Part shown: positions 1 to 64,000 of the stretch, one piece after another
Layout: each line of letters opens with the position of its first letter
Position numbering within the stretch: position 1 is the first letter of the stretch
Origin: Marinitoga piezophila KA3
GTDB taxonomy: Bacteria; Thermotogota; Thermotogae; Petrotogales; Petrotogaceae
Reading direction: 5' to 3'
NCBI RefSeq assembly: GCF_000255135.1
Contig: NC_016751.1
Location: 558,001-622,000 of the forward strand
DNA: 64,000 nucleotides
Program-made: the position numbers and the translations under genes
Notes under the pieces: generated by a model
Database searches by the model: none
What the model was told of the DNA's origin: nothing
The model's input: only the letters and a program-made list of their open reading frames with translations

Positions 1-506
1 TAAAGCGGATTTTCAAAATCTTTTATCACAAGTAATTCATCTGTTGTTTTATTTAAATATTTAGCAATTGCTTTTTGTTCATTTTCATTTGATATATTTA
101 ACCTAAAAAAATTATCGTTTTTGTTTTTAAATTTATCTGCAGTAATTGAAATGCCAATACCTATAATCTTTTCATCCTTTAATTTTCTATATATAGGTTC
201 AAATAATGTGGACGATGAATCAAATAATATTACCCTTACACCTTTTCTTTTTAATTTTTCAAAAGCTTTTTGCGCATCTTTGATATTTCCCCCATCATCT
301 TCTATAATAATTTCAAGTTTTTTAGAATCAGGATTTAATTTTTTAAACAATTCTATACCATTTATTGTATCAGAAACCATAAACGCTTCATTGCCATTTA
401 GACTGGCTATAACCCCAACCTTAAATGGCATCATAATTGAATATATGACATAAATTATAAGTATGGCTCCTAAAGTAATAGATAGTATTTTAATATTTTT
501 TTTCAT
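1..506 (-). CDS. Periplasmic-binding-protein-like gene, N-terminal part, runs off the left edge
   Basis: An open reading frame starts at the ATG at 506-504 and stays open to base 1, so only about 168 residues are visible. The SD-like GAGGG lies about 10 bases upstream. The product begins with a hydrophobic segment (residues about 6-27), then a soluble domain with KVGVIASLNG, a 'GIELFKKLN' helix and an IIIEDDGGN strand-turn. This pattern is typical of the first lobe of type I periplasmic binding proteins (Leu/Ile/Val-binding family). The anchor has no clear lipobox, so it may be a signal peptide or a retained membrane anchor. The missing C-terminus could show a plain transporter-type sensor or a fused signalling domain. 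The family assignment rests on fold-like sequence pattern only. Confidence 0.65.
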   Translation of the reverse strand, partial: MKKNIKILSITLGAILIIYVIYSIMMPFKVGVIASLNGNEAFMVSDTINGIELFKKLNPDSKKLEIIIEDDGGNIKDAQKAFEKLKRKGVRVILFDSSSTLFEPIYRKLKDEKIIGIGISITADKFKNKNDNFFRLNISNENEQKAIAKYLNKTTDELLVIKDFENPL

Positions 507-594
507 TGAAATCCCTCACAAAAAAAGTTTTTCATTTAGATTATATACAAAAAAATAAAATTTGTAAACATTTCAGTTATAACATTCGATATTC

Positions 595-1500
595 TTAATA
601 TTTTTGTAAGCTTTTTTCAATTTTTTCAAGAATTTCTTCTTTAAATTTATTATTAAAAACTATAAAAAGGTATTCATCATTTTTTTCACGAGCTCTATAT
701 GTAAGATTATAACTTCCAATTAATACCCCTTTTTCATTAATTAATATTTTTAAATGCATATTTTTTTTATTATCCTTTATAAATTTTACTTCAACACCTT
801 TTAAGTATCTTAGAATATTTATATTTTCCAGATTCCAATCATCTGCATATATTTTTATTTTTATATTTTTTCTTGTTGAAAGTTTCTCTATTAAATACGC
901 AATTCTTGAATCAGTAAAAGAAAAGGTATATATGTTTAGAAACTCATTTGTATTCGTAATAAAATCTTTTACCGTATTATATATGTTTTCAGAAGGACCG
1001 GTAACTATTTTTATTTTTCCAAATTCTTTTGTAAAAATTTCTTCATTTATTATTTCTTTTTTCTTACCAAATTTTCCTGATGCAAAATTTTTAAATTCTT
1101 TTAAAAATAAATTTACAATTTTTATATCTTCAGAATATATAAAAAGATTTATGTCTTCAAAAATACTTCCTGACGTAAAATTTCCAGTTCCAAATAACAC
1201 GCTTTTATTGTTAAAAATTATAAACTTTTCGTGTAAATAACCTTCATAGTTTCTATCAGGCAATATATAATTTAAATTGCCCTTTAAATCATTTTCTATA
1301 AATCCTTCTGTCTTTCTGGAATCGAGTATATCTATAAATGGTTGTGAAATACTTAAAGAAACGAATTTTATATTTTCAGATAAAAAAGATTTCTCTTTTA
1401 TAAAATAAAAGAGTTCCTGTGAAGGAGTTATGAAAATTTTATACGGAAATGTCATAGAAGAAAAAATTATTATTATATTTAAAATAATCTTTCTTCTCAT
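595..1500 (-). CDS. Phospholipase D-like domain protein, probably exported
   Basis: A 301-aa protein with a hydrophobic N-terminus (residues about 4-20) and two PLD-type repeats. The first has HEK at residue 90 followed by GTGNFT, the second has HLK at residue 249 followed by GSYNLT. This is the HxK...G(S/T)xN signature of the PLDc_2 family, which cleaves phosphodiester bonds in lipids or nucleic acids through a covalent histidine intermediate. The Asp of the classical HxKxxxxD motif is replaced by Asn in repeat 1 and Glu in repeat 2, so activity and substrate are uncertain. It follows the hemolysin III gene with only 9 bases between them and probably shares its transcript. The start has a weak SD, so a slightly different start is possible. 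Confidence 0.75.
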   Translation of the reverse strand: MRRKIILNIIIIFSSMTFPYKIFITPSQELFYFIKEKSFLSENIKFVSLSISQPFIDILDSRKTEGFIENDLKGNLNYILPDRNYEGYLHEKFIIFNNKSVLFGTGNFTSGSIFEDINLFIYSEDIKIVNLFLKEFKNFASGKFGKKKEIINEEIFTKEFGKIKIVTGPSENIYNTVKDFITNTNEFLNIYTFSFTDSRIAYLIEKLSTRKNIKIKIYADDWNLENINILRYLKGVEVKFIKDNKKNMHLKILINEKGVLIGSYNLTYRAREKNDEYLFIVFNNKFKEEILEKIEKSLQKY

Positions 1501-1509
1501 ATTAAAACT

Positions 1510-2166
1510 TTATTCCGGTAAAACGTAGAAAAATACAGCAATAAAATGTGCAACACTACCAGCAAGAACAAATAAGTGCCATATCATATGTCCATATGGC
1601 AATTTTTTCCATATATAAAATACAGCACCTATTGTATATGCAAGTCCTCCTATTACAAGCCACATTAATCCACCATATGGTAAATTTGCAACCAATGGTT
1701 TTATAGCTACGACTACTAACCATCCCATCATCAGATAAAAAATCGTTGAAAGGATTCTGAATTTCTTTACAAAAAATATCTTTAAAATAATACCGACTAT
1801 TGCCAGACTCCAAATGGTAATAAATAACGTCCATCCAATTTTTCCATTTAGTGTAACAAGAGTAAATGGTGTATATGTTCCTGCTATAAGCAAATAAATT
1901 GACGAGTGGTCAATTATTTTTAAAAATTTTTTTATTCGTGGTTTTTGAATGCTATGATAAACTGTAGATGCAGTATACAAAAGAAGTAAAGTTGAACCAT
2001 AGATAGCAACACTTAATGTCTTCAAAAAGTTATTTGTTTTTGCAGAAAATATTATCAATATAATCAATGCCACCAGACTGAAGATAATACCAACACCATG
2101 AGTTATGGCGTTGGCGATTTCTTCACCAAGAGTATATTCCTTGTATTCAGTATTTTTTGTACTCAT
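1510..2166 (-). CDS. Hemolysin III / TrhA family membrane protein
   Basis: A 218-aa integral membrane protein with about seven hydrophobic segments. The N-terminal '[16 protein letters not shown]' and the later 'STVYHS' and '[12 protein letters not shown]' histidine-bearing motifs are hallmarks of the hemolysin III/YqfA/TrhA branch of the PAQR superfamily. Members act in membrane energetics or lipid homeostasis; the hemolysin name is historical and does not imply toxicity here. The conserved His and Ser residues form a metal site in the superfamily. The start ATG overlaps the mgsA stop (ATGA), indicating translational coupling, although no functional link to methylglyoxal is known. Confidence 0.85.
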
Positions 2167-2555
2167 TTTTCATCCCCCTTATTAAGTTTTTTTTCTATTT
2201 CAAGTACTAAACCTTCAGCTGTTGCAAGATTTGTTGCCAAAGGTATATTATGAACATCACATACTCTTAGTAAAGCAGATACATCTGGTTCATGGGGTTG
2301 AGCAGTAAGTGGATCTCTTAAGAATATAACAAAATCCATATTACCTGATGTTATTAACGCTCCTATTTGTAAATCACCACCATATGGTCCCGATGCAAAT
2401 TTTGTAATTTTTAAACCAACCTTTTCCTCTATTAAGCTTCCTGTTGAATTAGTTGCATATAAATTACATCTTTCAAATACATGTTTCCACTCTCTAACAA
2501 ACATCACGAGATCAAGTTTCTTTTTATCGTGTGCTATTAATGCTACATTAATCAC
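2163..2555 (-). CDS. mgsA: Methylglyoxal synthase
   Basis: Converts dihydroxyacetone phosphate to methylglyoxal and phosphate, a glycolytic bypass used when phosphate is short. The 130-aa product matches the family's usual length. It shows [12 protein letters not shown] at the N-terminus, [12 protein letters not shown] in the middle (phosphate and catalytic Asp region) and the FLRDPL...PHEPDV segment with its conserved His. The start is set at GTG 2555-2553 because AGGAGGAG sits just upstream; the longer frame to 2672 has no SD and would run through the promoter. The gene overlaps the following hemolysin III gene by 4 bases. A consensus promoter and a hairpin precede it. Confidence 0.93.
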
Positions 2556-2596
2556 ATTCTCTCCTCCTGAATTTAAATTTATGATATAAATAAAAA

Positions 2597-2620
2597 GCGA
2601 CCTGATTCTTCTCAGGTCGC
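2597..2620 (-). terminator. Hairpin terminator of the ATPase operon, lying in the mgsA leader
   Basis: A perfect 9-bp stem (GCGACCTGA with TCAGGTCGC, 6-base loop). On the minus strand it is followed directly by TTTTTATTTA, the form of an intrinsic terminator. It lies downstream of the last ATPase gene, but also downstream of the mgsA promoter at 2644-2672, so it is inside the mgsA 5' leader. Confidence 0.8.
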
Positions 2621-2643
2621 GAATTTTTAAACATCTCATTTTC

Positions 2644-2672
2644 ATTATATCATATAATTTATATTTTGTCAA
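2644..2672 (-). promoter_or_regulatory. Consensus promoter for mgsA
   Basis: On the minus strand TTGACA (2672-2667), a 17-bp spacer and TATAAT (2649-2644) match the sigma-70/SigA consensus in every base, and the -10 is extended by TGA. The predicted start is near 2637, about 80 bases before the mgsA GTG. Confidence 0.85.
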
Positions 2673-2686
2673 CAGGATAAAAGTTA

Positions 2687-3295
2687 CTATTTTTTTAATT
2701 TTTTCAGTTTAAAGAATTCTTCTCTCTCAAATTCTTCCAATGTATCCTGAATAAATTTGATAGATGATTGTAACTGTGGAATTACAACATTTTCAAGTGC
2801 AGAAACTCTTTTCTTTGTTTTCTTTACTTCATATGCAAGCTTATATACTTTATTTTCTATCATTGCTGCCTCTGTAATTAGTTCAAGAACCTGTTTAAAA
2901 GATATATACGCTTTATCTAAAGCTGCATCGGTTCTATATATTTCATATGGTATTTCTGTTTTTTTCTCATTTTTATATATTTCAGGTACTTCAACACCCA
3001 TAATACTTCTAAATCGTATTTTCATTCCATCGAATTCTGGAACCCCCTTAGCGTATTGTTCTACATTTTCTATTCCAAGATCAAGGTTTGCAAGTTGCAA
3101 TGATTCATAAGCTATTTCAAAGATCTTAAGTATTCTCTCCTGTATTTCCTGTGCCTGTTCAATTAAATCAACTAACTCTTTCATTATTATATTTCTCTTT
3201 TTTTCAAGCAAATCGTGCCCCTGTTTGGCAAGTTTATATTGTTGTTTTAAATTTATAAGATTTCCTTTTGTTGGAATAGTTTGATTGAATATCAT
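2687..3295 (-). CDS. atpD: V-type ATP synthase subunit D
   Basis: The central-stalk subunit (202 aa) that turns inside the A3B3 headpiece. The N-terminal '[29 protein letters not shown]' region, seen here from about residue 8, is the family signature. Long helices at both ends (residues about 10-70 and 125-195) form the coiled-coil shaft. It is the last gene of the operon, 30 bases after subunit B, with the SD GAAGGTGA. Length and order next to A and B match other bacterial V/A-type operons. An intrinsic terminator follows. Confidence 0.94.
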
Positions 3296-3325
3296 AATTT
3301 CACCTTCATTCTTAATGCAATAAAC

Positions 3326-4702
3326 TTATGCATTTTGAGGTTTATAATACTTTTCTATATATGCTTTTTTCACACGTGTTAATTCGGTTTCTGGCAAAAT
3401 TGAAAGCATTTCCCATGCCAGATCCAGTGTTTTCTCAAGTGGTCTTTCCTCATCAAATCCCTGATTAATAAACTTCTCCTCAAACTCTTTACCAAATTTT
3501 AGATATAATTTATCGATATCAGAAAGATCTTCTTCACCTATAATAGCTGCCAATGACCTAATTTCAAATACTCTTGAATATGCTGCAAAGAGCTGTGATG
3601 AAATATCTGGATGGTCTTCCCTTGTATATCCTTTACCAATACCATCTTTCATTAACCTTGATAAAGAAGGCAATACACTAATAGGTGGATATATATTTTT
3701 CCTATGTAAATCCCTTGATAAAACTATCTGCCCTTCAGTAATAAACCCTGTTAAATCCGGTATGGGATGCGTTATGTCATCATTTGGCATTGTCAGAATT
3801 GGAATTTGTGTAACAGAACCTTCTTTTCCTCTAATCATACCAGCTCTTTCGTATATTGAAGCAAGATCAGAATATAGATAACCCGGAAATCCTTTACGCC
3901 CTGGAATTTCACCTCTATAATTTGATAATTCTCTTAACGCTTCACAATAATTTGTCATATCATTTAATATAACCAATACGTGTTTTCCTAATTCAAATGC
4001 AAGATATTCAGCAACAGTTAAAGCTATTCTCGGAGTTGCAATTCTTTCTACTATTGGGTCACTGGCAAGGTTTAAGAAAACTACCATATTTTTTATTGAT
4101 CCACTTTCCTCAAAGTTTTTGATTATAAAATTTGCATCGTCTTTCTTTAATCCAATTGCACCAAACACAACTGCAAACTCTTCATTTGATTTTAATTTTG
4201 CCTGTTTTGCAATTTGAACTGCCAGTTTATTATGAGGAAGTCCATTTCCTGAAAAAATAGGTAATTTTTGTCCTCTTATAAGAGTAAGCATACTATCAAT
4301 TGCCGAAACTCCTGTTTGAATAAAATTTCTTGGATATTCCCTTGCTGCTGGGTTAATAGCGGAACCATTTATATCAACACTTTTTTTGGAAATTATTTCT
4401 CCCATTCCATCAATTGGGCGACCTAAACCATCAAATGTTCTCCCAAGAATATCTGGAGAGAGATTTATTTCAAGCGGTTTCCCTAAAAATCTAACTGTTG
4501 TATCTCCCAAAGATAATCCCTGAGTACCTTCAAAAATCTGTATTACAGCAGCATCTTCACTAACCATAATAACTTTTCCGCTTCTTTTTTGATTATTATG
4601 AATTATATCTACAACTTCATCATACTTTACATCTTTTATATTTTCAATAATTGCAAGTGGTCCTTTTATTTGAGATAATCCTGTATATTCGCGTACTGCC
4701 AT
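3326..4702 (-). CDS. atpB: V-type ATP synthase subunit B
   Basis: The non-catalytic headpiece subunit (458 aa). The sequence has the conserved segments [28 protein letters not shown], and the '[15 protein letters not shown]' stretch that replaces a working P-loop. It also has '[15 protein letters not shown]' and '[15 protein letters not shown]', which are typical of V/A-type B subunits. It pairs with subunit A in the alternating hexamer and contributes to the catalytic interface. It starts 12 bases after subunit A with the SD AGAGGTGAT. Confidence 0.96.
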
Positions 4703-4713
4703 TGTATCACCTC

Positions 4714-6465
4714 TTAATCATGATAGGTACTTTCAAGTTTTTCAAAATGTTCATCAAGCATCTTTTCAATACCTTCAAATTCTTTTATTTCCTTTATTTC
4801 TTCCTTCATAGTTAGTAACTTTGATATTATTTCAGGTGGTAAAACCTGACTTAATGCAATAGACCTATCAACATATTTCTTTGCCTTTTGATACGTATCC
4901 ATTATTATTTTTAATAAATAATATTGTTTTTCAAGCGGACAATAAGAATCAACCTCGCTAAATGCACTTTGCTGCAATATACCAATTTTTATCATCTTAG
5001 CTATTAAAACCGTTAATTTCTGATTATCTGGCAATACATCTTCACCAACTATTTTAATAATTTGTTGTAATCTATCATCTTCTGTAAGCAGTTTCATTGC
5101 TTCATCTCTATATTCATTCCAATCGGATTTCACATTTTCTTTAAACCAGTCATTTAAATCTTCCGTATATTCACTATAACTCGTTAACCAGTTTATCGAT
5201 GGATAATGTCTTGAATATGCAAGGTTTTTATCCAATCCCCAAAAACATTTTACAAATCTTCTTGTATTTTGAGTAACTGGTTCTGAAAAATCACCACCGG
5301 GAGGAGAAACAGCCCCTATAATTGTTATAGAACCTTTTGTTCCGTTAAGATTTTCGCTAATTCCAGCACGTTCATAAAATTGCCCTATTCTTGATGCAAG
5401 ATAGGAAGGATAACCTTCTTCAGCTGGCATCTCTTCAAGTCTTCCTGATAACTCCCTAAGAGCTTCAGCCCATCTTGATGTTGAATCTGCCATAATCGCA
5501 ACATTATATCCCATATCTCTAAAATATTCTGCAATTGTAATTCCAGTATAGATGGAAGCTTCCCTTGCTGAAACAGGCATATTAGATGTATTTGCTATTA
5601 ATACAGTTCTATTCATTAAAGGTGCTCCTGTTCTTGGGTCTTTCAACTGTGGAAATTCTTCTAAAACTTCTGTCATTTCATTTCCACGTTCTCCACAACC
5701 AATATACACTATAATATCAGCATCTGACCATTTTGCCAATTGATGTTGCGTAATTGTTTTTCCAGTACCAAAACCTCCTGGAATAGCTGCAGTTCCACCT
5801 TTACTTATTGGAAAGAATATATCTATTACACGTTGCCCTGTAACTAATGGTATTGATGGTTCCAATCTTTTTTTTACAGGTCTTGGAACCTTTACAGGCC
5901 ATTCTTGATATAGTTTTATTTCATGAATATTTCCATTATTATCCTCTATTTTTGCAATTATATCTGTTACTTTATAATTTCCATCATTTACAATTTCAAC
6001 GATTTTACCAGATAAATTTGGGAATACCATTATTTTATGGACAAGATGTTCTGTTTCCTGAACCTCTGCAATTACTTCTCCACCTTTAACCAAATCCCCT
6101 TGTTTTTTTATTATCTTTACTTCCCAGTATTTATTGGTATCTAATCCAAATGCATCTATTCCTCTTCCTATAAACGATCCAGACTTTTTTATCAACTCAT
6201 TTAAAGGTCTCTGTATTCCATCATATATACTGCTTAACAATCCCGGCCCAAGAGCTACAGATAACATTTTCCCTGTAGATTCCACAGGTTCTCCAGGTTT
6301 TAACATAGATGTCTCTTCATATACCTGTACTGTAGCAATATCTCCATCTATCCCAATAACTTCACCTATTAACTTATAATTACCAACTCTTACCATTTCA
6401 TTCATAAATAAAGTTTTTGCATCTTTTACCTTAACAACAGGACCATTTATTTCTTTAATTTGCAT
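4714..6465 (-). CDS. atpA: V-type ATP synthase catalytic subunit A
   Basis: The catalytic headpiece subunit (583 aa), which synthesises or hydrolyses ATP at the cytoplasmic side. The P-loop GGFGTGKT is intact at residues about 230-237. The 'nonhomologous' insertion typical of V/A-type A subunits lies at residues about 115-190. The arginine-containing '[13 protein letters not shown]'-type segment and '[14 protein letters not shown]' are present. The start ATG at 6465 overlaps the end of subunit E by 11 bases and has an AGGTGAT SD. The order A-B-D is standard. Confidence 0.97.
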
Positions 6466-7039
6466 TTAAATCACCTACCTCTTCTAAAACAAGAGTGAAT
6501 ATTTCGCCCTTTATTTCTTCAATATATGAATCTATTGTGTTTCTTATATTCACCTTTTCACCTTTTAATAATACTCCACCTTCAATATTTGAATCACCAA
6601 TTACTTCGTGATCCATTACAAAAGACTTTACAATTTCAATATCATCGGGATTACATAAGACAACATATTCTTCATCTATTAAATTTTTTGCTTCTATATA
6701 TAATTTTTGATAAAAAAACTTTTTTCTTTTGGCATCAAGATTATATAAATCTTCCTTAACCTTTTCTAAAATCCTTTCTAAAAACTTATTTTTTAAATAT
6801 GTATTTTCTTGATTTAATTTTAATTCCACTTTTGATTTTGCTATCTTTATTATCCTTTCACTTTCAAATTTCACATCTGAAAGCCTCTTATTCTTATATT
6901 CTTCAATTTCCTTTTTAATCTGTTTTTTATACTCTTCTAATTTTTCATCATATTGTTCTTTCATTGATTCGTATTCAACTTCAAAATCTTTTTCTAATAA
7001 ATTTATCATTTTATTTAATTTATTCTCTATACTACTCAT
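6455..7039 (-). CDS. atpE: V-type ATP synthase subunit E
   Basis: The peripheral-stalk subunit (194 aa). Residues 1-105 are a charged Lys/Glu-rich coiled coil; residues about 110-190 form the compact C-terminal head, with 'LCNPDDIEIVKSF' and 'IEGGVLLKGEKVNIRNTIDSY', which match the family. It forms a heterodimeric stator with the short coiled-coil subunit encoded at 11025. It overlaps subunit F by 8 bases at its start and subunit A by 11 at its end, implying coupled translation. Confidence 0.92.
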   Translation of the reverse strand: MSSIENKLNKMINLLEKDFEVEYESMKEQYDEKLEEYKKQIKKEIEEYKNKRLSDVKFESERIIKIAKSKVELKLNQENTYLKNKFLERILEKVKEDLYNLDAKRKKFFYQKLYIEAKNLIDEEYVVLCNPDDIEIVKSFVMDHEVIGDSNIEGGVLLKGEKVNIRNTIDSYIEEIKGEIFTLVLEEVGDLNAN

Positions 7040-7346
7040 GGACTCTCACCCCAATTGCTTCTTCAACATACCTGGTAATAAAGTCTTTTTCACCACGCCA
7101 ACCGTGTCTATCGGGAATTACAAAAATCAAAGGTAATTTACCTGATAATTTATGATTTTTTAGCTCCTCAGGTATTTTATTTGCAGCAAGTTCAGTTATT
7201 AAGATTACCCCTATTTCTTTATTTTCAATTGCATTATTAAATTCTTTTAATATCTCTTCACGTTCATGAACAACAACACCATTGACACCACTTAATCTCA
7301 ATCCTATAGATGTGTCAATATTATCGCTAATAAGAAAGAATTTCAT
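7032..7346 (-). CDS. atpF: V-type ATP synthase subunit F
   Basis: A small Rossmann-like central-stalk subunit (104 aa) that binds subunit D and regulates hydrolysis. It begins MKFFLISDNIDTSIGLRLSG. The strand-loop 'GVILITELAANKIPEEL' and 'PLIFVIPDRHGWRGEKDFI' match NtpG/AtpF. The SD is GGGAGGAT. It follows the proteolipid gene with a 2-base gap and overlaps subunit E. Confidence 0.93.
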   Translation of the reverse strand: MKFFLISDNIDTSIGLRLSGVNGVVVHEREEILKEFNNAIENKEIGVILITELAANKIPEELKNHKLSGKLPLIFVIPDRHGWRGEKDFITRYVEEAIGVRVHE

Positions 7347-7348
7347 TG

Positions 7349-7783
7349 TTAAATCCTCCCAAGAATCATAATAGTAACAATTAATCCATAAATTGCTATA
7401 CCTTCAGCAAGACCAACATATATCAATGTTTTACCCAACAATTCTGGTTTTTCACTAATTGCACCAACTGAAGCAGCACCTACCATACCTACACCAACAC
7501 CTGCACCAATAGCTGCAAGTCCTGTTGCCAATGCGGCACCAACAAGACCTAATCCAAGGTTGTTATTTGTATCTGTTACTGCTGCTTGTGTAGTTCCTTC
7601 AGCAAATACATTTGTTGGGAAAAGTCCTATTACTGCAAACACTAAAATAGCCACAAATAAAGCTATGTTTCCGGCAAACACCTTTTTAGCGAATAATCTA
7701 GCTTTTTCTGGATTTTTTGAAAAGTAAAAACCTGCCCATACTGTTGAAATAACTAAAAACATCAATGAGATAACATATGCCAT
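7349..7783 (-). CDS. atpK: V-type ATP synthase proteolipid subunit K (rotor ring), with N-terminal extension
   Basis: The membrane rotor subunit (144 aa from the ATG at 7783; the GTG nine bases further upstream lies inside the SD GGAGGTG). The C-terminal half is a classic c-type hairpin: a Gly/Ala-rich helix 'GLAAIGAGVGVGMVGA', a polar loop 'SEKPE' and a helix with the ion-carrying Glu at about residue 127 (GLAEGIAIYG). Only this one carboxylate is present, so it is a single-hairpin rotor unit. Two extra hydrophobic segments (residues about 1-20 and 40-58) precede it, the second ending FPTNVFAEG, which looks like a cleavage or membrane-exit site. The glutamine typical of Na+-binding rings is not evident in helix 1, so H+ coupling is plausible but unproven. 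Confidence 0.92.
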   Translation of the reverse strand: MAYVISLMFLVISTVWAGFYFSKNPEKARLFAKKVFAGNIALFVAILVFAVIGLFPTNVFAEGTTQAAVTDTNNNLGLGLVGAALATGLAAIGAGVGVGMVGAASVGAISEKPELLGKTLIYVGLAEGIAIYGLIVTIMILGRI

Positions 7784-7880
7784 AACTAACACCTCCGTGA
7801 TTTTAAAATTTAAATATATTTTTAATAATTAAAAATAAAAGTTCTTTTAGATAGTGAAATTTTTTAGTTTGTATTTATTA

Positions 7881-8081
7881 TAAGAAAATAGTTAGAATAA
7901 TGTGAGCGAAAACTTGAAAATTCCCGAAAAAATTCGAAGTGGAGCCGGTCAAAATCACACGGATGTGATTTTGAGTGAAGACGAACATGGATGTGAGTCT
8001 GCAACGACCGGCAGGAACGAGAATTTTTGAGGATTAGAATTTTCTACCGTTTGAGCGAACATTATTCGTACTATTTTCTTC
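7881..8081. repeat. About 200-bp folded intergenic element between ATPase genes I and K
   Basis: The gap 7784-8105 holds no ORF but a nested inverted-repeat structure. Outer arms 7881-7903 and 8059-8081 match in 20 of 23 positions. An AT-rich second stem is possible between about 7905-7935 and 8020-8050. The core is GCCGGTC (7944-7950) with GACCGGC (8006-8012), enclosing AAAATCACA/TGTGATTTT (7951-7959/7964-7972) and AGAC/GTCT (7979-7982/7997-8000). Its GC content is higher than the flanks and 'GAGCGAA' occurs near both ends. It could be a MITE-like repeat, a REP-type element or a structured RNA of the operon mRNA. I see no second copy in this window. Confidence 0.7.
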
Positions 8082-8105
8082 ATATTAACCTTTAAAAAAA
8101 TTTTA

Positions 8106-9962
8106 CTAAAATTTATATTTTATAGGATTAAATTCCTTTCCATCACCTTTAAAGAATCTTGTAAAAAATTCATAATACTCAAGCCTCAACGTTTGAATAA
8201 ATACTACAAGACCTTCAAGAACGATTATTATTATATTTCCAAGCAATAAAATAACAAATGACGATACGGGATTATTTGTCATTTTTGCCATCATATAAAA
8301 AGCCAAAAACAAGCCTGCATGATTCATTGCAAAAGCACCAAGCCTTATAAATGAAAGCGTATTACTCAAATATCCCAATAATACTTCAAATAAATCAAAG
8401 AATCCCTGAACAATTTTCTCTCCAAATTTCCCTTCTTCAAATAAAATACTTCTTAAATATATTAAAACTACTAATGTAATTATGAATATATAACTTATTT
8501 TTGGAAATACCCCATTTTTCATCATATAGAATACTGAACCTAATAATATCCAATACAAGGCTATTCCAGATATACCATTTGGATCAAATAATAAAAAGCT
8601 TTTTTCTCCACGTCTAATTCTATTTGCTATATTTAAAATCATTGCCACAGTTATAATTGCTATACCAAAATACACAGAAAGCAATAAGAAATAATTTATA
8701 TTATCCATAGGACGTTTCCACAATGGATGTATAATATCTTCAAACCCAAAAACGCTTCCATATAAAACTCCAAATAGCATTGAAGATAACCCTGACGCAC
8801 CTATTACATAAAACAAATCGGAACCTTTCTTTTTATATAACCAAAAACCTAATGCCGAAAGTATAAAACCATGTCCTACGTCACCAAACATCATTCCATA
8901 GAAAAACAAAAACATTAAAGTTATTAACGGCGTTGGATCAATTTCATCACTTGATGGAACACCAAACATTTTCACAATAAATTCAAAATGTTTGAAAAAT
9001 CCCTTATTATTTAAAATAGTTGGTGCTTTATCATTAAATGCATATCTTAAAAGTAATATGTAATCATTTGTATTTACATGTTTTTCAAGTTCTTGATATG
9101 TTTCTCTGGTAGTCCAACCAGATATTACAAAAAAGTTTTCTGTAAACTTAACATTTTGAGCAAGATCATATATGTTTTTTAGAACAAATATGTAATCAAA
9201 ATATTTGTATATAAATCTTCTATTTTCGAAAAATATCTTCTTTTTTGCCATATTTAGCATTTCTATTTCATACTCAATGGACTTGTATTCATCATATAAT
9301 AAAAGTAATATGTCTTTTGGATAACCTGCATAGTCTTCATTAATCTTATATTCGACAAAATTTGCTATGGATAAAATCTTTTCTATTTTTAAATTGGAAT
9401 CATATATTATAAAAACCCAGGTATTTACCTCATCCGAGTCAAGGATAATGCTTATTATATTCTCCTTTTTTATACTGTCACAAAACCTTTCAAAATAAAG
9501 CTTATTTAATTTTCCTATCCTATATTTTAAACGTTTCATTTTTTTTAGATCTGATACATCTATATCTATATTTTTCAATTTTTCAAATAATTCAATTTCC
9601 TTTGACAAAATTTCTTTTTTTTCGCTTAACTCTGACATTTTATTTGATATATTTTCCAGTTCTGTATTCAACTTTTCTGAAAAATTACTTATTTCATCCT
9701 TATCTATAATCATAGGGAAATCTATTTCTTTAACTTTTGGTTTGGGGGTTCTATTTACACTATTGAATATATTCATAAAATCATCATATATCTGTTTATA
9801 TGGATTTTCTTTTTCTGTTTTCAATTGTTTTAATATTTTTTTATCTATTACCTTTTCAAGAGGAACTATTTCTATATTATTAGAATCGAGAATCTTTTTT
9901 GAAATAATTTCCAATTCATATTTATTGGATATTATAGTGAATGGTATCATTTCTTTTTTCAT
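8106..9962 (-). CDS. atpI: V-type ATP synthase subunit I (membrane stator)
   Basis: The large membrane stator subunit (618 aa) carrying the ion half-channels. Residues 1 to about 320 are a cytoplasmic, coiled-coil-rich arm with 'NISNKMSELSEKKEILSKE'; the rest holds about eight membrane segments beginning near 'LITLMFLFFYGMMFGDVGHG'. The essential arginines of the family fall at about residues 540 (SFIRLGAFAMNHAG) and 593 (QTLRLEYYEFF). It begins 5 bases after subunit C's stop with the SD GGGGGTG. A folded 200-bp element separates it from the proteolipid gene. Confidence 0.95.
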   Translation of the reverse strand: MKKEMIPFTIISNKYELEIISKKILDSNNIEIVPLEKVIDKKILKQLKTEKENPYKQIYDDFMNIFNSVNRTPKPKVKEIDFPMIIDKDEISNFSEKLNTELENISNKMSELSEKKEILSKEIELFEKLKNIDIDVSDLKKMKRLKYRIGKLNKLYFERFCDSIKKENIISIILDSDEVNTWVFIIYDSNLKIEKILSIANFVEYKINEDYAGYPKDILLLLYDEYKSIEYEIEMLNMAKKKIFFENRRFIYKYFDYIFVLKNIYDLAQNVKFTENFFVISGWTTRETYQELEKHVNTNDYILLLRYAFNDKAPTILNNKGFFKHFEFIVKMFGVPSSDEIDPTPLITLMFLFFYGMMFGDVGHGFILSALGFWLYKKKGSDLFYVIGASGLSSMLFGVLYGSVFGFEDIIHPLWKRPMDNINYFLLLSVYFGIAIITVAMILNIANRIRRGEKSFLLFDPNGISGIALYWILLGSVFYMMKNGVFPKISYIFIITLVVLIYLRSILFEEGKFGEKIVQGFFDLFEVLLGYLSNTLSFIRLGAFAMNHAGLFLAFYMMAKMTNNPVSSFVILLLGNIIIIVLEGLVVFIQTLRLEYYEFFTRFFKGDGKEFNPIKYKF

Positions 9963-9966
9963 CTTA

Positions 9967-11007
9967 TTACACCCCCATTAATAACAAAAACTCTTTAATC
10001 TTTTCATTTGGCAATTTATATCTTTTTCCTTCAATTAATGTTATTAAATCCTTATATTCATATTCCCTTATATACAAATATCCACTCATTACATCAAATC
10101 CATTTTGTGTATGAGATATTAGCTTCCTTGATGATTTCAACAAAATTCTTTCACATAACCTTTCAATAATATATGGAAAAATTTCCGGATCAATATTTTT
10201 AAAGAATTCACCATATTTATTTTCAGTTAATTTTGCAAGAAATTCATCTGTATTGGAAGCATTTGCAAGTTCTCTTAATTCATCCTGAGTTAATCTATAA
10301 TGTATAGGCATTAGAAAATTCAAAACCTCTTCTGGAGACAACTTAAATAATATTCTTGAACGATATATCCACTGTATATTAGCAAGATCCATTTGTTCAT
10401 AGAAAAGATATTTCAAGTTTTTTCCAAACATTGGCATTAAACTCAACATCGATTTCATATTGGTAAAATACCAGAAATCAAAAGCATTAAGAAGATATTG
10501 AATTTTTCCATTCTTTTGATAATTACTGTAAGCAGGTTCAAATATGGAGCCATACACACTATTTTTAAATACATTTAATGCATCATCAAAAGATTTAATA
10601 GTAAGCAGGGTATCTGTGGATATACTCTGGTGGTATAAGGGGAAGAATTTCTCCTCTGTAATATATTCAGGATGTTCAGAATGCAGGGAACGAAGGATAA
10701 ATTTTATATTTTCTATTTCAAATCTCTTTTCCATTAATTTGAAGAATCTTTGACCTTCAACTGGAAGATAGAAATATATATTATAAAAATCTTTTAAAAT
10801 TGCCTGTCTTATAAGTATTTCTACATCTCTTCTATGTAGTTTTGAAATATCCACATTTTCAAAATATTCTTTGTAATGTGTATTTGCTTTAAGATATTCG
10901 GTTACCTCTGTAACCGTTTCTGTATTTATCAAATTATTAAAGTCTTCCTCTGTCAATATTTTTGAATGCAAGACTTTAACCTTTGACATTAGGGCTGGAA
11001 ATTTCAA
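9967..11007 (-). CDS. atpC: V-type ATP synthase subunit C
   Basis: The funnel-shaped adaptor (about 346 aa) that links the rotor ring to the central stalk. It is nearly all helical, with 'RDVEILIRQAILKDFYNIYFYL' spread over about residues 60-85, 'MPMFGKNLKYLFYEQMDLANIQWIYR' in the middle, and a C-terminal 'REYEYKDLITLIEGKRYKLP' that matches AtpC/NtpC ends. I place the start at the TTG 11007-11005 because GGAGATGAT lies 9 bases upstream; an in-frame ATG at 11016 and TTG at 11022 are alternatives without a good SD. Confidence 0.88.
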   Translation of the reverse strand: MKFPALMSKVKVLHSKILTEEDFNNLINTETVTEVTEYLKANTHYKEYFENVDISKLHRRDVEILIRQAILKDFYNIYFYLPVEGQRFFKLMEKRFEIENIKFILRSLHSEHPEYITEEKFFPLYHQSISTDTLLTIKSFDDALNVFKNSVYGSIFEPAYSNYQKNGKIQYLLNAFDFWYFTNMKSMLSLMPMFGKNLKYLFYEQMDLANIQWIYRSRILFKLSPEEVLNFLMPIHYRLTQDELRELANASNTDEFLAKLTENKYGEFFKNIDPEIFPYIIERLCERILLKSSRKLISHTQNGFDVMSGYLYIREYEYKDLITLIEGKRYKLPNEKIKEFLLLMGV

Positions 11008-11024
11008 GGCTATCATCTCCAATT

Positions 11025-11345
11025 TTATTTTATTATAATTTTTTCAATAATTTTATTACTAATCTCATCTATATTATCATTTAATTTATCATACCTTTCT
11101 TTTAATTTTTTGATATCGTTTTCAAGCGTTTCAAAAAGCTTTTTTTCTTTTTCCTTTGCAGAATTTATTATTTCTTTACATTCGTTTTCAATCTCTTGGA
11201 ATAATTTTTCTTTTTCATTGTCAATATCTTTTTTCTTTTTTTCAAAAAGCTTTTTTAATTCCTGTTCAGCAGTTTCCAATTTTTTAGAATGTTCAACTTC
11301 AGCATTTACAAGTTTTTTAACTATTTCTTCTGGGGAATATTCCAT
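11025..11345 (-). CDS. atpH: V-type ATP synthase short stalk subunit (H/G type)
   Basis: A 106-aa, almost wholly helical, Lys/Glu-rich protein with heptad-like spacing from residue 5 to 100. It lacks a membrane segment. The opening 'SPEEIVKKLVNAEVEHSKKLETAE' region resembles bacterial V-type G/H (NtpF) subunits, which pair with subunit E in the peripheral stalk. Its place as first gene of the operon is where NtpF lies in Enterococcus and similar clusters. The SD GGAGGTG is strong. Low-complexity coiled coils are hard to assign by sequence, so position carries much of the weight. Confidence 0.82.
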   Translation of the reverse strand: MEYSPEEIVKKLVNAEVEHSKKLETAEQELKKLFEKKKKDIDNEKEKLFQEIENECKEIINSAKEKEKKLFETLENDIKKLKERYDKLNDNIDEISNKIIEKIIIK

Positions 11346-11368
11346 TTTTACACCTCCTTCTGTTATAC

Positions 11369-11374
11369 ATTATA
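11369..11374 (-). promoter_or_regulatory. Possible -10 box for the V-ATPase operon
   Basis: TATAAT lies 24 bases upstream of the first ATPase start codon, on the minus strand. The region 17 bp further up is A/T-rich without a good -35, and TGN is absent, so this is a weak call based on position. Confidence 0.4.
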
Positions 11375-11602
11375 CTCCTTTAAAAATTAAAATAAAAATA
11401 AAAATATGGATTTTTATAAATAGATATTATTAAGAAAAAATTAAAGATATAATCTGTCATATTTAATTATATCTCATTGAAAAATCTAAAAACGTGATTT
11501 TAATCCTTGATTTTTTTTAACGCGTCTGATACTTTAATTAATATAAAATAAACTTTTTATGGATATAATTAAAATAAAGTTAAAATAGAAAGGAGCAAAT
11601 TA

Positions 11603-12373
11603 ATGAAAATAGCTTTTATCTCAGATATACATGCAAACTTAGAAGCTTTTGAATCTGTTTTAAAGGATATTGAAAAAAAAGAAATAAATGAAATTTATTG
11701 TCTTGGAGATATAGTTGGCTATGGTCCAAATCCAAATGAAGTTATTGAAATAATTAAAAATAAAAATATTAAATGTGTCAGAGGAAATTATGATGATGCA
11801 ATAGGATTTGAAAAAGAAAGCTGCGGATGTGCATATAACCCTGGAAGAGAAACAGAAGTTGGTGATGAATCGATAAACTGGACTATAAAAAATACTTCAA
11901 AAGAAAATAAAAAATTTTTAAGGGAATTACCATTATATATGGAATTTGAAAAAGAAAATCTCAGATTTTTTCTAACCCATGGTAGCCCTTTTGATAATTT
12001 ATTTGAGTATATAAAACCTTCTGATAATGCAGAAAAGTTCATAAAAATATCCCGGTATAATAATTCAGAAATATTTGTATTTGGTCATACACATTTAATG
12101 ATGGCAAAACATATTAATGGAAAAGTTATACTTAACCCTGGAAGTGTAGGAAGAACAAAAGACGGGGAACCCTTAGCTACATATTTAATTATGGATATAT
12201 TCAATGGCATTTATTTTTATGAATTCATTAAAGTAAAATATAATGTAAAAACTACCATAGAAAAAATTGTAAATGTTGGATTACCTGTTGAATTAGCTGT
12301 TGTTTTAGCTTTAGGAAAAACATATAATATGGGAAAAGCTAAAATTAATTCAAGAATTGGTTTTAGATTGTAA
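11603..12373 (+). CDS. Metallophosphoesterase (YfcE/MJ0936-like)
   Basis: A 256-aa calcineurin-like phosphoesterase. The metal-binding motifs appear in order: DIHANLEAF (residues about 7-15), GDIVGYGPNP (about 36-45), RGNYD (about 62-66), THGSP (about 120) and GHTH (about 153-156) followed by NPGSVG. These bind two divalent metals that activate water for phosphodiester or phosphomonoester cleavage. The substrate cannot be read from sequence; relatives include phosphodiesterases for cyclic or small nucleotides. It is the first gene of a plus-strand run with two diguanylate cyclases. A TATAAT at 11564-11569 may belong to its promoter but lacks a clear -35. Confidence 0.87.
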   Translation: MKIAFISDIHANLEAFESVLKDIEKKEINEIYCLGDIVGYGPNPNEVIEIIKNKNIKCVRGNYDDAIGFEKESCGCAYNPGRETEVGDESINWTIKNTSKENKKFLRELPLYMEFEKENLRFFLTHGSPFDNLFEYIKPSDNAEKFIKISRYNNSEIFVFGHTHLMMAKHINGKVILNPGSVGRTKDGEPLATYLIMDIFNGIYFYEFIKVKYNVKTTIEKIVNVGLPVELAVVLALGKTYNMGKAKINSRIGFRL

Positions 12374-12431
12374 TCTATTATTATAATAATATTAATATAA
12401 TTATTTTAACATTAAAATAAGGGGGCCCGTT

Positions 12432-13898
12432 ATGAAAAAATTTCTTACCTCTTTACTTCTTTTTATGGCATTGCTTTTTTTTGTTTCATGGTTATTTCTA
12501 CCAAGAGGATATGTTTTAAAAGATTGGAATATTGAAGTTCCATTTTATAAAATTCTTGAAACTCCAGATAAAATAACCTTAGAAACAACTTTTAAAAAAG
12601 TTGATTATAATTCTTTGATAATCCCAAAAATAGCGGGAACAAGAATACAGGTTTTTATCAATAATAATATGATATATGATTTTGGAAGCAGTTCTGGAAA
12701 TCTCTGGAATAAAGCTTTTCTTGTACGTTTCAACAAAAATATATTAAATGAAAATAATACTTTAAAACTTGTAATTGAAGGTGCATATGATTATGGTTTA
12801 AGATATTATCCATATTTGGTTTCAGAAAATGTAGCCAATAAATATTATTTATTGATAAAAATATTCAACGAAGATATTTACCTGATAATAATTGGTAGTT
12901 CTTTAATTCTCGGTATTATTTTAATACTTTTATCCTATAGAGAAATTAATAGAAAACATTTCTTTTTTCTCGGGCTATCTCTAATATTTGTGGGTTTATA
13001 TTTAATAGATTTCCATACACGTGTAAGCAATGGAAGCTTAATGCAATATTTTATTTTAAAGAAAATACTGATAACTTTTTCTTTTCTAAGTTCTCTATAT
13101 ATAATGCAAAGTGTAGAATTCTATATTTACAGCTATATAAAGGATAAATTTTTAATTATATTAACATTTTTAGCTATTTTGATAATCTGGGCCACTCCTA
13201 ACTTTTATATATTAAAAAAGGTCTATGACATATCCAATTTAATAATTATTTTAAATCTTTTGGCAGCGGTATTTAGAATACATCAAAACGCTTTAAACCT
13301 TTATTATTTTTCAACATGGTTTTTGCTCTTTACGTCATTTCAATCAATTATAGTAGTATTATTTAAAATAAATCAACCGGTAATCTTTAATTATGGTATG
13401 TTAATTGTAAGTTTAAGCTATGGTTTTCATCTGGTAATTAATTATAGACTTCTTGCTGAACATAGTAATAAAATGTATAAAAAAGCTATCATGGATCCAC
13501 TTACCAATGCATATAATAGAAGTTTTCTTGAAGAAATTCCACATAAGGGGAAATTAGTATTAATAGACCTTGATGATTTAAAAAAGATAAATGATGAATT
13601 TGGCCATAAAAAAGGCGATGAAATATTAAAAGAATTTGTGGAAATTGCAAAAAACAATCTGAGAGAATCAGACTATGTAATAAGAATGGGCGGAGATGAA
13701 TTTATATTAATTATTAATGCCAAAAATGCTGAAAATATTATAGAGCGTATTAGAAATATTTTTAAAAACAAAACTGGTTATGACTTTTCATATGGTATTT
13801 CTGATTTTAAAGAATTCTATACTTCTTTTGAAGAAGCTGATGAAAAAATGTATATAATGAAAAAAAAGAAAAAAAATTCAAATGTTAAAGAGGGATAA
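12432..13898 (+). CDS. Membrane diguanylate cyclase with 7TMR-DISM-like sensor
   Basis: A 488-aa protein. It has an N-terminal membrane segment (about 3-25), an extracytoplasmic beta-rich domain (about 30-140) with a jelly-roll-like 'IPKIAGTRIQVFINNNMIYDFG' region, seven or so membrane segments (about 145-345), and a GGDEF domain (about 355-475). This layout resembles the 7TMR-DISM receptors. The catalytic GGDEF is intact at residues about 420-424, and RESD five residues before it is a product-inhibition I-site, so c-di-GMP synthesis is expected. The GGDEF part is short, suggesting a minimal domain. The SD is GGGGG. The next gene starts 3 bases after its stop. Confidence 0.88.
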   Translation: MKKFLTSLLLFMALLFFVSWLFLPRGYVLKDWNIEVPFYKILETPDKITLETTFKKVDYNSLIIPKIAGTRIQVFINNNMIYDFGSSSGNLWNKAFLVRFNKNILNENNTLKLVIEGAYDYGLRYYPYLVSENVANKYYLLIKIFNEDIYLIIIGSSLILGIILILLSYREINRKHFFFLGLSLIFVGLYLIDFHTRVSNGSLMQYFILKKILITFSFLSSLYIMQSVEFYIYSYIKDKFLIILTFLAILIIWATPNFYILKKVYDISNLIIILNLLAAVFRIHQNALNLYYFSTWFLLFTSFQSIIVVLFKINQPVIFNYGMLIVSLSYGFHLVINYRLLAEHSNKMYKKAIMDPLTNAYNRSFLEEIPHKGKLVLIDLDDLKKINDEFGHKKGDEILKEFVEIAKNNLRESDYVIRMGGDEFILIINAKNAENIIERIRNIFKNKTGYDFSYGISDFKEFYTSFEEADEKMYIMKKKKKNSNVKEG

Positions 13899-13900
13899 TT

Positions 13901-15166
13901 ATGTATTATTTCAATGAAGATGGAAAATTCATATATAAAAACACTAAATTTAATAACAAAAGCTTTGCAATTCCAGTGGTTACAGATACACATATGCATA
14001 TATTGGGATTTGGTGAAAAACTTTTAAATCCTGACCTTTTACATATGAAAGATAATGAAATAATTGAGCTAATTCTAAAAAAAATAAATGAAGCACCTGA
14101 AAAAATCATTCTAAGAGGTTGGATGAATACAAAAATAAATATTGGTATGCTGGATAATATTACCAAAGATATTCCTATTATTATGATAAGAAATTGTGGT
14201 CATATTGCTTTAGTTAATTCTAAAGTTTTTGAAGATATTGATTTTAAAAATAAAGAAAATATTGATGTAAAAACCGGATTAGTAAAAGAAAAAGCACTTG
14301 AAGAAATTTATAATAAATATGGCTATTTTTCTGATATTAATAAAGCATTTTCTACTGCAAAAGATTATCTATTAAAACGAGGATATGGTTATATACATTC
14401 TGATGATTTACACGGAATTGATATAAATGAACTTCCACAAGATGAGGAATTATTTATATATGAAAAAATAGCTGTAAATAATTTTGATGAATTAATTCAA
14501 TTAAATAATAAGAAAATATTCAAAAAATATAAAGCTGTAAAAGTTTATATAGATGGCTCTTTTGGAGGAAGAACCGCATATTTAAGAGAAGTATATAATG
14601 ATAATAAAAATACATACGGTATATTAAATTGGAAAAAAGATGAACTTAAAAAGGTGATAGAATTTTGTGAAAATAACAATTTACACCTTGCAATGCACGC
14701 AATAGGAGATAAGGCTATAGATATTATTCTTGACTCTTTTGAGGAATTAAAACCTGAAAAATGGCATAGAATTATTCACGCTTCAATGTTACATGATGAA
14801 CAAATTGAAAAAATTAAAAGGTTTAAACTTATTTTAGATATGCAACCGCAATTTATGAAATCCGATGATAAAATGTTAAATGAAAGATTAGGAAATAGAA
14901 AAGTTCTCACATATAGATTTAAAGAAATTTATAATCATAATATTCCTATGTTCTTTTCTTCTGATGCACCAGTTGAAACACCAGATTGGGTAAGAGATGC
15001 AAAAATCTTAAATTTCTCAGGATTACCCATGGATTATATTTTAAAGACAATAATCTATTCGCCAAAATTAATTGACAGTAAAGATAGAAATAATGGTTAT
15101 ATTATCTTTAAAGAAAATCCTTTAATTAATTTAACCTATCCTGATGAAATTCAAAGGGAGTTTTAA
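13901..15166 (+). CDS. Amidohydrolase family protein (YtcJ/Amidohydro_3-like)
   Basis: A 421-aa metal-dependent hydrolase. It shows THMHILG near residue 30 (HxH metal ligands), 'AVKVYIDGSFGGRTAYL' with the probable bridging lysine, 'AMHAIGDKAID' and 'HRIIHASMLHDEQI' with further His ligands, and 'FFSSDAPVETPDW' with the catalytic Asp. This order is that of the Amidohydro_3 family, whose members are often N-acyl- or amide hydrolases of unknown substrate. It is shorter than most YtcJ proteins (about 530 aa). It sits between two diguanylate cyclase genes with 2-base gaps on both sides, so it is co-transcribed with them. A role in c-di-GMP signalling cannot be inferred from sequence. Confidence 0.8.
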   Translation: MYYFNEDGKFIYKNTKFNNKSFAIPVVTDTHMHILGFGEKLLNPDLLHMKDNEIIELILKKINEAPEKIILRGWMNTKINIGMLDNITKDIPIIMIRNCGHIALVNSKVFEDIDFKNKENIDVKTGLVKEKALEEIYNKYGYFSDINKAFSTAKDYLLKRGYGYIHSDDLHGIDINELPQDEELFIYEKIAVNNFDELIQLNNKKIFKKYKAVKVYIDGSFGGRTAYLREVYNDNKNTYGILNWKKDELKKVIEFCENNNLHLAMHAIGDKAIDIILDSFEELKPEKWHRIIHASMLHDEQIEKIKRFKLILDMQPQFMKSDDKMLNERLGNRKVLTYRFKEIYNHNIPMFFSSDAPVETPDWVRDAKILNFSGLPMDYILKTIIYSPKLIDSKDRNNGYIIFKENPLINLTYPDEIQREF

Positions 15167-15168
15167 AG

Positions 15169-16596
15169 ATGTTATTGTATTTTATATCTGTTGGAATAAT
15201 TCTAATTATTCTCCATCTTTACTTTGTTCGAAAAAGACATGAACAATTAAACAACATTATAAAAGATGCATATAAGATTCTTGATATGCTACCGTTTTCC
15301 ATTGTTATACATGATAAAGAAAATATACATTATAACAACTTAGAATTTAAAAAAATGATTGGAAAAGATATTAATACAAGCAAAGAGTATATTGAACTCT
15401 TTCCTGAATCTGAAAGAAAAAAAATAATAGAAACATATGAAGCGTTAAAACAGGGAAAAGAAGTTCCAGATAGATTTAGAACCATTAACAATAAAATTTA
15501 TTATTTAAATACACAAAAAATAGATGTATTTGGAAAACAATTATTTCTAAGTATCTATAAAGATATGACAGAAATAATAAAAAAAGAAAATGAATTAAGA
15601 GAATTTAAGGAAAAAACAGAAATATTAAATGATATCCTTAAACTTTCATATTCAACAGATTTTGATCTAAAAAATGACATAGGAATAATATACAATTATT
15701 TGAAAAAAATAAATATGATAGACCTTTTTGGTGTTTTTAAATATGAAAAAGAAAATGGTTATTATGAAGAATTTATATATTACAATAACGTGTTTTATAA
15801 TGGAATTCTAAAACCCACACCTGATTTGGCCCTTGAATATATTAGAAAAAACAATATGAAAGAATTAGATGTGCCAATATTCAATAATGAAATAAAAATC
15901 GGCAATAGAAAATACATACTAAATCATGAAATATTTAAAAATAAAATATTTTATTCCAGAATATTTTTATACCATTCCGGCGACAAAAATGCTTCTGCAA
16001 TCTTTATATTTGGCAAAAATAAAGCCATTTCGGAAGAAGATAAAAAATTAATCTCACTAATTATGAATCAGATATATATTACATTTCAATATAAAAGAGT
16101 TATAAAAAATTATAATGAAGAAAAAGAATACTTTAAAAGTATTGCCAATAAAGATCAATTAACAGGATTATATTCCAGATACTTCTTTAATGAATGGATT
16201 ATAAAACATGTAGAATACCTGAAAAGAAGTCAGAAAAACTCTGTTTTTGTGATGATTGATGTTAATGAATTTAAAAAAATAAACGATACATATGGGCATT
16301 TAACTGGTGATAAAGTGCTAAAATACGTAGCAGAAAAGATAAATGATGGAATAAGAAAAATGGATATAGCTGTTAGATATGGTGGTGACGAATTTTTAAT
16401 TGTTTTTCCAGAAACGGATATAAATCATATAAAGAAAAAAATGAATAAAATTTGTGAAGATATTCAGAATAATGAATTTGATTTTGAAGTTGGAATCTCT
16501 TACGGAATATCTGAATTTTCAGGCGAAGACTACCTTGAAGCATTAAAAAAAGCCGATAAGGAGATGTATATAATGAAAGAAGCAAAGGATTGTTAA
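15169..16596 (+). CDS. PAS-GGDEF diguanylate cyclase
   Basis: A 475-aa protein with a short N-terminal membrane anchor (residues 2-18), a PAS-like domain (about 30-140, 'AYKILDMLPFSIVIHDKENI'), a GAF-like or unknown middle region (about 150-310), and a GGDEF domain (about 325-470). YGGDEF is intact at residues about 404-409, and RKMD five residues upstream is a canonical I-site, so active, feedback-inhibited c-di-GMP synthesis is likely. The SD GGGAG is inside the end of the amidohydrolase gene. The stop codon lies inside the loop of the terminator at 16582-16620, making it the last gene of the run. Confidence 0.88.
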   Translation: MLLYFISVGIILIILHLYFVRKRHEQLNNIIKDAYKILDMLPFSIVIHDKENIHYNNLEFKKMIGKDINTSKEYIELFPESERKKIIETYEALKQGKEVPDRFRTINNKIYYLNTQKIDVFGKQLFLSIYKDMTEIIKKENELREFKEKTEILNDILKLSYSTDFDLKNDIGIIYNYLKKINMIDLFGVFKYEKENGYYEEFIYYNNVFYNGILKPTPDLALEYIRKNNMKELDVPIFNNEIKIGNRKYILNHEIFKNKIFYSRIFLYHSGDKNASAIFIFGKNKAISEEDKKLISLIMNQIYITFQYKRVIKNYNEEKEYFKSIANKDQLTGLYSRYFFNEWIIKHVEYLKRSQKNSVFVMIDVNEFKKINDTYGHLTGDKVLKYVAEKINDGIRKMDIAVRYGGDEFLIVFPETDINHIKKKMNKICEDIQNNEFDFEVGISYGISEFSGEDYLEALKKADKEMYIMKEAKDC

Positions 16597-16620
16597 GTCC
16601 TTTGCTTTTTTTATTTTTTT
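16582..16620 (+). terminator. Intrinsic terminator after the PAS-GGDEF gene
   Basis: GCAAAGGA (16582-16589) pairs with TCCTTTGC (16598-16605), followed by a T-rich run. It overlaps the last codons of the upstream gene and ends just before the cadA promoter. Confidence 0.88.
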
Positions 16621-16621
16621 T

Positions 16622-16659
16622 GTTATAATATATTTGAATGATTATTCAATTATTCAAAT
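16622..16659 (+). promoter_or_regulatory. cadA promoter -10 and ArsR/SmtB-type operator
   Basis: TGTTATAAT (extended -10, 16621-16629) is followed at once by a 28-bp imperfect palindrome at 16632-16659. The outer arms ATTTGAAT and ATTCAAAT are perfect inverted repeats and 11 of 14 half-site positions match. A palindrome over the transcription start is the usual place and shape for an ArsR/SmtB/CadC operator. The neighbouring ArsR gene at 18790 is the likely binding protein. Confidence 0.75.
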
Positions 16660-16675
16660 AAAAGAGGTGAGAAAA

Positions 16676-18769
16676 ATGAAAAAAAAGGAACTTGTACTCG
16701 ACGGTTTAAATTGTGCAAGTTGTGCTGCAAAAATAGAAGAAAACGTAAAAAATCTGGAAAATGTTGAAGGAGTAGAATTAAATTTTATTACCAAAACATT
16801 GTCTGTTAATGTAGATGATGAAGATAAAATAGAAGAAATAAAAAAATTAGTAAAAAATATTGAACCAGAAGTATTGGTATACGAAAAAAACAATAAAAAT
16901 GAAAAAAATAATGAAAACGGTCATAATCATGGCGATGAAGAATTTAACAGAAAATTTGAAATTATCAGATTAATTTCTGCACTTGGTATATTTTTAACTG
17001 CCTTGTTTGTAAAAGAGCCTGTTTGGCTTCAGATTTCATTATACATTATTGCATACTTAATTTCTGGTGGAAAGGTATTAATAAGATCTTTTAAAAATAT
17101 TATACGTGGAAATTTTTTTGATGAAAATTTTTTAATGAGTGTTGCAACAATAGGTGCTTTTTCAATAGGTGAATTTCCTGAAGCAGTTGGAGTTATGGTA
17201 TTTTATGAAATAGGTGAACTATTACAGGACATAGCTGTAGATAATTCAAAAAAATCCATAAAAGCTTTGTTGGATATTAGACCGGATTATGCAAATCTTT
17301 TGAAAAATGGAAAAGAAATAAAAGTATCTCCAGAAGAAGTTAAAAAAGGTGACCTAATAATTGTAAAACCTGGTGAGAAAATACCATTAGATGGTTTTAT
17401 AGTAAAAGGAAATTCTATGGTTGACACATCTGCTTTAACAGGTGAGTCTGTTCCCAGAACAATAAAAGAAAATGATGAAGTGATGAGCGGGTTTATAAAT
17501 CTTAATGGTGTTATTACAATAAAGGTTGATAAAGAATATGCAGAATCTACTATTTCTAAAATACTTGATATGGTTGAAAATGCTGCAGCAAAAAAAGCAC
17601 AAACTGAAAAACTTATAACAAAATTTGCAAAGTATTATACACCTGTTGTTGTATTTCTGGCTATCGCTTTAGCAACATTACCTCCATTAATTACAGGTGC
17701 ATCATTTAATGAATGGTTATACAGGGCTTTGATTTTCCTTGTTATTTCCTGTCCATGTGGTCTTGTTGTTTCCATACCTCTTGGATATTTCGCAGGAGTA
17801 GGTGCCTTGTCTAAACGTGGAGTTCTTGTAAAAGGCGGAAATTACCTGGAACGGCTTAAAAATTTAGATATAATAATTTTTGATAAAACTGGTACATTAA
17901 CTGAGGGAGTTTTTGAAGTTGTTGATATAAAAGGTTTTAATAATTTTAAAGAAAAAGAAATACTTGAAATAGCTGCATATGCCGAAAAGCATTCAAATCA
18001 TCCAATAGCGGAATCAATAAAAAGAAAATTTGGAAAAAATATAACTAAAGATAATATAGAAGATTATGAAGAAATTTCAGGTTATGGAATAAAAGCAAAA
18101 ATAAATAAAAAAGAAATATTAGTAGGAAATAAAAAATTAATGAGTATGTATGGAATAAAAACTCCAGAAATTAAATACAATGGAACTATAGTATTTGTTG
18201 CTATTGAGGGTAAATTTGCAGGATATATTGAAATATCAGATAGAATAAAGCCTGGTGTCGCTGAAGTAATAAAAAATCTAAAGAATTTAGGAATTAAAAA
18301 GACAGTAATGCTTACTGGAGATAATAAAAAAGTAGCGGAATCTGTTGCAAAAGAACTTGAAATTGATGAATATTATGCCGAATTACTTCCCGGGGATAAA
18401 ATAAAACTTTTTGAAAAATTTATAAATGGAGTTTCTACTGCTTTTGTCGGCGATGGAATAAATGATGCTCCTGTATTAACAAGAGCCGATGTTGGTATTG
18501 CAATGGGAGGTCTTGGCTCAGATGCAGCAATAGAAGCAGCTGATGTTGTTATTATGGACGATGATATTTCCAAATTAATTGATTCAATAATGATTTCAAG
18601 AAAAACTTTAAAAATAACCTGGCAAAATATAATATTAGTTCTTGGAATAAAAGTATTATTTCTCACACTTGGTGCATTAGGAAAAACAGACATGTGGGGG
18701 GCCGTATTTGCTGACGTTGGTGTAACTTTAATGGCAGTATTTAATACATTAAGAATTTTAAAAAAATAA
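16676..18769 (+). CDS. cadA: Zn2+/Cd2+/Pb2+-exporting P1B-type ATPase
   Basis: Pumps divalent soft metals out of the cytoplasm using ATP. The 697-aa protein has an N-terminal HMA domain with CASC (C13, C16), a short His-rich linker (NGHNHG, about 81-86), TGES (255-258), the membrane CPC motif (359-361), the phosphorylated Asp in DKTGT (D403), an HP motif (SNHPIAES) and GDGINDAP. The last helices carry the conserved Lys (LGIKVLF) and Asp (FADVGVT), which mark the Zn/Cd/Pb class rather than copper pumps. The start is the ATG at 16676, preceded by GAGGTGAG; the longer frame to 16634 would begin inside the operator. It is convergent with its probable regulator gene and shares its terminator. Confidence 0.93.
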   Translation: MKKKELVLDGLNCASCAAKIEENVKNLENVEGVELNFITKTLSVNVDDEDKIEEIKKLVKNIEPEVLVYEKNNKNEKNNENGHNHGDEEFNRKFEIIRLISALGIFLTALFVKEPVWLQISLYIIAYLISGGKVLIRSFKNIIRGNFFDENFLMSVATIGAFSIGEFPEAVGVMVFYEIGELLQDIAVDNSKKSIKALLDIRPDYANLLKNGKEIKVSPEEVKKGDLIIVKPGEKIPLDGFIVKGNSMVDTSALTGESVPRTIKENDEVMSGFINLNGVITIKVDKEYAESTISKILDMVENAAAKKAQTEKLITKFAKYYTPVVVFLAIALATLPPLITGASFNEWLYRALIFLVISCPCGLVVSIPLGYFAGVGALSKRGVLVKGGNYLERLKNLDIIIFDKTGTLTEGVFEVVDIKGFNNFKEKEILEIAAYAEKHSNHPIAESIKRKFGKNITKDNIEDYEEISGYGIKAKINKKEILVGNKKLMSMYGIKTPEIKYNGTIVFVAIEGKFAGYIEISDRIKPGVAEVIKNLKNLGIKKTVMLTGDNKKVAESVAKELEIDEYYAELLPGDKIKLFEKFINGVSTAFVGDGINDAPVLTRADVGIAMGGLGSDAAIEAADVVIMDDDISKLIDSIMISRKTLKITWQNIILVLGIKVLFLTLGALGKTDMWGAVFADVGVTLMAVFNTLRILKK

Positions 18770-18794
18770 CACTCGCGACTTTGCGAGTGTTATT
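18765..18794. terminator. Bidirectional terminator between cadA and the arsR-type gene
   Basis: A perfect 12-bp stem (18765-18776 with 18783-18794) with a 6-base loop, A-rich on the left and T-rich on the right, so it can end transcription in both directions. Both genes' stop codons fall within the stem. Confidence 0.92.
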
Positions 18795-19167
18795 TTTTTT
18801 CATTTATATGAATATATCCAACTTCTATTAATTCTTTTACATGTTCATCATCAAGGGAATAATACACTACTTTTCCAACTTTTCTATATTTTACAAGATT
18901 AGCCTGTCTTAAAACCCTCAACTGATGTGAAACGGCAGAAATTGTTTTTCCAAGAACATAAGACAAATCACATACACACATTTCTTCAACCTGCATTAAA
19001 GTATATAAAATTTTCATTCTCGTTTTATCACCAATAACCTTAAAAAGTTCTGTTAATTTATTCAATGTTTCTTCATCCGGAGTATTAGTCTGAACTTTTT
19101 TTACAATATCCCCATGAACTTCTATTGTCTGGCATATTTCAATATTGGACTTTGTGTTTTTTTTCAT
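18790..19167 (-). CDS. ArsR/SmtB-family metal-responsive repressor (CadC-like)
   Basis: A 125-aa winged-helix repressor. The core 'VIGDKTRMKILYTLMQVEEMCVCDLS' (about residues 45-70) carries the CVC motif of the alpha3 soft-metal site. The C-terminal helix carries DEH...H..E (DDEH at about 108-111, His 11 residues on, Glu 3 more), the exact spacing of the alpha5 Zn site of SmtB/CzrA/CadC. A single N-terminal Cys (EICQ) may complete the alpha3N site. With both sites it should sense Zn and/or Cd/Pb and release DNA when loaded. It is convergent with cadA. Its own promoter overlaps a TGAA-N4-TTCA palindrome, suggesting autoregulation. Confidence 0.92.
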   Translation of the reverse strand: MKKNTKSNIEICQTIEVHGDIVKKVQTNTPDEETLNKLTELFKVIGDKTRMKILYTLMQVEEMCVCDLSYVLGKTISAVSHQLRVLRQANLVKYRKVGKVVYYSLDDEHVKELIEVGYIHINEKK

Positions 19168-19197
19168 ATTTTCACCTTCTCGATATAATTTATAAAT

Positions 19198-19226
19198 ATT
19201 ATATAATGAATGCCTTCAAAAGTCAA
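19198..19226 (-). promoter_or_regulatory. Promoter of the arsR-type gene with possible operator
   Basis: On the minus strand TTGACT (19226-19221), a 17-bp spacer and TATAAT (19203-19198). The spacer contains TGAAGGCATTCA, a palindrome whose TGAA and TTCA half-sites recall those in the cadA operator. This is consistent with self-repression by the ArsR protein. Confidence 0.75.
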
Positions 19227-19234
19227 TTAACATC

Positions 19235-19263
19235 TAAAAAAGCCAGAGGAAATTCCTCTGGCT
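19235..19263 (-). terminator. Terminator of the small membrane-protein gene
   Basis: AGCCAGAGG and CCTCTGGCT form a 9-bp stem (19241-19263) with a 5-base loop, followed on the minus strand by six T. It begins right at the stop codon of the gene at 19264. Confidence 0.9.
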
Positions 19264-19806
19264 TCAATTAAATTCTGCATTATTTTCCGGTTGATAATAT
19301 TCATCTGGTAAAGAGAAATAACCTATTATCACAAATATAGAGGCAATAAAGTAAAGAACAAACCCTATAAGAATTACAAATAATATAAGCCCCCATTTTG
19401 TAAAGGTTGCTGCTTTATAAAAATAATCATTCCCAAAATAATCACCTAAAAGATTATATGCTTTAATTTTATAAATTACAGGAATTATCATTAATGCAAT
19501 AAATAATAACAAAACCCTGAAGGAAGATGAAAAAAAGAAATTTGTTTCCACGTTATAATAATTAACCCCTGTGACAGTATCGTGAAAATCTTTTAAAATT
19601 CCTAAAAAACCAAATGCATAAATGGCATAAATAAATATAGTTGGCCATAACAAATAATTAAAAATACGTTTATCTCTTACAATCTGACTTATCTTATAAA
19701 CTCCTATAAGTTCAAGAATTGCTCCAATTATTCCAAAATGCCCAGCAAATCCCAATACTGCCCCCACTCCCGCTAAAATTTTCGCTGTTTTTAATTCGTT
19801 ATTCAT
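19264..19806 (-). CDS. Small membrane protein, DUF996-like
   Basis: A 180-aa protein with four or five membrane segments (about residues 8-45, 55-75, 95-120, 140-175). The repeated small-residue pattern 'AKILAGVGAVLGFAG' and 'LELIGVYKISQIVRDKRIFNYLL' resembles the DUF996 family of membrane proteins found in thermophilic bacteria and archaea. No catalytic motif is visible and the function is unknown. The start ATG at 19806 has a perfect AGGAGGGGAT SD; the longer frame to 19839 has none. It is a single-gene unit with its own promoter and terminator. Confidence 0.72.
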   Translation of the reverse strand: MNNELKTAKILAGVGAVLGFAGHFGIIGAILELIGVYKISQIVRDKRIFNYLLWPTIFIYAIYAFGFLGILKDFHDTVTGVNYYNVETNFFFSSSFRVLLLFIALMIIPVIYKIKAYNLLGDYFGNDYFYKAATFTKWGLILFVILIGFVLYFIASIFVIIGYFSLPDEYYQPENNAEFN

Positions 19807-19892
19807 GAAATCCCCTCCTTTTAATGAGAATTTATTCACAACTTAGTGTAAATTTTTATTTTAAAAAAAGAATATATATATAAATCATGCAT

Positions 19893-19921
19893 ATTATATC
19901 ATAATATTTCATTTTTTTCAA
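19893..19921 (-). promoter_or_regulatory. Promoter of the DUF996-like gene
   Basis: On the minus strand TTGAAA (19921-19916), exactly 17 bp, then TATAAT (19898-19893), with an extended -10 (TGATATAAT). Confidence 0.8.
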
Positions 19922-19973
19922 GAATTTATAAAATATCGTTATAATGTTTCTTATTATAAATTCTAAAAAGTTA

Positions 19974-20008
19974 TGGTATAATATTATTATAAACAGAAAA
20001 CGTTATCA
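19974..20008 (+). promoter_or_regulatory. Phosphoglucomutase promoter with LacI-type operator-like palindrome
   Basis: TGGTATAAT (extended -10, 19974-19982) has no strong -35. At 19995-20008 lies AGAAAACGTTATCA, which matches 12 of 14 positions of the symmetrical TGAAAACGTTTTCA form bound by LacI-family regulators. It lies just after the expected transcription start, where a repressor would block elongation. Confidence 0.5.
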
Positions 20009-20051
20009 ATACAAATAATACCATTAAAATCATAAAAAAGGAGTGATGAAA

Positions 20052-21767
20052 ATGGATTACATGAAAGTATATGAAGAATGGTTAAATAGCCCATATGTAG
20101 ACGAAGATACAAAAAAAGAATTATTATCCATAAAGGATAATGAAAAGGAAATCATGGAAAGATTTTACAAAGAACTCGAATTTGGAACTGCAGGGTTAAG
20201 AGGTGTGCTTGGTGCAGGAACAAATAGAATGAATATATACACAGTTGGTAAGGCTACTCAGGGATTGGCAGACTTTATCATATCAAAAGGCGAAGAATAT
20301 ATGAAACGTGGTGTGGTAATTGCCTATGATGTTAGACATATGTCACCTGAATTTGCAAAAACAGCTGCTTTAGTTTTAGCTGGAAATGGCATAAAGGTTT
20401 ATTTATTTGATCATATTGCACCAACTCCATTATTGTCATATTCTGTTAGAAGATTAAAAACTGCTGCTGGTATTGTTATTACAGCAAGTCATAATCCTAA
20501 AAATTATAATGGTTATAAAGTATATTGGGAACAGGGATCACAAATTCTTGATGATGTTGCTATTCCTGTAATGGAAAATATAAAGAAATTAACAGATTTC
20601 TCTATGATTAAAAAGATTACTGAGGAAGAAGCTTTAAATAAAGGATTATTGGAATATGTAGGAAAAGAAATTGAAGACGAATATATTGAAAAAGTAAAAG
20701 GTCTTGCAATAAGAGAAGAAATTGATAAAGATATAAAGATTGTTTATACACCTTTAAATGGGACAGGAAATAAACCTGTAAGAAGAGTACTTGCAGAAAG
20801 AGGATTTAAAAATGTTTTTGTTGTTCCTGAACAGGAAAATCCAGATCCTGACTTCACAACTGTTGGTTATCCAAACCCGGAAGATTTAAAGGCTTTTGAA
20901 TATGCAAAAAGATTGGCTAAAGAAAAAGATGCTGATTTAATTATTGCAACTGATCCAGATTGTGATAGAACAGCTGTAGTAGTTAAACACAATGGAGAAT
21001 ATGTTCCTCTAAACGGAAATCAAACAGGTGCTATTTTAATAAAATATATTATTGAAGGAAGAAAAGAAAAAGGCACTTTATCAAATAAAGGTATGATTAT
21101 AAAATCTATTGTTACAGGAGATCTCGGTAAGGAACTTGCTGCAAAATATGGAATTGTAACCTTTGAAACTTTAACAGGATTTAAGAATATCTGTGGTCTT
21201 GAAAATGAATTAGAAGGGAAATATGATTTTGAATTTGGCTATGAAGAAAGTATTGGTTATGTAACAGGTACATTTGTAAGGGATAAAGATGGAGTAATTT
21301 CATCAATGTTTGTTTCAGAAGCTGCTGCATATTATAAAACACAGGGGAAAACACTTGTAGATGTATTATACGATTTATACAACGAAATTGGATATTATTT
21401 TGAAAACAACTTCTCATTGATTATAGAAGGTCTTGAAGGAATGGAAAAGATGAAGAGAATTATGGAAACATACAGAAAAGAATTCCCAAAAGAAATTGGA
21501 GATATGAAACTTGTAAGATATATAGATTATCTTGAAAGAAAGGATAAAGATCTTGTTTCAGGTGAAGAAAAAGAAACAGATGTACCAAAATCCAATGTTT
21601 TAAGATTTTTCTTTGATGACGGTTCATGGTATGCTGTAAGACCGTCAGGAACAGAACCAAAATTAAAAATTTATATTTACTCAAAGGATAAAAATGAAGA
21701 AAAATCAAAAGAAAAATTAGCTCTTATGAAAGAAAAAATAATGGAAATTATTAACTCTGTTGAATAA
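20052..21767 (+). CDS. Phosphoglucomutase / phosphomannomutase (PgcA-type)
   Basis: Interconverts hexose 1-phosphate and 6-phosphate, linking glycolysis to storage and envelope sugars. The 571-aa length fits the long PgcA-type alpha-phosphohexomutases. All four active-site loops are seen: TASHNPKNYNGYK with the phosphoserine, DPDCDR (metal), the sugar-binding FGYEES(I)GY, and RPSGTEPKLK (phosphate). 'EFGTAGLRG' near residue 40 is also typical. I chose the ATG at 20052, 9 bases after AAGGAG; GTG 20043 and ATG 20046 are too close to the SD. Glucose versus mannose preference cannot be read. It is a single-gene unit ending in a strong terminator. Confidence 0.93.
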   Translation: MDYMKVYEEWLNSPYVDEDTKKELLSIKDNEKEIMERFYKELEFGTAGLRGVLGAGTNRMNIYTVGKATQGLADFIISKGEEYMKRGVVIAYDVRHMSPEFAKTAALVLAGNGIKVYLFDHIAPTPLLSYSVRRLKTAAGIVITASHNPKNYNGYKVYWEQGSQILDDVAIPVMENIKKLTDFSMIKKITEEEALNKGLLEYVGKEIEDEYIEKVKGLAIREEIDKDIKIVYTPLNGTGNKPVRRVLAERGFKNVFVVPEQENPDPDFTTVGYPNPEDLKAFEYAKRLAKEKDADLIIATDPDCDRTAVVVKHNGEYVPLNGNQTGAILIKYIIEGRKEKGTLSNKGMIIKSIVTGDLGKELAAKYGIVTFETLTGFKNICGLENELEGKYDFEFGYEESIGYVTGTFVRDKDGVISSMFVSEAAAYYKTQGKTLVDVLYDLYNEIGYYFENNFSLIIEGLEGMEKMKRIMETYRKEFPKEIGDMKLVRYIDYLERKDKDLVSGEEKETDVPKSNVLRFFFDDGSWYAVRPSGTEPKLKIYIYSKDKNEEKSKEKLALMKEKIMEIINSVE

Positions 21768-21774
21768 TATAATA

Positions 21775-21804
21775 AATAAAAGCTCCCATATGGGAGCTTT
21801 TATT
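21775..21804. terminator. Bidirectional terminator after phosphoglucomutase
   Basis: A perfectly self-complementary 30-bp stretch with AAAAGCTCCC and GGGAGCTTTT arms and a four-base ATAT loop. It serves the convergent gene at 21812 as well. Confidence 0.93.
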
Positions 21805-21811
21805 TTATACA

Positions 21812-22966
21812 TTAAAATCCTACAGCAAAATTAATATTTAATCCAGTATTTACACCATCAAATAATTTGTCTGTATCTGGTGCTTCTGACTGTACTGATA
21901 TATTTAATTCACCAAAGAAAACATTAACTCCAAGTCCTCCATCAAATCTCCAGAAATTTATATTTCCTCCATCATATGAGTAATTTCTTATTTCTGCCCA
22001 TACTGGTAATAATCCCCAGAATAAAGCTTTTCCCGCAGAAACGCCCCATACTGTATCCTCTGTATCTGGTGCATATTCAATAAATGGAACAAAATCAAAT
22101 ATTATAGGTAATGTCAGGAAGAAGGTCATTTTCCATGGAGGCATACTTTTAAATGGCTCTTCATTTGTTAAGCTACCTATTTCAAAGTTTGTAAATTCAA
22201 CATATTCAGTGTCCATTTCTCCATATACAAAATTTGTATCATATTTATATATATCACTACCCTGAGAAATTGTAATATCCTTTAATCCAAAACCTATTGC
22301 AGGGTAATTTTTACCTGCTACAAATCCTATGTCCATTGTGATTATTCCATTATTCATAAGTTTATCTGATAAATCTTCAATATCTTCAAATATCTTCATA
22401 TCATCAAATAAAAGGGAATAGTCATATGGAAGTTCATGGATTCTTCCTTTAAATGCTGATACTACAATAAATTTTTCGCTTTCACTATCACATCTCACAT
22501 CAAACACAGGAACATGACTTTTTACAGTTGCTCCAAATGAAAAATCCTTTCCTTTTAATCCAAAATAAACTCCTCCTGTTACCCATAATGAATTTTCAAG
22601 AAATTTGTTATAATCGATAAAATCCTTATTTGTTATATTTAATTCAGGAGCCACTACTAATGCACCTAACTTTAGTTTTGAATATAAATCAAGAATTTGT
22701 TTTCTTCCAAGAATATTAGCTTCTTCTAAATCATATAAACCAGATATATTTCCAACAAGATTCAAGTCCATTGCTTCTTCAAAGGATAAATTTGCATCCT
22801 GTACTATTCCTAAGTTTAAAGTTCCTCCTAATTCAATATTATTTCTTGCTGACCATGCTATTAAAGCCGGATTCACTTCCCGGTTCCATGGCGATAATGC
22901 GTTAATGGCAGAAAATGCTGTAATAACCATAAATATGGTAAGGATAAAAATAATGTTTCTTTTCAT
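21812..22966 (-). CDS. Exported beta-barrel-like envelope protein, function unknown
   Basis: A 384-aa protein with a signal peptide (MKRN then a hydrophobic core, likely cleaved after the ITAFSA region near residue 20). The mature part is rich in alternating beta strands, such as 'GNINFWRFDGGLGVNVFFG' and 'LWVTGGVYFGLKGKDFSFGATV', and ends in Phe (NINFAVGF). These are traits of outer-membrane barrel proteins, which in Thermotogota sit in the toga. It resembles DUF5723-type proteins only in general pattern. No cysteine pair or enzyme motif is obvious. It is a single-gene unit with an extended -10 promoter and the SD GAAAGGGGTGG. Confidence 0.72.
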   Translation of the reverse strand: MKRNIIFILTIFMVITAFSAINALSPWNREVNPALIAWSARNNIELGGTLNLGIVQDANLSFEEAMDLNLVGNISGLYDLEEANILGRKQILDLYSKLKLGALVVAPELNITNKDFIDYNKFLENSLWVTGGVYFGLKGKDFSFGATVKSHVPVFDVRCDSESEKFIVVSAFKGRIHELPYDYSLLFDDMKIFEDIEDLSDKLMNNGIITMDIGFVAGKNYPAIGFGLKDITISQGSDIYKYDTNFVYGEMDTEYVEFTNFEIGSLTNEEPFKSMPPWKMTFFLTLPIIFDFVPFIEYAPDTEDTVWGVSAGKALFWGLLPVWAEIRNYSYDGGNINFWRFDGGLGVNVFFGELNISVQSEAPDTDKLFDGVNTGLNINFAVGF

Positions 22967-23049
22967 TTTAAACCACCCCTTTCAAAAATTTCAAATATAT
23001 ATATCGCCTATTATTATAAAAACTTTAATTATAATCGCTCCTCATTTTT

Positions 23050-23058
23050 ATTATATCA
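23050..23058 (-). promoter_or_regulatory. Extended -10 promoter for the envelope-protein gene
   Basis: TGATATAAT on the minus strand; the hexamer 17 bp upstream (TTTCAA) is a poor -35, so the extended -10 likely carries recognition. It lies 84 bases before the start codon. Confidence 0.6.
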
Positions 23059-23096
23059 CAAAAATTACAAAATTGAAACTAATTTGTTTATAAAAA

Positions 23097-24206
23097 TCAA
23101 ACTAATATTTTTTGAAATGCCTTTATTCCAATTTCAATAATATTATCATCAGGTAAGAAAAGGGGTGAATGTAAACCTACTCTTTTATTAGTTCTGGTAC
23201 CAAGCCAGAACATTAATGACGGATACTTTTCAGCAATAAACCCAAAATCCTCTCCTGTCATTTTATATCCACAATCTATAACTTTAAAATCATCTGAAAC
23301 TTTTTCTATAAAATCCTTATACAATTTTTTGTTATTAATTACTTCCTTATACCTTGAACCAATAGTTATTTTATAATTTATTCCCATGCTTTGTTTAATT
23401 GATTTAAGAATTTCTTCTAATTTTTTTATATATTTATCTGTATATTCCAAACTTAATGATCTTATACTTCCTTCTATTTTTGCATATGAAGGAATAACGT
23501 TTCTAACATCTCCTGATTTTATCTTTCCAATTCCAAATAATATTGGCTCAACAGGGTTTAAATTCAATCTGTCTACATTATCAAGAAATGTTCTTAACGC
23601 ATTAAATGCATTGATTCCATCTTGTGGAAATGCTATATGTGACTTTTTACCAAAAAATTCAATATCTATTTCAACAGCCGATGCAAATAATATACCTTCT
23701 GTTGTGGCAATAATTCCTTTTTCATATTCATCAGTAACATGAAGCGCATAAGCTCTTTTTATATTAAATTTATCAAATATACCACTTTCTATAATTTTTA
23801 AAGCTCCTCCTCCACCTTCTTCTGCAGGTTGAAATAAAAATAAAATATTTTTTTGAATTTTTTCTTTCAAAACATAATCTATCAATCCATATAAAATTGC
23901 CATATGAACATCATGACCACATGCATGCATATTTCCATTATATGATTTAAATATAGCATTTGTTTCTTCTTTTATAGGTAATGCATCAATATCCGCTCTA
24001 AATAAAATATATTCATTTTCATTTTCCAGAGGGCTATATTCTATAATCAATCCTGTTTTTAATGGTGTATGAATTTTTATATCGACTTCATACGCTTCTG
24101 CTAAATTAGATATGTACTTTTTGAGCATTGCAGTAGTTTTTATTTCCTGAAATCCCAATTCTGGATTTTGATGTAAAATATGTCTTAATTCAACAGCATT
24201 TAGCAT
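23097..24206 (-). CDS. M20-family amidohydrolase, probable N-acetyl-diaminopimelate deacetylase
   Basis: Likely removes the acetyl group from N-acetyl-LL-diaminopimelate to give LL-DAP. The 369-aa protein is an M20D-type metallopeptidase: 'RHILHQNPELGFQE' at residues 8-21, ACGHDVHMAI (metal His/Asp) near 91, PAEEGGGG (catalytic Glu-Glu) near 127, HVTDEY and, near the end, 'KMTGEDFGF'. M20D members include hippurate and indoleacetyl hydrolases, so sequence alone does not fix the substrate. Its place as last gene of a dap operon that has an N-acetyltransferase (dapH) argues strongly for the DAP role. It overlaps the aminotransferase gene by 7 bases. Confidence 0.85.
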   Translation of the reverse strand: MLNAVELRHILHQNPELGFQEIKTTAMLKKYISNLAEAYEVDIKIHTPLKTGLIIEYSPLENENEYILFRADIDALPIKEETNAIFKSYNGNMHACGHDVHMAILYGLIDYVLKEKIQKNILFLFQPAEEGGGGALKIIESGIFDKFNIKRAYALHVTDEYEKGIIATTEGILFASAVEIDIEFFGKKSHIAFPQDGINAFNALRTFLDNVDRLNLNPVEPILFGIGKIKSGDVRNVIPSYAKIEGSIRSLSLEYTDKYIKKLEEILKSIKQSMGINYKITIGSRYKEVINNKKLYKDFIEKVSDDFKVIDCGYKMTGEDFGFIAEKYPSLMFWLGTRTNKRVGLHSPLFLPDDNIIEIGIKAFQKILV

Positions 24207-25339
24207 ATCAAACCCTCCATAATATTAATTATTTTATCTATTTCATCATATTTGATATTTAATGCTGGCAGCAATCGTATAACAAAATTGTTCTGAATCA
24301 TATTTAATAATAATCCTTTACTTAATGCAATCTTTTTTAATTCATGATATGAATCATCTAATTCGATTCCTATCATTAAACCTTTTCCTCTAATATCCAT
24401 AATTTTAAATGAATTTAAATTTTCTAATTTTTCAAAGAAATAATTACCTTTTTCTTCAATATCATTTAACATATGAGGAATATTATCAACAATATATTTT
24501 GCACCAGCTATTGAAACTGGATTAGGTGCGAATGTTGAACCATGATCACCCTTTGTTAAAATTTCAGCTGTTTCTTCAAGAAATAATGTAGCTCCTAATG
24601 GTAATCCTCCACCAAGGGCTTTCCCCAATGTAATTATATCAGGTTTCAAATTAAAATGTTCATATGAATAAAATTTTCCTGTTCTTCCTATTCCAGCCTG
24701 TATTTCATCAGATATTATTAAATAATTATATTTTTCTTTCCAAAAATTAATTGCTTTTGAAAAATCATCAGTTATGGGGATAATTCCTCCTGAACCCTGA
24801 ATTGGTTCTACAAAAATTGCAATAACCTCTTCCCCATGATGTTCCATATAATCATTAAATCCGTTGACATCATTAAATAAAAATTCCTGACATTTTGAAA
24901 GCAACGGTCTAAATGGAGCTTTTAAGTTTTCAAAACCATTTATAGATAATGCTCCCAATGTTCTTCCATGAAATCCGTTTTTAAAATAAATTATTTTATT
25001 CTTTTTATTATGAGAAATCTTTTTTATTGCTTTTAGAGCTGCTTCCACTGCTTCAGTTCCAGAATTAGTAAAAAAGACTTTCCCTTTTTTACCAGTAAAA
25101 GATATGAGTTTTTCTGCAACATATAATGCATCTTCATCAAGAAAAAAATTTGAAATATGCATATATTTTTTCATTTTTTCCTGAAATTTTAGTAATAATG
25201 GTTTGTATGAATGTCCAAATGCCATTACTCCTATTCCAGAAAATGTATCAATATACTTATTTTCTTTTTTGTCGTATATATATATTCCTTCTGCTTTTTC
25301 AACTTCAATATCAAAATAATCATACATTTCAAGAATCAT
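24200..25339 (-). CDS. Class III PLP aminotransferase, probable N-acetyl-diaminopimelate aminotransferase
   Basis: A 379-aa class III aminotransferase resembling acetylornithine aminotransferase (ArgD). It shows 'TNSGTEAVEAALK' (phosphate-binding), 'NGFHGRTLGALS', ISDEIQAGIGRTG and 'LGKALGGGLPLGA' with the PLP lysine. In this operon the expected reaction is amino transfer from glutamate to N-acetyl-2-amino-6-oxopimelate, giving N-acetyl-LL-DAP. In Bacillus this step is carried out by a different-fold class I/II aminotransferase, so use of an ArgD-like enzyme is an inference from operon position. It could also serve arginine synthesis. It overlaps lysC by 4 bases and has the SD AAAGGAG. Confidence 0.85.
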   Translation of the reverse strand: MILEMYDYFDIEVEKAEGIYIYDKKENKYIDTFSGIGVMAFGHSYKPLLLKFQEKMKKYMHISNFFLDEDALYVAEKLISFTGKKGKVFFTNSGTEAVEAALKAIKKISHNKKNKIIYFKNGFHGRTLGALSINGFENLKAPFRPLLSKCQEFLFNDVNGFNDYMEHHGEEVIAIFVEPIQGSGGIIPITDDFSKAINFWKEKYNYLIISDEIQAGIGRTGKFYSYEHFNLKPDIITLGKALGGGLPLGATLFLEETAEILTKGDHGSTFAPNPVSIAGAKYIVDNIPHMLNDIEEKGNYFFEKLENLNSFKIMDIRGKGLMIGIELDDSYHELKKIALSKGLLLNMIQNNFVIRLLPALNIKYDEIDKIINIMEGLIC

Positions 25340-26526
25340 AATTCAAACTCCTTTGTTATAGAATTTATAGCTTCTGAAAGATATTGCTTTTCAATTAAAC
25401 ATGAAATTTTTATTTCAGATGTTGTAACCATTTTTATAGGTATATTTCTCAAAGCTCTAAAAAATCTTGAAGCAACTCCTTTTTCTGTTTTCATACCAAT
25501 TCCTACAACAGAAACCTTAACATATCCGTGTTCATAATTTATTTCAGAACCATCTACATCTTCCAGAGCTTCTTTTAAATATCTATCAAAATGTTCCATT
25601 TCTTCTTCTATTATTGTAAACGAAAGATTCAATTTATTATTTATATTTATTATAGATATCATATCCACATTAAAACCTTTATGGGCAATCTTATCAAATA
25701 TATTATACACCTTTTCATGATCAAGTGGTAGATTTGTTATTGTTACCTGAGTTTGATTTTCCAATATACTCATTCCTGTAACAACTGGATTTTCTATATT
25801 ATCTGCTATCACGTATGTTCCCTCCTCATTTAAAAAAGTCGAGGCACAGTATATTTTTACATTAAATTTTTTTGCTACTTCCACTGCTCGACTATGTAAC
25901 ACCTTAGCTCCTAAACTTGCCATTTCCAACATTTCATCATATGTAATATATTTTAATTTTTTTGCTTCTGGATATATTTTAGGATCAAATGTATAAATAC
26001 CTGCAAAATCGCTGTATATTTCACAATTAATATTTAAAGCAGCAGCTATAGCTACTGCAGATGTATCAGAACCTCCTCTACCAAGTGTGGTATAGTCGCC
26101 ATCTTCATTAATTCCCTGAAATCCTGTAATAACAAGAACATCATATATTTTAAAAAGAGAAAGTATTTTATCTGTTTTGAATTTTTGAATTCTTGCATTG
26201 TTATAATCACCTGTTGTAAAAATACCTGCCTGAAAAGCATTTAACGATTTTGATGAAATATTTAAATCATTTAATGCAATGGACAATAACGCAACAGACA
26301 TTTGTTCTCCAGTTGTTAAAAGCATATCCAATTCCCTTGGATGTGGAGAATTGGAAACTTTTTTTGCCAGCTCTATCAGCTTATCTGTGGTTTTTCCCAT
26401 TGCAGAAACTATTACAATTACTTTGAAGCCTTCTTGAACTCTATTAGAAATTTTTTTCGCCACAAATTTTATTTTTTCTGGTGTTGCAACAGATGAACCT
26501 CCATATTTTTGAACAACTATATTCAT
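25336..26526 (-). CDS. lysC: Aspartate kinase
   Basis: Catalyses the first step of the aspartate family: L-aspartate + ATP to aspartyl phosphate. The 396-aa protein starts VVQKYGGSSVAT, with 'GRGGSDTSAVAIAAAL' and 'SDFAGIYTFDP' in the kinase domain (1 to about 240), then two ACT domains (about 265-395, with 'TITNLPLDHEKVYNIFDKIA') that bind regulatory amino acids. As a lysine-operon gene, a lysine-sensitive enzyme is plausible. The start has the SD TAGGTGAT. It is placed after dapH by a short gap and overlaps the following aminotransferase. Confidence 0.95.
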   Translation of the reverse strand: MNIVVQKYGGSSVATPEKIKFVAKKISNRVQEGFKVIVIVSAMGKTTDKLIELAKKVSNSPHPRELDMLLTTGEQMSVALLSIALNDLNISSKSLNAFQAGIFTTGDYNNARIQKFKTDKILSLFKIYDVLVITGFQGINEDGDYTTLGRGGSDTSAVAIAAALNINCEIYSDFAGIYTFDPKIYPEAKKLKYITYDEMLEMASLGAKVLHSRAVEVAKKFNVKIYCASTFLNEEGTYVIADNIENPVVTGMSILENQTQVTITNLPLDHEKVYNIFDKIAHKGFNVDMISIININNKLNLSFTIIEEEMEHFDRYLKEALEDVDGSEINYEHGYVKVSVVGIGMKTEKGVASRFFRALRNIPIKMVTTSEIKISCLIEKQYLSEAINSITKEFEL

Positions 26527-26534
26527 ATTATCAC

Positions 26535-27227
26535 CTATAATTCTCTTAAAGCATCAAGAATTTGTGTTTTGCTCTTGGTTTTTTCATCTACTTTTTTTAT
26601 TATTTTTGCTGGAACTCCTGCTACAACCGAATTAGGCTCAATATCAGAGGTTACAATTGCACCTGCTGCAACAACGGAATTTTCCCCTATTTTTATTCCT
26701 TCTAAAATAACTGCATTTGCTCCAATTAATACATTATCTGCTATAATTACTGGATCTGCACTTGGCGGCTCTATTACACCGGCTATAACTGCTCCTGCAC
26801 CAATATGACAGTTGTTTCCTATAATTGCTCTTCCACCAATTACCGCATTCATATCAATCATAGTTTTGCTTCCAATTTTAGCTCCAATATTTATTACAGC
26901 TCCCATCATAATTACAACATTATCTCCAATTTCCACAAGATCTCTTATTATTGCACCTGGTTCTATTCGAGCGTTAATTTTTTTCAAATCCAATAAAGGT
27001 ATGGCAGAATTTCTTCTATCTAATTCTATTTTATAATTTTCTATTTTTTCTCGATTTTCAGATAAAAAACTTTCAAACTCTTCTAATTCACAAAATAACA
27101 CTCCACTTTTTTCATCACCAAAATAATCATTAAAAGGCAAATCTTTAAGATCTCCTTTTAAATATACTTTAACAGGAGTTGTTTTTTTGGATTTTGCAAT
27201 ATACTCTATTATCTCATATGAATTCAT
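26535..27227 (-). CDS. dapH: Tetrahydrodipicolinate N-acetyltransferase
   Basis: Transfers acetyl from acetyl-CoA to tetrahydrodipicolinate and so commits the pathway to the acetylated DAP branch. The 230-aa protein has an N-terminal alpha domain ([21 protein letters not shown] region, residues about 4-25) and a left-handed beta-helix of hexapeptide repeats (about 85-210, with '[11 protein letters not shown]' and '[13 protein letters not shown]'). The '[20 protein letters not shown]' insertion matches DapH. I chose ATG 27227, since GAGGTGAT lies right before it and the upstream GTG overlaps the SD. It follows dapB by 17 bases. Confidence 0.95.
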
Positions 27228-27244
27228 AGATATCACCTCATTTA

Positions 27245-27898
27245 TTAATTTATTGTTAGATTGAACACATCATTGAATGTATAAAATCCTGCTATGCTTT
27301 TTATTGCAAATTCCGCAGATTTCAAAACCCCTTCTGCAAATGTCCTTCTCGACAATGCTCTATGTGAAATAGTAATTACCTCACCAAGCGTACCAAAATA
27401 AACTGTATGATCTCCTGGAACATTTCCAACTCTTATCGAAGAAATATTTACATCTTTATTTAACACATCCTTTAGCATTTTAGCAGTACCAGAAGGTTTG
27501 TCTTTTTTAAATCTATGATGCGTTTCTAAAATTTCTATATCTACATCTTTTAATAATGAATCTGCTAATTTTGTTAGCCTTAATAAAACCTGAATTCCAA
27601 TTGAAAAGTTATAGCTTTGAACAACAGGGATATTTTGCGAAATTTCATGTAATTGTTTAATTTGATTTTCATCTAATCCTGTTGTTCCTATTACTAAAGG
27701 AACCTTAAATTTATCAACATATTCTATAACTTTATTAAAAGCTTCTGGCAAAGAGAAGTCTATTAATATTTCTGGTTTTTCTTCAAAAAACTCACCTGAT
27801 TTATCATATGAAAAAACAAGCTGATGTCCCTTTTCAGAAAATAAATTATATATTTCATTTCCCATTCTTCCATTTCTTCCAATTAATCCATACTTCAT
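27245..27898 (-). CDS. dapB: 4-Hydroxy-tetrahydrodipicolinate reductase
   Basis: Reduces the DapA product to tetrahydrodipicolinate with NAD(P)H. The 217-aa protein begins [10 protein letters not shown] (dinucleotide-binding loop). It continues with IGTTGL, '[12 protein letters not shown]', '[16 protein letters not shown]' (catalytic His and Lys pair) and a C-terminal dimer segment. It is at the short end for DapB (about 240-270 aa), with trimmed surface loops as in other thermophiles. It overlaps dapA by 4 bases. Confidence 0.94.
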
Positions 27899-28767
27899 AT
27901 TCCCAACTCCTCAAACAAATTATCAATTATCTTTTTTGAATTTTCACTTAATTCAACAAGCGGTAATCTTAAAATATTTTTACAATATCCAAGTTTTGAA
28001 ACGGCATATTTTATCGGTATAGGATTCACTTCAATAAATAGCTTTCTCATTAAAACATTATATTTTTTATTTATTTCCTGTGCAGTTTTGTAATCATTTT
28101 TTATTATCGCATGAGTAAGCTTTTTCATAACTTCCGGTAAAACATTTGAAAATACTGATATAACCCCATCTCCTCCCAAAGCCATCAGAGGTAAAGCCTG
28201 ATCATCATTCCCGGAATAAACTTTCATATCTTCCGGTTTTACTGAAATTAATTCTGCAATTTGAGATATATTTCCACTTGCTTCTTTTATTCCAATTACA
28301 TTTTCATTTTTTTCAAATATTTTTACTGCTGTTTCTGGTAAAATATTTGATCCTGTCCTTGAAGGAACATTATACAAGATTATTGGTAAATCTGTTCTTT
28401 CGGCTATATATGTGTAATATTCAACAAGTCCATTTTGTGTGGATTTATTATAATACGGATTAACTATTAATAACCCATCTGCACCAGACTTTTTAGCAAG
28501 CATATTATTCGTAATTACGTGTTCTGGATTATTTGAACCAGTCCCCACAATTACAGGTATTTTTTTATCTACTACTTCAACAACTTTATTAACAATTTTT
28601 TCTCTTTCATACTCTGAAATTGTTGGTGCTTCACCGGTAGTTCCAAGAACTATAATTGCATCTACATATTTTGCCTGAAATTCAACAAATTTTTCTAATG
28701 CTTTAAAATCAACTTTTTTATCTTTATCAAATGGAGTAATAATTGCAGTTCCTACACCTTTAAACAT
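27895..28767 (-). CDS. dapA: 4-Hydroxy-tetrahydrodipicolinate synthase
   Basis: Condenses pyruvate with aspartate semialdehyde, the first committed step to lysine. The 290-aa TIM barrel shows GTAIITPF, 'VLGTTGEAPT', 'GTGSNN', 'NPYYNKSTQ', YNVPSRTG with the Tyr of the catalytic triad, and IGIKEASGN with the Schiff-base lysine. The start is ATG 28767, 9 bases after GGGAGG; the longer frame lies inside lysA. It overlaps the end of lysA by 8 bases. Confidence 0.96.
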   Translation of the reverse strand: MFKGVGTAIITPFDKDKKVDFKALEKFVEFQAKYVDAIIVLGTTGEAPTISEYEREKIVNKVVEVVDKKIPVIVGTGSNNPEHVITNNMLAKKSGADGLLIVNPYYNKSTQNGLVEYYTYIAERTDLPIILYNVPSRTGSNILPETAVKIFEKNENVIGIKEASGNISQIAELISVKPEDMKVYSGNDDQALPLMALGGDGVISVFSNVLPEVMKKLTHAIIKNDYKTAQEINKKYNVLMRKLFIEVNPIPIKYAVSKLGYCKNILRLPLVELSENSKKIIDNLFEELGI

Positions 28768-29998
28768 AAATATCGCCTCCCTGTATTGTTGAAAAATAAT
28801 CATCTATTGTTTCTGCTCTTCTAATCATTTTAAATTCTTTACCATCATAAATAAATTCCGCAGGACGTAATTTTCCATTATAATTAAATCCCATTGAATG
28901 GCCATGTGCTCCAACGTCATGAATAATCAAAATATCTTCTTCCTCTAATTCTGGCAATTCTCTATTTATAGCAAATTTATCGTTATTTTCACATAATGAT
29001 CCAACAACATCATATTTTCTAACTTTTTTTGTTTTGCTTTTTCCTAACACACTTATATGATGATACGCTCCATATATTGCAGGCCTCATTAAACTGGACA
29101 TATTTGCATCTACCCCGGCATATATTTTATAACTTTCCTTTATATACAAAACCTTTGTTATCAAGTAACCATGAGGACCTGTTATATATCTTCCATTTTC
29201 TGTAAAAATACGTGGTTTCATATTGTTTTTTATAAAATACTCAAAGTATAAGTCCTTAATCCTTATACTCAATTCTTCAAGATTAATTTCTTTCTCCTGC
29301 GGATGGTAAGGAATACCAAATCCGCCACCAATATCTATAAAAGAAAAATTTATATTTAATTTTTTGGATATTTTTAAAGCTGCTTCAAAAATCAATTCTG
29401 TATTTCTAGCAATTATATTTATGTCCAGAGTATTTGAAATTATCATGGCATGTAATCCAAATTTTTTAATTCCTTCTTGTTTTAATAATTCATATCCTTC
29501 AATTAACCTGTTATATGGCACCCCAAACTTTGCTTCTTTAGGATTCCCTATAATTCCCGTTCCATATGCTTTTTCAGGTGTATACCGTATAGAACCAATT
29601 TCAGGAAGAGAATATAATCTTTTAAGCTTTTGAATGTGATTAATATCGTCAAAATTAATTATCGCTTTTAATTCCAATGCCTTTTTATACTCTTCCATAG
29701 GAGTATTATTTGAAGTAAATAGAATATTTTCACCCACTGCTCCTACCCTTTCTGAAAGTATTAATTCTGTCATAGAGCTACAATCCATACCGCAATTGTT
29801 TTCTTTTAATTTTCTTAATATATATGGAGTAGGCGTTGCTTTTACCGCAAAGTATTCCTTGTAATTACACCAATTAAATGCATTTTGAAGACTTTTTAAT
29901 GAATCTATGATTCCTTTTTCATCATATATATAAAATGGTGTTGGATATTTTTTAGATAATTCATAAATTTTTTCTTCAGGTATAGGTATTTTTTTCAT
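28760..29998 (-). CDS. lysA: Diaminopimelate decarboxylase
   Basis: Makes L-lysine from meso-diaminopimelate by PLP-dependent decarboxylation. The 412-aa alanine-racemase-fold protein shows 'YFAVKATPTPYIL' (PLP lysine), 'IDIGGGFGIPYHP', 'FTENGRYITG' and 'VVGSLCENNDKFA' with the catalytic Cys, and ends with 'GHSMGFNYNGKLRPAEFI'. It starts at the base after the asd stop codon. It has the SD GAGGGAT inside asd, so the two are tightly coupled. Confidence 0.95.
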   Translation of the reverse strand: MKKIPIPEEKIYELSKKYPTPFYIYDEKGIIDSLKSLQNAFNWCNYKEYFAVKATPTPYILRKLKENNCGMDCSSMTELILSERVGAVGENILFTSNNTPMEEYKKALELKAIINFDDINHIQKLKRLYSLPEIGSIRYTPEKAYGTGIIGNPKEAKFGVPYNRLIEGYELLKQEGIKKFGLHAMIISNTLDINIIARNTELIFEAALKISKKLNINFSFIDIGGGFGIPYHPQEKEINLEELSIRIKDLYFEYFIKNNMKPRIFTENGRYITGPHGYLITKVLYIKESYKIYAGVDANMSSLMRPAIYGAYHHISVLGKSKTKKVRKYDVVGSLCENNDKFAINRELPELEEEDILIIHDVGAHGHSMGFNYNGKLRPAEFIYDGKEFKMIRRAETIDDYFSTIQGGDIYV

Positions 29999-30967
29999 TT
30001 AATCCCTCATTTCCAGGTGTTTTAATAATATTCTTACCGCATTTGTTGCAGCTCCAACCCTTACATTATCGGCAACTATCCAAATTAAAAAGGTATTTTT
30101 TCCCATTTTTCTTAAACGTGAAACATAGGTTATATTACTTCCAGCAACCATTAAAGGAGTTAACAACTTTTCTGTATATACAACATTTTCTGTTGCGGAA
30201 ATAAGATTTTTAATTGTTTCTAAAGGAATATCTTTCTTTATCCTGAAAACTACGCTTTCTGAATGCCCATATAATACAGGAACTCTAACTGCAGTAGGAT
30301 AAACACTTATCGAATCATCATTAAAAATTTTCCTTGTTTCATTAACCATTTTCATCTCTTCTTCAGTAAAACCATTTTCCAATATAGGACCAATTTGCGG
30401 AATTACATTATTCATAATTATATCCGGAAAATGGGCTGTATTATTAATTCCATTTTGTTGATTTAACAATTCTTGAATTCCTTTATTACCTGCTCCAGAA
30501 ACTGCCTGATAAGTACTTACAAATATTTCTTCTATTCCTATTTGTTTCTGAATTTCAGATAATGCAAGGACCATTTGAATAGTAGAGCAATTTGGATTTG
30601 CAATTATTCCTTTGTAATTTTTTATTATTTCACCATTTATTTCTGGCACAACCAATGGTATATTTTCCTGCATTCTGAAAGCTGATGAATTATCAATAAT
30701 TACATTTCCAGCTTCAGCAGCAATTGGTGCATATCTCCTTGAAACATTTCCACCTGCCGAAAACAATAAATAATCATATTTTTCTCTCATAACATTTTCT
30801 GATATTTCCTCAATTGTATATTCTTTATCTTTAAATTTTAATTTTTTACCTGCTGATTTTTTTGAAGCAAATAGCCTTAATCCATCTACTTTTAAATTCG
30901 ATTCTTCCAGAACTTTTATCATTGTTCTACCTACCTCACCTGTAGCGCCTACAATTCCAACCTTCAT
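29999..30967 (-). CDS. asd: Aspartate-semialdehyde dehydrogenase
   Basis: Reduces aspartyl phosphate to aspartate semialdehyde with NADPH. The 322-aa protein has GATGEVGRTM, 'SAGGNVSRRYAPIAA', 'IANPNCSTIQMV' with the catalytic Cys, and the 'AVSGAGNKGI' and 'PTAVRVPVLYGHSE' segments with the active His. It is the first gene after the riboswitch and terminator, with the perfect SD AAGGAGGAG. Control of this gene thus controls the whole operon. Confidence 0.96.
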   Translation of the reverse strand: MKVGIVGATGEVGRTMIKVLEESNLKVDGLRLFASKKSAGKKLKFKDKEYTIEEISENVMREKYDYLLFSAGGNVSRRYAPIAAEAGNVIIDNSSAFRMQENIPLVVPEINGEIIKNYKGIIANPNCSTIQMVLALSEIQKQIGIEEIFVSTYQAVSGAGNKGIQELLNQQNGINNTAHFPDIIMNNVIPQIGPILENGFTEEEMKMVNETRKIFNDDSISVYPTAVRVPVLYGHSESVVFRIKKDIPLETIKNLISATENVVYTEKLLTPLMVAGSNITYVSRLRKMGKNTFLIWIVADNVRVGAATNAVRILLKHLEMRD

Positions 30968-30991
30968 TCTCTCTCCTCCTTAAAAATTTAT

Positions 30992-31022
30992 ATAAAAAAA
31001 GGTCTTCCGAAAATACGGAAGA
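30992..31022 (-). terminator. Riboswitch-controlled terminator before asd
   Basis: GGTCTTCCG and CGGAAGACC form a 9-bp stem (30999-31022) followed on the minus strand by seven T. It lies between the lysine aptamer and asd, so it is the expression platform: termination when lysine is bound. Confidence 0.93.
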
Positions 31023-31080
31023 CCCTATATTTGAAATAATCTATGTTATATACTATTTCAGCATATAACAACCTTTATTC

Positions 31081-31249
31081 CAAACGGCTCTCCGCATTTT
31101 CTCAAATGCGACAGTTACATGGGTATTCCCCATATAACCAGGCATACAGGATGGGTAAGTCCTGTACCCTTCGGCAACCTCGCCTTTCATCTATCCCAAG
31201 CCTACCCGGGCGATAGATAGATTACTCTTCTTGGTTGCGCCTCCGTTTG
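31081..31249 (-). promoter_or_regulatory. Lysine riboswitch (L box)
   Basis: Read on the minus strand, the 169-nt leader starts CAAACGG (31249-31243) and ends CCGTTTG (31087-31081), which pair as P1. Inside are the conserved L-box elements GGAGGCGCAACC, AAGAAGAGTAAT, GGTTGCCGAAGG and CTGTCGC...GCGGAGAGCC in the right order. The helices of the five-way junction are visible, including an 8-9-bp GCATTT/AAATGC hairpin. It controls the lysine operon that follows, through the terminator at 30992-31022. The order of conserved blocks, not an alignment, supports this call. Confidence 0.94.
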
Positions 31250-31321
31250 TTCGTTATACATATTAACTTTTGCTGTAGTTTAACAAAAAAGATTTACAAA
31301 AATTTTAATTAAATATTAAAT

Positions 31322-31432
31322 TTATTTTTTTAAGTTTATATCCTTTACTTTTATTTTAACTTTTCTCATCCTTATTTTTTCAATAAATCTAATTATGGGA
31401 CATCTCATTTTCCATCTTTCAAAAAATGTCAT
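31322..31432 (-). CDS. Small basic 36-aa ORF coupled to the diguanylate cyclase gene
   Basis: The ATG overlaps the stop of the GGDEF gene as TAATG, and GGAGGAGAAATA forms a strong SD inside that gene's last codons. The peptide is 36 aa, basic (MTFFERWKMRC..., then mostly Lys, Arg and Ile), with no clear membrane segment and one Cys. Reading in frame ends with TAA at 31324-31322. The SD and coupling make it likely to be translated. I recognise no family and cannot give a function. Confidence 0.6.
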   Translation of the reverse strand: MTFFERWKMRCPIIRFIEKIRMRKVKIKVKDINLKK

Positions 31433-32904
31433 TATTTCTCCTCCATTTCATATATTACGTAGGTATTTTTTTGTTTTTTAGCTTTATACATAGCCATATC
31501 CGCTAATTTAAGCAATTCTTCAATTCCCTGACTATGTTCAGGAAATAATGAAACTCCTATACTCGTAGTTACAATAAAGCTTTTATTTTTTATTTTATAT
31601 TCCCTTTTTGTACTCTCCTGAATCCTTTTTATAACAAGAGTTATATCTTCTATTTCTTTATATTGCATTAAAACAACAAATTCATCTCCACCAAATCTTG
31701 CTATTAAATCTGATTTTCTCATATGTGCTTTTAAAATATTGGCAAAATCAATTAGTAATTCATCACCTTTATCATGTCCAAAATTATCATTTACTGATTT
31801 GAAATTATCAAGGTCCATAAATAAAACTGCATACTTTAAATTATTTCTTTTTCCCAATTCCAGCATTTTTTCTGCATTATCAAAAAAGAATTTTCTATTT
31901 GGTAATTTTGTAAGCGAATCATGTGTTGCCGTGTAGTCAAGATTTTCTTTTACTTTATTTAAAGCCATATAATTATATACTATAAATGTCAATAGAATTA
32001 TATTAAATAATATAAATCCCGCATCAAGAACTATCATCTTCTGTTTTTCTTTTAATATACTTGCCACATTACTTTCAAGTTCTTTAATTTCAATATTAAT
32101 TATTTCCTGTGTATAAGAAATAAGCTCTGATAAATTGTCAAATACCTCTCCAGCATTTAAATGATAATAAGTTAAATTAAAAAGAGATTTGTAATAATTT
32201 TCAAGATCTTTATATTGATCCATATTTTTAATATTTTTTAATTTTTTTAATGTTTCTTCTCTAAATGGAAATTCCATAAAATTAATTATTTCTGTTAATC
32301 CATAATAGCTCTTATTAATGATATATAATTCTCTTTCTGACGGTGGCCTTTTATCAACAATCAGAGCAGAAAAAATTCCTCTAAATTCACCGATAAATTC
32401 CTTATTTTCCTCTATTAGATATATAGATAAAAGAGTTTTTGCTGTCTCAGGAAAAGAATCTTCTTTTAATGGATAATAATAAAATCTCAATAATTCATTT
32501 ATGATATTGGTATATTCAACAAATATATCTATATTACTCTTTTTCTGAAAATTCTCCTTTCTAATATTTTCAATAGAGTATTTGATTTTTTCAATATTTG
32601 CACAACAACTATCGTCCACAAAAGCTTTTTCTATATTATTGAGATAAAAATCAACTTCTTTTTGCTCATGTTTGATTTTTTCTATAATATTTTCATCTCC
32701 ACATATATGCATATTCATATATCCTCTTTCCTTTTGAAGATGAAATATTGCATTAGATGTATTTTTAATAACTTCTATTGATTTTTTTAAAATAACCAGG
32801 CTTTTTTGTTCCTTTTGGATTTGTAAAAAAAAGTTACCTGAAATTGCTAAAATACCTAAAAAAACAAGGATTATAGCCATAGTATTTAAAATACTCTTTT
32901 TCAT
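31432..32904 (-). CDS. Membrane diguanylate cyclase with NIT-like sensor domain
   Basis: A 490-aa protein with membrane segments at about residues 6-28 and 290-315, enclosing a helical extracytoplasmic domain. Near residue 60 it has 'HLQKERGYMNMH', the Q-x-ER-G-x motif of NIT (nitrate/nitrite-sensing-type) domains. The C-terminal GGDEF domain (about 325-485) has GGDEF at residues about 405-409, with RKSD five residues before it as I-site, so it should make c-di-GMP. The ligand is not established; NIT domains are also found in proteins of unknown ligand. It has its own extended -10 promoter (TGATATAAT at 32943-32951) and the SD GAGGTGAG. Confidence 0.85.
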   Translation of the reverse strand: MKKSILNTMAIILVFLGILAISGNFFLQIQKEQKSLVILKKSIEVIKNTSNAIFHLQKERGYMNMHICGDENIIEKIKHEQKEVDFYLNNIEKAFVDDSCCANIEKIKYSIENIRKENFQKKSNIDIFVEYTNIINELLRFYYYPLKEDSFPETAKTLLSIYLIEENKEFIGEFRGIFSALIVDKRPPSERELYIINKSYYGLTEIINFMEFPFREETLKKLKNIKNMDQYKDLENYYKSLFNLTYYHLNAGEVFDNLSELISYTQEIINIEIKELESNVASILKEKQKMIVLDAGFILFNIILLTFIVYNYMALNKVKENLDYTATHDSLTKLPNRKFFFDNAEKMLELGKRNNLKYAVLFMDLDNFKSVNDNFGHDKGDELLIDFANILKAHMRKSDLIARFGGDEFVVLMQYKEIEDITLVIKRIQESTKREYKIKNKSFIVTTSIGVSLFPEHSQGIEELLKLADMAMYKAKKQKNTYVIYEMEEK

Positions 32905-32942
32905 AACTCACCTCAAATATTTGAATATATTTTATATTTAAT

Positions 32943-32951
32943 ATTATATCA
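32943..32951 (-). promoter_or_regulatory. Extended -10 promoter for the NIT-GGDEF gene
   Basis: TGATATAAT on the minus strand, about 40 bases before the start codon; the upstream hexamer is not a good -35. Confidence 0.55.
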
Positions 32952-33010
32952 TAAATATAATTTCACAAAAAATCAAGGTATATTATCCATAATATTCAAC
33001 ACATATTTTA

Positions 33011-33019
33011 TGTTATAAT
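33011..33019 (+). promoter_or_regulatory. Extended -10 promoter for the DUF362 gene
   Basis: TGTTATAAT (33011-33019), 37 bases before the start codon. There is no good -35 at the usual distance. Confidence 0.55.
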
Positions 33020-33055
33020 TGATATTGAATGGATTTAAATACTGGAGGTGTTAAT

Positions 33056-34171
33056 ATGTCATCAAAGGTTTATTTTACCAATTTAAGAACAAGACCTGGA
33101 ATGAATTTGCTTGATAAACTCGAAAGATTGGTGAAAAAAGCTGGAATTGAAAATATAGATTTTAAAAATAAGTTTGTAGCAATAAAAATTCATTTTGGAG
33201 AACCTGGAAACCTTGCTTATATACGACCTAATTACGCTGCAAGATTGGTAAAAATTATAAAGTCATTGGGCGGAAAGCCTTTTTTAACTGATGCAAACAC
33301 GCTATATACTGGAAGACGTTCAAATGCTTTAGACCACTTAGAAAGTGCCTACGAAAATGGTTTTAACCCACATACTCTTGGTTGTCATGTTGTAATTGCA
33401 GATGGTTTAAAAGGGACAAATTATAAAGAGATTCCAATAAATCTTGAATATTGTAAAACCGCAAAGATTGGAACTGAAATTGCAGAAAGTGATGTAATAA
33501 TTTCTATGGCTCATTTCAAAGGACATGAACAGGCTGGTTTTGGTGGAACATTAAAAAATCTTGGTATGGGTTGTGCATCACGCGGTGGAAAACTCGAATT
33601 ACATTCTACTTCAAAACCTGTTATAAAAACAAGAAACTGTGTGGGGTGTGGCATATGCGTAAATAGCTGTGCATATGATGCCATTCATCTAAACGAAAAT
33701 AGAGTTGCTGTAATTGATTATGACAAATGCGTTGGATGCGGTCAATGTGTGGCTGTTTGCCAATATAATGCTGCTCAGGTAGTATGGAATGAAGCTTCAG
33801 AAATTATGAATAAAAAAATTGCTGAATATACTTATGCTATTGTCAAGGATAAACCTGCCTTTTATATTAATTTTATTATGAACGTCTCTCCAGATTGTGA
33901 TTGCTGGTCACATAATGATTATCCACTTGTTCCTGATATTGGAATTGCTGCATCTTTTGATCCAGTTGCATTAGATATGGCCAGTGTTGATCTTGTAAAA
34001 AGTGCTCCGGTACTTCCTGGAAGTAAAATATATTCTCATGAACATCAACATGAATTTGTAGGTGAAGATAAATTCAAATTTGTTCATCCAAATGCTGATT
34101 GGGAAGCAGGTTTAATTCACGGAGAAAAAATAGGACTTGGAACAAGAGATTACGAATTAATCGAGGTATAA
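33056..34171 (+). CDS. DUF362 protein with two [4Fe-4S] clusters
   Basis: A 371-aa protein. Residues 1 to about 180 and 280-371 form the DUF362 domain ('AIKIHFGEPGNLAYIRP', 'MAHFKGHEQAGFGGTLKNLGMG'). In between (about residues 190-245) lie two ferredoxin-type motifs, CVGCGICVNSC and CVGCGQCVAVC, each with the pattern for one [4Fe-4S] cluster. DUF362 proteins are cytoplasmic, often annotated only as '4Fe-4S binding protein', and their partner is unknown. The start is ATG 33056 with GGAGGTG; the frame upstream is not translated in the same way. PfkB follows after 2 bases, so they form an operon, but no joint function is clear. Confidence 0.88.
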   Translation: MSSKVYFTNLRTRPGMNLLDKLERLVKKAGIENIDFKNKFVAIKIHFGEPGNLAYIRPNYAARLVKIIKSLGGKPFLTDANTLYTGRRSNALDHLESAYENGFNPHTLGCHVVIADGLKGTNYKEIPINLEYCKTAKIGTEIAESDVIISMAHFKGHEQAGFGGTLKNLGMGCASRGGKLELHSTSKPVIKTRNCVGCGICVNSCAYDAIHLNENRVAVIDYDKCVGCGQCVAVCQYNAAQVVWNEASEIMNKKIAEYTYAIVKDKPAFYINFIMNVSPDCDCWSHNDYPLVPDIGIAASFDPVALDMASVDLVKSAPVLPGSKIYSHEHQHEFVGEDKFKFVHPNADWEAGLIHGEKIGLGTRDYELIEV

Positions 34172-34173
34172 TT

Positions 34174-34911
34174 ATGAAAATAGATGTATATGGCGCTATA
34201 TTTTATGACATTTATATTTACGGAGAAGAACCACATAAAAGTGAGATTTTAGAATTTCCTGGAGGTTCCGGTTTTAATATTTCCTATACTTTATATAAAT
34301 TAGGAAATGAGGTTTATTTCAATGGAGTTATAGGAAATGACTTTAAGGGAAACTTTTTAAAAGAAAAAACACCTTTTAAGAATATAAAGGAAATTAAAAA
34401 TCAGGAAACAGCTGTTTTCATTTCCAAAAACGATATTCCACTGGCAGTAAAAAGAAAAATAAATGATATTGAATTTTCTGATTTTGAAAAACATGGCGAA
34501 GTTGCTGTAATAACAAGTGAAATATCTATAAAAAATATTGAAAAAATATTAGCTTTAAACTATGATTATATATTTATAGATATAGGACCAAGACCTTTTT
34601 TAATTAATGATATTTCCTTTTCTGAAAATGTCTTTATTTTAGGAAATGAAAATGAAGCTAAATTATTTAATAAAAAAATTGATATTATAAAAGCAGGAAT
34701 ACGCGGCGTTTATTATAATAATAAATTATATCCTTCAAATGGTAAAAAGGCAAAATACACCACCGGACTTGGAGATATTTTTGATGCTTTTTTTATCGAT
34801 AATTATATTAAAAATTTCGATATTGAAAACTCTGTATATAATGCTATAACCGCTGTTGAAAAAGTACTTGATATACCTACTCCATATCAAAAAATTGAAT
34901 CCTGCACATAG
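34174..34911 (+). CDS. PfkB-family carbohydrate/nucleoside kinase
   Basis: A 245-aa ribokinase-like protein, shorter than the usual 300 aa. The N-terminal motif 'FPGGSGFNISYTLYKLG' and 'NGVIGNDFKG' bind the sugar, and the C-terminal TTGLGDIFDAFF contains the GxGD catalytic base. The lid strands are reduced and the N-terminus is trimmed (it begins MKIDVYGAIFYDIYIYGEEP). The phosphate acceptor cannot be predicted. Its 3' end runs into the first of two terminator-like hairpins. The SD is GAGGT, overlapping the DUF362 stop. Confidence 0.85.
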   Translation: MKIDVYGAIFYDIYIYGEEPHKSEILEFPGGSGFNISYTLYKLGNEVYFNGVIGNDFKGNFLKEKTPFKNIKEIKNQETAVFISKNDIPLAVKRKINDIEFSDFEKHGEVAVITSEISIKNIEKILALNYDYIFIDIGPRPFLINDISFSENVFILGNENEAKLFNKKIDIIKAGIRGVYYNNKLYPSNGKKAKYTTGLGDIFDAFFIDNYIKNFDIENSVYNAITAVEKVLDIPTPYQKIESCT

Positions 34912-34924
34912 AAGTGCAGGATTC
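34897..34924 (+). terminator. Hairpin 1 after the PfkB gene
   Basis: GAATCCTGCAC with GTGCAGGATTC, 11-bp stem and ATAGAA loop. Its T tract is weak (TTCAATCT). The same 24-bp core is repeated in inverse orientation at 40213-40236. Confidence 0.6.
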
Positions 34925-34938
34925 TTCAATCTGATAAC

Positions 34939-34970
34939 CCTTCCAGAAATTCTGGAAGGTCTATTTTAAA
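34939..34970. terminator. Hairpin 2 between the PfkB gene and the convergent small gene
   Basis: CCTTCCAGA and TCTGGAAGG form a 9-bp stem with a 3-base loop, then TCTATTTT on the plus strand. It probably serves both convergent genes. Confidence 0.6.
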
Positions 34971-35329
34971 AACCTCTCAATAATATTATCAAGTAAAATT
35001 CTTTCATCATCTTCAAAAAAATAATATCCTAAAGCAACACGCTTATAACCTAAACCATATTTAAGAGCAAAATCACGAACCTTCCCTTTTGGATAAGGAG
35101 TAATTGGCCATTTAATATCGTATCGAACGCAATTTTTTAAAAACATATCAAAAACTTTCATTTCCTCATCGCTGAGCTTAAAATAATTAAAAACAAATTC
35201 CTTAAAGTTCTTTGGTTTCTTAAAAAGCTCAGTGATGAGTTTTTTTCTTGCTAAATAAAATGGTGAAATATTATATTCTGTATCTTCAACATCTTCAGAA
35301 TTCAATAATTTCCTTTCAGTTTTCTTCAA
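34961..35329 (-). CDS. Conserved-looking hypothetical protein, 122 aa
   Basis: I do not recognise this family. The sequence is a soluble, helical, charged protein with no Cys-rich or enzyme motif. It includes 'FYLARKKLITELFKKPKNFKEFVFNYF' and a C-terminal 'DFALKYGLGYKRVALGYYFFEDDERI' segment. The apparent start is a TTG at 35329 with only a weak AAAGAG upstream; an in-frame stop (TAA) lies about 40 bases further up, so the true start is uncertain. Its stop touches the hairpin at 34939-34959. It lies at the left side of the ABC-transporter island. Confidence 0.55.
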   Translation of the reverse strand: MKKTERKLLNSEDVEDTEYNISPFYLARKKLITELFKKPKNFKEFVFNYFKLSDEEMKVFDMFLKNCVRYDIKWPITPYPKGKVRDFALKYGLGYKRVALGYYFFEDDERILLDNIIERFLK

Positions 35330-35803
35330 ATACTCTTTTAATCTCCAACTTACAAAAAGTTAAAACTATTTTTACTAATCTTTTTTGAAAGTAAGAAACT
35401 TTAAAATTAACATTCTCTTGTAACATAATAAAAAATTAAGAAAAAGACAAAATAATGAATATAAAAGTATTTTAAAAAACGAAATAAAATCCCGGATTTT
35501 TCGATGTTACATGAGTTAATTAAAATGTAATAAAAATCAACTTCTGAAATACTGATAAAAAGCGGATTTTTATTTTTGAAAAAACACTTGCAAGTCATGT
35601 CAGAAATGGTAAAATTCAAAATAAGAGGTGAAATTTAAATTATCTAAATAAATTTCATTAAATAAATGCTTTATATTTCTTTAAATATATAAATCGGCCT
35701 GACCTCTAAAAAATGGAAGAGAAATAAAAAAATTACAAAAATTTAAATATTAACTGACAAATACACGTTTTTGTTTTTTATATTCTCTTGAAAGGAGTTG
35801 AAT
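35330..35803. other. 474-bp gap with no convincing gene
   Basis: Very AT-rich. The minus-strand ORF 35407-35619 has no SD and no recognisable product. On the plus strand there is a short frame ending at 35638 (after an ATG at 35597, product 13 aa) without an SD; it may be a decayed remnant. AAAGGAG at 35791-35797 is the SD of the next gene. I see no clear promoter, riboswitch or tRNA; a weak -35/-10 pair around 35752-35780 is possible. Confidence 0.5.
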
Positions 35804-37753
35804 ATGAAAAAGATAAAAAATATTATAAATTTCATATATTCAAGATTAGGAAATAAAATAAAAGGAAGCGTATTTTTAATAATAATAGTCTCACTAATTG
35901 CAAATATTCTTGCCATTATTTTGCCATTGTTCCAAAAAAATATAATAGACGCTATTGTTAAGAGTAATTTAGAAAATGGATTAATATTTATTTTTCTTAT
36001 ATCAGGATTAACCATTTCGTTGATATATATAATTGAATCATTATTATTAGAAAAACTATTTAGAAATTTGAAGGGACGCATACAATATGAATTATTGACA
36101 TCCATAACAAGACAAAGTAATAAAATTATTGACCAAAGAGGACCTGGCGCATATATGACAGGTCTTTTTGGTAATTCAGAACAAATAGCTATGCTATTAA
36201 AAAAGAATTATTTTTCTATGATTATAGGTATTATAGTAAGTTTATTTGCATTGATAATTTCTGCAAAATGGACATTAACATTTCCACTATTAATTGTAGG
36301 CTCTTATATATTGATTTTTTCAATAATAAAGATAACAAACAAAATTCATATAAGTAATTTCAATAAAGCAAGAGAATTGGTATTTGAAACAAATCCAAAA
36401 GTACTGGAATTTATTGAAAACAAAAGGAGTATAAGCGGATATGGAAATATATTAAAGCTTGAAAATAGGATATATAAATTATTTGAAGAAAGAGATAATT
36501 ATTTTAAAAAAGCATCATATGCATCAATATTTGGTAATTCATCAATAGTAGCAATAAAAAATATAGTATTGACAATATTTTTTATACTTTCAATGTTTCA
36601 AATACAGAAAGGAAATCTTGAATTATCAGCATTTATAGCAATATTATCATATTTCCCTATAGTGTTTAAACCCATAGATTCAATTCAGGAAATATATTCC
36701 AATATAAATAAATTCGAAATGTTTTACAAACGTATAGAAGACAATCTTTTAAAGAAACCTAAATTGGATTTACCTGAGAACAATAAAATAAAAATAAGCA
36801 ATTGTTCATTTTCATATTCTAATACAGAAATAATAGAAAATCTTAATTTAGAGATAAATAAAAAAATAGGGCTTGTTGGATTATCAGGAGAGGGAAAGAG
36901 CACAATATTAAAAATGATTTTTGGAGAAATTTCACCGCTTAGAGGATATGTGGAATTTGGAAATAAAGATGTAAGAAATATACATAAACCTTTTGTTTAT
37001 TCCAGTATAAGATATTATTCACAGGAAATGGAAATATTCGATGAAGATTTAAATTTTAATGTAACCCTTGGAAAAATTGGACTATCTAAAAATGAATATA
37101 TGGAAAAATTAAAAAATTATGAAGCACAATTATTTAAACTTATAAAAAAAATAAAGACAATGAAAGAGCCTTTAAATTTAAAAAATCTTGATTATGAATA
37201 TATAAATATGATATATGAAATCTTTAATATTAATGATTGTTATGTAGAGAAAGAAAATCTTCTATATGAAATAATTGAAAAAATAAAAGATAACAAAATT
37301 AATGTCTCATTTGTGGCTGAAATATTATTCTCGCGTGATTACTACATACTGGAAAAATATGAAAATATAATAAAAGAATTGGAACTTGAGAAATTGGGAA
37401 ATAGAAAATTAGGGCAAAGAGGTAAAAAAATATCCGGTGGTGAAAAAAATAGAGTATGTATGGCAAGATTTTTGTTGCCAGAACATAATGGGCCATTTAT
37501 AATAGATGAACCATTTACAAGTCTTGATGCGATATCTGAAGAAAAAAATCTCAAAATATTAAAAGAATATATAAAAAACAAAAATGGAATAATAATATCG
37601 CATAAGATAAATATTATAAAAGAATTAGCAGATGAGATAATAGTTATAGATAAAGGAAAAATAATTGAAAAAGGAACACACAATGAATTAATTCAAAATC
37701 AAAAGCTTTATAGCAAAATACATAAAAACTTTGTGAAAATGAAAAATGTATAA
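35804..37753 (+). CDS. ABC exporter (fused membrane and ATPase domains) with an inserted helical domain
   Basis: A 649-aa half-transporter: six-helix membrane domain (residues 1 to about 310) and nucleotide-binding domain (about 330-645). It has the P-loop GLSGEGKST, a Q-loop in YYSQEM, signature ISGGEKNR, Walker B FIIDEPFTSLD and an H-loop in ISHKI. Between the Q-loop/'NVTLG' segment and the 'KLGQRGKKISGGE' segment there are about 85 extra residues, mostly charged helices, where normal exporters have 30-40. Glu in place of Gln in the signature is also non-standard. The substrate is unknown. The start is ATG 35804 with AAAGGAG 7 bases upstream. It leads a four-gene transporter cluster. Confidence 0.85.
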   Translation: MKKIKNIINFIYSRLGNKIKGSVFLIIIVSLIANILAIILPLFQKNIIDAIVKSNLENGLIFIFLISGLTISLIYIIESLLLEKLFRNLKGRIQYELLTSITRQSNKIIDQRGPGAYMTGLFGNSEQIAMLLKKNYFSMIIGIIVSLFALIISAKWTLTFPLLIVGSYILIFSIIKITNKIHISNFNKARELVFETNPKVLEFIENKRSISGYGNILKLENRIYKLFEERDNYFKKASYASIFGNSSIVAIKNIVLTIFFILSMFQIQKGNLELSAFIAILSYFPIVFKPIDSIQEIYSNINKFEMFYKRIEDNLLKKPKLDLPENNKIKISNCSFSYSNTEIIENLNLEINKKIGLVGLSGEGKSTILKMIFGEISPLRGYVEFGNKDVRNIHKPFVYSSIRYYSQEMEIFDEDLNFNVTLGKIGLSKNEYMEKLKNYEAQLFKLIKKIKTMKEPLNLKNLDYEYINMIYEIFNINDCYVEKENLLYEIIEKIKDNKINVSFVAEILFSRDYYILEKYENIIKELELEKLGNRKLGQRGKKISGGEKNRVCMARFLLPEHNGPFIIDEPFTSLDAISEEKNLKILKEYIKNKNGIIISHKINIIKELADEIIVIDKGKIIEKGTHNELIQNQKLYSKIHKNFVKMKNV

Positions 37754-37788
37754 TTAATATATGGTATTAATAAACAGGAGTGAAAAAA

Positions 37789-38748
37789 ATGATAAAATTT
37801 GAAAATGTTGTAAAAGAATATAAGTTAAAAAAAGATAAGGCGGTAACAGCACTTAAAGGAATTTCATTTGAAATAGAAAAGGGAGATATCTGTTTTTATC
37901 TCGGGCCAAATGGAGCTGGGAAATCAACAACAATAAAATTATTGCTTGGAATATTAAAACCAGATGATGGAAAAATATTAATAAACAATAATGAATTAAA
38001 GAAAAAATATAAAAAAGAATATTTGAAAAGAATCGGAATAAGTATAGGTAACAAGTCCCATTTAATATGGGACATTCCAGTTATAGAATCGCTTAAATTG
38101 GTGGGGAAATTATATAAAGTCCCTGAAAAAGTATCAGATGAACGGATAAAATATATGGCCGAAAAGTTAAATATCACACATGTACTGAATAAACCTGCAA
38201 AGTTTTTATCTCTTGGTGAGAGAGTAAAATCTGATATGATATGTGCTTTAATTCATGAACCTGAAATTGTATATCTTGATGAGCCAACAATAGGGGTTGA
38301 TATATTATCAAAAGAGATAATATTCGAATTTATAAAGGAACATAATGAGAAAAATAAAACCACATTCTTTATAACCACGCATGATATAAGCTGGGTGGAA
38401 AAGGTAAATACAAAATTAATTTTAATAGATAAAGGAAAGAAAATATATTCAGGTGAGGTTGAAAAATTAAAACAAAATTATAAAATACCGGAATCATTTA
38501 TGATTGAATTTGATAAGAAGATTGATATAAATAACTTTTTAGATTTTAAAGATAAATTCCTTGAGTTTAAAACAAGCGATAATAAAATATCTTTTGTATC
38601 AAATAATCATAATGTCCATATTGAATTTATAAATTATTGCTTTAAGAATTATAATGTGGTGAGAATAAATGAAATGACAAATAAAAAACTTGAAGATATA
38701 ATAATTTCAATCACAAAAAAGGAAAGTGAAAAATATGGCCAATTTTAA
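37789..38748 (+). CDS. ABC transporter ATPase (COG4586-like)
   Basis: A 319-aa ATP-binding protein with P-loop GPNGAGKST (about residues 41-49), Q-loop region 'SIGNKSHLIWDIP', a slightly atypical signature LSLGERVKSD, Walker B YLDEPTIGVD and H-loop THD. 'IGNKSHLIWDIPVIES' is typical of the ABC ATPases that work with DUF990/ABC-2 permeases. The C-terminal 100 residues form the extra domain of that family. The start is ATG 37789 (GGAGTG before it). Its end overlaps the following broken permease gene by 14 bases. Confidence 0.88.
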   Translation: MIKFENVVKEYKLKKDKAVTALKGISFEIEKGDICFYLGPNGAGKSTTIKLLLGILKPDDGKILINNNELKKKYKKEYLKRIGISIGNKSHLIWDIPVIESLKLVGKLYKVPEKVSDERIKYMAEKLNITHVLNKPAKFLSLGERVKSDMICALIHEPEIVYLDEPTIGVDILSKEIIFEFIKEHNEKNKTTFFITTHDISWVEKVNTKLILIDKGKKIYSGEVEKLKQNYKIPESFMIEFDKKIDINNFLDFKDKFLEFKTSDNKISFVSNNHNVHIEFINYCFKNYNVVRINEMTNKKLEDIIISITKKESEKYGQF

Positions 38749-39312
38749 TTATTATTTTGAAAATTTCAAAATAGAATTAAAGCGATATTTTTTATATACA
38801 CAGGAATATATAATGATGCTGATAATGAATGTAACAATGGTCTTTATTCAGTACGCTTTGTTTTCCAATCTTTTTTATGCTAAAAAACAAGTAATAAACG
38901 GATTTACAAAAGAAAATCTTTTACAATACTTTATTATAAATTTTCTGATTTCACAATTGACCTTTACAGAAGTACATGCCTCAATTAAAAATGATTATTA
39001 TAATGGAAAAATGGTATTATAAGTTTTTCAAATACTTATGGCCTTATGGTAAAGCATATATATACAATGATATATTCAATATTCTCCGGTTTTTTAATAC
39101 CGTTAAATTTCTTTCCTTTATGGTTGCAAAAAATAGCCAGTATTTTACCATTTAGATATATGGCATATGAACCAATAATACTTTTTATATCTTTTAATAA
39201 AAATATATTTTTCAGGATTATAGGAATTCAAATATTCTGGATAGTAATCTTATATATTATTGTAAAGTGGATACATAATCATATAGGAGAGAGGTTGTAT
39301 ATAAATGGATAG
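38735..39312 (+). pseudogene. Broken ABC-2 permease (DUF990-like), internal deletion and frameshift
   Basis: Two fragments lie in different frames. The first (38735-39022) codes for the N-terminal 95 aa with two membrane segments and ends at a stop after 'KNDYYNGKMVL'. The second reads in another frame from about 39010 ('IISFSNTYGLMVKHIYTM') to 39312, ending 'WIHNHIGERLYING', and holds 'FSGFLIPLNFFPLWLQKIASILPF', the late signature of this permease family. Intact permeases are about 260 aa; roughly 70 aa of middle sequence is missing. So the gene has an internal loss plus a shift. If the reading is right, the transporter has only one intact ABC-2 permease, the gene at 39305. Confidence 0.75.
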
Positions 39313-40111
39313 CGAAATAAGATATTATACAACAATATTTATGGAATATATAAAAATAAAATTTAGGAAGTTAAAAAGAGCTAAAAATATGGTATATATA
39401 TCTTCCCTGCAAACGCTTGTATTTCAATTAATGAATTTAATTTTGATATTTACTGTATATAAAAACGATATAATCATTAATGGCTGGAGTCAGTATGAAT
39501 TATTGTTTTTGTTTTCTTATACCAGTATAATACTGGATATATATTATATATTCAGCGGTGGATTATTCACATTGCCATATATGTATATTCATCGCGGAAA
39601 ATTTGATAAATTACTTGCATATCCATTTAATACATTAAGCCTTTTAATATTTGAAAATATATCTCTCTATAGATTAATTCCATTAATTTTCAATATAGCG
39701 CTTACAATAATATTTGGGATAATGATACATGTAAAATTAAATATATTATCTTTATTTTTAATGTTTTGGAATATAATAACAGGATTTTTAATACTTTTTG
39801 GATTGACAATAATTCTAACTTCATTTAGTTTTGTGATGAAAACAAGGCAATCACCAGCATCATTTTTAACGCTTATAACAGGATTTGCAAAATATCCATT
39901 AAGTTTTTTCGATAAATTTATCCAGGTAATACTAACCTATTTTATTCCATATGCTTATATATCCTATTTACCAATTTCTTTCATACTGAATAAAAATGTG
40001 AAAATAAATTATTTATGTATTTCAACACTACTGGCTATAATTTTATTTTTAACAGGAATAATATTATTTCAAATCTTTACTGAAAAATACAGGTCAGTAG
40101 GTTCAAACTAG
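39305..40111 (+). CDS. ABC-2 type permease (DUF990-like)
   Basis: A 268-aa membrane protein with six predicted membrane segments. 'DKLLAYPFNTLSLLIFENISLYRL' and 'KTRQSPASFLTLITGFAKYPLSFFDKFIQVILTYFIPYAYISY' are characteristic of the DUF990/ABC2_membrane_6 family, which partners with ATPases like the one at 37789. The start ATG overlaps the pseudogene by 8 bases, with GAGAGG upstream. It may pair with itself or have lost its partner permease. Confidence 0.83.
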   Translation: MDSEIRYYTTIFMEYIKIKFRKLKRAKNMVYISSLQTLVFQLMNLILIFTVYKNDIIINGWSQYELLFLFSYTSIILDIYYIFSGGLFTLPYMYIHRGKFDKLLAYPFNTLSLLIFENISLYRLIPLIFNIALTIIFGIMIHVKLNILSLFLMFWNIITGFLILFGLTIILTSFSFVMKTRQSPASFLTLITGFAKYPLSFFDKFIQVILTYFIPYAYISYLPISFILNKNVKINYLCISTLLAIILFLTGIILFQIFTEKYRSVGSN

Positions 40112-40208
40112 TGTCTCAGCATAGTTCTATATATTATTGATGCAGGTGTGTCAAATATTAAAAAAATAAATCCTGATGAAATTTGCGAGAGTGTTGGATA
40201 TTATTATA
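40112..40208 (+). pseudogene. Possible decayed ORF fragment after the permease
   Basis: In the same frame after the permease's TAG, an open stretch reads 'IIDAGVSNIKKINPDEICES' and more, without start codon or SD, up to the hairpin at 40211. It looks protein-like but matches no family I know. It may be the 3' end of a lost gene or chance. Confidence 0.3.
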
Positions 40209-40210
40209 AA

Positions 40211-40247
40211 AAATCCTGCACTTCTATGTGCAGGATTTTTTATAATA
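40211..40247 (+). terminator. Terminator hairpin at the right end of the island
   Basis: AAATCCTGCAC with GTGCAGGATTT (11 bp) and loop TTCTAT, followed by TTTTATAAT. The 24-bp core, including the loop, is the exact reverse complement of that at 34899-34922. Confidence 0.75.
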
Positions 40248-40920
40248 ACTCCCTTAATATTTCTTCATAATTTCTTACTCTTTTGCATTGTAAATCCTGA
40301 TGAATATCTTCTGGATCATATAGTATAAAATCCATTCCGGCGTTTTTGGCTCCCAGATAATCAGAATCAGGATTATCACCAATATATATTGATTTTTCAA
40401 TTGGAACACCAGAAATTTCTGCAGCTTTATAAAAAATAATGGGGTCAGGTTTTGGTTTTCCAGCTTTTTCAGAAGTTAAGACAAATTCAAAAAAACGATC
40501 TAATTTTAAAATTTTGCTTCTTCCCTGTTGAACCTTTTCAACACCATTTGTAATTGCTGCCATTCTTTGTCCCATTTCTCTTAACTTAAATAGAAATTCC
40601 TCAGCTCCATCAAAGAAAAAACCGGCTTTTGAAAGGTTTTCAAGATATAAATTAGAAATTTTTTGAAAATCCACATCTTTATTTATGCCCGCTTCTTTAA
40701 AAAATTCTTTAAATCTTTCTACTATAATCACTTCTTTAGGATATTTCCCTTCAGAAAATAATTTCCACCATTTTTCATTTATAGGTACATATATTTCTAT
40801 AAATTCTTCTTTAGGTTCAACATTTAAAGATTTTAACACTTCAAATAATGCGTATCTTTCAGATTTTGGAAAATCCAATAACGTATGATCTAAATCAAAA
40901 TATACTATTTCATATTTCAT
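40240..40920 (-). CDS. HAD-superfamily phosphatase (YjjG/YfnB-like)
   Basis: A 226-aa HAD subfamily IA hydrolase, with the nucleophile motif YFDLDHTLLDF (residues about 5-15), 'AITNGVEKVQQGR' (motif II), the motif III lysine in GKPKPDP, and 'YIGDNPDSDYLGAKNAGM' (motif IV). This pattern and length are those of YjjG-type noncanonical pyrimidine nucleotidases, though relatives act on other phosphates. It is the last gene of the dxr operon, 1 base after the methyltransferase start region, with the SD AAGGAG. Confidence 0.87.
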   Translation of the reverse strand: MKYEIVYFDLDHTLLDFPKSERYALFEVLKSLNVEPKEEFIEIYVPINEKWWKLFSEGKYPKEVIIVERFKEFFKEAGINKDVDFQKISNLYLENLSKAGFFFDGAEEFLFKLREMGQRMAAITNGVEKVQQGRSKILKLDRFFEFVLTSEKAGKPKPDPIIFYKAAEISGVPIEKSIYIGDNPDSDYLGAKNAGMDFILYDPEDIHQDLQCKRVRNYEEILRELL

Positions 40921-40921
40921 T

Positions 40922-41518
40922 TTAAAACTCCTTCCTTACAATAAAATAATAAAAAGAACCTTTAAGATATCCATATTCCTTTATTTGAAATTCAGCATGC
41001 TTAATATAGTCAAGAGGTTTTCTAACCATCGAAGAACCTGCAAGCGGATAGGTAATAAGCGTTGTAAGATATAACATAAAATCCTTTAAAATATTTCCTG
41101 TTAATCCATGTTCAACAAATATCCCGGTTCCACCGTTTTTCAAAACTCGTTTAACCTCCAACATAGAATTAAATGGATTTTTTACCGAACAAAATACGTC
41201 TATAGATAATATAGTATCAAATGTCTCATCTTCAAAAGGCATATTTTCAACAGATGTGTTTATAAATTTCAGATCCAGATCTTTTCTATCTAAAGACTTT
41301 TGTTTTGCAATTTCCAGCATTTTAACACTTTTATCTATTAAAACAACTTTTGAATTTTCAGGATAATATTTTATATTATTCCCGGTTCCAACTGCAAGAT
41401 CGAGTGTATATCCTTTTATCATCGGTACAAATCTTTGTCTGAACATATCCAATGTATTTCTTTCAAGGCTTCTTAAAAATGTATCATAATGTTTTGAAAT
41501 AAAATCATATCGGGTCAT
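40922..41518 (-). CDS. Class I SAM-dependent methyltransferase (UbiE-like)
   Basis: A 198-aa protein. Motif I DLAVGTGNNIKYYP (SAM-binding) lies at about residues 38-51; 'VVLIDKSVKMLEIAKQKS' and 'NMPFEDETFDTILSIDVFCS' give motifs II and post-II. The C-terminal 'LKDFMLYLTTLITYPLAGSSMVRKPLDYI' part is hydrophobic and may contact membranes or lipids. Substrate unknown. It starts 18 bases after dxr with GAGGGGAT and sits next to the HAD gene. Confidence 0.85.
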   Translation of the reverse strand: MTRYDFISKHYDTFLRSLERNTLDMFRQRFVPMIKGYTLDLAVGTGNNIKYYPENSKVVLIDKSVKMLEIAKQKSLDRKDLDLKFINTSVENMPFEDETFDTILSIDVFCSVKNPFNSMLEVKRVLKNGGTGIFVEHGLTGNILKDFMLYLTTLITYPLAGSSMVRKPLDYIKHAEFQIKEYGYLKGSFYYFIVRKEF

Positions 41519-41536
41519 TTAAATCCCCTCCACAAA

Positions 41537-42658
41537 TTAAGAAAATATTTTTTCAGCGTATATCCTAACTTCTCTATCAAGATTAATAATATCCTCAAAG
41601 TCATTTAAAACTATATTTTGCTTTTCAAAATAATCAACACTGTTCTTTACAATTTTATAGATGTCTGTATATTTAATCTTTCTTTCGAGAAATAATTTAA
41701 CTGCAATTTCATCGGCTGCATTAAAAGTTATCTGAAGCTTTTGATTCCCTAAAATTTCAAAAGCAAGTTTTAATGCCGGATATCTATTATAATCCACCTT
41801 TTCAAACTTTACAGGTTCTAAGGTTATATCTGGCAATTTATATTCAAATATTCTTTTTGGATATGTAATTGAATATGCAATAGGTATTTTCATATCTGGA
41901 ATACCGTAATGAAATTTCATAACCCCATCTTTATATGCAATTATGCTATGAATGTGACTATTTCTATTTATTACAACATCTATATTCTTTATTCCAAAAA
42001 GATAATATGCTTCTATTACTTCTAATCCCTTATTAACCATTGTTGCTGAATCAATTGTAATCCTTTTCCCCATTGACCATACAGGATGATTTAACACATC
42101 TTCAACTGTTACGTTCTCTAATTCTTCCAGCGGAACATCCCTTAATGCACCACCTGATGCTGTTATTATTAATTTATATGGAATATCATCACCGTTTTTT
42201 AATTGAAAAAGCGCGCTATGTTCACTGTCAACAGGTATTATTTCAGTATTATGCTCTTTTGCATAATTTAAGAGCATATTTCCACCACATACTATTGATT
42301 CTTTATTTGCAAGGCCTATTCTTTTTGAAACTTCAATTGCTTTTAATGTATGGCGTATCCCGGCTGCACCACCAGTTGCAACAATAGTAAAATCAGGTTT
42401 TGAATTTTTAAGCATTTTCAATGTTGCTCCATTGCCAGAAAATACATTCGTATTTTCAATTTTCTCCGATAGTTCCTTTTTTTCAATTGCAGCATATTTT
42501 GGATTCCACTTCTTTATTATTTCAATTAATTTTTTATCGTTTGAACCTGCACTTACTCCAACAATTTCAAAATCAAACCCTTTATTTTTAAGAAATTCCA
42601 AAACTTCAAGCGTTTGAGTGCCAATAGAACCAGTAACTCCTGTTATAGCTATTTTCAA
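41537..42658 (-). CDS. dxr: 1-Deoxy-D-xylulose 5-phosphate reductoisomerase
   Basis: The NADPH-dependent second step of the MEP isoprenoid pathway. The 373-aa protein has GVTGSIGTQTL (nucleotide-binding), 'LANKESIVCGG', 'PVDSEHSALFQ', the metal/substrate motif in 'TASGGALRD' and 'NHPVWSMGKRITIDSATM', and ends with a short helical domain. The start is TTG 42658 with AGAGGTGAT; the upstream GTG lies inside the SD. An extended -10 promoter lies upstream, inside the end of the preceding gene. It heads a three-gene operon. Confidence 0.95.
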   Translation of the reverse strand: MKIAITGVTGSIGTQTLEVLEFLKNKGFDFEIVGVSAGSNDKKLIEIIKKWNPKYAAIEKKELSEKIENTNVFSGNGATLKMLKNSKPDFTIVATGGAAGIRHTLKAIEVSKRIGLANKESIVCGGNMLLNYAKEHNTEIIPVDSEHSALFQLKNGDDIPYKLIITASGGALRDVPLEELENVTVEDVLNHPVWSMGKRITIDSATMVNKGLEVIEAYYLFGIKNIDVVINRNSHIHSIIAYKDGVMKFHYGIPDMKIPIAYSITYPKRIFEYKLPDITLEPVKFEKVDYNRYPALKLAFEILGNQKLQITFNAADEIAVKLFLERKIKYTDIYKIVKNSVDYFEKQNIVLNDFEDIINLDREVRIYAEKIFS

Positions 42659-42693
42659 GACTATCACCTCTAATTATTTCTTTTTAACATTTT

Positions 42694-42702
42694 ATTATAT
42701 CA
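42694..42702 (-). promoter_or_regulatory. Promoter for dxr operon
   Basis: TGATATAAT (extended -10, minus strand) with TTGGGA 16 bp upstream. It lies around the 3' end of the 256-aa gene and gives a start about 35 bases before dxr. Confidence 0.6.
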
Positions 42703-42704
42703 TA

Positions 42705-43475
42705 CTATTCTTTACTCCCAAATTCCAATACCTTTAATATGTTTCCTTTTCTGAGATACAAAAATTTGTCCATATAATATACAGCAAAAGTCTCTGCATC
42801 AAATATTTCAAAGGTTATAACATCTATATTGTCAAAAATAACTTTTACTTTATATATGGAATTTTTTTTATTTTGAAGAATTTTCCCTATCTTTTCTGAA
42901 GAATATATTTGAAGCGATGTATTTATTGTATTATATATTTCCATTATTAGCTTCTCATCATTTATTAAAGCACCATTTAATTTATCAAAAAAAATTATTT
43001 TAGCCCTATTGTCAAAAAGTAATTTTGAAATATTTGAAATGTTGAATAATTTTTCTTTCAATATCTCCTTAAAGAATTCTATATCTTCATCTGAACCATA
43101 TATATATTTTCCAATTTTAAGGTCTTTATTAACCAAAAAATCTTTTTTTGAACCATCGAGAAAAAAGATACTTCCAATTATTGTCAAATTAGGATTATTA
43201 GAACTTTCTATATATTTATATACAGGAAGTTCTGAAATTCTTCGCCATACATTTAAAATAATCTCCGGCTCTGTAATCTCACATTGAGGCAAATAATCAA
43301 TCTTAAACGTTATTTTTATTGGTGTTGAAGACATATATTTTTTTAATACTTCATTTGAATCATTTATAAAATAAACTTTATCAAATACTCTATTTAATGA
43401 AATAACTCCCCAAAAACCTATAAAAATCGTTATAAATAAAAATATTATTATATATTTTTTTATGGTTTTATTCAT
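42705..43475 (-). CDS. Membrane-anchored protein of unknown function, in the histidine-kinase operon
   Basis: A 256-aa protein with one N-terminal membrane segment (residues about 7-27). The outside part seems to hold two related modules: 'ITEPEIILNVWRRISELPVY' near residue 70 and 'INDEKLIMEIYNTINTSLQIY' near residue 170, each followed by beta strands and a 'FLY/KYIY'-like segment. I do not recognise the family with confidence; extracytoplasmic modulators of kinases (such as YycH/YycI) have a comparable place. The start is ATG 43475 with AGAGGTG, and it overlaps the kinase end by 8 bases, so they are co-translated. Confidence 0.7.
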   Translation of the reverse strand: MNKTIKKYIIIFLFITIFIGFWGVISLNRVFDKVYFINDSNEVLKKYMSSTPIKITFKIDYLPQCEITEPEIILNVWRRISELPVYKYIESSNNPNLTIIGSIFFLDGSKKDFLVNKDLKIGKYIYGSDEDIEFFKEILKEKLFNISNISKLLFDNRAKIIFFDKLNGALINDEKLIMEIYNTINTSLQIYSSEKIGKILQNKKNSIYKVKVIFDNIDVITFEIFDAETFAVYYMDKFLYLRKGNILKVLEFGSKE

Positions 43476-44892
43476 TATCTTTGCACCTCTTTTTATCAAG
43501 CGGAAACTTTAATACTATTTTTGTTCCGGTATTCGAAGACTCCATTTGAATTTCACCATTATGCTTTGCCATAATCTCTTTTGAAATTGTCAGTCCGAGA
43601 CCAAAGCTGTTTTTCCCTTTTGACGAAATAAATGGCTGAAAAATTTCTTTTTTTATTTTTTCATCGATACCAATTCCATTATCTGATATTACCAGACAAT
43701 AATAATTTAACTCTTTATAAGATGAGATAAATATTTCTGTACATTTACTATGTTTAATTGAATTATCCAGAATATTTAATAAAACCTCTTTTATCTTGAG
43801 ATAATCTATACATAATAATTCTTCTTCAAAATTTTTTATTATTTTAATACCAAACTTTTTAAATCTTGGATTCAATAAAGAGATAACATCATTTATAAGT
43901 TCCTCGATTCTTATAAATGAAAATTCAAAATCAAATGAATTTTTGTTTATTTTAGAAAGATATAATACTTCTTCTACCATATCTAAAAGTCTATGTCCTT
44001 CTGAAAGGATATAATCTAAGGATTTATTTATATCTTCTTTGTTTTTTAATCTTTTTACTAATTCAGCATGTCCTAATATAGAGGTTATGGGTGTTTTTAA
44101 TTCATGAGTTACGTTATCTATAAACATTTTTTGTTTTTCTTTTTCTTCTTTCAAAGAATATATATATTTTTCAAGGTTTTCTGCCATTTTATTAAATGAA
44201 TTAACAAGTGAATTTATTTCATCATTGCTTTTTATATATATTCTTGAGTCAAAATTACCATTTGCTATTTTTTCTGTTTCTAACTTTAATTTTTTTATTG
44301 GCCTTACTATACTGTTAGAAAAATAATAATTCAATAATATAACAAAAATTATAGCTATGAAATCAAGAAATATAAGCTTTCTAGCTATAGAATTTATTAT
44401 TCTAAATTCATTATTCATTGGATATATAAATCTGATAACCCCTATTACCTCATTTTTAAATAATATGGGTGAGGAAAAGAAAAGAATTTTTTCTTTTCCA
44501 TATTTTTTTATTATATAATTTTTCATATTATTTGATGCATAATGTATATCCTGATAAACAAAATACTTTTTATTTGAAAAAGCAGTATCAAATAACAGTC
44601 TTTTTTTGTTATTATACAATTGAACCCGAAGATTGTATTTATTAGAGATATAATCGGCAAGAAATGGCGAGAGTTCTTCAAGTTGAAAATATACATCTTC
44701 AAAACTGAAATTTTTTAATGTATCCATTATATATATCTGTGATTCCTGACTATTTTTTATCATTTTTTTTATTACATTATCCAGAATGTTATTCTGAAAA
44801 ATATTCAGAATAACAAAAAATATAATTAATAATATGGTAAATGTGAGAGAAATATTCAAAAATAATATCTCATTTCTAATGCTATTCTTCAT
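43468..44892 (-). CDS. Membrane sensor histidine kinase
   Basis: Residues numbered from ATG 44892 (474 aa): two membrane segments (about 9-30 and 170-192) flank an extracytoplasmic sensor domain. Then come a HAMP domain (about 195-245), HisKA with the phosphoacceptor in 'FIDNVTHELKTPITSILGHA' (His near 267) and HATPase with NILDNSIKHS, DNGIGI and 'GLGLTISKEIM'. It phosphorylates the response regulator encoded immediately upstream, whose gene it overlaps by 11 bases. The longer start at 44922 is possible but would lie within the regulator gene. The signal is unknown. Confidence 0.87.
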   Translation of the reverse strand: MKNSIRNEILFLNISLTFTILLIIFFVILNIFQNNILDNVIKKMIKNSQESQIYIMDTLKNFSFEDVYFQLEELSPFLADYISNKYNLRVQLYNNKKRLLFDTAFSNKKYFVYQDIHYASNNMKNYIIKKYGKEKILFFSSPILFKNEVIGVIRFIYPMNNEFRIINSIARKLIFLDFIAIIFVILLNYYFSNSIVRPIKKLKLETEKIANGNFDSRIYIKSNDEINSLVNSFNKMAENLEKYIYSLKEEKEKQKMFIDNVTHELKTPITSILGHAELVKRLKNKEDINKSLDYILSEGHRLLDMVEEVLYLSKINKNSFDFEFSFIRIEELINDVISLLNPRFKKFGIKIIKNFEEELLCIDYLKIKEVLLNILDNSIKHSKCTEIFISSYKELNYYCLVISDNGIGIDEKIKKEIFQPFISSKGKNSFGLGLTISKEIMAKHNGEIQMESSNTGTKIVLKFPLDKKRCKDNE

Positions 44893-45574
44893 TTGAAATT
44901 TCAAATTTATAACCAACTCCATATAAAGATTTTATTAAATATCCACATTTGCCTATCTTCTTTCTTATTCTTTGAACAGTCATATCTACAGCTCTTGTGT
45001 CTATAGATGAATCAAACCCCCAGATTTTTTCCAATATAGCATTTCTTGATAAAACTTTGTTTGTATTTTTTACAAGCAAATAGAATAATTCAAATTCTTT
45101 CTTTGTAAAATATATTTCCTTTGAATCTATTAATACCTTTCTTTCATCAGGATAAATTAAAATTTTATTCCTCACATTAAGAGCTGTTTTATCATCATTA
45201 GAAAATCTTGATTTTTTTATTCTTTTTAATATATTTCTTATTCTTAATATCAATTCTTTGCTGTCAAATGGTTTTGTAATATAATCATCCGCCCCTAATT
45301 CCAGACCTAATAATTTATCATTTTGATTATTTTTAGCAGTTAAAATAATAATTGGAATATTATAATCCATATTTTGCAACTTTTTTAAAACCTCAAATCC
45401 ATCAATATCAGGAAGCATTAAATCCAATATAACAAGATCTGGCATTTCGCTTTTAAACAAATTTATCCCATCTTCTCCTCTTTCTGAGGAAATAACTTCA
45501 AAATCTTCTAAAATAAGATTCATTTTAATAAGATCAAGAATGCTTTTTTCATCTTCAATTATAAGTATTTTCAT
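44882..45574 (-). CDS. OmpR/PhoB-family response regulator
   Basis: A 230-aa regulator: receiver domain (residues 1 to about 120; acidic IIEDEKS, phosphoacceptor in LVILDLMLPD, and Lys in YITKPFDSKE) and winged-helix DNA-binding domain (about 135-228; 'AVDMTVQRIRKKIG' recognition helix). Partner of the kinase encoded downstream. The start is ATG 45574, with GGGGGGAT directly upstream; the longer frame begins in the terminator. The SD region resembles the neighbouring terminator stem (see findings). Confidence 0.92.
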   Translation of the reverse strand: MKILIIEDEKSILDLIKMNLILEDFEVISSERGEDGINLFKSEMPDLVILDLMLPDIDGFEVLKKLQNMDYNIPIIILTAKNNQNDKLLGLELGADDYITKPFDSKELILRIRNILKRIKKSRFSNDDKTALNVRNKILIYPDERKVLIDSKEIYFTKKEFELFYLLVKNTNKVLSRNAILEKIWGFDSSIDTRAVDMTVQRIRKKIGKCGYLIKSLYGVGYKFEISNEE

Positions 45575-45575
45575 T

Positions 45576-45633
45576 ATATCCCCCCATTTTTTAACAAAAA
45601 TATCCCCCATCTTTTTGAAAATGGGGGATATTT
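45576..45633 (-). terminator. Terminator after the HD-GYP gene that may also sequester the next SD
   Basis: AAATATCCCCCAT with ATGGGGGATATTT form a 13-bp stem (45598-45633) followed on the minus strand by TTTTTGTT. A third related stretch, AAAATGGGGGGATAT (45590-45576), holds the SD of the response regulator and can pair with the same CCCCC arm. Confidence 0.75.
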
Positions 45634-45638
45634 AATAC

Positions 45639-46529
45639 TTAAATAAATTTTTCTGTCTTAAGAAAATCTTTCATAAAATCTATAAATGATTGTCCAAGAT
45701 TTGGATCAAACTTCTTTCCAAGATTAAACTCAATATAATTTAAAGCTTCTTCCGGAGATAAAATTCCAAAATGTTCAGAAGTTGCTGTGTGAGTGGCCCA
45801 ATCAAACCAATCAACAATTCCTATTAAACGTGCATGATATGGAATTTCTTCACCTTTTAGGTGATCTGGAAATCCTGTTCCATTCCAGAACTCATGGTGA
45901 GATCTTACTACATCCATGGCATACCAGAGTTCTTTTCTATTTCCTAAAAATACAGAACCTGCTACTGTATGTTCTAAATCCCATTGTTCTAAATCAAAAA
46001 CCCTTGTTTTTGAAAATAGCATTAATTGTTCAATACCAATTCTTCCTACATCGTGTAACATAGCTACATCATATATTAATTCAATTTCTTCAGGATCTTT
46101 TTTCATATATTCCGCCCATTTTTTTGAATAAAATGCTACACGTTGTGTATGACTCATACTTGTCTTTTTATCTTCAACTTCAAGAAGTACTATTAAATTT
46201 TTTATAAACTCTGCAACCTCTTTTCTTTTTTCTTCAAGCAAATATAAAAGTTCAAATGGAGCTTCCTCAAATGAATCAGATAACATACTCAATAAGAGAA
46301 GTTGAAATGCCTTTTCAGAATTTGGAATTGATTTCGGAAACCTTTCATCATTAATTAACTGTATTTCTTTATCTTTTATCAAAATGTAGGGCATCTCACA
46401 TTCCATCTGCTTATCGGAAATTCTTATAACCGTATTTTTAGGGGTATCTACATATTCAAATAAAAATTTATTTAAAACCTTTCTACTTAATCCTGTAGGA
46501 TCGTAGATTTTATGTTTTTCGAATCCCAT
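45639..46529 (-). CDS. HD-GYP-domain protein (probable c-di-GMP phosphodiesterase)
   Basis: A 296-aa protein. The N-terminal 110 residues are not recognised (KHKIYDPTGLSRKVLNKFLFE region). The C-terminal HD-GYP domain has 'HTQRVAFYS', the metal site MLHDVGRIG, 'EHTVAGSVFLG', 'RSHHEFWNGTGFPDHLKG' and 'IPYHARLIGIVDWFDWATH'. The GYP tripeptide appears as GFP, a variant common in active members. It should hydrolyse c-di-GMP, balancing the three GGDEF proteins in the window. The start is ATG 46529, 7 bases after GGAGG. It is transcribed from the extended -10 promoter at 46569-46577. Confidence 0.88.
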   Translation of the reverse strand: MGFEKHKIYDPTGLSRKVLNKFLFEYVDTPKNTVIRISDKQMECEMPYILIKDKEIQLINDERFPKSIPNSEKAFQLLLLSMLSDSFEEAPFELLYLLEEKRKEVAEFIKNLIVLLEVEDKKTSMSHTQRVAFYSKKWAEYMKKDPEEIELIYDVAMLHDVGRIGIEQLMLFSKTRVFDLEQWDLEHTVAGSVFLGNRKELWYAMDVVRSHHEFWNGTGFPDHLKGEEIPYHARLIGIVDWFDWATHTATSEHFGILSPEEALNYIEFNLGKKFDPNLGQSFIDFMKDFLKTEKFI

Positions 46530-46568
46530 CTTCATGCCTCCATTCAAAAAAAATGTTATTTCTATATA

Positions 46569-46577
46569 ATTATACCA
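46569..46577 (-). promoter_or_regulatory. Extended -10 promoter for the HD-GYP gene
   Basis: TGGTATAAT on the minus strand, 40 bases upstream of the start codon; the -35 is not clear. Confidence 0.55.
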
Positions 46578-46603
46578 TATTTATGTTTTTTAAGCATAAA
46601 TAC

Positions 46604-46632
46604 TTGACAAAATCATCTTTAAAATATATAAT
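46604..46632 (+). promoter_or_regulatory. Consensus promoter for tRNA-Thr
   Basis: TTGACA (46604-46609), 17 bp, TATAAT (46627-46632): a perfect sigma-70-type promoter just upstream of the tRNA, giving a very short leader. Confidence 0.9.
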
Positions 46633-46650
46633 TATTTCGTCAATATTCTT

Positions 46651-46725
46651 GCCGGTGTAGCTCAACGGTAGAGCGGCTCATTCGTAATGAGTAGGTTGGG
46701 GGTTCGATTCCCTTCACCGGCTCCA
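46651..46725 (+). tRNA. tRNA-Thr(CGT)
   Basis: A complete cloverleaf: acceptor GCCGGTG/CACCGGC, D arm GCTC...GAGC, anticodon stem GCTCA/TGAGT with loop TTCGTAA giving anticodon CGT (reads ACG), and T arm GGGGG-TTCGATT-CCCTT. The CCA end is encoded (46723-46725). An intrinsic terminator follows at once. Confidence 0.95.
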
Positions 46726-46726
46726 G

Positions 46727-46758
46727 AATCTCCTGTATTAAAACAGGAGATTTTTTTG
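46727..46758 (+). terminator. Terminator after tRNA-Thr
   Basis: AATCTCCTGT and ACAGGAGATT form a 10-bp stem with a 6-base loop, followed by a T run. Confidence 0.92.
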
Positions 46759-46812
46759 TTTTTTTCATTATAATAATTCTTTTTTGTATATCATTTTCCT
46801 GAGTTAATTTTA

Positions 46813-46821
46813 TGTTATAAT
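46813..46821 (+). promoter_or_regulatory. Extended -10 promoter for the tilS-ftsH operon
   Basis: TGTTATAAT (46813-46821), 24 bases before the tilS start codon. No good -35. Confidence 0.55.
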
Positions 46822-46844
46822 TAATTTTGAAATGGAGTGATTTT

Positions 46845-47795
46845 ATGAAAATTGAATTTAAAGTATTAAAATTTATTAGAAAATATAATATGTATTCTCC
46901 GGGAGATAGGGTATTATTAGGGGTTTCCGGCGGACGTGATTCAATGGTAATGCTTGATATAATGGATAAATTAAAAGATATTTTGAAAATAGAGATAGGA
47001 GTTGCGCACTTTAATCATTCGCTCAGAAAAGAAGCAGATTCTGAAGAAGATTTTGTAAAAAGTGAAGTATTAAAAAGAAAAATTACATTTTATTCTAAAA
47101 AAGAAGATGTTAAAAACTATGCAAAAACGCATAAAATTGGCATTGAAGAAGCTGCAAGAACTTTAAGATATAATTATTTTAGGGAAATTTTAAAAAAAGA
47201 AAAATATAATAAAATAGCTATAGCTCATTATTCCAGAGATTTAAGCGAAACTGTGGTTTATAGACTGATAAAAGGTACAGGAATATATGGCATTGGAGGA
47301 TTGCTTCCCATAAACGAAAATGTTACACGCCCGATATTAATTTTAAATTTTGAAAATCTCGAAAAATATGTTACAATTAACAATGTTAACTATGTAATTG
47401 ATCAGTCGAATTTTGATACAAAATATACCCGAAATAAAATAAGGCATAAAATCCTTCCTTATTTCAAAGAAATAAATGAAGAATACGAAAATGCAATATT
47501 TAGATTTGCTGAAATAACATGGGAATACAGGAATTTCGTAGAAAATATCTTTAATTCGCGAGTTGAAATAAAAGAAAACATTTACATTCTTTCTTTAGAA
47601 AATGACTTTATTGACAATGAAATTCTAAGGCTTATTTTTTTAAAATTAAACAAGTTACCACCTTCAAAAGAAGAAACAGAAAAATTATTAAAAATGAAAT
47701 CAAAAGGAAAAAGAAAAATCAACGGATTAATAATAATAAAGAATAAAGATAAGTTAGAGATATCAAAGGAGGTAAATTCTCTTGGCGGAAAATAA
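46845..47795 (+). CDS. tilS: tRNA(Ile)-lysidine synthase
   Basis: Adds lysine to C34 of tRNA-Ile(CAU), so it reads AUA, a codon used very often in this AT-rich genome. The 316-aa protein has the PP-loop GVSGGRDSM (about residues 25-33) and 'AHFNHSLRKEADSEEDF', 'EEAARTLRYNYF' and 'IDQSNFDTKYTRNKIRH', all TilS motifs. The C-terminal domain is short, as in the compact TilS of thermophiles. The start is ATG 46845 with GGAGTG. Its end overlaps ftsH by 14 bases, as is common (tilS-ftsH pairs). Confidence 0.93.
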   Translation: MKIEFKVLKFIRKYNMYSPGDRVLLGVSGGRDSMVMLDIMDKLKDILKIEIGVAHFNHSLRKEADSEEDFVKSEVLKRKITFYSKKEDVKNYAKTHKIGIEEAARTLRYNYFREILKKEKYNKIAIAHYSRDLSETVVYRLIKGTGIYGIGGLLPINENVTRPILILNFENLEKYVTINNVNYVIDQSNFDTKYTRNKIRHKILPYFKEINEEYENAIFRFAEITWEYRNFVENIFNSRVEIKENIYILSLENDFIDNEILRLIFLKLNKLPPSKEETEKLLKMKSKGKRKINGLIIIKNKDKLEISKEVNSLGGK

Positions 47796-49689
47796 GAATA
47801 ATGATGGAAAAAATTTCAAAAAGCATATAGGAATTATTTCTGTATATTTAGTAATTGGTCTGATTATATTCTTTATTATAAAAGGTATGTCAGTTGATAC
47901 AACAAATCTTACTATTAGTTACACACAGTTTTTAGATCTCGTTGATAACCATAAAGTTTCAAAGGTAATTGTTGAAGATACAGGTAAAGTAAAAATAAAA
48001 ACTATTGATGGTCAAAATTATGAACTTTTTGCTCCGGTTGTTTTAAAAGATACTGATTTTATAGATAAGCTTATTCAAAATAAAGTGGAAGTTGATTTCA
48101 AACAGGATGTAACTTCTGGATGGATATATGGAATTTTAAGCTATGTAGTTCCATTTGTAATACTAATATTCCTGTGGATGATAATGTTAAGACCTCTTAC
48201 CGGTAGAGGACCACAGGGAATGAACTTTACAAAAAGTCCTGCAAGAAAATATGATCCAGAAAAGGAAAGAGTTACATTTGATGATGTTGCTGGTGTTGAC
48301 GAAGCAAAAGAAGAATTACAGGATATAGTAAAGTTTTTAAAAAATCCACAATCATTTAACAAACTTGGAGCAAGAATGCCAAAGGGAATTTTGCTTGTTG
48401 GACCTCCAGGTACCGGTAAAACTCTTGTAGCAAGAGCAGTAGCTGGTGAAGCAAAGGTACCGTTCTTTTATATAAGTGGTTCCGATTTTGTTGAATTATT
48501 TGTTGGTGTTGGTGCTGCAAGAGTTAGGGATTTATTCTCTCAGGCTAAAGCTAATGCTCCAGCAATTATATTTATTGATGAAATAGATGCCGTCGGTCGT
48601 CAAAGAGGCGCAGGACTTGGTGGCGGCCACGATGAAAGAGAACAGACACTTAACCAATTACTTGTTGAAATGGACGGTTTTGATCCAAGATCAGGTATAA
48701 TTATAATGGCTGCTACAAACAGACCGGATATTTTAGATAAGGCATTATTAAGACCTGGAAGATTTGATAAAAAAGTTGTCCTTGATATGCCTGATGTAAA
48801 AGGAAGAGCTCAAATATTAAAAATACATATGAGAGGAAAACCTATTTCTCCAGATATTGATGTTGATGTACTTGCAAGAAGAACTCCAGGATTTTCAGGT
48901 GCAGATCTTGAAAATCTTATTAATGAAGCGGCATTACTTTCTGCAAGAAAGGGTAAAAAGATTATTGAAATGGAAGAAATGGAAGAGGCTATTGATAGAA
49001 TAATTGCAGGTCCAGCAAGAAAAAGCAGGGTAATATCTGAAAAAACCAGAAAGATTATTGCCTATCATGAATTAGGTCATGCTATAGTTGGTGCATTATT
49101 GCCAAATGCAGATCCAGTCCATAAGGTTACAATAGTTCCAAGAGGTCATCAGGCTTTAGGTTTTACATTGCAATTACCTCTTGAAGATAGATATTTAATG
49201 ACAAAAGAAGAGATATTGGATAGAATAACAGGTATTTTAGGCGGAAGAGCTGCAGAAGAACTTGTATTTAATCAAATAACAAGCGGAGCAGCAAATGATC
49301 TCCAGAAAGCTACAGAATATGCAAGAATTATGGTTTTAAAATTTGGAATGAGTGAAAGACTTGGTCCAGTAGCCTGGGGTGCTGAAGAAGAAGAAGTATT
49401 CCTTGGTAAAGAATTAGCAAAAATGAAAAACTACAGTGAAGAAACCGCTAGCGAAATAGACAATGAAGTAAAAAGAATTATTATAGAGTCTTATGAAAAA
49501 GCAAAAAAGATTTTATCTGACAATAGAGATAAACTTGATTCTATTGCTGCAATATTGCTTGAAAAGGAAACATTAAGCGGTGAAGAATTAAACGAGTTAT
49601 TGGGTGTATCAAATTCCAAAAATGAAGATTCACCTATTGAAGATTCCGAGGGGGTGGAAAACGATGGAGGTGATCTGGAAAGAAGTTAA
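47782..49689 (+). CDS. ftsH: ATP-dependent membrane zinc protease FtsH
   Basis: Degrades membrane and regulatory proteins. The 635-aa protein has two membrane segments (about residues 15-35 and 115-137) with a small periplasmic domain between them. The AAA+ module has P-loop GPPGTGKT (207-214), Walker [12 protein letters not shown] (near 265) and the second region of homology ([19 protein letters not shown]). The zinc protease site HELGH is at 429-433. The start codon is TTG, with GGAGG 9 bases upstream inside tilS. The C-terminal tail is acidic. Confidence 0.97.
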
Positions 49690-50086
49690 GGAATTAGAGG
49701 GGAAAGAATTTAACTACTCTTTTTCCGTTAATGATGAAAGCTTCTTATGGTCTGAAAAAGAAGAGTTTAAAGATTTTCATCTATTATCAACAACAGCATT
49801 ATTAGAAGAGGTTTTTAGGGCTTCTACAGAAATAGTCAGTCCTTTAATTCCTGAACATGTAATGGTTGTATCCTCGGCTAAAATAAATCATATCGCTCCA
49901 ACACCATATGGTTTTAAAGTATATATGAAAATAAAGATTGTATATGTAAAGGGAAATAAGATAAAATTCTTTGTAGAAGTTTTTGATGAAATGGAAAAAA
50001 TTGCAGAAGTAGAATTTAAACGTGTAATAGTCAACAGCAAAGCTTTAAAAAGAAGAACAAACGACAAATCAACAAAATTAATGTAA
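49664..50086 (+). CDS. Thioesterase-like hotdog protein (FlK-like)
   Basis: A 140-aa protein resembling the hotdog-fold FlK/thioesterase group. 'LLSTTALLEEVFRASTEIVSPLIPEHVMVVSS' and 'INHIAPTPYGFKVYMKIKIVYVKGNKIKFFVEVFDE' are the hydrophobic helix and beta-sheet pattern. The family cleaves acyl-CoA thioesters, but no catalytic Thr/His set is obvious here. The start ATG overlaps ftsH by 26 bases (SD GGGGGTGG). Cotranscribed with ftsH and the two-component pair; the link is unclear. Confidence 0.7.
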   Translation: MEVIWKEVKELEGKEFNYSFSVNDESFLWSEKEEFKDFHLLSTTALLEEVFRASTEIVSPLIPEHVMVVSSAKINHIAPTPYGFKVYMKIKIVYVKGNKIKFFVEVFDEMEKIAEVEFKRVIVNSKALKRRTNDKSTKLM

Positions 50087-50116
50087 ATTTTCAATATTCG
50101 AAGGGAGGAAATTAAA

Positions 50117-50845
50117 ATGGGTAAAAAGGTTATTATGATCATTGAAGATGATCCAGCAATTTCCGAAATGCTGAATTTTAATTTAACAAAGGAAGGTTAT
50201 GATGTTGTATTAGCTTCAGATGCAGATGAAGCAGTAAAGGTAATAGAAGAAAAGGATGTAGACTTTTTCATAGTTGATATTATGTTACCTGGTTCAATGG
50301 ATGGATTTGATTTCATAAGAACAATAAAGAGCAATGAAAAATTCAAAAATGCACCTGTTCTTATTTTAAGTGCAAAAGATGATCCAGCTGATAAAGTTGC
50401 TGGACTTGAACTTGGAAGTGATGACTACGTAACAAAACCTTTTAACGTAAGAGAATTAATTGCAAGAATTAAATCAATTTTCAGAAGACAACAACAGGCA
50501 ATGCAAATAAAAGAAGAAGGTCCAAAGAAGATTATTGCAAAGGATCTTGAAATTGATACAGAAAGATATGAAGTTCTTATTAGAGGTAACCCTGTTGAAT
50601 TAACACCTCTTGAATTTGAATTATTGACCTTCCTCGCTAAAAACGAAGGAAAAGTATTCAGCAGAGATGTATTATTGGATAAATTATGGGGTTATGACTA
50701 TTTTGGAGACACAAGAACAGTTGACGTACATATAAGAAGATTAAGAACAAAAATCGAAGAAGATCCTTCAAATCCAAAATACATAATTACAGTTAGAGGA
50801 AAAGGTTATAAATTCAGAGATCCTGGAAAGGAAAAATTAGACTAA
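50117..50845 (+). CDS. OmpR/PhoB-family response regulator
   Basis: A 242-aa regulator: receiver (IIEDDPAISEML; phosphoacceptor in FIVDIMLPGSMDGFD; KPFNVRE) and winged helix ('TRTVDVHIRRLRTKIEEDPSNPKYI'). The SD GGGAGG is strong. The kinase gene follows after a terminator-like hairpin, so kinase levels may be attenuated relative to the regulator. Target genes are unknown; by its place it may relate to envelope or PhoP/WalR-type control. Confidence 0.92.
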   Translation: MGKKVIMIIEDDPAISEMLNFNLTKEGYDVVLASDADEAVKVIEEKDVDFFIVDIMLPGSMDGFDFIRTIKSNEKFKNAPVLILSAKDDPADKVAGLELGSDDYVTKPFNVRELIARIKSIFRRQQQAMQIKEEGPKKIIAKDLEIDTERYEVLIRGNPVELTPLEFELLTFLAKNEGKVFSRDVLLDKLWGYDYFGDTRTVDVHIRRLRTKIEEDPSNPKYIITVRGKGYKFRDPGKEKLD

Positions 50846-50854
50846 TAAAAAACT

Positions 50855-50886
50855 AAAAGCGGCAGAAGGATTTCTGTCGCTTTTTT
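50855..50886 (+). terminator. Terminator-like hairpin between response regulator and kinase genes
   Basis: AGCGGCAGAA with TTCTGTCGCT (one G-T pair) extended by AAA/TTT, followed by T6. It lies in the 56-base gap of an operon, so partial termination (attenuation) is likely. Confidence 0.78.
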
Positions 50887-50901
50887 GAAATAGGTGATAA
50901 A

Positions 50902-52200
50902 ATGGTGACATACTTTTTATTAATATCCATTTTTTTGGTTGTACTATATTATGTTGTAACCGCATATATGTCTTTAAAAAAAGAAACTTCGAAATTAAAA
51001 TCATCTATATCAAGAGTATTATCTATCAGTGCCAGCGATCCTGCCACTGAATTTTTGGTACATTCTCTTGAAGAAAAGATAAAAGACTTAAATAAAAAAA
51101 TGGATATAGAAAAAAGAAAAAGAAAAAATATCTATTCTATTTTGAATAATATCTCTGAAGCTATAATGCTCGTCTTTTATAATGAAAGTTCTGATAGATT
51201 AATACTTGATTATGCCAACAAAGGAGCTCAAAATCTTTTCATAACTTCTGATTTTTTAGGGAAAACGTTATCAGAAATCCTTGAAGATCATACACTTATA
51301 GACTTAATTTTAAAAAGTTATAGAAAAAATGAGAACTTAAAGGAAGAGATCATTATATATAGCCCTAAAAAATCTTTCTTTAATTGCGAGATAAAAAAAG
51401 TAACTTTAGATACAGAACATGAACAAAACTATAGAATAGTTATTTTACGAGATATCACGAAAGAAAAGGAACTCGATTTAATGAGAAGAGAATTTCTCAC
51501 CGTTATGTCACACGAATTAAAAACACCACTTACTGCTATACATGGATATGCAGAAACATTGCTTATGAGCGATGAAAATATGTCTCCACAGGCAATTAGA
51601 TTTTTGAGAATAATTGAAGATGAATCTTCAAGACTAACAAGATTAATTAATGATTTACAGGATATAAGTCGTCTTGAAAGAAAGGACTATGAATATCATT
51701 TCAAAGAATTAAATATTTCCAATTTAATAAAAAAGGTATATATGATATTTGAATCTCTGGTAAAAGATATGGATGTAAAACTTTATCTTGATATAGAAAA
51801 GGAATTAATTATTACCGGTGATGAAGACAGGCTTATGCAAGTTGCCTACAATATTCTCGATAATGCTGTGAAATTTACCTATATAAAAGAAAATGGTCCA
51901 AAAGAAATATTTATTAGATTGTATTCTGGAAAAGAAGATGAAATAATATTCGAAGTTGAAGATACAGGTATTGGAATTCCAGAAAGAGAAAGGAATAAAA
52001 TATTTAATCTATTCTATAGAGTTGATAAATCAAGATCAAGACAAATTCCAGGAACCGGTATAGGATTGTATATTGTAAAACAAATACTTGAAAAACATAG
52101 AGCATATATTGAAGTAGATAGTGAAGAACAACAGGGTACGTTAATAAAGATTATATTTAAAGGGAGGAGTTTAAATGAGACCAGTAGACATAATTCATAA
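50902..52200 (+). CDS. PAS-containing sensor histidine kinase
   Basis: A 432-aa kinase with one N-terminal membrane segment (residues 3-23), a coiled linker, and a PAS-like region (about 75-190). HisKA ('REFLTVMSHELKTPLTAIHGYAETLL', His near residue 203) and HATPase ('NILDNAVKFTY', 'DTGIGIPERER', 'GTGIGLYIVKQIL') follow. No large outside domain is seen, so it may sense a cytoplasmic or membrane signal. It is in the PhoR/WalK class. Its end overlaps the phosphorylase gene by 26 bases. Confidence 0.9.
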   Translation: MVTYFLLISIFLVVLYYVVTAYMSLKKETSKLKSSISRVLSISASDPATEFLVHSLEEKIKDLNKKMDIEKRKRKNIYSILNNISEAIMLVFYNESSDRLILDYANKGAQNLFITSDFLGKTLSEILEDHTLIDLILKSYRKNENLKEEIIIYSPKKSFFNCEIKKVTLDTEHEQNYRIVILRDITKEKELDLMRREFLTVMSHELKTPLTAIHGYAETLLMSDENMSPQAIRFLRIIEDESSRLTRLINDLQDISRLERKDYEYHFKELNISNLIKKVYMIFESLVKDMDVKLYLDIEKELIITGDEDRLMQVAYNILDNAVKFTYIKENGPKEIFIRLYSGKEDEIIFEVEDTGIGIPERERNKIFNLFYRVDKSRSRQIPGTGIGLYIVKQILEKHRAYIEVDSEEQQGTLIKIIFKGRSLNETSRHNS

Positions 52201-53494
52201 AAAAAGAAATGGTGGAATTAATACAAAAGAAGAAATAGAATTTATGGTAAATGGATATGTAGATGGAAGCATTCCAGATTATCAGATTTCTGCATGGCTA
52301 ATGGCAATATATTTTAATGGAATGAATAAGGAAGAAAGATATTATCTTACCATGACCATGAGAAATAGCGGGGATATAATAGACTTATCAGGAATTGAAG
52401 GAATTAAAATTGATAAACATTCTACCGGTGGTGTAGGAGATAAAACAACTCTTGCTGTAGGACCGCTTGTAGCTTCTGCTGGATTAAAGGTATCAAAACT
52501 TTCAGGAAGAGGGCTTGGTCATACTGGTGGAACTATAGATAAGTTAGAATCCATACCTGGATTTAAAACAGCTATCTCAAAAGATGAATTCTTTAAAATT
52601 GCCAATGAAGTAGGAATGGTTGTTGCTGGCCAGACAGGAAATATTGCACCAGCAGATAAAAAATTATATGCATTAAGAGACGTTACAGATACTGTAGATG
52701 AAATTTCATTGATTTCTGCAAGTATAATGAGTAAAAAACTTGCTGTAAATTCTGATGGAATTGTTTTAGATGTAAAAACTGGAAGTGGAGCTTTCATGAA
52801 AAATCTTGATGATGCCGTTGCTCTTGCAAAATCAATGGTTGAAATTGCTGAACTTAATAATAGAAAAATAGTTGCTGTTGTAACAAATATGGATCAACCA
52901 CTTGGTGAAATGGTTGGTAATTCCCTTGAAGTATGGGAAGCAATAGAAACATTAAAAGGAAATGGTCCTGAAGATTTCACTGAATTATGTCTTGAACTTG
53001 CCGCAAGCATGATTGACCTTGCAGGTATATATGAATATAAAGAAGCAAGAAAAATATTAGAAGAAAACATCAAAAATGGAAAAGCTTTAGAAATTATGAG
53101 AAAATGGATAAAAGCTCAAGGTGGAGACGAAAGAGTAGTTGACAATCCAGAAGAAATATTGCCTATTTCAAAAAATATCGTTGAATTCAAAGCAGAAAAA
53201 TCTGGATATGTATCACATATAGATGCAGAAAAAGTTGGAATTGCTTCAATGGTGTTAGGTGCTGGAAGAAAGAAAAAAGAAGATGAAATAGATTATTCAG
53301 TTGGAATAAAGGTTATGAAGAAATTAGGTGCAAAGGTTGAAAAAGGAGATACTATTGCTTTATTATATGTATCAGATAAAAGTAATGTAGAAGAATCGCT
53401 TGAATTAATGAAAGAAGCATATGAAATTACAGACAATCCTCCAACAGAACATAAAATGAAATTAATATATGAAAAAATTTCAGGAGGTAAATAA
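52175..53494 (+). CDS. pdp: Pyrimidine-nucleoside phosphorylase
   Basis: Cleaves uridine, thymidine and deoxyuridine with phosphate, in nucleoside salvage. The 439-aa length and motifs 'KHSTGGVGDKTTL', 'SGRGLGHTGGT', 'ALRDVTDTVDEISLISASIMSKKLA', 'DVKTGSGAFM' and the C-terminal barrel-sandwich region match Pdp/DeoA. Pdp versus the more strict DeoA cannot be fixed from sequence. The start has the strong SD GGGAGGAG, inside the kinase gene. Confidence 0.92.
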   Translation: MRPVDIIHKKRNGGINTKEEIEFMVNGYVDGSIPDYQISAWLMAIYFNGMNKEERYYLTMTMRNSGDIIDLSGIEGIKIDKHSTGGVGDKTTLAVGPLVASAGLKVSKLSGRGLGHTGGTIDKLESIPGFKTAISKDEFFKIANEVGMVVAGQTGNIAPADKKLYALRDVTDTVDEISLISASIMSKKLAVNSDGIVLDVKTGSGAFMKNLDDAVALAKSMVEIAELNNRKIVAVVTNMDQPLGEMVGNSLEVWEAIETLKGNGPEDFTELCLELAASMIDLAGIYEYKEARKILEENIKNGKALEIMRKWIKAQGGDERVVDNPEEILPISKNIVEFKAEKSGYVSHIDAEKVGIASMVLGAGRKKKEDEIDYSVGIKVMKKLGAKVEKGDTIALLYVSDKSNVEESLELMKEAYEITDNPPTEHKMKLIYEKISGGK

Positions 53495-55356
53495 TGCCTA
53501 AAAAATTGCTTTTTATATTAAGCATTTTATTATTTGCTATTATTTCATATGGAAAAATAATTTATGTTGATTTAACAAAAGAATCTACAGAATTAAATTA
53601 TATTACATTTTCCAATAACAAATATCTTGAGGTTGAAGAGATTTCCAAAATCTTCAACCTCAAGAAAAGTCCTTCTAAAAACATTATCTATCTCATCAGA
53701 CATATTGGAAGTAAAATGGATGTTCTTGAACTAAATTTAATAAACGGAACTGTTAGAATCAATTTTAATATTAATGATTCTTTTGCATCTGCAGTGTTAA
53801 AAAACAATGATCAATATTATCTTCTTGTTGATGCTTTTGTGAAATTTATGGGATATCAAAAATTCGATTATAATGGAAATACTTATATTTATGCTTCTAT
53901 TCCTCGAATAATAAAGATAGACTATTCGGTAAATAAAATTATCTTCTCAGTGAGTCATATAGTACATAAAGAAATGGTAATAAAAAATAAAAACGGTATA
54001 GTAATAGTTCCAGCTATTAATGAATATTCTGTTCCATCAGATATTAACTTTAAAATGCTGGGAGATAATGTTGTTGAATATGAAATAAAAGATTTTAATA
54101 ATTATGATATTCAAATTTCAGGAAGAAGTATAATCTTAACTTTAAATCAGAAGAACAATAATTCTCCTGAAAATATTAAAACTGTCAATTCAAGCAATAA
54201 TGTAGTTGAGAAAAAAAATATCGAAAACAATATCAACGAAAAAACTGAAAATAAAAATGATATTGAAACCAAAGAAAATGATTTAGTAAATAATTCTAAC
54301 ACCATAAATGAAAATAAAAAAGCAAACAATAATAACGCAAGTGAGGAAAAAAACTCTAAAAAATTGCAAATTGATACAAAACTTTTAAAAGTGGAAAATA
54401 AAATGATAGACTTAAACGGTCGAATTGTTCCTGTGCATATCGCCACAATTAATCCAAAAGAATTAGAAATAAAGGTTATGTTCAACAATCTTGGAAATCC
54501 TGAAGACGCTGAAAAATATTTAAATGAAGAAAATCCATTAGTTGCAATTAATGCTGGATATTTTGATGTTTCAACTCTGGAACCAATAGGAAAAATAATT
54601 ACAGATGGAAAAATTCAGCACATTTCTTCATATTATAGACCATGCTTTATTGTTGATGAATATGGAGTTCCGTATATAAAAAAGGTAAATATGGAATACA
54701 CAATATACATAAGAGGTGTCCCATTCTGGATAAAAGCTATAAATACAGCATGGAAAGGGGATGTAAAGCTATATACCAGTGCATATAAAGGAAAAATAAA
54801 AGAAAGTGAAGATGATTATTTATTCCTTTTAATAGAAAATGATTATATTGTATATATTGGTAAAAAAAGACCCATAAATAATCAAAAATTATTATTAATT
54901 GAAAGAAAATACCTGAAGTACATAAAAGATGTCGCAGAAGGAGATGAAGTAATATTTGATATAGATATAAATCAAAATATTGCTATAAAAGAGTTAATTG
55001 AAAGCGGACCGTTACTTAAAAGTAATGATATAATGCCAGAAGCGATGAAAGAAGAGAAATTAGCCTATTCATGGAGCATTATTAACCGAAAAACACCTCG
55101 AACGATAGTTGCAATTAATAACGATGATATGGTATTATTTATTGTAGTAGATGGATACATGGAATCAAATCCTGGAATAAATTATGACGAAGCAATATTG
55201 CTCCTTGAAAAAATAGGAAATATAAAACAGGCTATGATGCTTGATGGGGGAAGTTCTTCTATATTCTATTACAACGGGTCCATCTTAAATTATCGATCAG
55301 AAAACTGGAGAAGTAAAATACCTGCTTTTTTAGGGGTATTTAAAAAAGATAGATAA
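53494..55356 (+). CDS. Secreted phosphodiester glycosidase (NAGPA/DUF2233) family protein
   Basis: A 620-aa protein. It has a signal peptide (residues 1-20), an N-terminal beta-rich region (about 20-215, copper-amine-oxidase-N-like or AMIN-like), a disordered Asn/Lys/Glu-rich linker (about 225-295) and a C-terminal NAGPA domain (about 300-618). Signature pieces are 'AINAGYFDVST', 'SGPLLKSND', 'RTIVAINNDDMVLFIVVDG' and MLDGGSSS. NAGPA relatives in bacteria act on cell-wall or exopolysaccharide sugar-phosphate links; the substrate here is unknown. The start ATG overlaps the upstream stop (TAATG). Confidence 0.85.
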   Translation: MPKKLLFILSILLFAIISYGKIIYVDLTKESTELNYITFSNNKYLEVEEISKIFNLKKSPSKNIIYLIRHIGSKMDVLELNLINGTVRINFNINDSFASAVLKNNDQYYLLVDAFVKFMGYQKFDYNGNTYIYASIPRIIKIDYSVNKIIFSVSHIVHKEMVIKNKNGIVIVPAINEYSVPSDINFKMLGDNVVEYEIKDFNNYDIQISGRSIILTLNQKNNNSPENIKTVNSSNNVVEKKNIENNINEKTENKNDIETKENDLVNNSNTINENKKANNNNASEEKNSKKLQIDTKLLKVENKMIDLNGRIVPVHIATINPKELEIKVMFNNLGNPEDAEKYLNEENPLVAINAGYFDVSTLEPIGKIITDGKIQHISSYYRPCFIVDEYGVPYIKKVNMEYTIYIRGVPFWIKAINTAWKGDVKLYTSAYKGKIKESEDDYLFLLIENDYIVYIGKKRPINNQKLLLIERKYLKYIKDVAEGDEVIFDIDINQNIAIKELIESGPLLKSNDIMPEAMKEEKLAYSWSIINRKTPRTIVAINNDDMVLFIVVDGYMESNPGINYDEAILLLEKIGNIKQAMMLDGGSSSIFYYNGSILNYRSENWRSKIPAFLGVFKKDR

Positions 55357-55383
55357 AGATTACTACAGTGGGGGTGCATTGAT

Positions 55384-57465
55384 ATGGGAATGATCAAGTC
55401 AGATAAAAAAAGGATAGTGGGGTTATTTGGACATCATGGATGTGGAAAAACCACATTAATGGATGCCATATTAAAAAACTTTGATAGCGCAGATAGGATT
55501 GGACAGCGCTATTTAGACATTGAAGAAGTAGAAAAAGACAAAGGTTCAACATTTTCAAATCATATTGTGTCAGTAGATTATAAAGATTCAAGATTTTATT
55601 TCTTTGATACTCCAGGAATGGCAGATTTTCTCGGAGACATTGATGTTGCAGTAAATGCTGTTGACAACGTTGTTCTTGTTGTAAATGCTTCATCAGGTGT
55701 TGAAGTTACAACAGAAAGAATATGGAAAATTGCAAGGGAAAATAAAAAGCCAATCTTTATTTTAATAAACCAGATGGATAAAGAAGGCGTAAATTTTGGT
55801 AATGTAGTTTCTGAATTAAAGGAATTATTTGAAGATGGTGTAAAGGTTGTTCCTTTACAGGTTCCAATTGGCGAAGGACCTGAATTTAAAGGACTTGTAA
55901 ATCTTTTAACACATGAAGCATTTGTTTATGAAACCGATCAAAGTGGAAAAGATAAAAAATTAGATGAAATACCAGCCGAAGCAAAAGAATATTATGAAGC
56001 ATATCATCAGGAATTAATGGAAGATGTTGTTGAAACAAATGAAGCATTAATGGAAAAATATTTAGAAGAGGGAGAAGAAGCTTTAAATCCTGAAAATGTT
56101 TTTAAAGCTTTACACGTAGCATTTGAAGATGATGAAGTTGTACCAATAGTTGTTGCTTCAGCAGAAAAGAATATTGGTTTAGATAGATTTATGGAAATGA
56201 TTTATCTTGTTGGTATGCATCCAGATGAAAGAACATTTAATGCAAAATATGAAGATAAAGAATTGGTAATAGAAGGAAAAGAAGATGAGCCATTTGTAGG
56301 TCTTGTTGTAAAAAATGCCGTTGATCCATTTGTGGGAAAACTTACATACATTAGAATACTTGCTGGAACGGTAAAATCAGGTGATTCATTTGTTGAAGTT
56401 CAGGAAGATTCCAATGAAAAAGTATCTCATATATATATACCTCGATTTGATAAAAATGAAGAAGTATCAGAAGCTGGAGTTGGTGATATAATCGTTGTTC
56501 CAAAACTTAAAAAGAGTAAAATCAATGATACTGTAGCTCATAATTCCAGACAGGTAAAAGTTGATGTACCTGAATTCCCTGAACCAATGATTTCTAAATC
56601 AGTAAAACCAACTTCCAAAAATGAAATTGACAAAGTTAATAATGCACTTTCCAAATTACAGGAATCAGATCCTACATTCTCATGGGAATTTGATCCAGAA
56701 ACAGGTGAAACAATTGTTTCTGGTCTTGGAACTACACATCTTGAAATTATGATAGAAAGATTAAAGAAAACATTTAAGGTAAATGTAGAAGTTGGAAAAC
56801 CTAAGATTGCTTACAGAGAAACAATTAGAAGAAAGGTTAAAGCAGAATATAAACATAAAAAGCAAACTGGTGGTCATGGGCAATACGGTCACGTAAAAAT
56901 TGAATTAGAACCACTTCCAAGAGGAGAAGGATATGAATTTGTTGATAAAATCGTTGGTGGTGTAATTCCAAAGAACTTTATTCCTTCAGTAGATAAAGGA
57001 ATAAAAGAAGCTATGAAAAAAGGTGTTGTTGCTGAATATCCAGTTGTTGATATTAAGGTTACACTATATGACGGTTCTTATCATGAAGTTGACTCATCAG
57101 ATATAGCATTCCAGATTGCAGCAAGACAGGCATTTAAAGATGGTATGAAGAATGCAAATCCTGTTATTCTTGAGCCAGTAATGAAAGTTGAAATTTACAC
57201 ACCAACAGAATATACCGGTGATGTAATGGGTGAAATCTCCTCAAAACGCGGAAGGCCAATGGGAATGCAATCATTAGGTAGAGGAACTGATAAAATTGAA
57301 GCAGAAATTCCTCTTGCAGAAATGCTTGATTTCTCGCCAAGATTAAGCTCAATTACAAGTGGAAAAGGATACTTTACAATGAAATTTTCAACTTATCAGG
57401 AAGTAACACCTGATATACAACAAAAAATAATTCAGGAAAGAGAAAGAGAGAAAGAAAATCAGTAA
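55384..57465 (+). CDS. EF-G paralogue (EF-G2-like translational GTPase)
   Basis: A 693-aa translational GTPase with all five EF-G domains. G1 is GHHGCGKT (residues 16-23) instead of the usual AHIDAGKT. Switch I reads EKDKGSTFSN where canonical EF-G has ERERGITI. DTPG and NQMD (in place of NKMD) mark G3 and G4. Domain IV has 'RRKVKAEYKHKKQTGGHGQYGHV' and 'EPVMKVEIYTPTEYTGDVMG'. These features fit the EF-G2 group, whose role in elongation or recycling is unclear. Several contexts also suggest stress. The first ATG has SD GTGGGGGTG. The terminator follows. Confidence 0.88.
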   Translation: MGMIKSDKKRIVGLFGHHGCGKTTLMDAILKNFDSADRIGQRYLDIEEVEKDKGSTFSNHIVSVDYKDSRFYFFDTPGMADFLGDIDVAVNAVDNVVLVVNASSGVEVTTERIWKIARENKKPIFILINQMDKEGVNFGNVVSELKELFEDGVKVVPLQVPIGEGPEFKGLVNLLTHEAFVYETDQSGKDKKLDEIPAEAKEYYEAYHQELMEDVVETNEALMEKYLEEGEEALNPENVFKALHVAFEDDEVVPIVVASAEKNIGLDRFMEMIYLVGMHPDERTFNAKYEDKELVIEGKEDEPFVGLVVKNAVDPFVGKLTYIRILAGTVKSGDSFVEVQEDSNEKVSHIYIPRFDKNEEVSEAGVGDIIVVPKLKKSKINDTVAHNSRQVKVDVPEFPEPMISKSVKPTSKNEIDKVNNALSKLQESDPTFSWEFDPETGETIVSGLGTTHLEIMIERLKKTFKVNVEVGKPKIAYRETIRRKVKAEYKHKKQTGGHGQYGHVKIELEPLPRGEGYEFVDKIVGGVIPKNFIPSVDKGIKEAMKKGVVAEYPVVDIKVTLYDGSYHEVDSSDIAFQIAARQAFKDGMKNANPVILEPVMKVEIYTPTEYTGDVMGEISSKRGRPMGMQSLGRGTDKIEAEIPLAEMLDFSPRLSSITSGKGYFTMKFSTYQEVTPDIQQKIIQEREREKENQ

Positions 57466-57511
57466 TTATGATATAACTGGTCTTAGATTAAATACCTGTA
57501 AAAATATGATT

Positions 57512-57540
57512 AAAGAGCGCATTTTGCGCTCTTTTTTTAT
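57512..57540 (+). terminator. Terminator of the tilS-to-EF-G2 operon
   Basis: AAAGAGCGC and GCGCTCTTT form a 9-bp stem with a 5-base loop, followed by TTTTA. Confidence 0.93.
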
Positions 57541-57642
57541 TTTTTAGCATTTCTTATGAATATAGCAGATTAAAATGTATTATAGGTAATTATAGATAAT
57601 AACAGTTTAAAATCATAGTTTTAATATCTGGTGTTTTTGTAA

Positions 57643-57670
57643 TATAATAATATTAGAATTTTCTAATATT
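57643..57670 (+). promoter_or_regulatory. -10 box and palindromic operator of the ArsR-family gene
   Basis: TATAAT (57643-57648) is followed directly by AATATTAGAA-TT-TTCTAATATT (57649-57670), a perfect 10-2-10 inverted repeat over the expected start of transcription. Its shape fits an ArsR-family dimer. The -35 region is weak. Confidence 0.75.
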
Positions 57671-57698
57671 CTTTTATTTTCTATAAGGGGATGATATT

Positions 57699-58010
57699 TT
57701 GGATGAATGCAAATTAATATCAAACGTTTTCAAAAGTCTCGCACATCCTATTCGTTTAAGAATCGTAAAATTATTAAGTGAAAAAGAACTATCTGTATAT
57801 GAAATTGTTGAAAGGTTAGGAACAAGTCAATCAAGTATCTCACAACATCTTAAAATCCTTGAAGAAAACGGTATCATTGTAAAAAAGAAACGAGGAAATT
57901 CTGTATATTGTATTCTAAAATATCAATGTGTACTGGAACTTTTATCCCACGGAAAAAGAATAATTTCACAAGAATTGAATGAAGCTCATGATATCATAAA
58001 GAATTCCTGA
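57699..58010 (+). CDS. ArsR-family transcriptional regulator upstream of the Mrp/Mbs-like operon
   Basis: A 103-aa winged-helix protein: 'FKSLAHPIRLRIVKLLSEKELSVYEIVERLGTSQSSISQHLKILEENG' over about residues 11-60 and a beta wing 'KKKRGNSVYCILKY'. It has no CVC in helix 3 and no alpha5 His/Asp set, so it is not a typical Zn/Cd sensor. Cysteines are at 4, 66 and 72, the last two as CX5C, which might form a redox or sulfur switch. This is speculative. The start is TTG at 57699 with GGGGATG. It lies 80 bases before the antiporter operon and probably controls it. Confidence 0.82.
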   Translation: MDECKLISNVFKSLAHPIRLRIVKLLSEKELSVYEIVERLGTSQSSISQHLKILEENGIIVKKKRGNSVYCILKYQCVLELLSHGKRIISQELNEAHDIIKNS

Positions 58011-58089
58011 TTGCTTTTTGTGAAATAAAAAGTGGTTTTATCAAAAATAAAGATATTTTTCACAAATTTTTCCTAAAGGAGGGAGTACA

Positions 58090-58575
58090 TTGAAAAAATT
58101 TATTTCCACATTTTTGACCCTATGGGTTATCTGGATTGCTCTAACAAATTTCAGCACTCCAGAATTACTTACAGGGCTAGTTGTATCTTTAGTTTTAGCT
58201 GGAATTATAGCTAAAACTGTAGATTATGAATTTGGTTTTTCTGTAATTCCAAAGGTTTTAAAGTTTGTTTTCATCTATGTTCCTGTGTTTATTGTTGAAA
58301 TGGTAAAGGCGAATTTCAACGTTGCAGCAAGGGTTTTAAATCCAGCATTACCATTAAACCCTGGATTTGTTAAGGTTCCAACAAAATTAAAAGGAAACGT
58401 TGGAAAATTAACTCTTGCAAATTCCATTACATTAACTCCAGGTACATTATCTATTGATGCTGATGACGATTATATTTACATCCACTGGATTGATGTAAAA
58501 GGTGAAACTCCCGAAGAATATCAGAAGTATGTTTCTGGAAAATTTGAAAAGATTTTGGGAGGGATTTATGAATGA
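58090..58575 (+). CDS. mrpE: Mrp-type antiporter subunit E homologue (MbsA/MbhA)
   Basis: A 161-aa membrane protein with about three N-terminal membrane segments and a soluble C-terminal part: 'GKLTLANSITLTPGTLSIDADDD' and 'YIYIHWIDVKG'. These are signatures of MrpE/MnhE. In Mbh- and Mbs-type complexes this subunit is part of the Na+-translocating Mrp module. The start is TTG 58090, 5 bases after GGAGGGAG. It is the first gene of the operon and overlaps mrpF by 4 bases. Confidence 0.93.
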   Translation: MKKFISTFLTLWVIWIALTNFSTPELLTGLVVSLVLAGIIAKTVDYEFGFSVIPKVLKFVFIYVPVFIVEMVKANFNVAARVLNPALPLNPGFVKVPTKLKGNVGKLTLANSITLTPGTLSIDADDDYIYIHWIDVKGETPEEYQKYVSGKFEKILGGIYE

Positions 58576-58820
58576 ATACATTAATAGGCTTATTAATCGC
58601 AATTGGAGCTTTTTTCTCTATTATCAGATTAATTCAAGGTCCAACGACACCTGATAGAGTTGTTGCTATCGACACTTTAAACGTTATTATCACAGGATCA
58701 ATAGTTTTCCTTGCTTTCTTATTCAAAAGTGAGTTATATCTTGATATTGCATTAGTTTATGGAGCATTATCATTCCTTGAAACAGTGGTAATTGCTCGTT
58801 ATTTGGAGGGGAAAAAATGA
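58572..58820 (+). CDS. mrpF: Mrp-type antiporter subunit F homologue (MbsB/MbhB)
   Basis: An 82-aa, three-helix membrane subunit with 'RLIQGPTTPDRVVAIDTLNV' (residues about 18-37), the MrpF signature, and 'ALVYGALSFLETVVIARYL'. Overlaps both neighbours by 4 bases. Confidence 0.93.
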   Translation: MNTLIGLLIAIGAFFSIIRLIQGPTTPDRVVAIDTLNVIITGSIVFLAFLFKSELYLDIALVYGALSFLETVVIARYLEGKK

Positions 58821-59161
58821 GTGCTATAGGATATATATTAATGATAATAGGTGCGCTCTTTTATGTTTTAGGTGGTTTGGGTTTATACAGAATGCCTGAT
58901 GTTTACAATAGACTTCAGGCAGCAACAAAAGCTACAACTCTTGGAACATTTTCATTGGTTTTAGGTGTAGGTATAGCTCAACCAGCATGGTTTATTAAAA
59001 CTTTGTTAATTGTTGTATTTCTTACAATTACCAACCCTGTTGGAAGTTCTGTATTAGCTAAGGCTTCATATATTTACGGCGCAAAACCTTTTAAATTAGT
59101 AAAAAATGAGTTAGACGAACTCTACAACAAAAGTAGAGGTGATGAAAATGCAGATAATTGA
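58817..59161 (+). CDS. mrpG: Mrp-type antiporter subunit G homologue (MbsC/MbhC)
   Basis: A 114-aa membrane protein with three helices and 'GLYRMPDVYNRLQAATKATTLGT' (residues about 22-44) typical of MrpG, followed by 'LTNPVGSS'-like sequence (here LTITNPVGSSVL). It overlaps the following small gene by 14 bases. Confidence 0.93.
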   Translation: MSAIGYILMIIGALFYVLGGLGLYRMPDVYNRLQAATKATTLGTFSLVLGVGIAQPAWFIKTLLIVVFLTITNPVGSSVLAKASYIYGAKPFKLVKNELDELYNKSRGDENADN

Positions 59162-59393
59162 GTTATTAGTAGGTATTACATTAATAGTATTCGCAATATT
59201 GGCAATTGAATCAAAAAAGATTATTACTTCAGTTATTTATTTATCAATATTAAGTATGCTTTCTGTTGTTTCATTTATCTTTATGAAGGCTCCTGATGTT
59301 GCAATTACAGAAGCAGTAATTGGTTCAGGTCTTGTAACCGCTGTATTTATCTTTACACTCTTTTCCATGAAAAAGGCTGGTGATAAAGAATGA
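59148..59393 (+). CDS. Mbh/Mbs subunit D (DUF4040)
   Basis: An 81-aa, three-helix membrane subunit: 'IESKKIITSVIYLSILSMLSVVSFIFMKAPDVAITEAVIGSGLVTAVFIF'. The APDVAITEA motif is the hallmark of the MrpA C-terminal/MbhD region, here a separate gene as in archaeal Mbh/Mbs clusters. The start is ATG 59148 after GAGGTGA; GTG 59139 and ATG 59142 overlap the SD. Confidence 0.9.
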   Translation: MQIIELLVGITLIVFAILAIESKKIITSVIYLSILSMLSVVSFIFMKAPDVAITEAVIGSGLVTAVFIFTLFSMKKAGDKE

Positions 59394-60148
59394 TGAAAAG
59401 AGTTATTGCAGGTTTAATTGTAATAGTTTTAGGAATATTTATCTTCACAAGCCTTTATGCTCCAAAAAGCAGTGAAGGAAAATTCTTTCCAGAATTTGGA
59501 AAGGCAAATTTAAGTGAAAGGGTTTCAGACAAATTTGTAAAAAAGAATGTAACCGGTGATAACGGTGAAGTTGTTTATAAAGAAACAAAAGACCCAGAAA
59601 GTGGTTCAGCAAATATGGTTACTTCTATTGTCGTAAATTACAGGTCTTTTGATACTTTAGGAGAAGTTACTGTATTATTTGTTTCTGCTCTTGGTGTTGG
59701 ATTATTATTAAGCGGAAAATCAAGAATGAAATTTAAAACACCGCCTAATTTCATTTTAAAATCTGCAGTTAGGGTTATTGCTGGAGTAATATTAATTACA
59801 GGTGTTTACATTTTCATTCATGGGCATCTTACCCCTGGTGGAGGTTTTCCTGGCGGTTCTATGATCGCTTCAGCAGTATTATTATTCTATTTATCAGATG
59901 ATGAATTTAAAACAAAGATGAAATCATTTAAATTATTAGAAGGAACTGCTGGAAGTTTATATCTTATATTCGGTTTATTAGGATTAGCATATGGAGGATA
60001 CTTCCTTTATAACTTCCTTCCAACAGGAACTGTTGGTGAATTGTTCAGTGCAGGTATTGTTCCAATTATTTACATCTTTGTTGGTTTAAAAGTAGGATCT
60101 GAGCTTTCAAACTTGATCTCAGATTTTCTCTCAGAGGAGGGGAAATAA
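59390..60148 (+). CDS. Fused Mbh/Mbs subunit E-F (MrpA C-terminus/MrpB-like)
   Basis: A 252-aa protein. Residues 1 to about 100 resemble the MbhE segment ('SIVVNYRSFDTLGEVTVLFVSALGV', the conserved MrpA-tail motif). Residues about 120-252 are MrpB/MbhF ('IFIHGHLTPGGGFPGGSMIASAVLLFYL'). In Pyrococcus these are two genes, so this looks like a fusion. The outside loop between residues 20 and 70 is longer than expected. It overlaps its neighbours' starts and stops (ATGA). Confidence 0.9.
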   Translation: MMKRVIAGLIVIVLGIFIFTSLYAPKSSEGKFFPEFGKANLSERVSDKFVKKNVTGDNGEVVYKETKDPESGSANMVTSIVVNYRSFDTLGEVTVLFVSALGVGLLLSGKSRMKFKTPPNFILKSAVRVIAGVILITGVYIFIHGHLTPGGGFPGGSMIASAVLLFYLSDDEFKTKMKSFKLLEGTAGSLYLIFGLLGLAYGGYFLYNFLPTGTVGELFSAGIVPIIYIFVGLKVGSELSNLISDFLSEEGK

Positions 60149-60493
60149 ATGATACAATACATATTTATAATTTTAATATTAATTGGTATATATGGTCTTT
60201 TAACTCAAAAAAATCTAATAAAGCTTGTTGTAGCTTTAAATGTTTTGGAAGTAGGAGTTAATCTTTTCATAATCTCAGTTGGTTATGTAAATGATGGTGT
60301 TGCTCCTATATTATTCAACGGTGTAAAAACAACAAACAGTCTTTTTGTTGATCCATTACCTCAAGCATTGGTACTTACAGCTATTGTTATTGGTGTTGGT
60401 GTAACAGCATTGGCATTAACAGTTGTAAGAAAATTATACGCAAAATACGGCACATTAGAATTGGACGAGATGGGGAGTGAAAGCAATGATTAA
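60149..60493 (+). CDS. mrpC: Mrp-type antiporter subunit C homologue (MbsG/MbhG, NuoK-like)
   Basis: A 114-aa, three-helix membrane subunit: 'GIYGLLTQKNLIKLVVALNVLEVGVNLFII' and 'DPLPQALVLTAIVIGVGVTALALTVVRKLY', the NuoK/MrpC motifs with a conserved Glu in the second helix. It directly follows the upstream stop codon, with the SD GGAGGGGA. Confidence 0.94.
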   Translation: MIQYIFIILILIGIYGLLTQKNLIKLVVALNVLEVGVNLFIISVGYVNDGVAPILFNGVKTTNSLFVDPLPQALVLTAIVIGVGVTALALTVVRKLYAKYGTLELDEMGSESND

Positions 60494-61886
60494 TCCTATC
60501 TTATTAATCGCGATACCATTACTATTCGCATTTTTATCTGTAATGTTTAAAACTTTAGATAAAACATTATTAATAATTGCTGTTTTATTTAATGCATTTG
60601 CTTCATTTGCTTTACAACAGGGAACTATTATCGTAGGTGGTTGGAAGCCTCCTTTCGGTATTAATCTTGTTGTTGATCAATATGCAGCTTATGGATTGAT
60701 GATAGTAAATGTTGTATTTGCACTTGCAGTATTAACTTCAATGTCATCAATTAAAAAATATTCAACTGTATTATTGGTTTCATTAACTTCATTAAACGGT
60801 TTGCTCATGACAGGTGACTTATTCAATTTATTCGTTTTCCTTGAAATTGCATCAATTTCAGCATATATTCTTTCTACAATGACAAAAAATTACAAAGGAA
60901 CATTTAATTACATTATCCTCGGTGCATTGGGTTCAAATTTATACCTTTTAGGTATAATTATCCTTTATGCCACTGCAGGAACATTAAATATGGCTGACAT
61001 GCACGCAAAACTCTCTGGAATAAATAGCGATGTATTATTATTAGCACTTACATTTATCTTTGCTGGTTTTGCAGTAGAATCTAAATTATTACCATTTAAC
61101 GGTTGGGTAAAAATGGTTTATGGAAACACAAATGACTTAAATGGCGCTATTTTTGCTTCAGCATATGCAACAACGGCAATAATGGTATTTGGTAGATTAT
61201 TTACACAAATCCTTGTTGTCGATGGAACACTTAAAACAATATTCTTAACAATTGCAGTATTGACATTTGTGTTTGGAGAAATTGCAGCATTTGCTCAAAG
61301 AAATGTACGAGGTATTCTTGCATTTTCAAGTGTTGGACAGGCTGGTTTAATTGCAACATTGTTCTTATCAGGTGTAACTGGCGGGGCAATGATGCAGGTT
61401 GCTAATAATGCATTAGCAAAATTAATAATGTTTACAATAGCCGGTGCAATGTTTGTATATACTGGAACAGATAATGTAGAAAAATTACAGGGATTATTTA
61501 AAAAACATAAATTAATTGGTTTTGGATTTAGTGTTGCAGCATTATCATTGGTAGGATTACCTCTATTCTACGGTTTCTACGTAAAGGTATTTGCTTTATC
61601 AACATTATTTACATTAAAAAGTTTCTGGATTCCTGCATTTATCTTATTTGCAAGTTTAATTGAAGGTATTTATTACATCAGAATGTTGGTAAAACTCTGG
61701 AATCCTGGTGAAGAAGGAAAAGAATCAAAAGACGAATACACAACAAAATTATCCTTGGAAAACACATTTGCTTATGCACTTTTAGCTGTTGTAGTTGCAG
61801 CATTTATCATTTATGTAAGTTTTAATCCTGAATTTATTACTCAAGGCATAAGCAATTACCTTTCCAACATAGCGGGAGGGATGTGA
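60486..61886 (+). CDS. mrpD: Mrp-type antiporter subunit D homologue (MbsH/MbhH)
   Basis: A 466-aa polytopic protein with about 14 membrane segments, an ion-pumping subunit of the NuoL/M/N family. 'TGDLFNLFVFLEIASISAYIL' (Glu in helix 5), 'GFAVESKLLPFNGWVKMVYG' (helix 7 Lys) and 'QRNVRGILAFSSVGQAG' are the ion-path residues. The start is ATG 60486 with GGGGAGTG; it overlaps mrpC by 8 bases. Confidence 0.94.
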   Translation: MINPILLIAIPLLFAFLSVMFKTLDKTLLIIAVLFNAFASFALQQGTIIVGGWKPPFGINLVVDQYAAYGLMIVNVVFALAVLTSMSSIKKYSTVLLVSLTSLNGLLMTGDLFNLFVFLEIASISAYILSTMTKNYKGTFNYIILGALGSNLYLLGIIILYATAGTLNMADMHAKLSGINSDVLLLALTFIFAGFAVESKLLPFNGWVKMVYGNTNDLNGAIFASAYATTAIMVFGRLFTQILVVDGTLKTIFLTIAVLTFVFGEIAAFAQRNVRGILAFSSVGQAGLIATLFLSGVTGGAMMQVANNALAKLIMFTIAGAMFVYTGTDNVEKLQGLFKKHKLIGFGFSVAALSLVGLPLFYGFYVKVFALSTLFTLKSFWIPAFILFASLIEGIYYIRMLVKLWNPGEEGKESKDEYTTKLSLENTFAYALLAVVVAAFIIYVSFNPEFITQGISNYLSNIAGGM

Positions 61887-61887
61887 C

Positions 61888-63729
61888 GTGGCTTTAAATA
61901 CATTAATCTTATTTATATTACTCGGCGGATTGGTTACATATGCAGTTTCAAAGTTCAATGATAAAGCAGGAGCTTATTTAACAATATTAATCTCAGTTGT
62001 TGCATTATTTGTTGTATATACATTAAAGGATTCAGCAGGTGAAGTACTTAATGTATTTACATACGGGAATTATTCACTTGATCTTGTAACTTCATCATAT
62101 GCATGGTTCTTCTCAATTGTAATGGTTATTGTATATGCAATGGTTTCATTCTTTAATCCATACTGGATGGAAAAGGTAATACATCCAGCAGCATATAATC
62201 TTTTCTATGTATTATCTTTAGGTGGAACTATAGGTGTATTTTATTCAAAAGACTTTTTAACTTTATTCATCTTCTGGGAATTAGTAGTTTGGTCATCAAT
62301 GTTTATTATTCCTTTAGGTAAATCCAGAAGAGCTTCAGTTGTATATTATGGAATTAGTACAATAGGTTCATTCTCAATGTTATATGCAATATTATTATTA
62401 AATTCAAAATACGGAACATTTGATATCTCAACAACAGTATCAAAAATGGCTGAAGATCCAAACTTTGCAGTTTTATTCTTCTTCTTAATTGTAATGGCTG
62501 GTTTAACAAAATTGGGTATTTTCCCATTCCATACATGGTTACCAATTGCACACGGTAATGCTCCACATACATTCTCACCTGTATTGTCAGGTGGTCTTGT
62601 AAAAATGGGTGGTTTTGTTGCATTTTTAATGACAGCTGTATTCCCAACATTTAAAGTATTCTCAAATCATTTCCAGATTATGGGTCACCCATTTGAAAAT
62701 TATATTTTAATGTTACTCGGTGGAATTAGTATAATAATTGGAACATTAATGGCTATAAAACAGGACGATGCAAAGAGATTAATTGCTTACTCAACAGTAA
62801 GTAATAGTGGTTATATATTAATAGGTCTTGCATTAACAGATCAAACAGCATTTGCTGGAGGTATGATGCACGTATTTAATCATGCTATGGCTTCAGCAGC
62901 AATGTTCCTTGCTTTTGCAGCAGTAGCTTACAGAACAGGAACAACAAAGATCTCAGAACTTGGTGGATTAATCAAAAAAATGCCTGTAACATTTGCTGCA
63001 TATCTTATTGCAATTATTTCATTAGCAGGTATACCACCTATGAGTGGATTTGCATCAAAGTGGTTAATCTTCCAGGGATTAATTAGAAAAGGAAACATGT
63101 TCATTGCATTTGCAGCATTCTTTGGAAGTGTTGGATCATTTATGTATGTATTCAGACCATTAGCAGGCGCATTTTTAGGACAATTATCTCCAAAACATGA
63201 AGATGTAAAAGAAGTTCCTTTCTTAATGCAAATACCAATGTTGATCATTTCCGGTTTAACATTGTTATATGGTGTATATCCAGGATTAATGCTAAGATAT
63301 ATAGCTAAAATTCAGGAAGTTGTAGGAATTAAACCTATTGTAATTGATGGTTTTAAAGTTATGACTCCAAATGGTATGTGGGATTCATGGATAGTTACAT
63401 TGGTATTTGGTGCAGGATTTATTGTAGCTACAATACTTTATTTTGTATTGCCAAAATCAAAGTCCGTAGGATTAATGGATACTTATACATCAGCAGAATT
63501 TATTCATGATCCAGATTTATATCACTATTCAGCAAATTACTATGCCCCATTTGAAAGATTATATGCAAATCATCCTTCTGTTGAAAAGTTCTATGATGCA
63601 ATTGCATTAAGGGTAAAAGAACTTGGACAGTTGGTAAGAACATGGTTCTTCAATGAAAATCCAGCATTTACTGTTTTCTGGATTTCAATTGTAATAACTG
63701 CAATATTTATGTGGGGTGATAAAATATGA
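61888..63729 (+). CDS. Second large antiporter-like subunit (MbsH'/NuoL-like)
   Basis: A 613-aa polytopic protein of the NuoL/MrpA family. 'DFLTLFIFWELVVWSSMFIIPL' (helix 5 Glu), 'LTKLGIFPFHTWLPIAHGNAPHTFSPVLSG' (helix 7 Lys) and 'KQDDAKRLIAYSTVSNSGYI' carry the conserved ion-path residues. The C-terminal 100 residues ('FERLYANHPSVEKFYDAIALRVKELGQLVRTWF', then a final helix) resemble the lateral helix and closing helix of NuoL and of MbsH' in archaeal Mbs complexes. A start GTG 61888 follows GGGAGGGATG. Mbh hydrogenases lack this second pump. Confidence 0.9.
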   Translation: MALNTLILFILLGGLVTYAVSKFNDKAGAYLTILISVVALFVVYTLKDSAGEVLNVFTYGNYSLDLVTSSYAWFFSIVMVIVYAMVSFFNPYWMEKVIHPAAYNLFYVLSLGGTIGVFYSKDFLTLFIFWELVVWSSMFIIPLGKSRRASVVYYGISTIGSFSMLYAILLLNSKYGTFDISTTVSKMAEDPNFAVLFFFLIVMAGLTKLGIFPFHTWLPIAHGNAPHTFSPVLSGGLVKMGGFVAFLMTAVFPTFKVFSNHFQIMGHPFENYILMLLGGISIIIGTLMAIKQDDAKRLIAYSTVSNSGYILIGLALTDQTAFAGGMMHVFNHAMASAAMFLAFAAVAYRTGTTKISELGGLIKKMPVTFAAYLIAIISLAGIPPMSGFASKWLIFQGLIRKGNMFIAFAAFFGSVGSFMYVFRPLAGAFLGQLSPKHEDVKEVPFLMQIPMLIISGLTLLYGVYPGLMLRYIAKIQEVVGIKPIVIDGFKVMTPNGMWDSWIVTLVFGAGFIVATILYFVLPKSKSVGLMDTYTSAEFIHDPDLYHYSANYYAPFERLYANHPSVEKFYDAIALRVKELGQLVRTWFFNENPAFTVFWISIVITAIFMWGDKI

Positions 63730-64000
63730 CAACATTCTTTATGGCCACAGGGTTAGTATTATTAGCCTTCTTCTGGCAGGTAACCCTTTCAGGTATTCAA
63801 AGAAAAGTAGTTGCTAAAATACACATGAGAGTTGGTTCTCCATGGTACCAGAACTTTATTGATTTATTCAAAGCTTTCAGTAAAAGTTCAATTTCACACG
63901 GTTTTATATATGATTTCGGTGTTTTAATGGCTTTGGGAGGAACAATAGCAACTTTAATTTTCGTTCCAGCGGGAAATATCGTTGTATTTAAAAATCTCGA
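63726..64000 (+). CDS. NuoH/MbsM-like membrane subunit, N-terminal part, runs off the right edge
   Basis: A frame opens at ATG 63726 (overlapping the upstream stop as ATGA) and continues to the last base, giving 91 residues. It has an N-terminal membrane helix (FFMATGLVLLAFFWQVTLSG), then 'RKVVAKIHMRVGSPWYQNFIDLFKAFSKSS', the amphipathic segment that links to the quinone/ferredoxin side in NuoH/MbhM-type subunits, and a second helix. Its place right after H' fits the Mbs/Mbx gene order (H-H'-M-J-K-L-N). Confidence 0.85.
   Translation, partial: MTTFFMATGLVLLAFFWQVTLSGIQRKVVAKIHMRVGSPWYQNFIDLFKAFSKSSISHGFIYDFGVLMALGGTIATLIFVPAGNIVVFKNL

Follow-up and report, generated by a model that had tools for sequence, protein, structure and literature searches.

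The 198-bp element at positions 7883–8080 (+ strand) of the window, i.e. the 64,000-nucleotide stretch of the Marinitoga piezophila KA3 genome analysed here, is very probably an old copy, probably no longer mobile, from a family of non-autonomous, MITE-like repeats in Marinitoga that have the fold of the TwoAYGGAY RNA family (Rfam RF01731) in their interior. The initial annotation had proposed either a mobile MITE-like repeat or a structured RNA. Both halves of this alternative are supported, the first by dispersed copies and an empty insertion site in relatives, the second by covariation and an Rfam match.

The element lies within a V-type ATPase gene cluster (7349–11022, − strand), in the 313-bp gap (7793–8105) between the genes of subunit I (8106–9962, − strand; PF01496) and subunit K (7349–7792, − strand; PF00137). 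As initially annotated, the gap contains no genes and its base composition departs from that of the rest of the operon, with a GC content of 38% at 7900–8099 against 21–29% in the adjacent 200-bp segments and a reversed GC skew. In four sister species that possess the operon, the stop codon of I and the start codon of K are separated by at most ~30 bp with no fold between them, and the gaps are similarly short in two genomes from another genus of the same family. The four sister species thus have an empty site, as is typical for a MITE, and sequence comparison shows that the copy in the window came by insertion in its own lineage, antisense to the operon. The ~90 bp between K and the element (7793–7882) are AT-rich and have no counterpart in the relatives; a part of them, which reads AAAGAACTTTTATTTTT on the − strand, is similar to the terminus of another element, perhaps as an older remnant. 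No phages or plasmids were found, and four viral pattern matches are without model support.

The strong folding noticed at first is far beyond chance: the + strand of the element has a predicted fold energy of −76.5 kcal/mol (z −7.8; 0 of 200 shuffled sequences as good) and the − strand, i.e. the strand of the operon, of −63.2 kcal/mol (z −6.8). The outer arms (7882–7913 and 8049–8080, + strand) comprise 32 nt each and are 81% complementary (26/32), thus forming the terminal inverted repeat expected of a MITE, a feature that is also well defined in sister copies. The 23-bp arms with 20 matching positions described initially are their inner part, in which 20 of 23 nt pair, and weak further pairing outside the arms (7852–7865 with 8095–8108) adds a correction to that description. 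The GC-rich core GCCGGTC/GACCGGC was recovered as the two sides of a central stem (7944–7950 and 8006–8012, + strand; helix 4), which covaries across copies and encloses two small hairpins of the AYGGAY type, one at 7950–7973 (+ strand; loop ACGGAT at 7959–7964) and the other at 7980–7999 (+ strand; loop ATGGAT at 7987–7992).

Two AYGGAY-loop hairpins within one enclosing stem are characteristic of RF01731, which is the sole Rfam match of the element (7901–8059, + strand; 38.9 bits, E 1.1e-4) and is covered over its full model length (1–168). The score is ~4 bits below the gathering threshold of 43 bits, so the window copy should be regarded as a close homologue of passing copies rather than as a certified member of the family; the same genome contains 16 matches to RF01731, four of them above the threshold (43.4–50.8 bits). 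Weinberg et al. (2010; PMC2864571) listed TwoAYGGAY among probable RNAs, as one that is probably not cis-regulatory, and gave human gut, gammaproteobacteria and Clostridiales as its sources. The named species with matches is Marinitoga lauensis (Petrotogaceae), and a search with RF01731 across 103 genomes from 38 other genera of the phylum revealed no member.

The initial annotation had suggested searching for copies of the arms and core, and had taken several dispersed copies as a sign of a mobile repeat, a single syntenic copy with compensatory changes as a sign of a functional RNA, and the lack of both copies and conserved pairing, together with smooth RNA-seq coverage, as evidence against its proposal. 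BLAST of the element against its own genome returned dozens of matches. A covariance model (R1) built from 32 Marinitoga copies identified ~36 copies in this genome (a count derived from searches) and 41, 71, 25, 5, 1 and 1 copies in six congeners; its only match in the window (7907–8050, + strand; 144.9 bits) is to a copy that belongs to the training set. The element, with its dispersed copies, belongs to a short (198 bp), multi-copy (36 in the own genome) family without a transposase gene, as is usual for MITEs. The pairing is conserved as well: it is kept in 97.3% of cells of the 32-copy alignment, and 20 of 33 pairs exhibit changes on both sides, as expected for a member of RF01731, although the copies are related and the change counts thus do not represent independent events. 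The covariation score is 0.526, compared with 0.185 for shuffled and at most 0.131 for slid alignments. Whole helices are swapped between copies (the first hairpin, for instance, occurs as CAAAATCACA, CAATTTTGCA and CAAAAAAACA), and GGA is invariant in both loops of all 32 copies while the stems turn over. A strict test for two hairpins is passed by 64 of 85 copies in a wider set; among the others, most retain both GGA motifs, and in several a loop has clearly been lost. Copies from the own genome diverge from the window copy outside AAGAAAATAG...CTATTTTCTT and are often nested one in another, which hides their ends. Composite nested copies are found on its contig C2 at 1147150–1147720, 1330560–1331090, 1569140–1569550, 1620130–1620650 and 1860900–1861320, and in these the inner TwoAYGGAY element apparently replaces the first hairpin of the outer one.

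Loops that persist while their stems turn over are also what one would predict if the element were a functional RNA with a regulatory role in the host, e.g. a sponge or target of CsrA spread by selection, in which CsrA dimers would bridge the two GGA hairpins. The predicted fold indeed presents paired hairpins with GGA in ANGGAN-type loops, the own genome has a CsrA gene, as do all seven Marinitoga genomes, and binding of CsrA to TwoAYGGAY had been predicted by Gardner and Eldai before the present analysis (PMC4333381). However, CsrA is also present in nearly all relatives that lack the element, hence the co-occurrence does not discriminate. Moreover, the orientation of the copies with respect to genes is mixed, and in one sister species (hereafter G005) they are mostly antisense to co-directional neighbours (21 versus 7), while two congeners possess only a single copy. 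A host regulatory RNA of this kind is therefore rather unlikely.

As a structured RNA, the element had initially been suggested to set the ratio of K to I. This suggestion finds no support, as the element is antisense to the operon, none of the relatives examined has it in the orthologous gap, and a scan of the region 7600–8300 revealed no terminator-like site. A switch of K:I stoichiometry was rejected on the grounds that the element is not conserved at the site, and by the evidence at hand the element is not a conserved regulator of this stoichiometry; it may nevertheless exert a polar effect on the operon in this one species. One could imagine that here it reduces K relative to I, by partial termination or as a site of processing, or else that it stabilises the mRNA, and the strong fold of the operon strand, which starts ~25 nt past the stop codon of I, would be compatible with such a role. 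Against it stand the missing terminator-like site and the empty gap in the relatives. Besides, K is the distal product and is needed in excess, thus attenuation would act in the wrong direction, and we consider such a role improbable.

Evidence that the family is spread by DNA transposition comes from two sister species, in which the TwoAYGGAY core sits inside MITE-like shells with terminal inverted repeats (TIRs) CAGACTGTTGACAAA and flanking direct duplications. Shell A, whose ends were read in G005, has the form CAGACTGTTGACAAA...TTTGTCTACAAACTG and directly abuts duplications such as AAAGGAGTTCAGAAGAACTCCTTT or ACCAGCTGTATTTACAGCTGGT; in the comparison of flanks in G005, direct repeats are well above the null. 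In 26 of 37 TIR-bounded shell-A rows from G005 and M. lauensis, the duplication exceeds the 99% null, and 20 of the 26 duplications are hairpins of at least 6 bp, compared with 14% of random 24-mers. A few sites (in L202, L205 and L191) are counted twice among the rows, since the scan covered both strands as well as loci that overlap. The duplicated target of shell A is usually a whole terminator hairpin, a conclusion that is independent of the doubly counted rows, and M. lauensis, as an independent species, exhibits the same pattern. Shell B (TGTCYAA...TTRGACA) encloses the same core and is flanked by duplications of 9–15 bp, at or above the 99% null in 22 of 35 candidates, so that sister copies of both kinds display the target-site duplications (TSDs) of MITEs. 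A clear shell-B copy is also found in the own genome (C2:681676), within the loop of a terminator-like hairpin. Some shell-A elements of G005 (e.g. L188, L190, L192 and L198) lack the TwoAYGGAY core and possess another interior (CCCAAACTTTCGCTTCGCGAAA...); the core is thus not required for mobility. Of 26 co-directional gaps in G005, 25 have the copy closer to the 3' end of the adjoining gene (with genes called by simple ORF rules), a bias that the own genome does not share (10 of 16). The window copy exhibits no clear ends of shell A or B and no significant target duplication (score 21 versus 27 for the 95% null).

As to the enzyme, the IS1182-family transposase domain (PF13751) is confined within the genus to remnants in two species (G008 and G010) with one TwoAYGGAY element each, and was not found in M. 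piezophila (G000), G005, G006, G007 and G009, i.e. it is missing where the elements are commonest. The G008 remnant, the other end of which falls outside the contig, has the end TTTGTCTACAATCTG, followed by a palindrome; the G010 remnant starts with CAGACTGTTAACAAA, ends with TTTGTATTTAATCTG and is located between 22-bp near-identical palindromic repeats AAATAGG(A/C)CTTTCGGCCTATTA, a duplication of the kind that flanks shell A. Both are decayed insertion sequences beside terminator palindromes (L203, 1–310; L204, reverse, 410–1833). Their ends are common to shell A of G005 and M. lauensis, which ties this shell to the IS1182 family, and are not recognisable in the window copy. A search for an autonomous shell-A element in G005 identified 42 TIR sites, and in the 16 inspected for open frames there was no transposase inside. 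IS1272, a member of the IS1182 family, targets stem-loops; stem-loop replacement without target duplication was reported for it, while the model of its authors (Fig. 13, pathway b) allows duplication of the whole stem-loop (PMC5678879).

Two other origins of the repeats can be dismissed. A repeat of the REP/RAYT kind, to which the palindromic, intergenic and clustered copies bear some resemblance and which would need a Y1 (IS200/IS605-type) transposase to move, is hardly credible and was rejected, since PF01797 was not found in the own genome and the sister copies exhibit target duplications and DDE-type terminal repeats. The outer arms as inverted copies of host flanks (snap-back), an idea suggested by the copy at C2:1777809, were likewise rejected, as the paralogue of that locus has a terminator hairpin at the corresponding place and insertion at a hairpin is the simpler explanation. 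The copy in question (L004, C2:1777809–1777951 of the own genome) is located in a hairpin where a truncated ATPase-like gene ends, and the hairpin of the paralogue, at C2:847645, is a plain terminator. ATPase-like genes form a large paralogous family, with 6 to 34 matches in each of the seven Marinitoga genomes and with several broken members.

For the MITE-like family we propose that the shells are moved by transposases acting in trans. The feet of a terminator stem-loop would be the place where an IS1182-like enzyme joins the element, and the hairpin would then be duplicated by repair; the adjoining genes would thus keep a terminator and the insertion would cost little. The window copy may have arrived by such a route, its ends having since diverged too far to be assigned to a shell; as neither a duplication nor shell ends can be read in it, its mobiliser is suggested by analogy with the sister copies. 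In the weakest step of this scheme, the conserved GGA loops may be kept through protein binding, with CsrA as the obvious candidate. Or perhaps TwoAYGGAY could be a portable module, as RNA or ssDNA, that serves non-autonomous transposons rather than a host regulator, with a fold that helps the different shells, e.g. by titration of CsrA, and with an enzyme of the IS1182 type that inserts at terminator hairpins, duplicates them and so makes the insertions nearly harmless? We offer this reading tentatively, as an idea with the odds against it.

As far as the searched literature shows, the link between TwoAYGGAY and TIR/TSD-bounded elements is new, and so is the observation that IS1182-like MITEs of Marinitoga duplicate whole terminators. 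For an Rfam family whose function is unknown, this adds a concrete biology in one genus, namely spread by DNA transposition. The sister copies provide a clean case of elements that target and duplicate a whole transcription terminator, and the stem-loop-targeting model proposed for IS1272/IS1182 becomes testable. The case is also a warning against reading similar folded gaps as regulators of operons.

In comparison with known systems, the Marinitoga elements share with TwoAYGGAY (RF01731; PMC2864571) the two AYGGAY-loop hairpins on a multi-branched stem, and the best copies of the own genome score 43–51 bits. They differ from the family as described in being multi-copy inserts, TIR/TSD-bounded in the sister species, and many of them score below the gathering threshold; one variant has the loops CAGGATG and AGGGAT. 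With IS1182/IS1272 they share stem-loop targets, and the Marinitoga remnants carry PF13751 together with the ends of the shell-A MITEs; however, IS1272 was reported to replace the stem-loop without target duplication, whereas in Marinitoga the whole hairpin is duplicated. Like other prokaryotic MITEs (QMITE, BOX/RUP/SPRITE; PMC10969869), they are short, non-coding, AT-rich, TIR-bounded, intergenic and mutually nested. Unlike these, they possess an interior with the covarying fold of an RNA family, common to two unrelated shells, and the targets of shell A are terminator hairpins.
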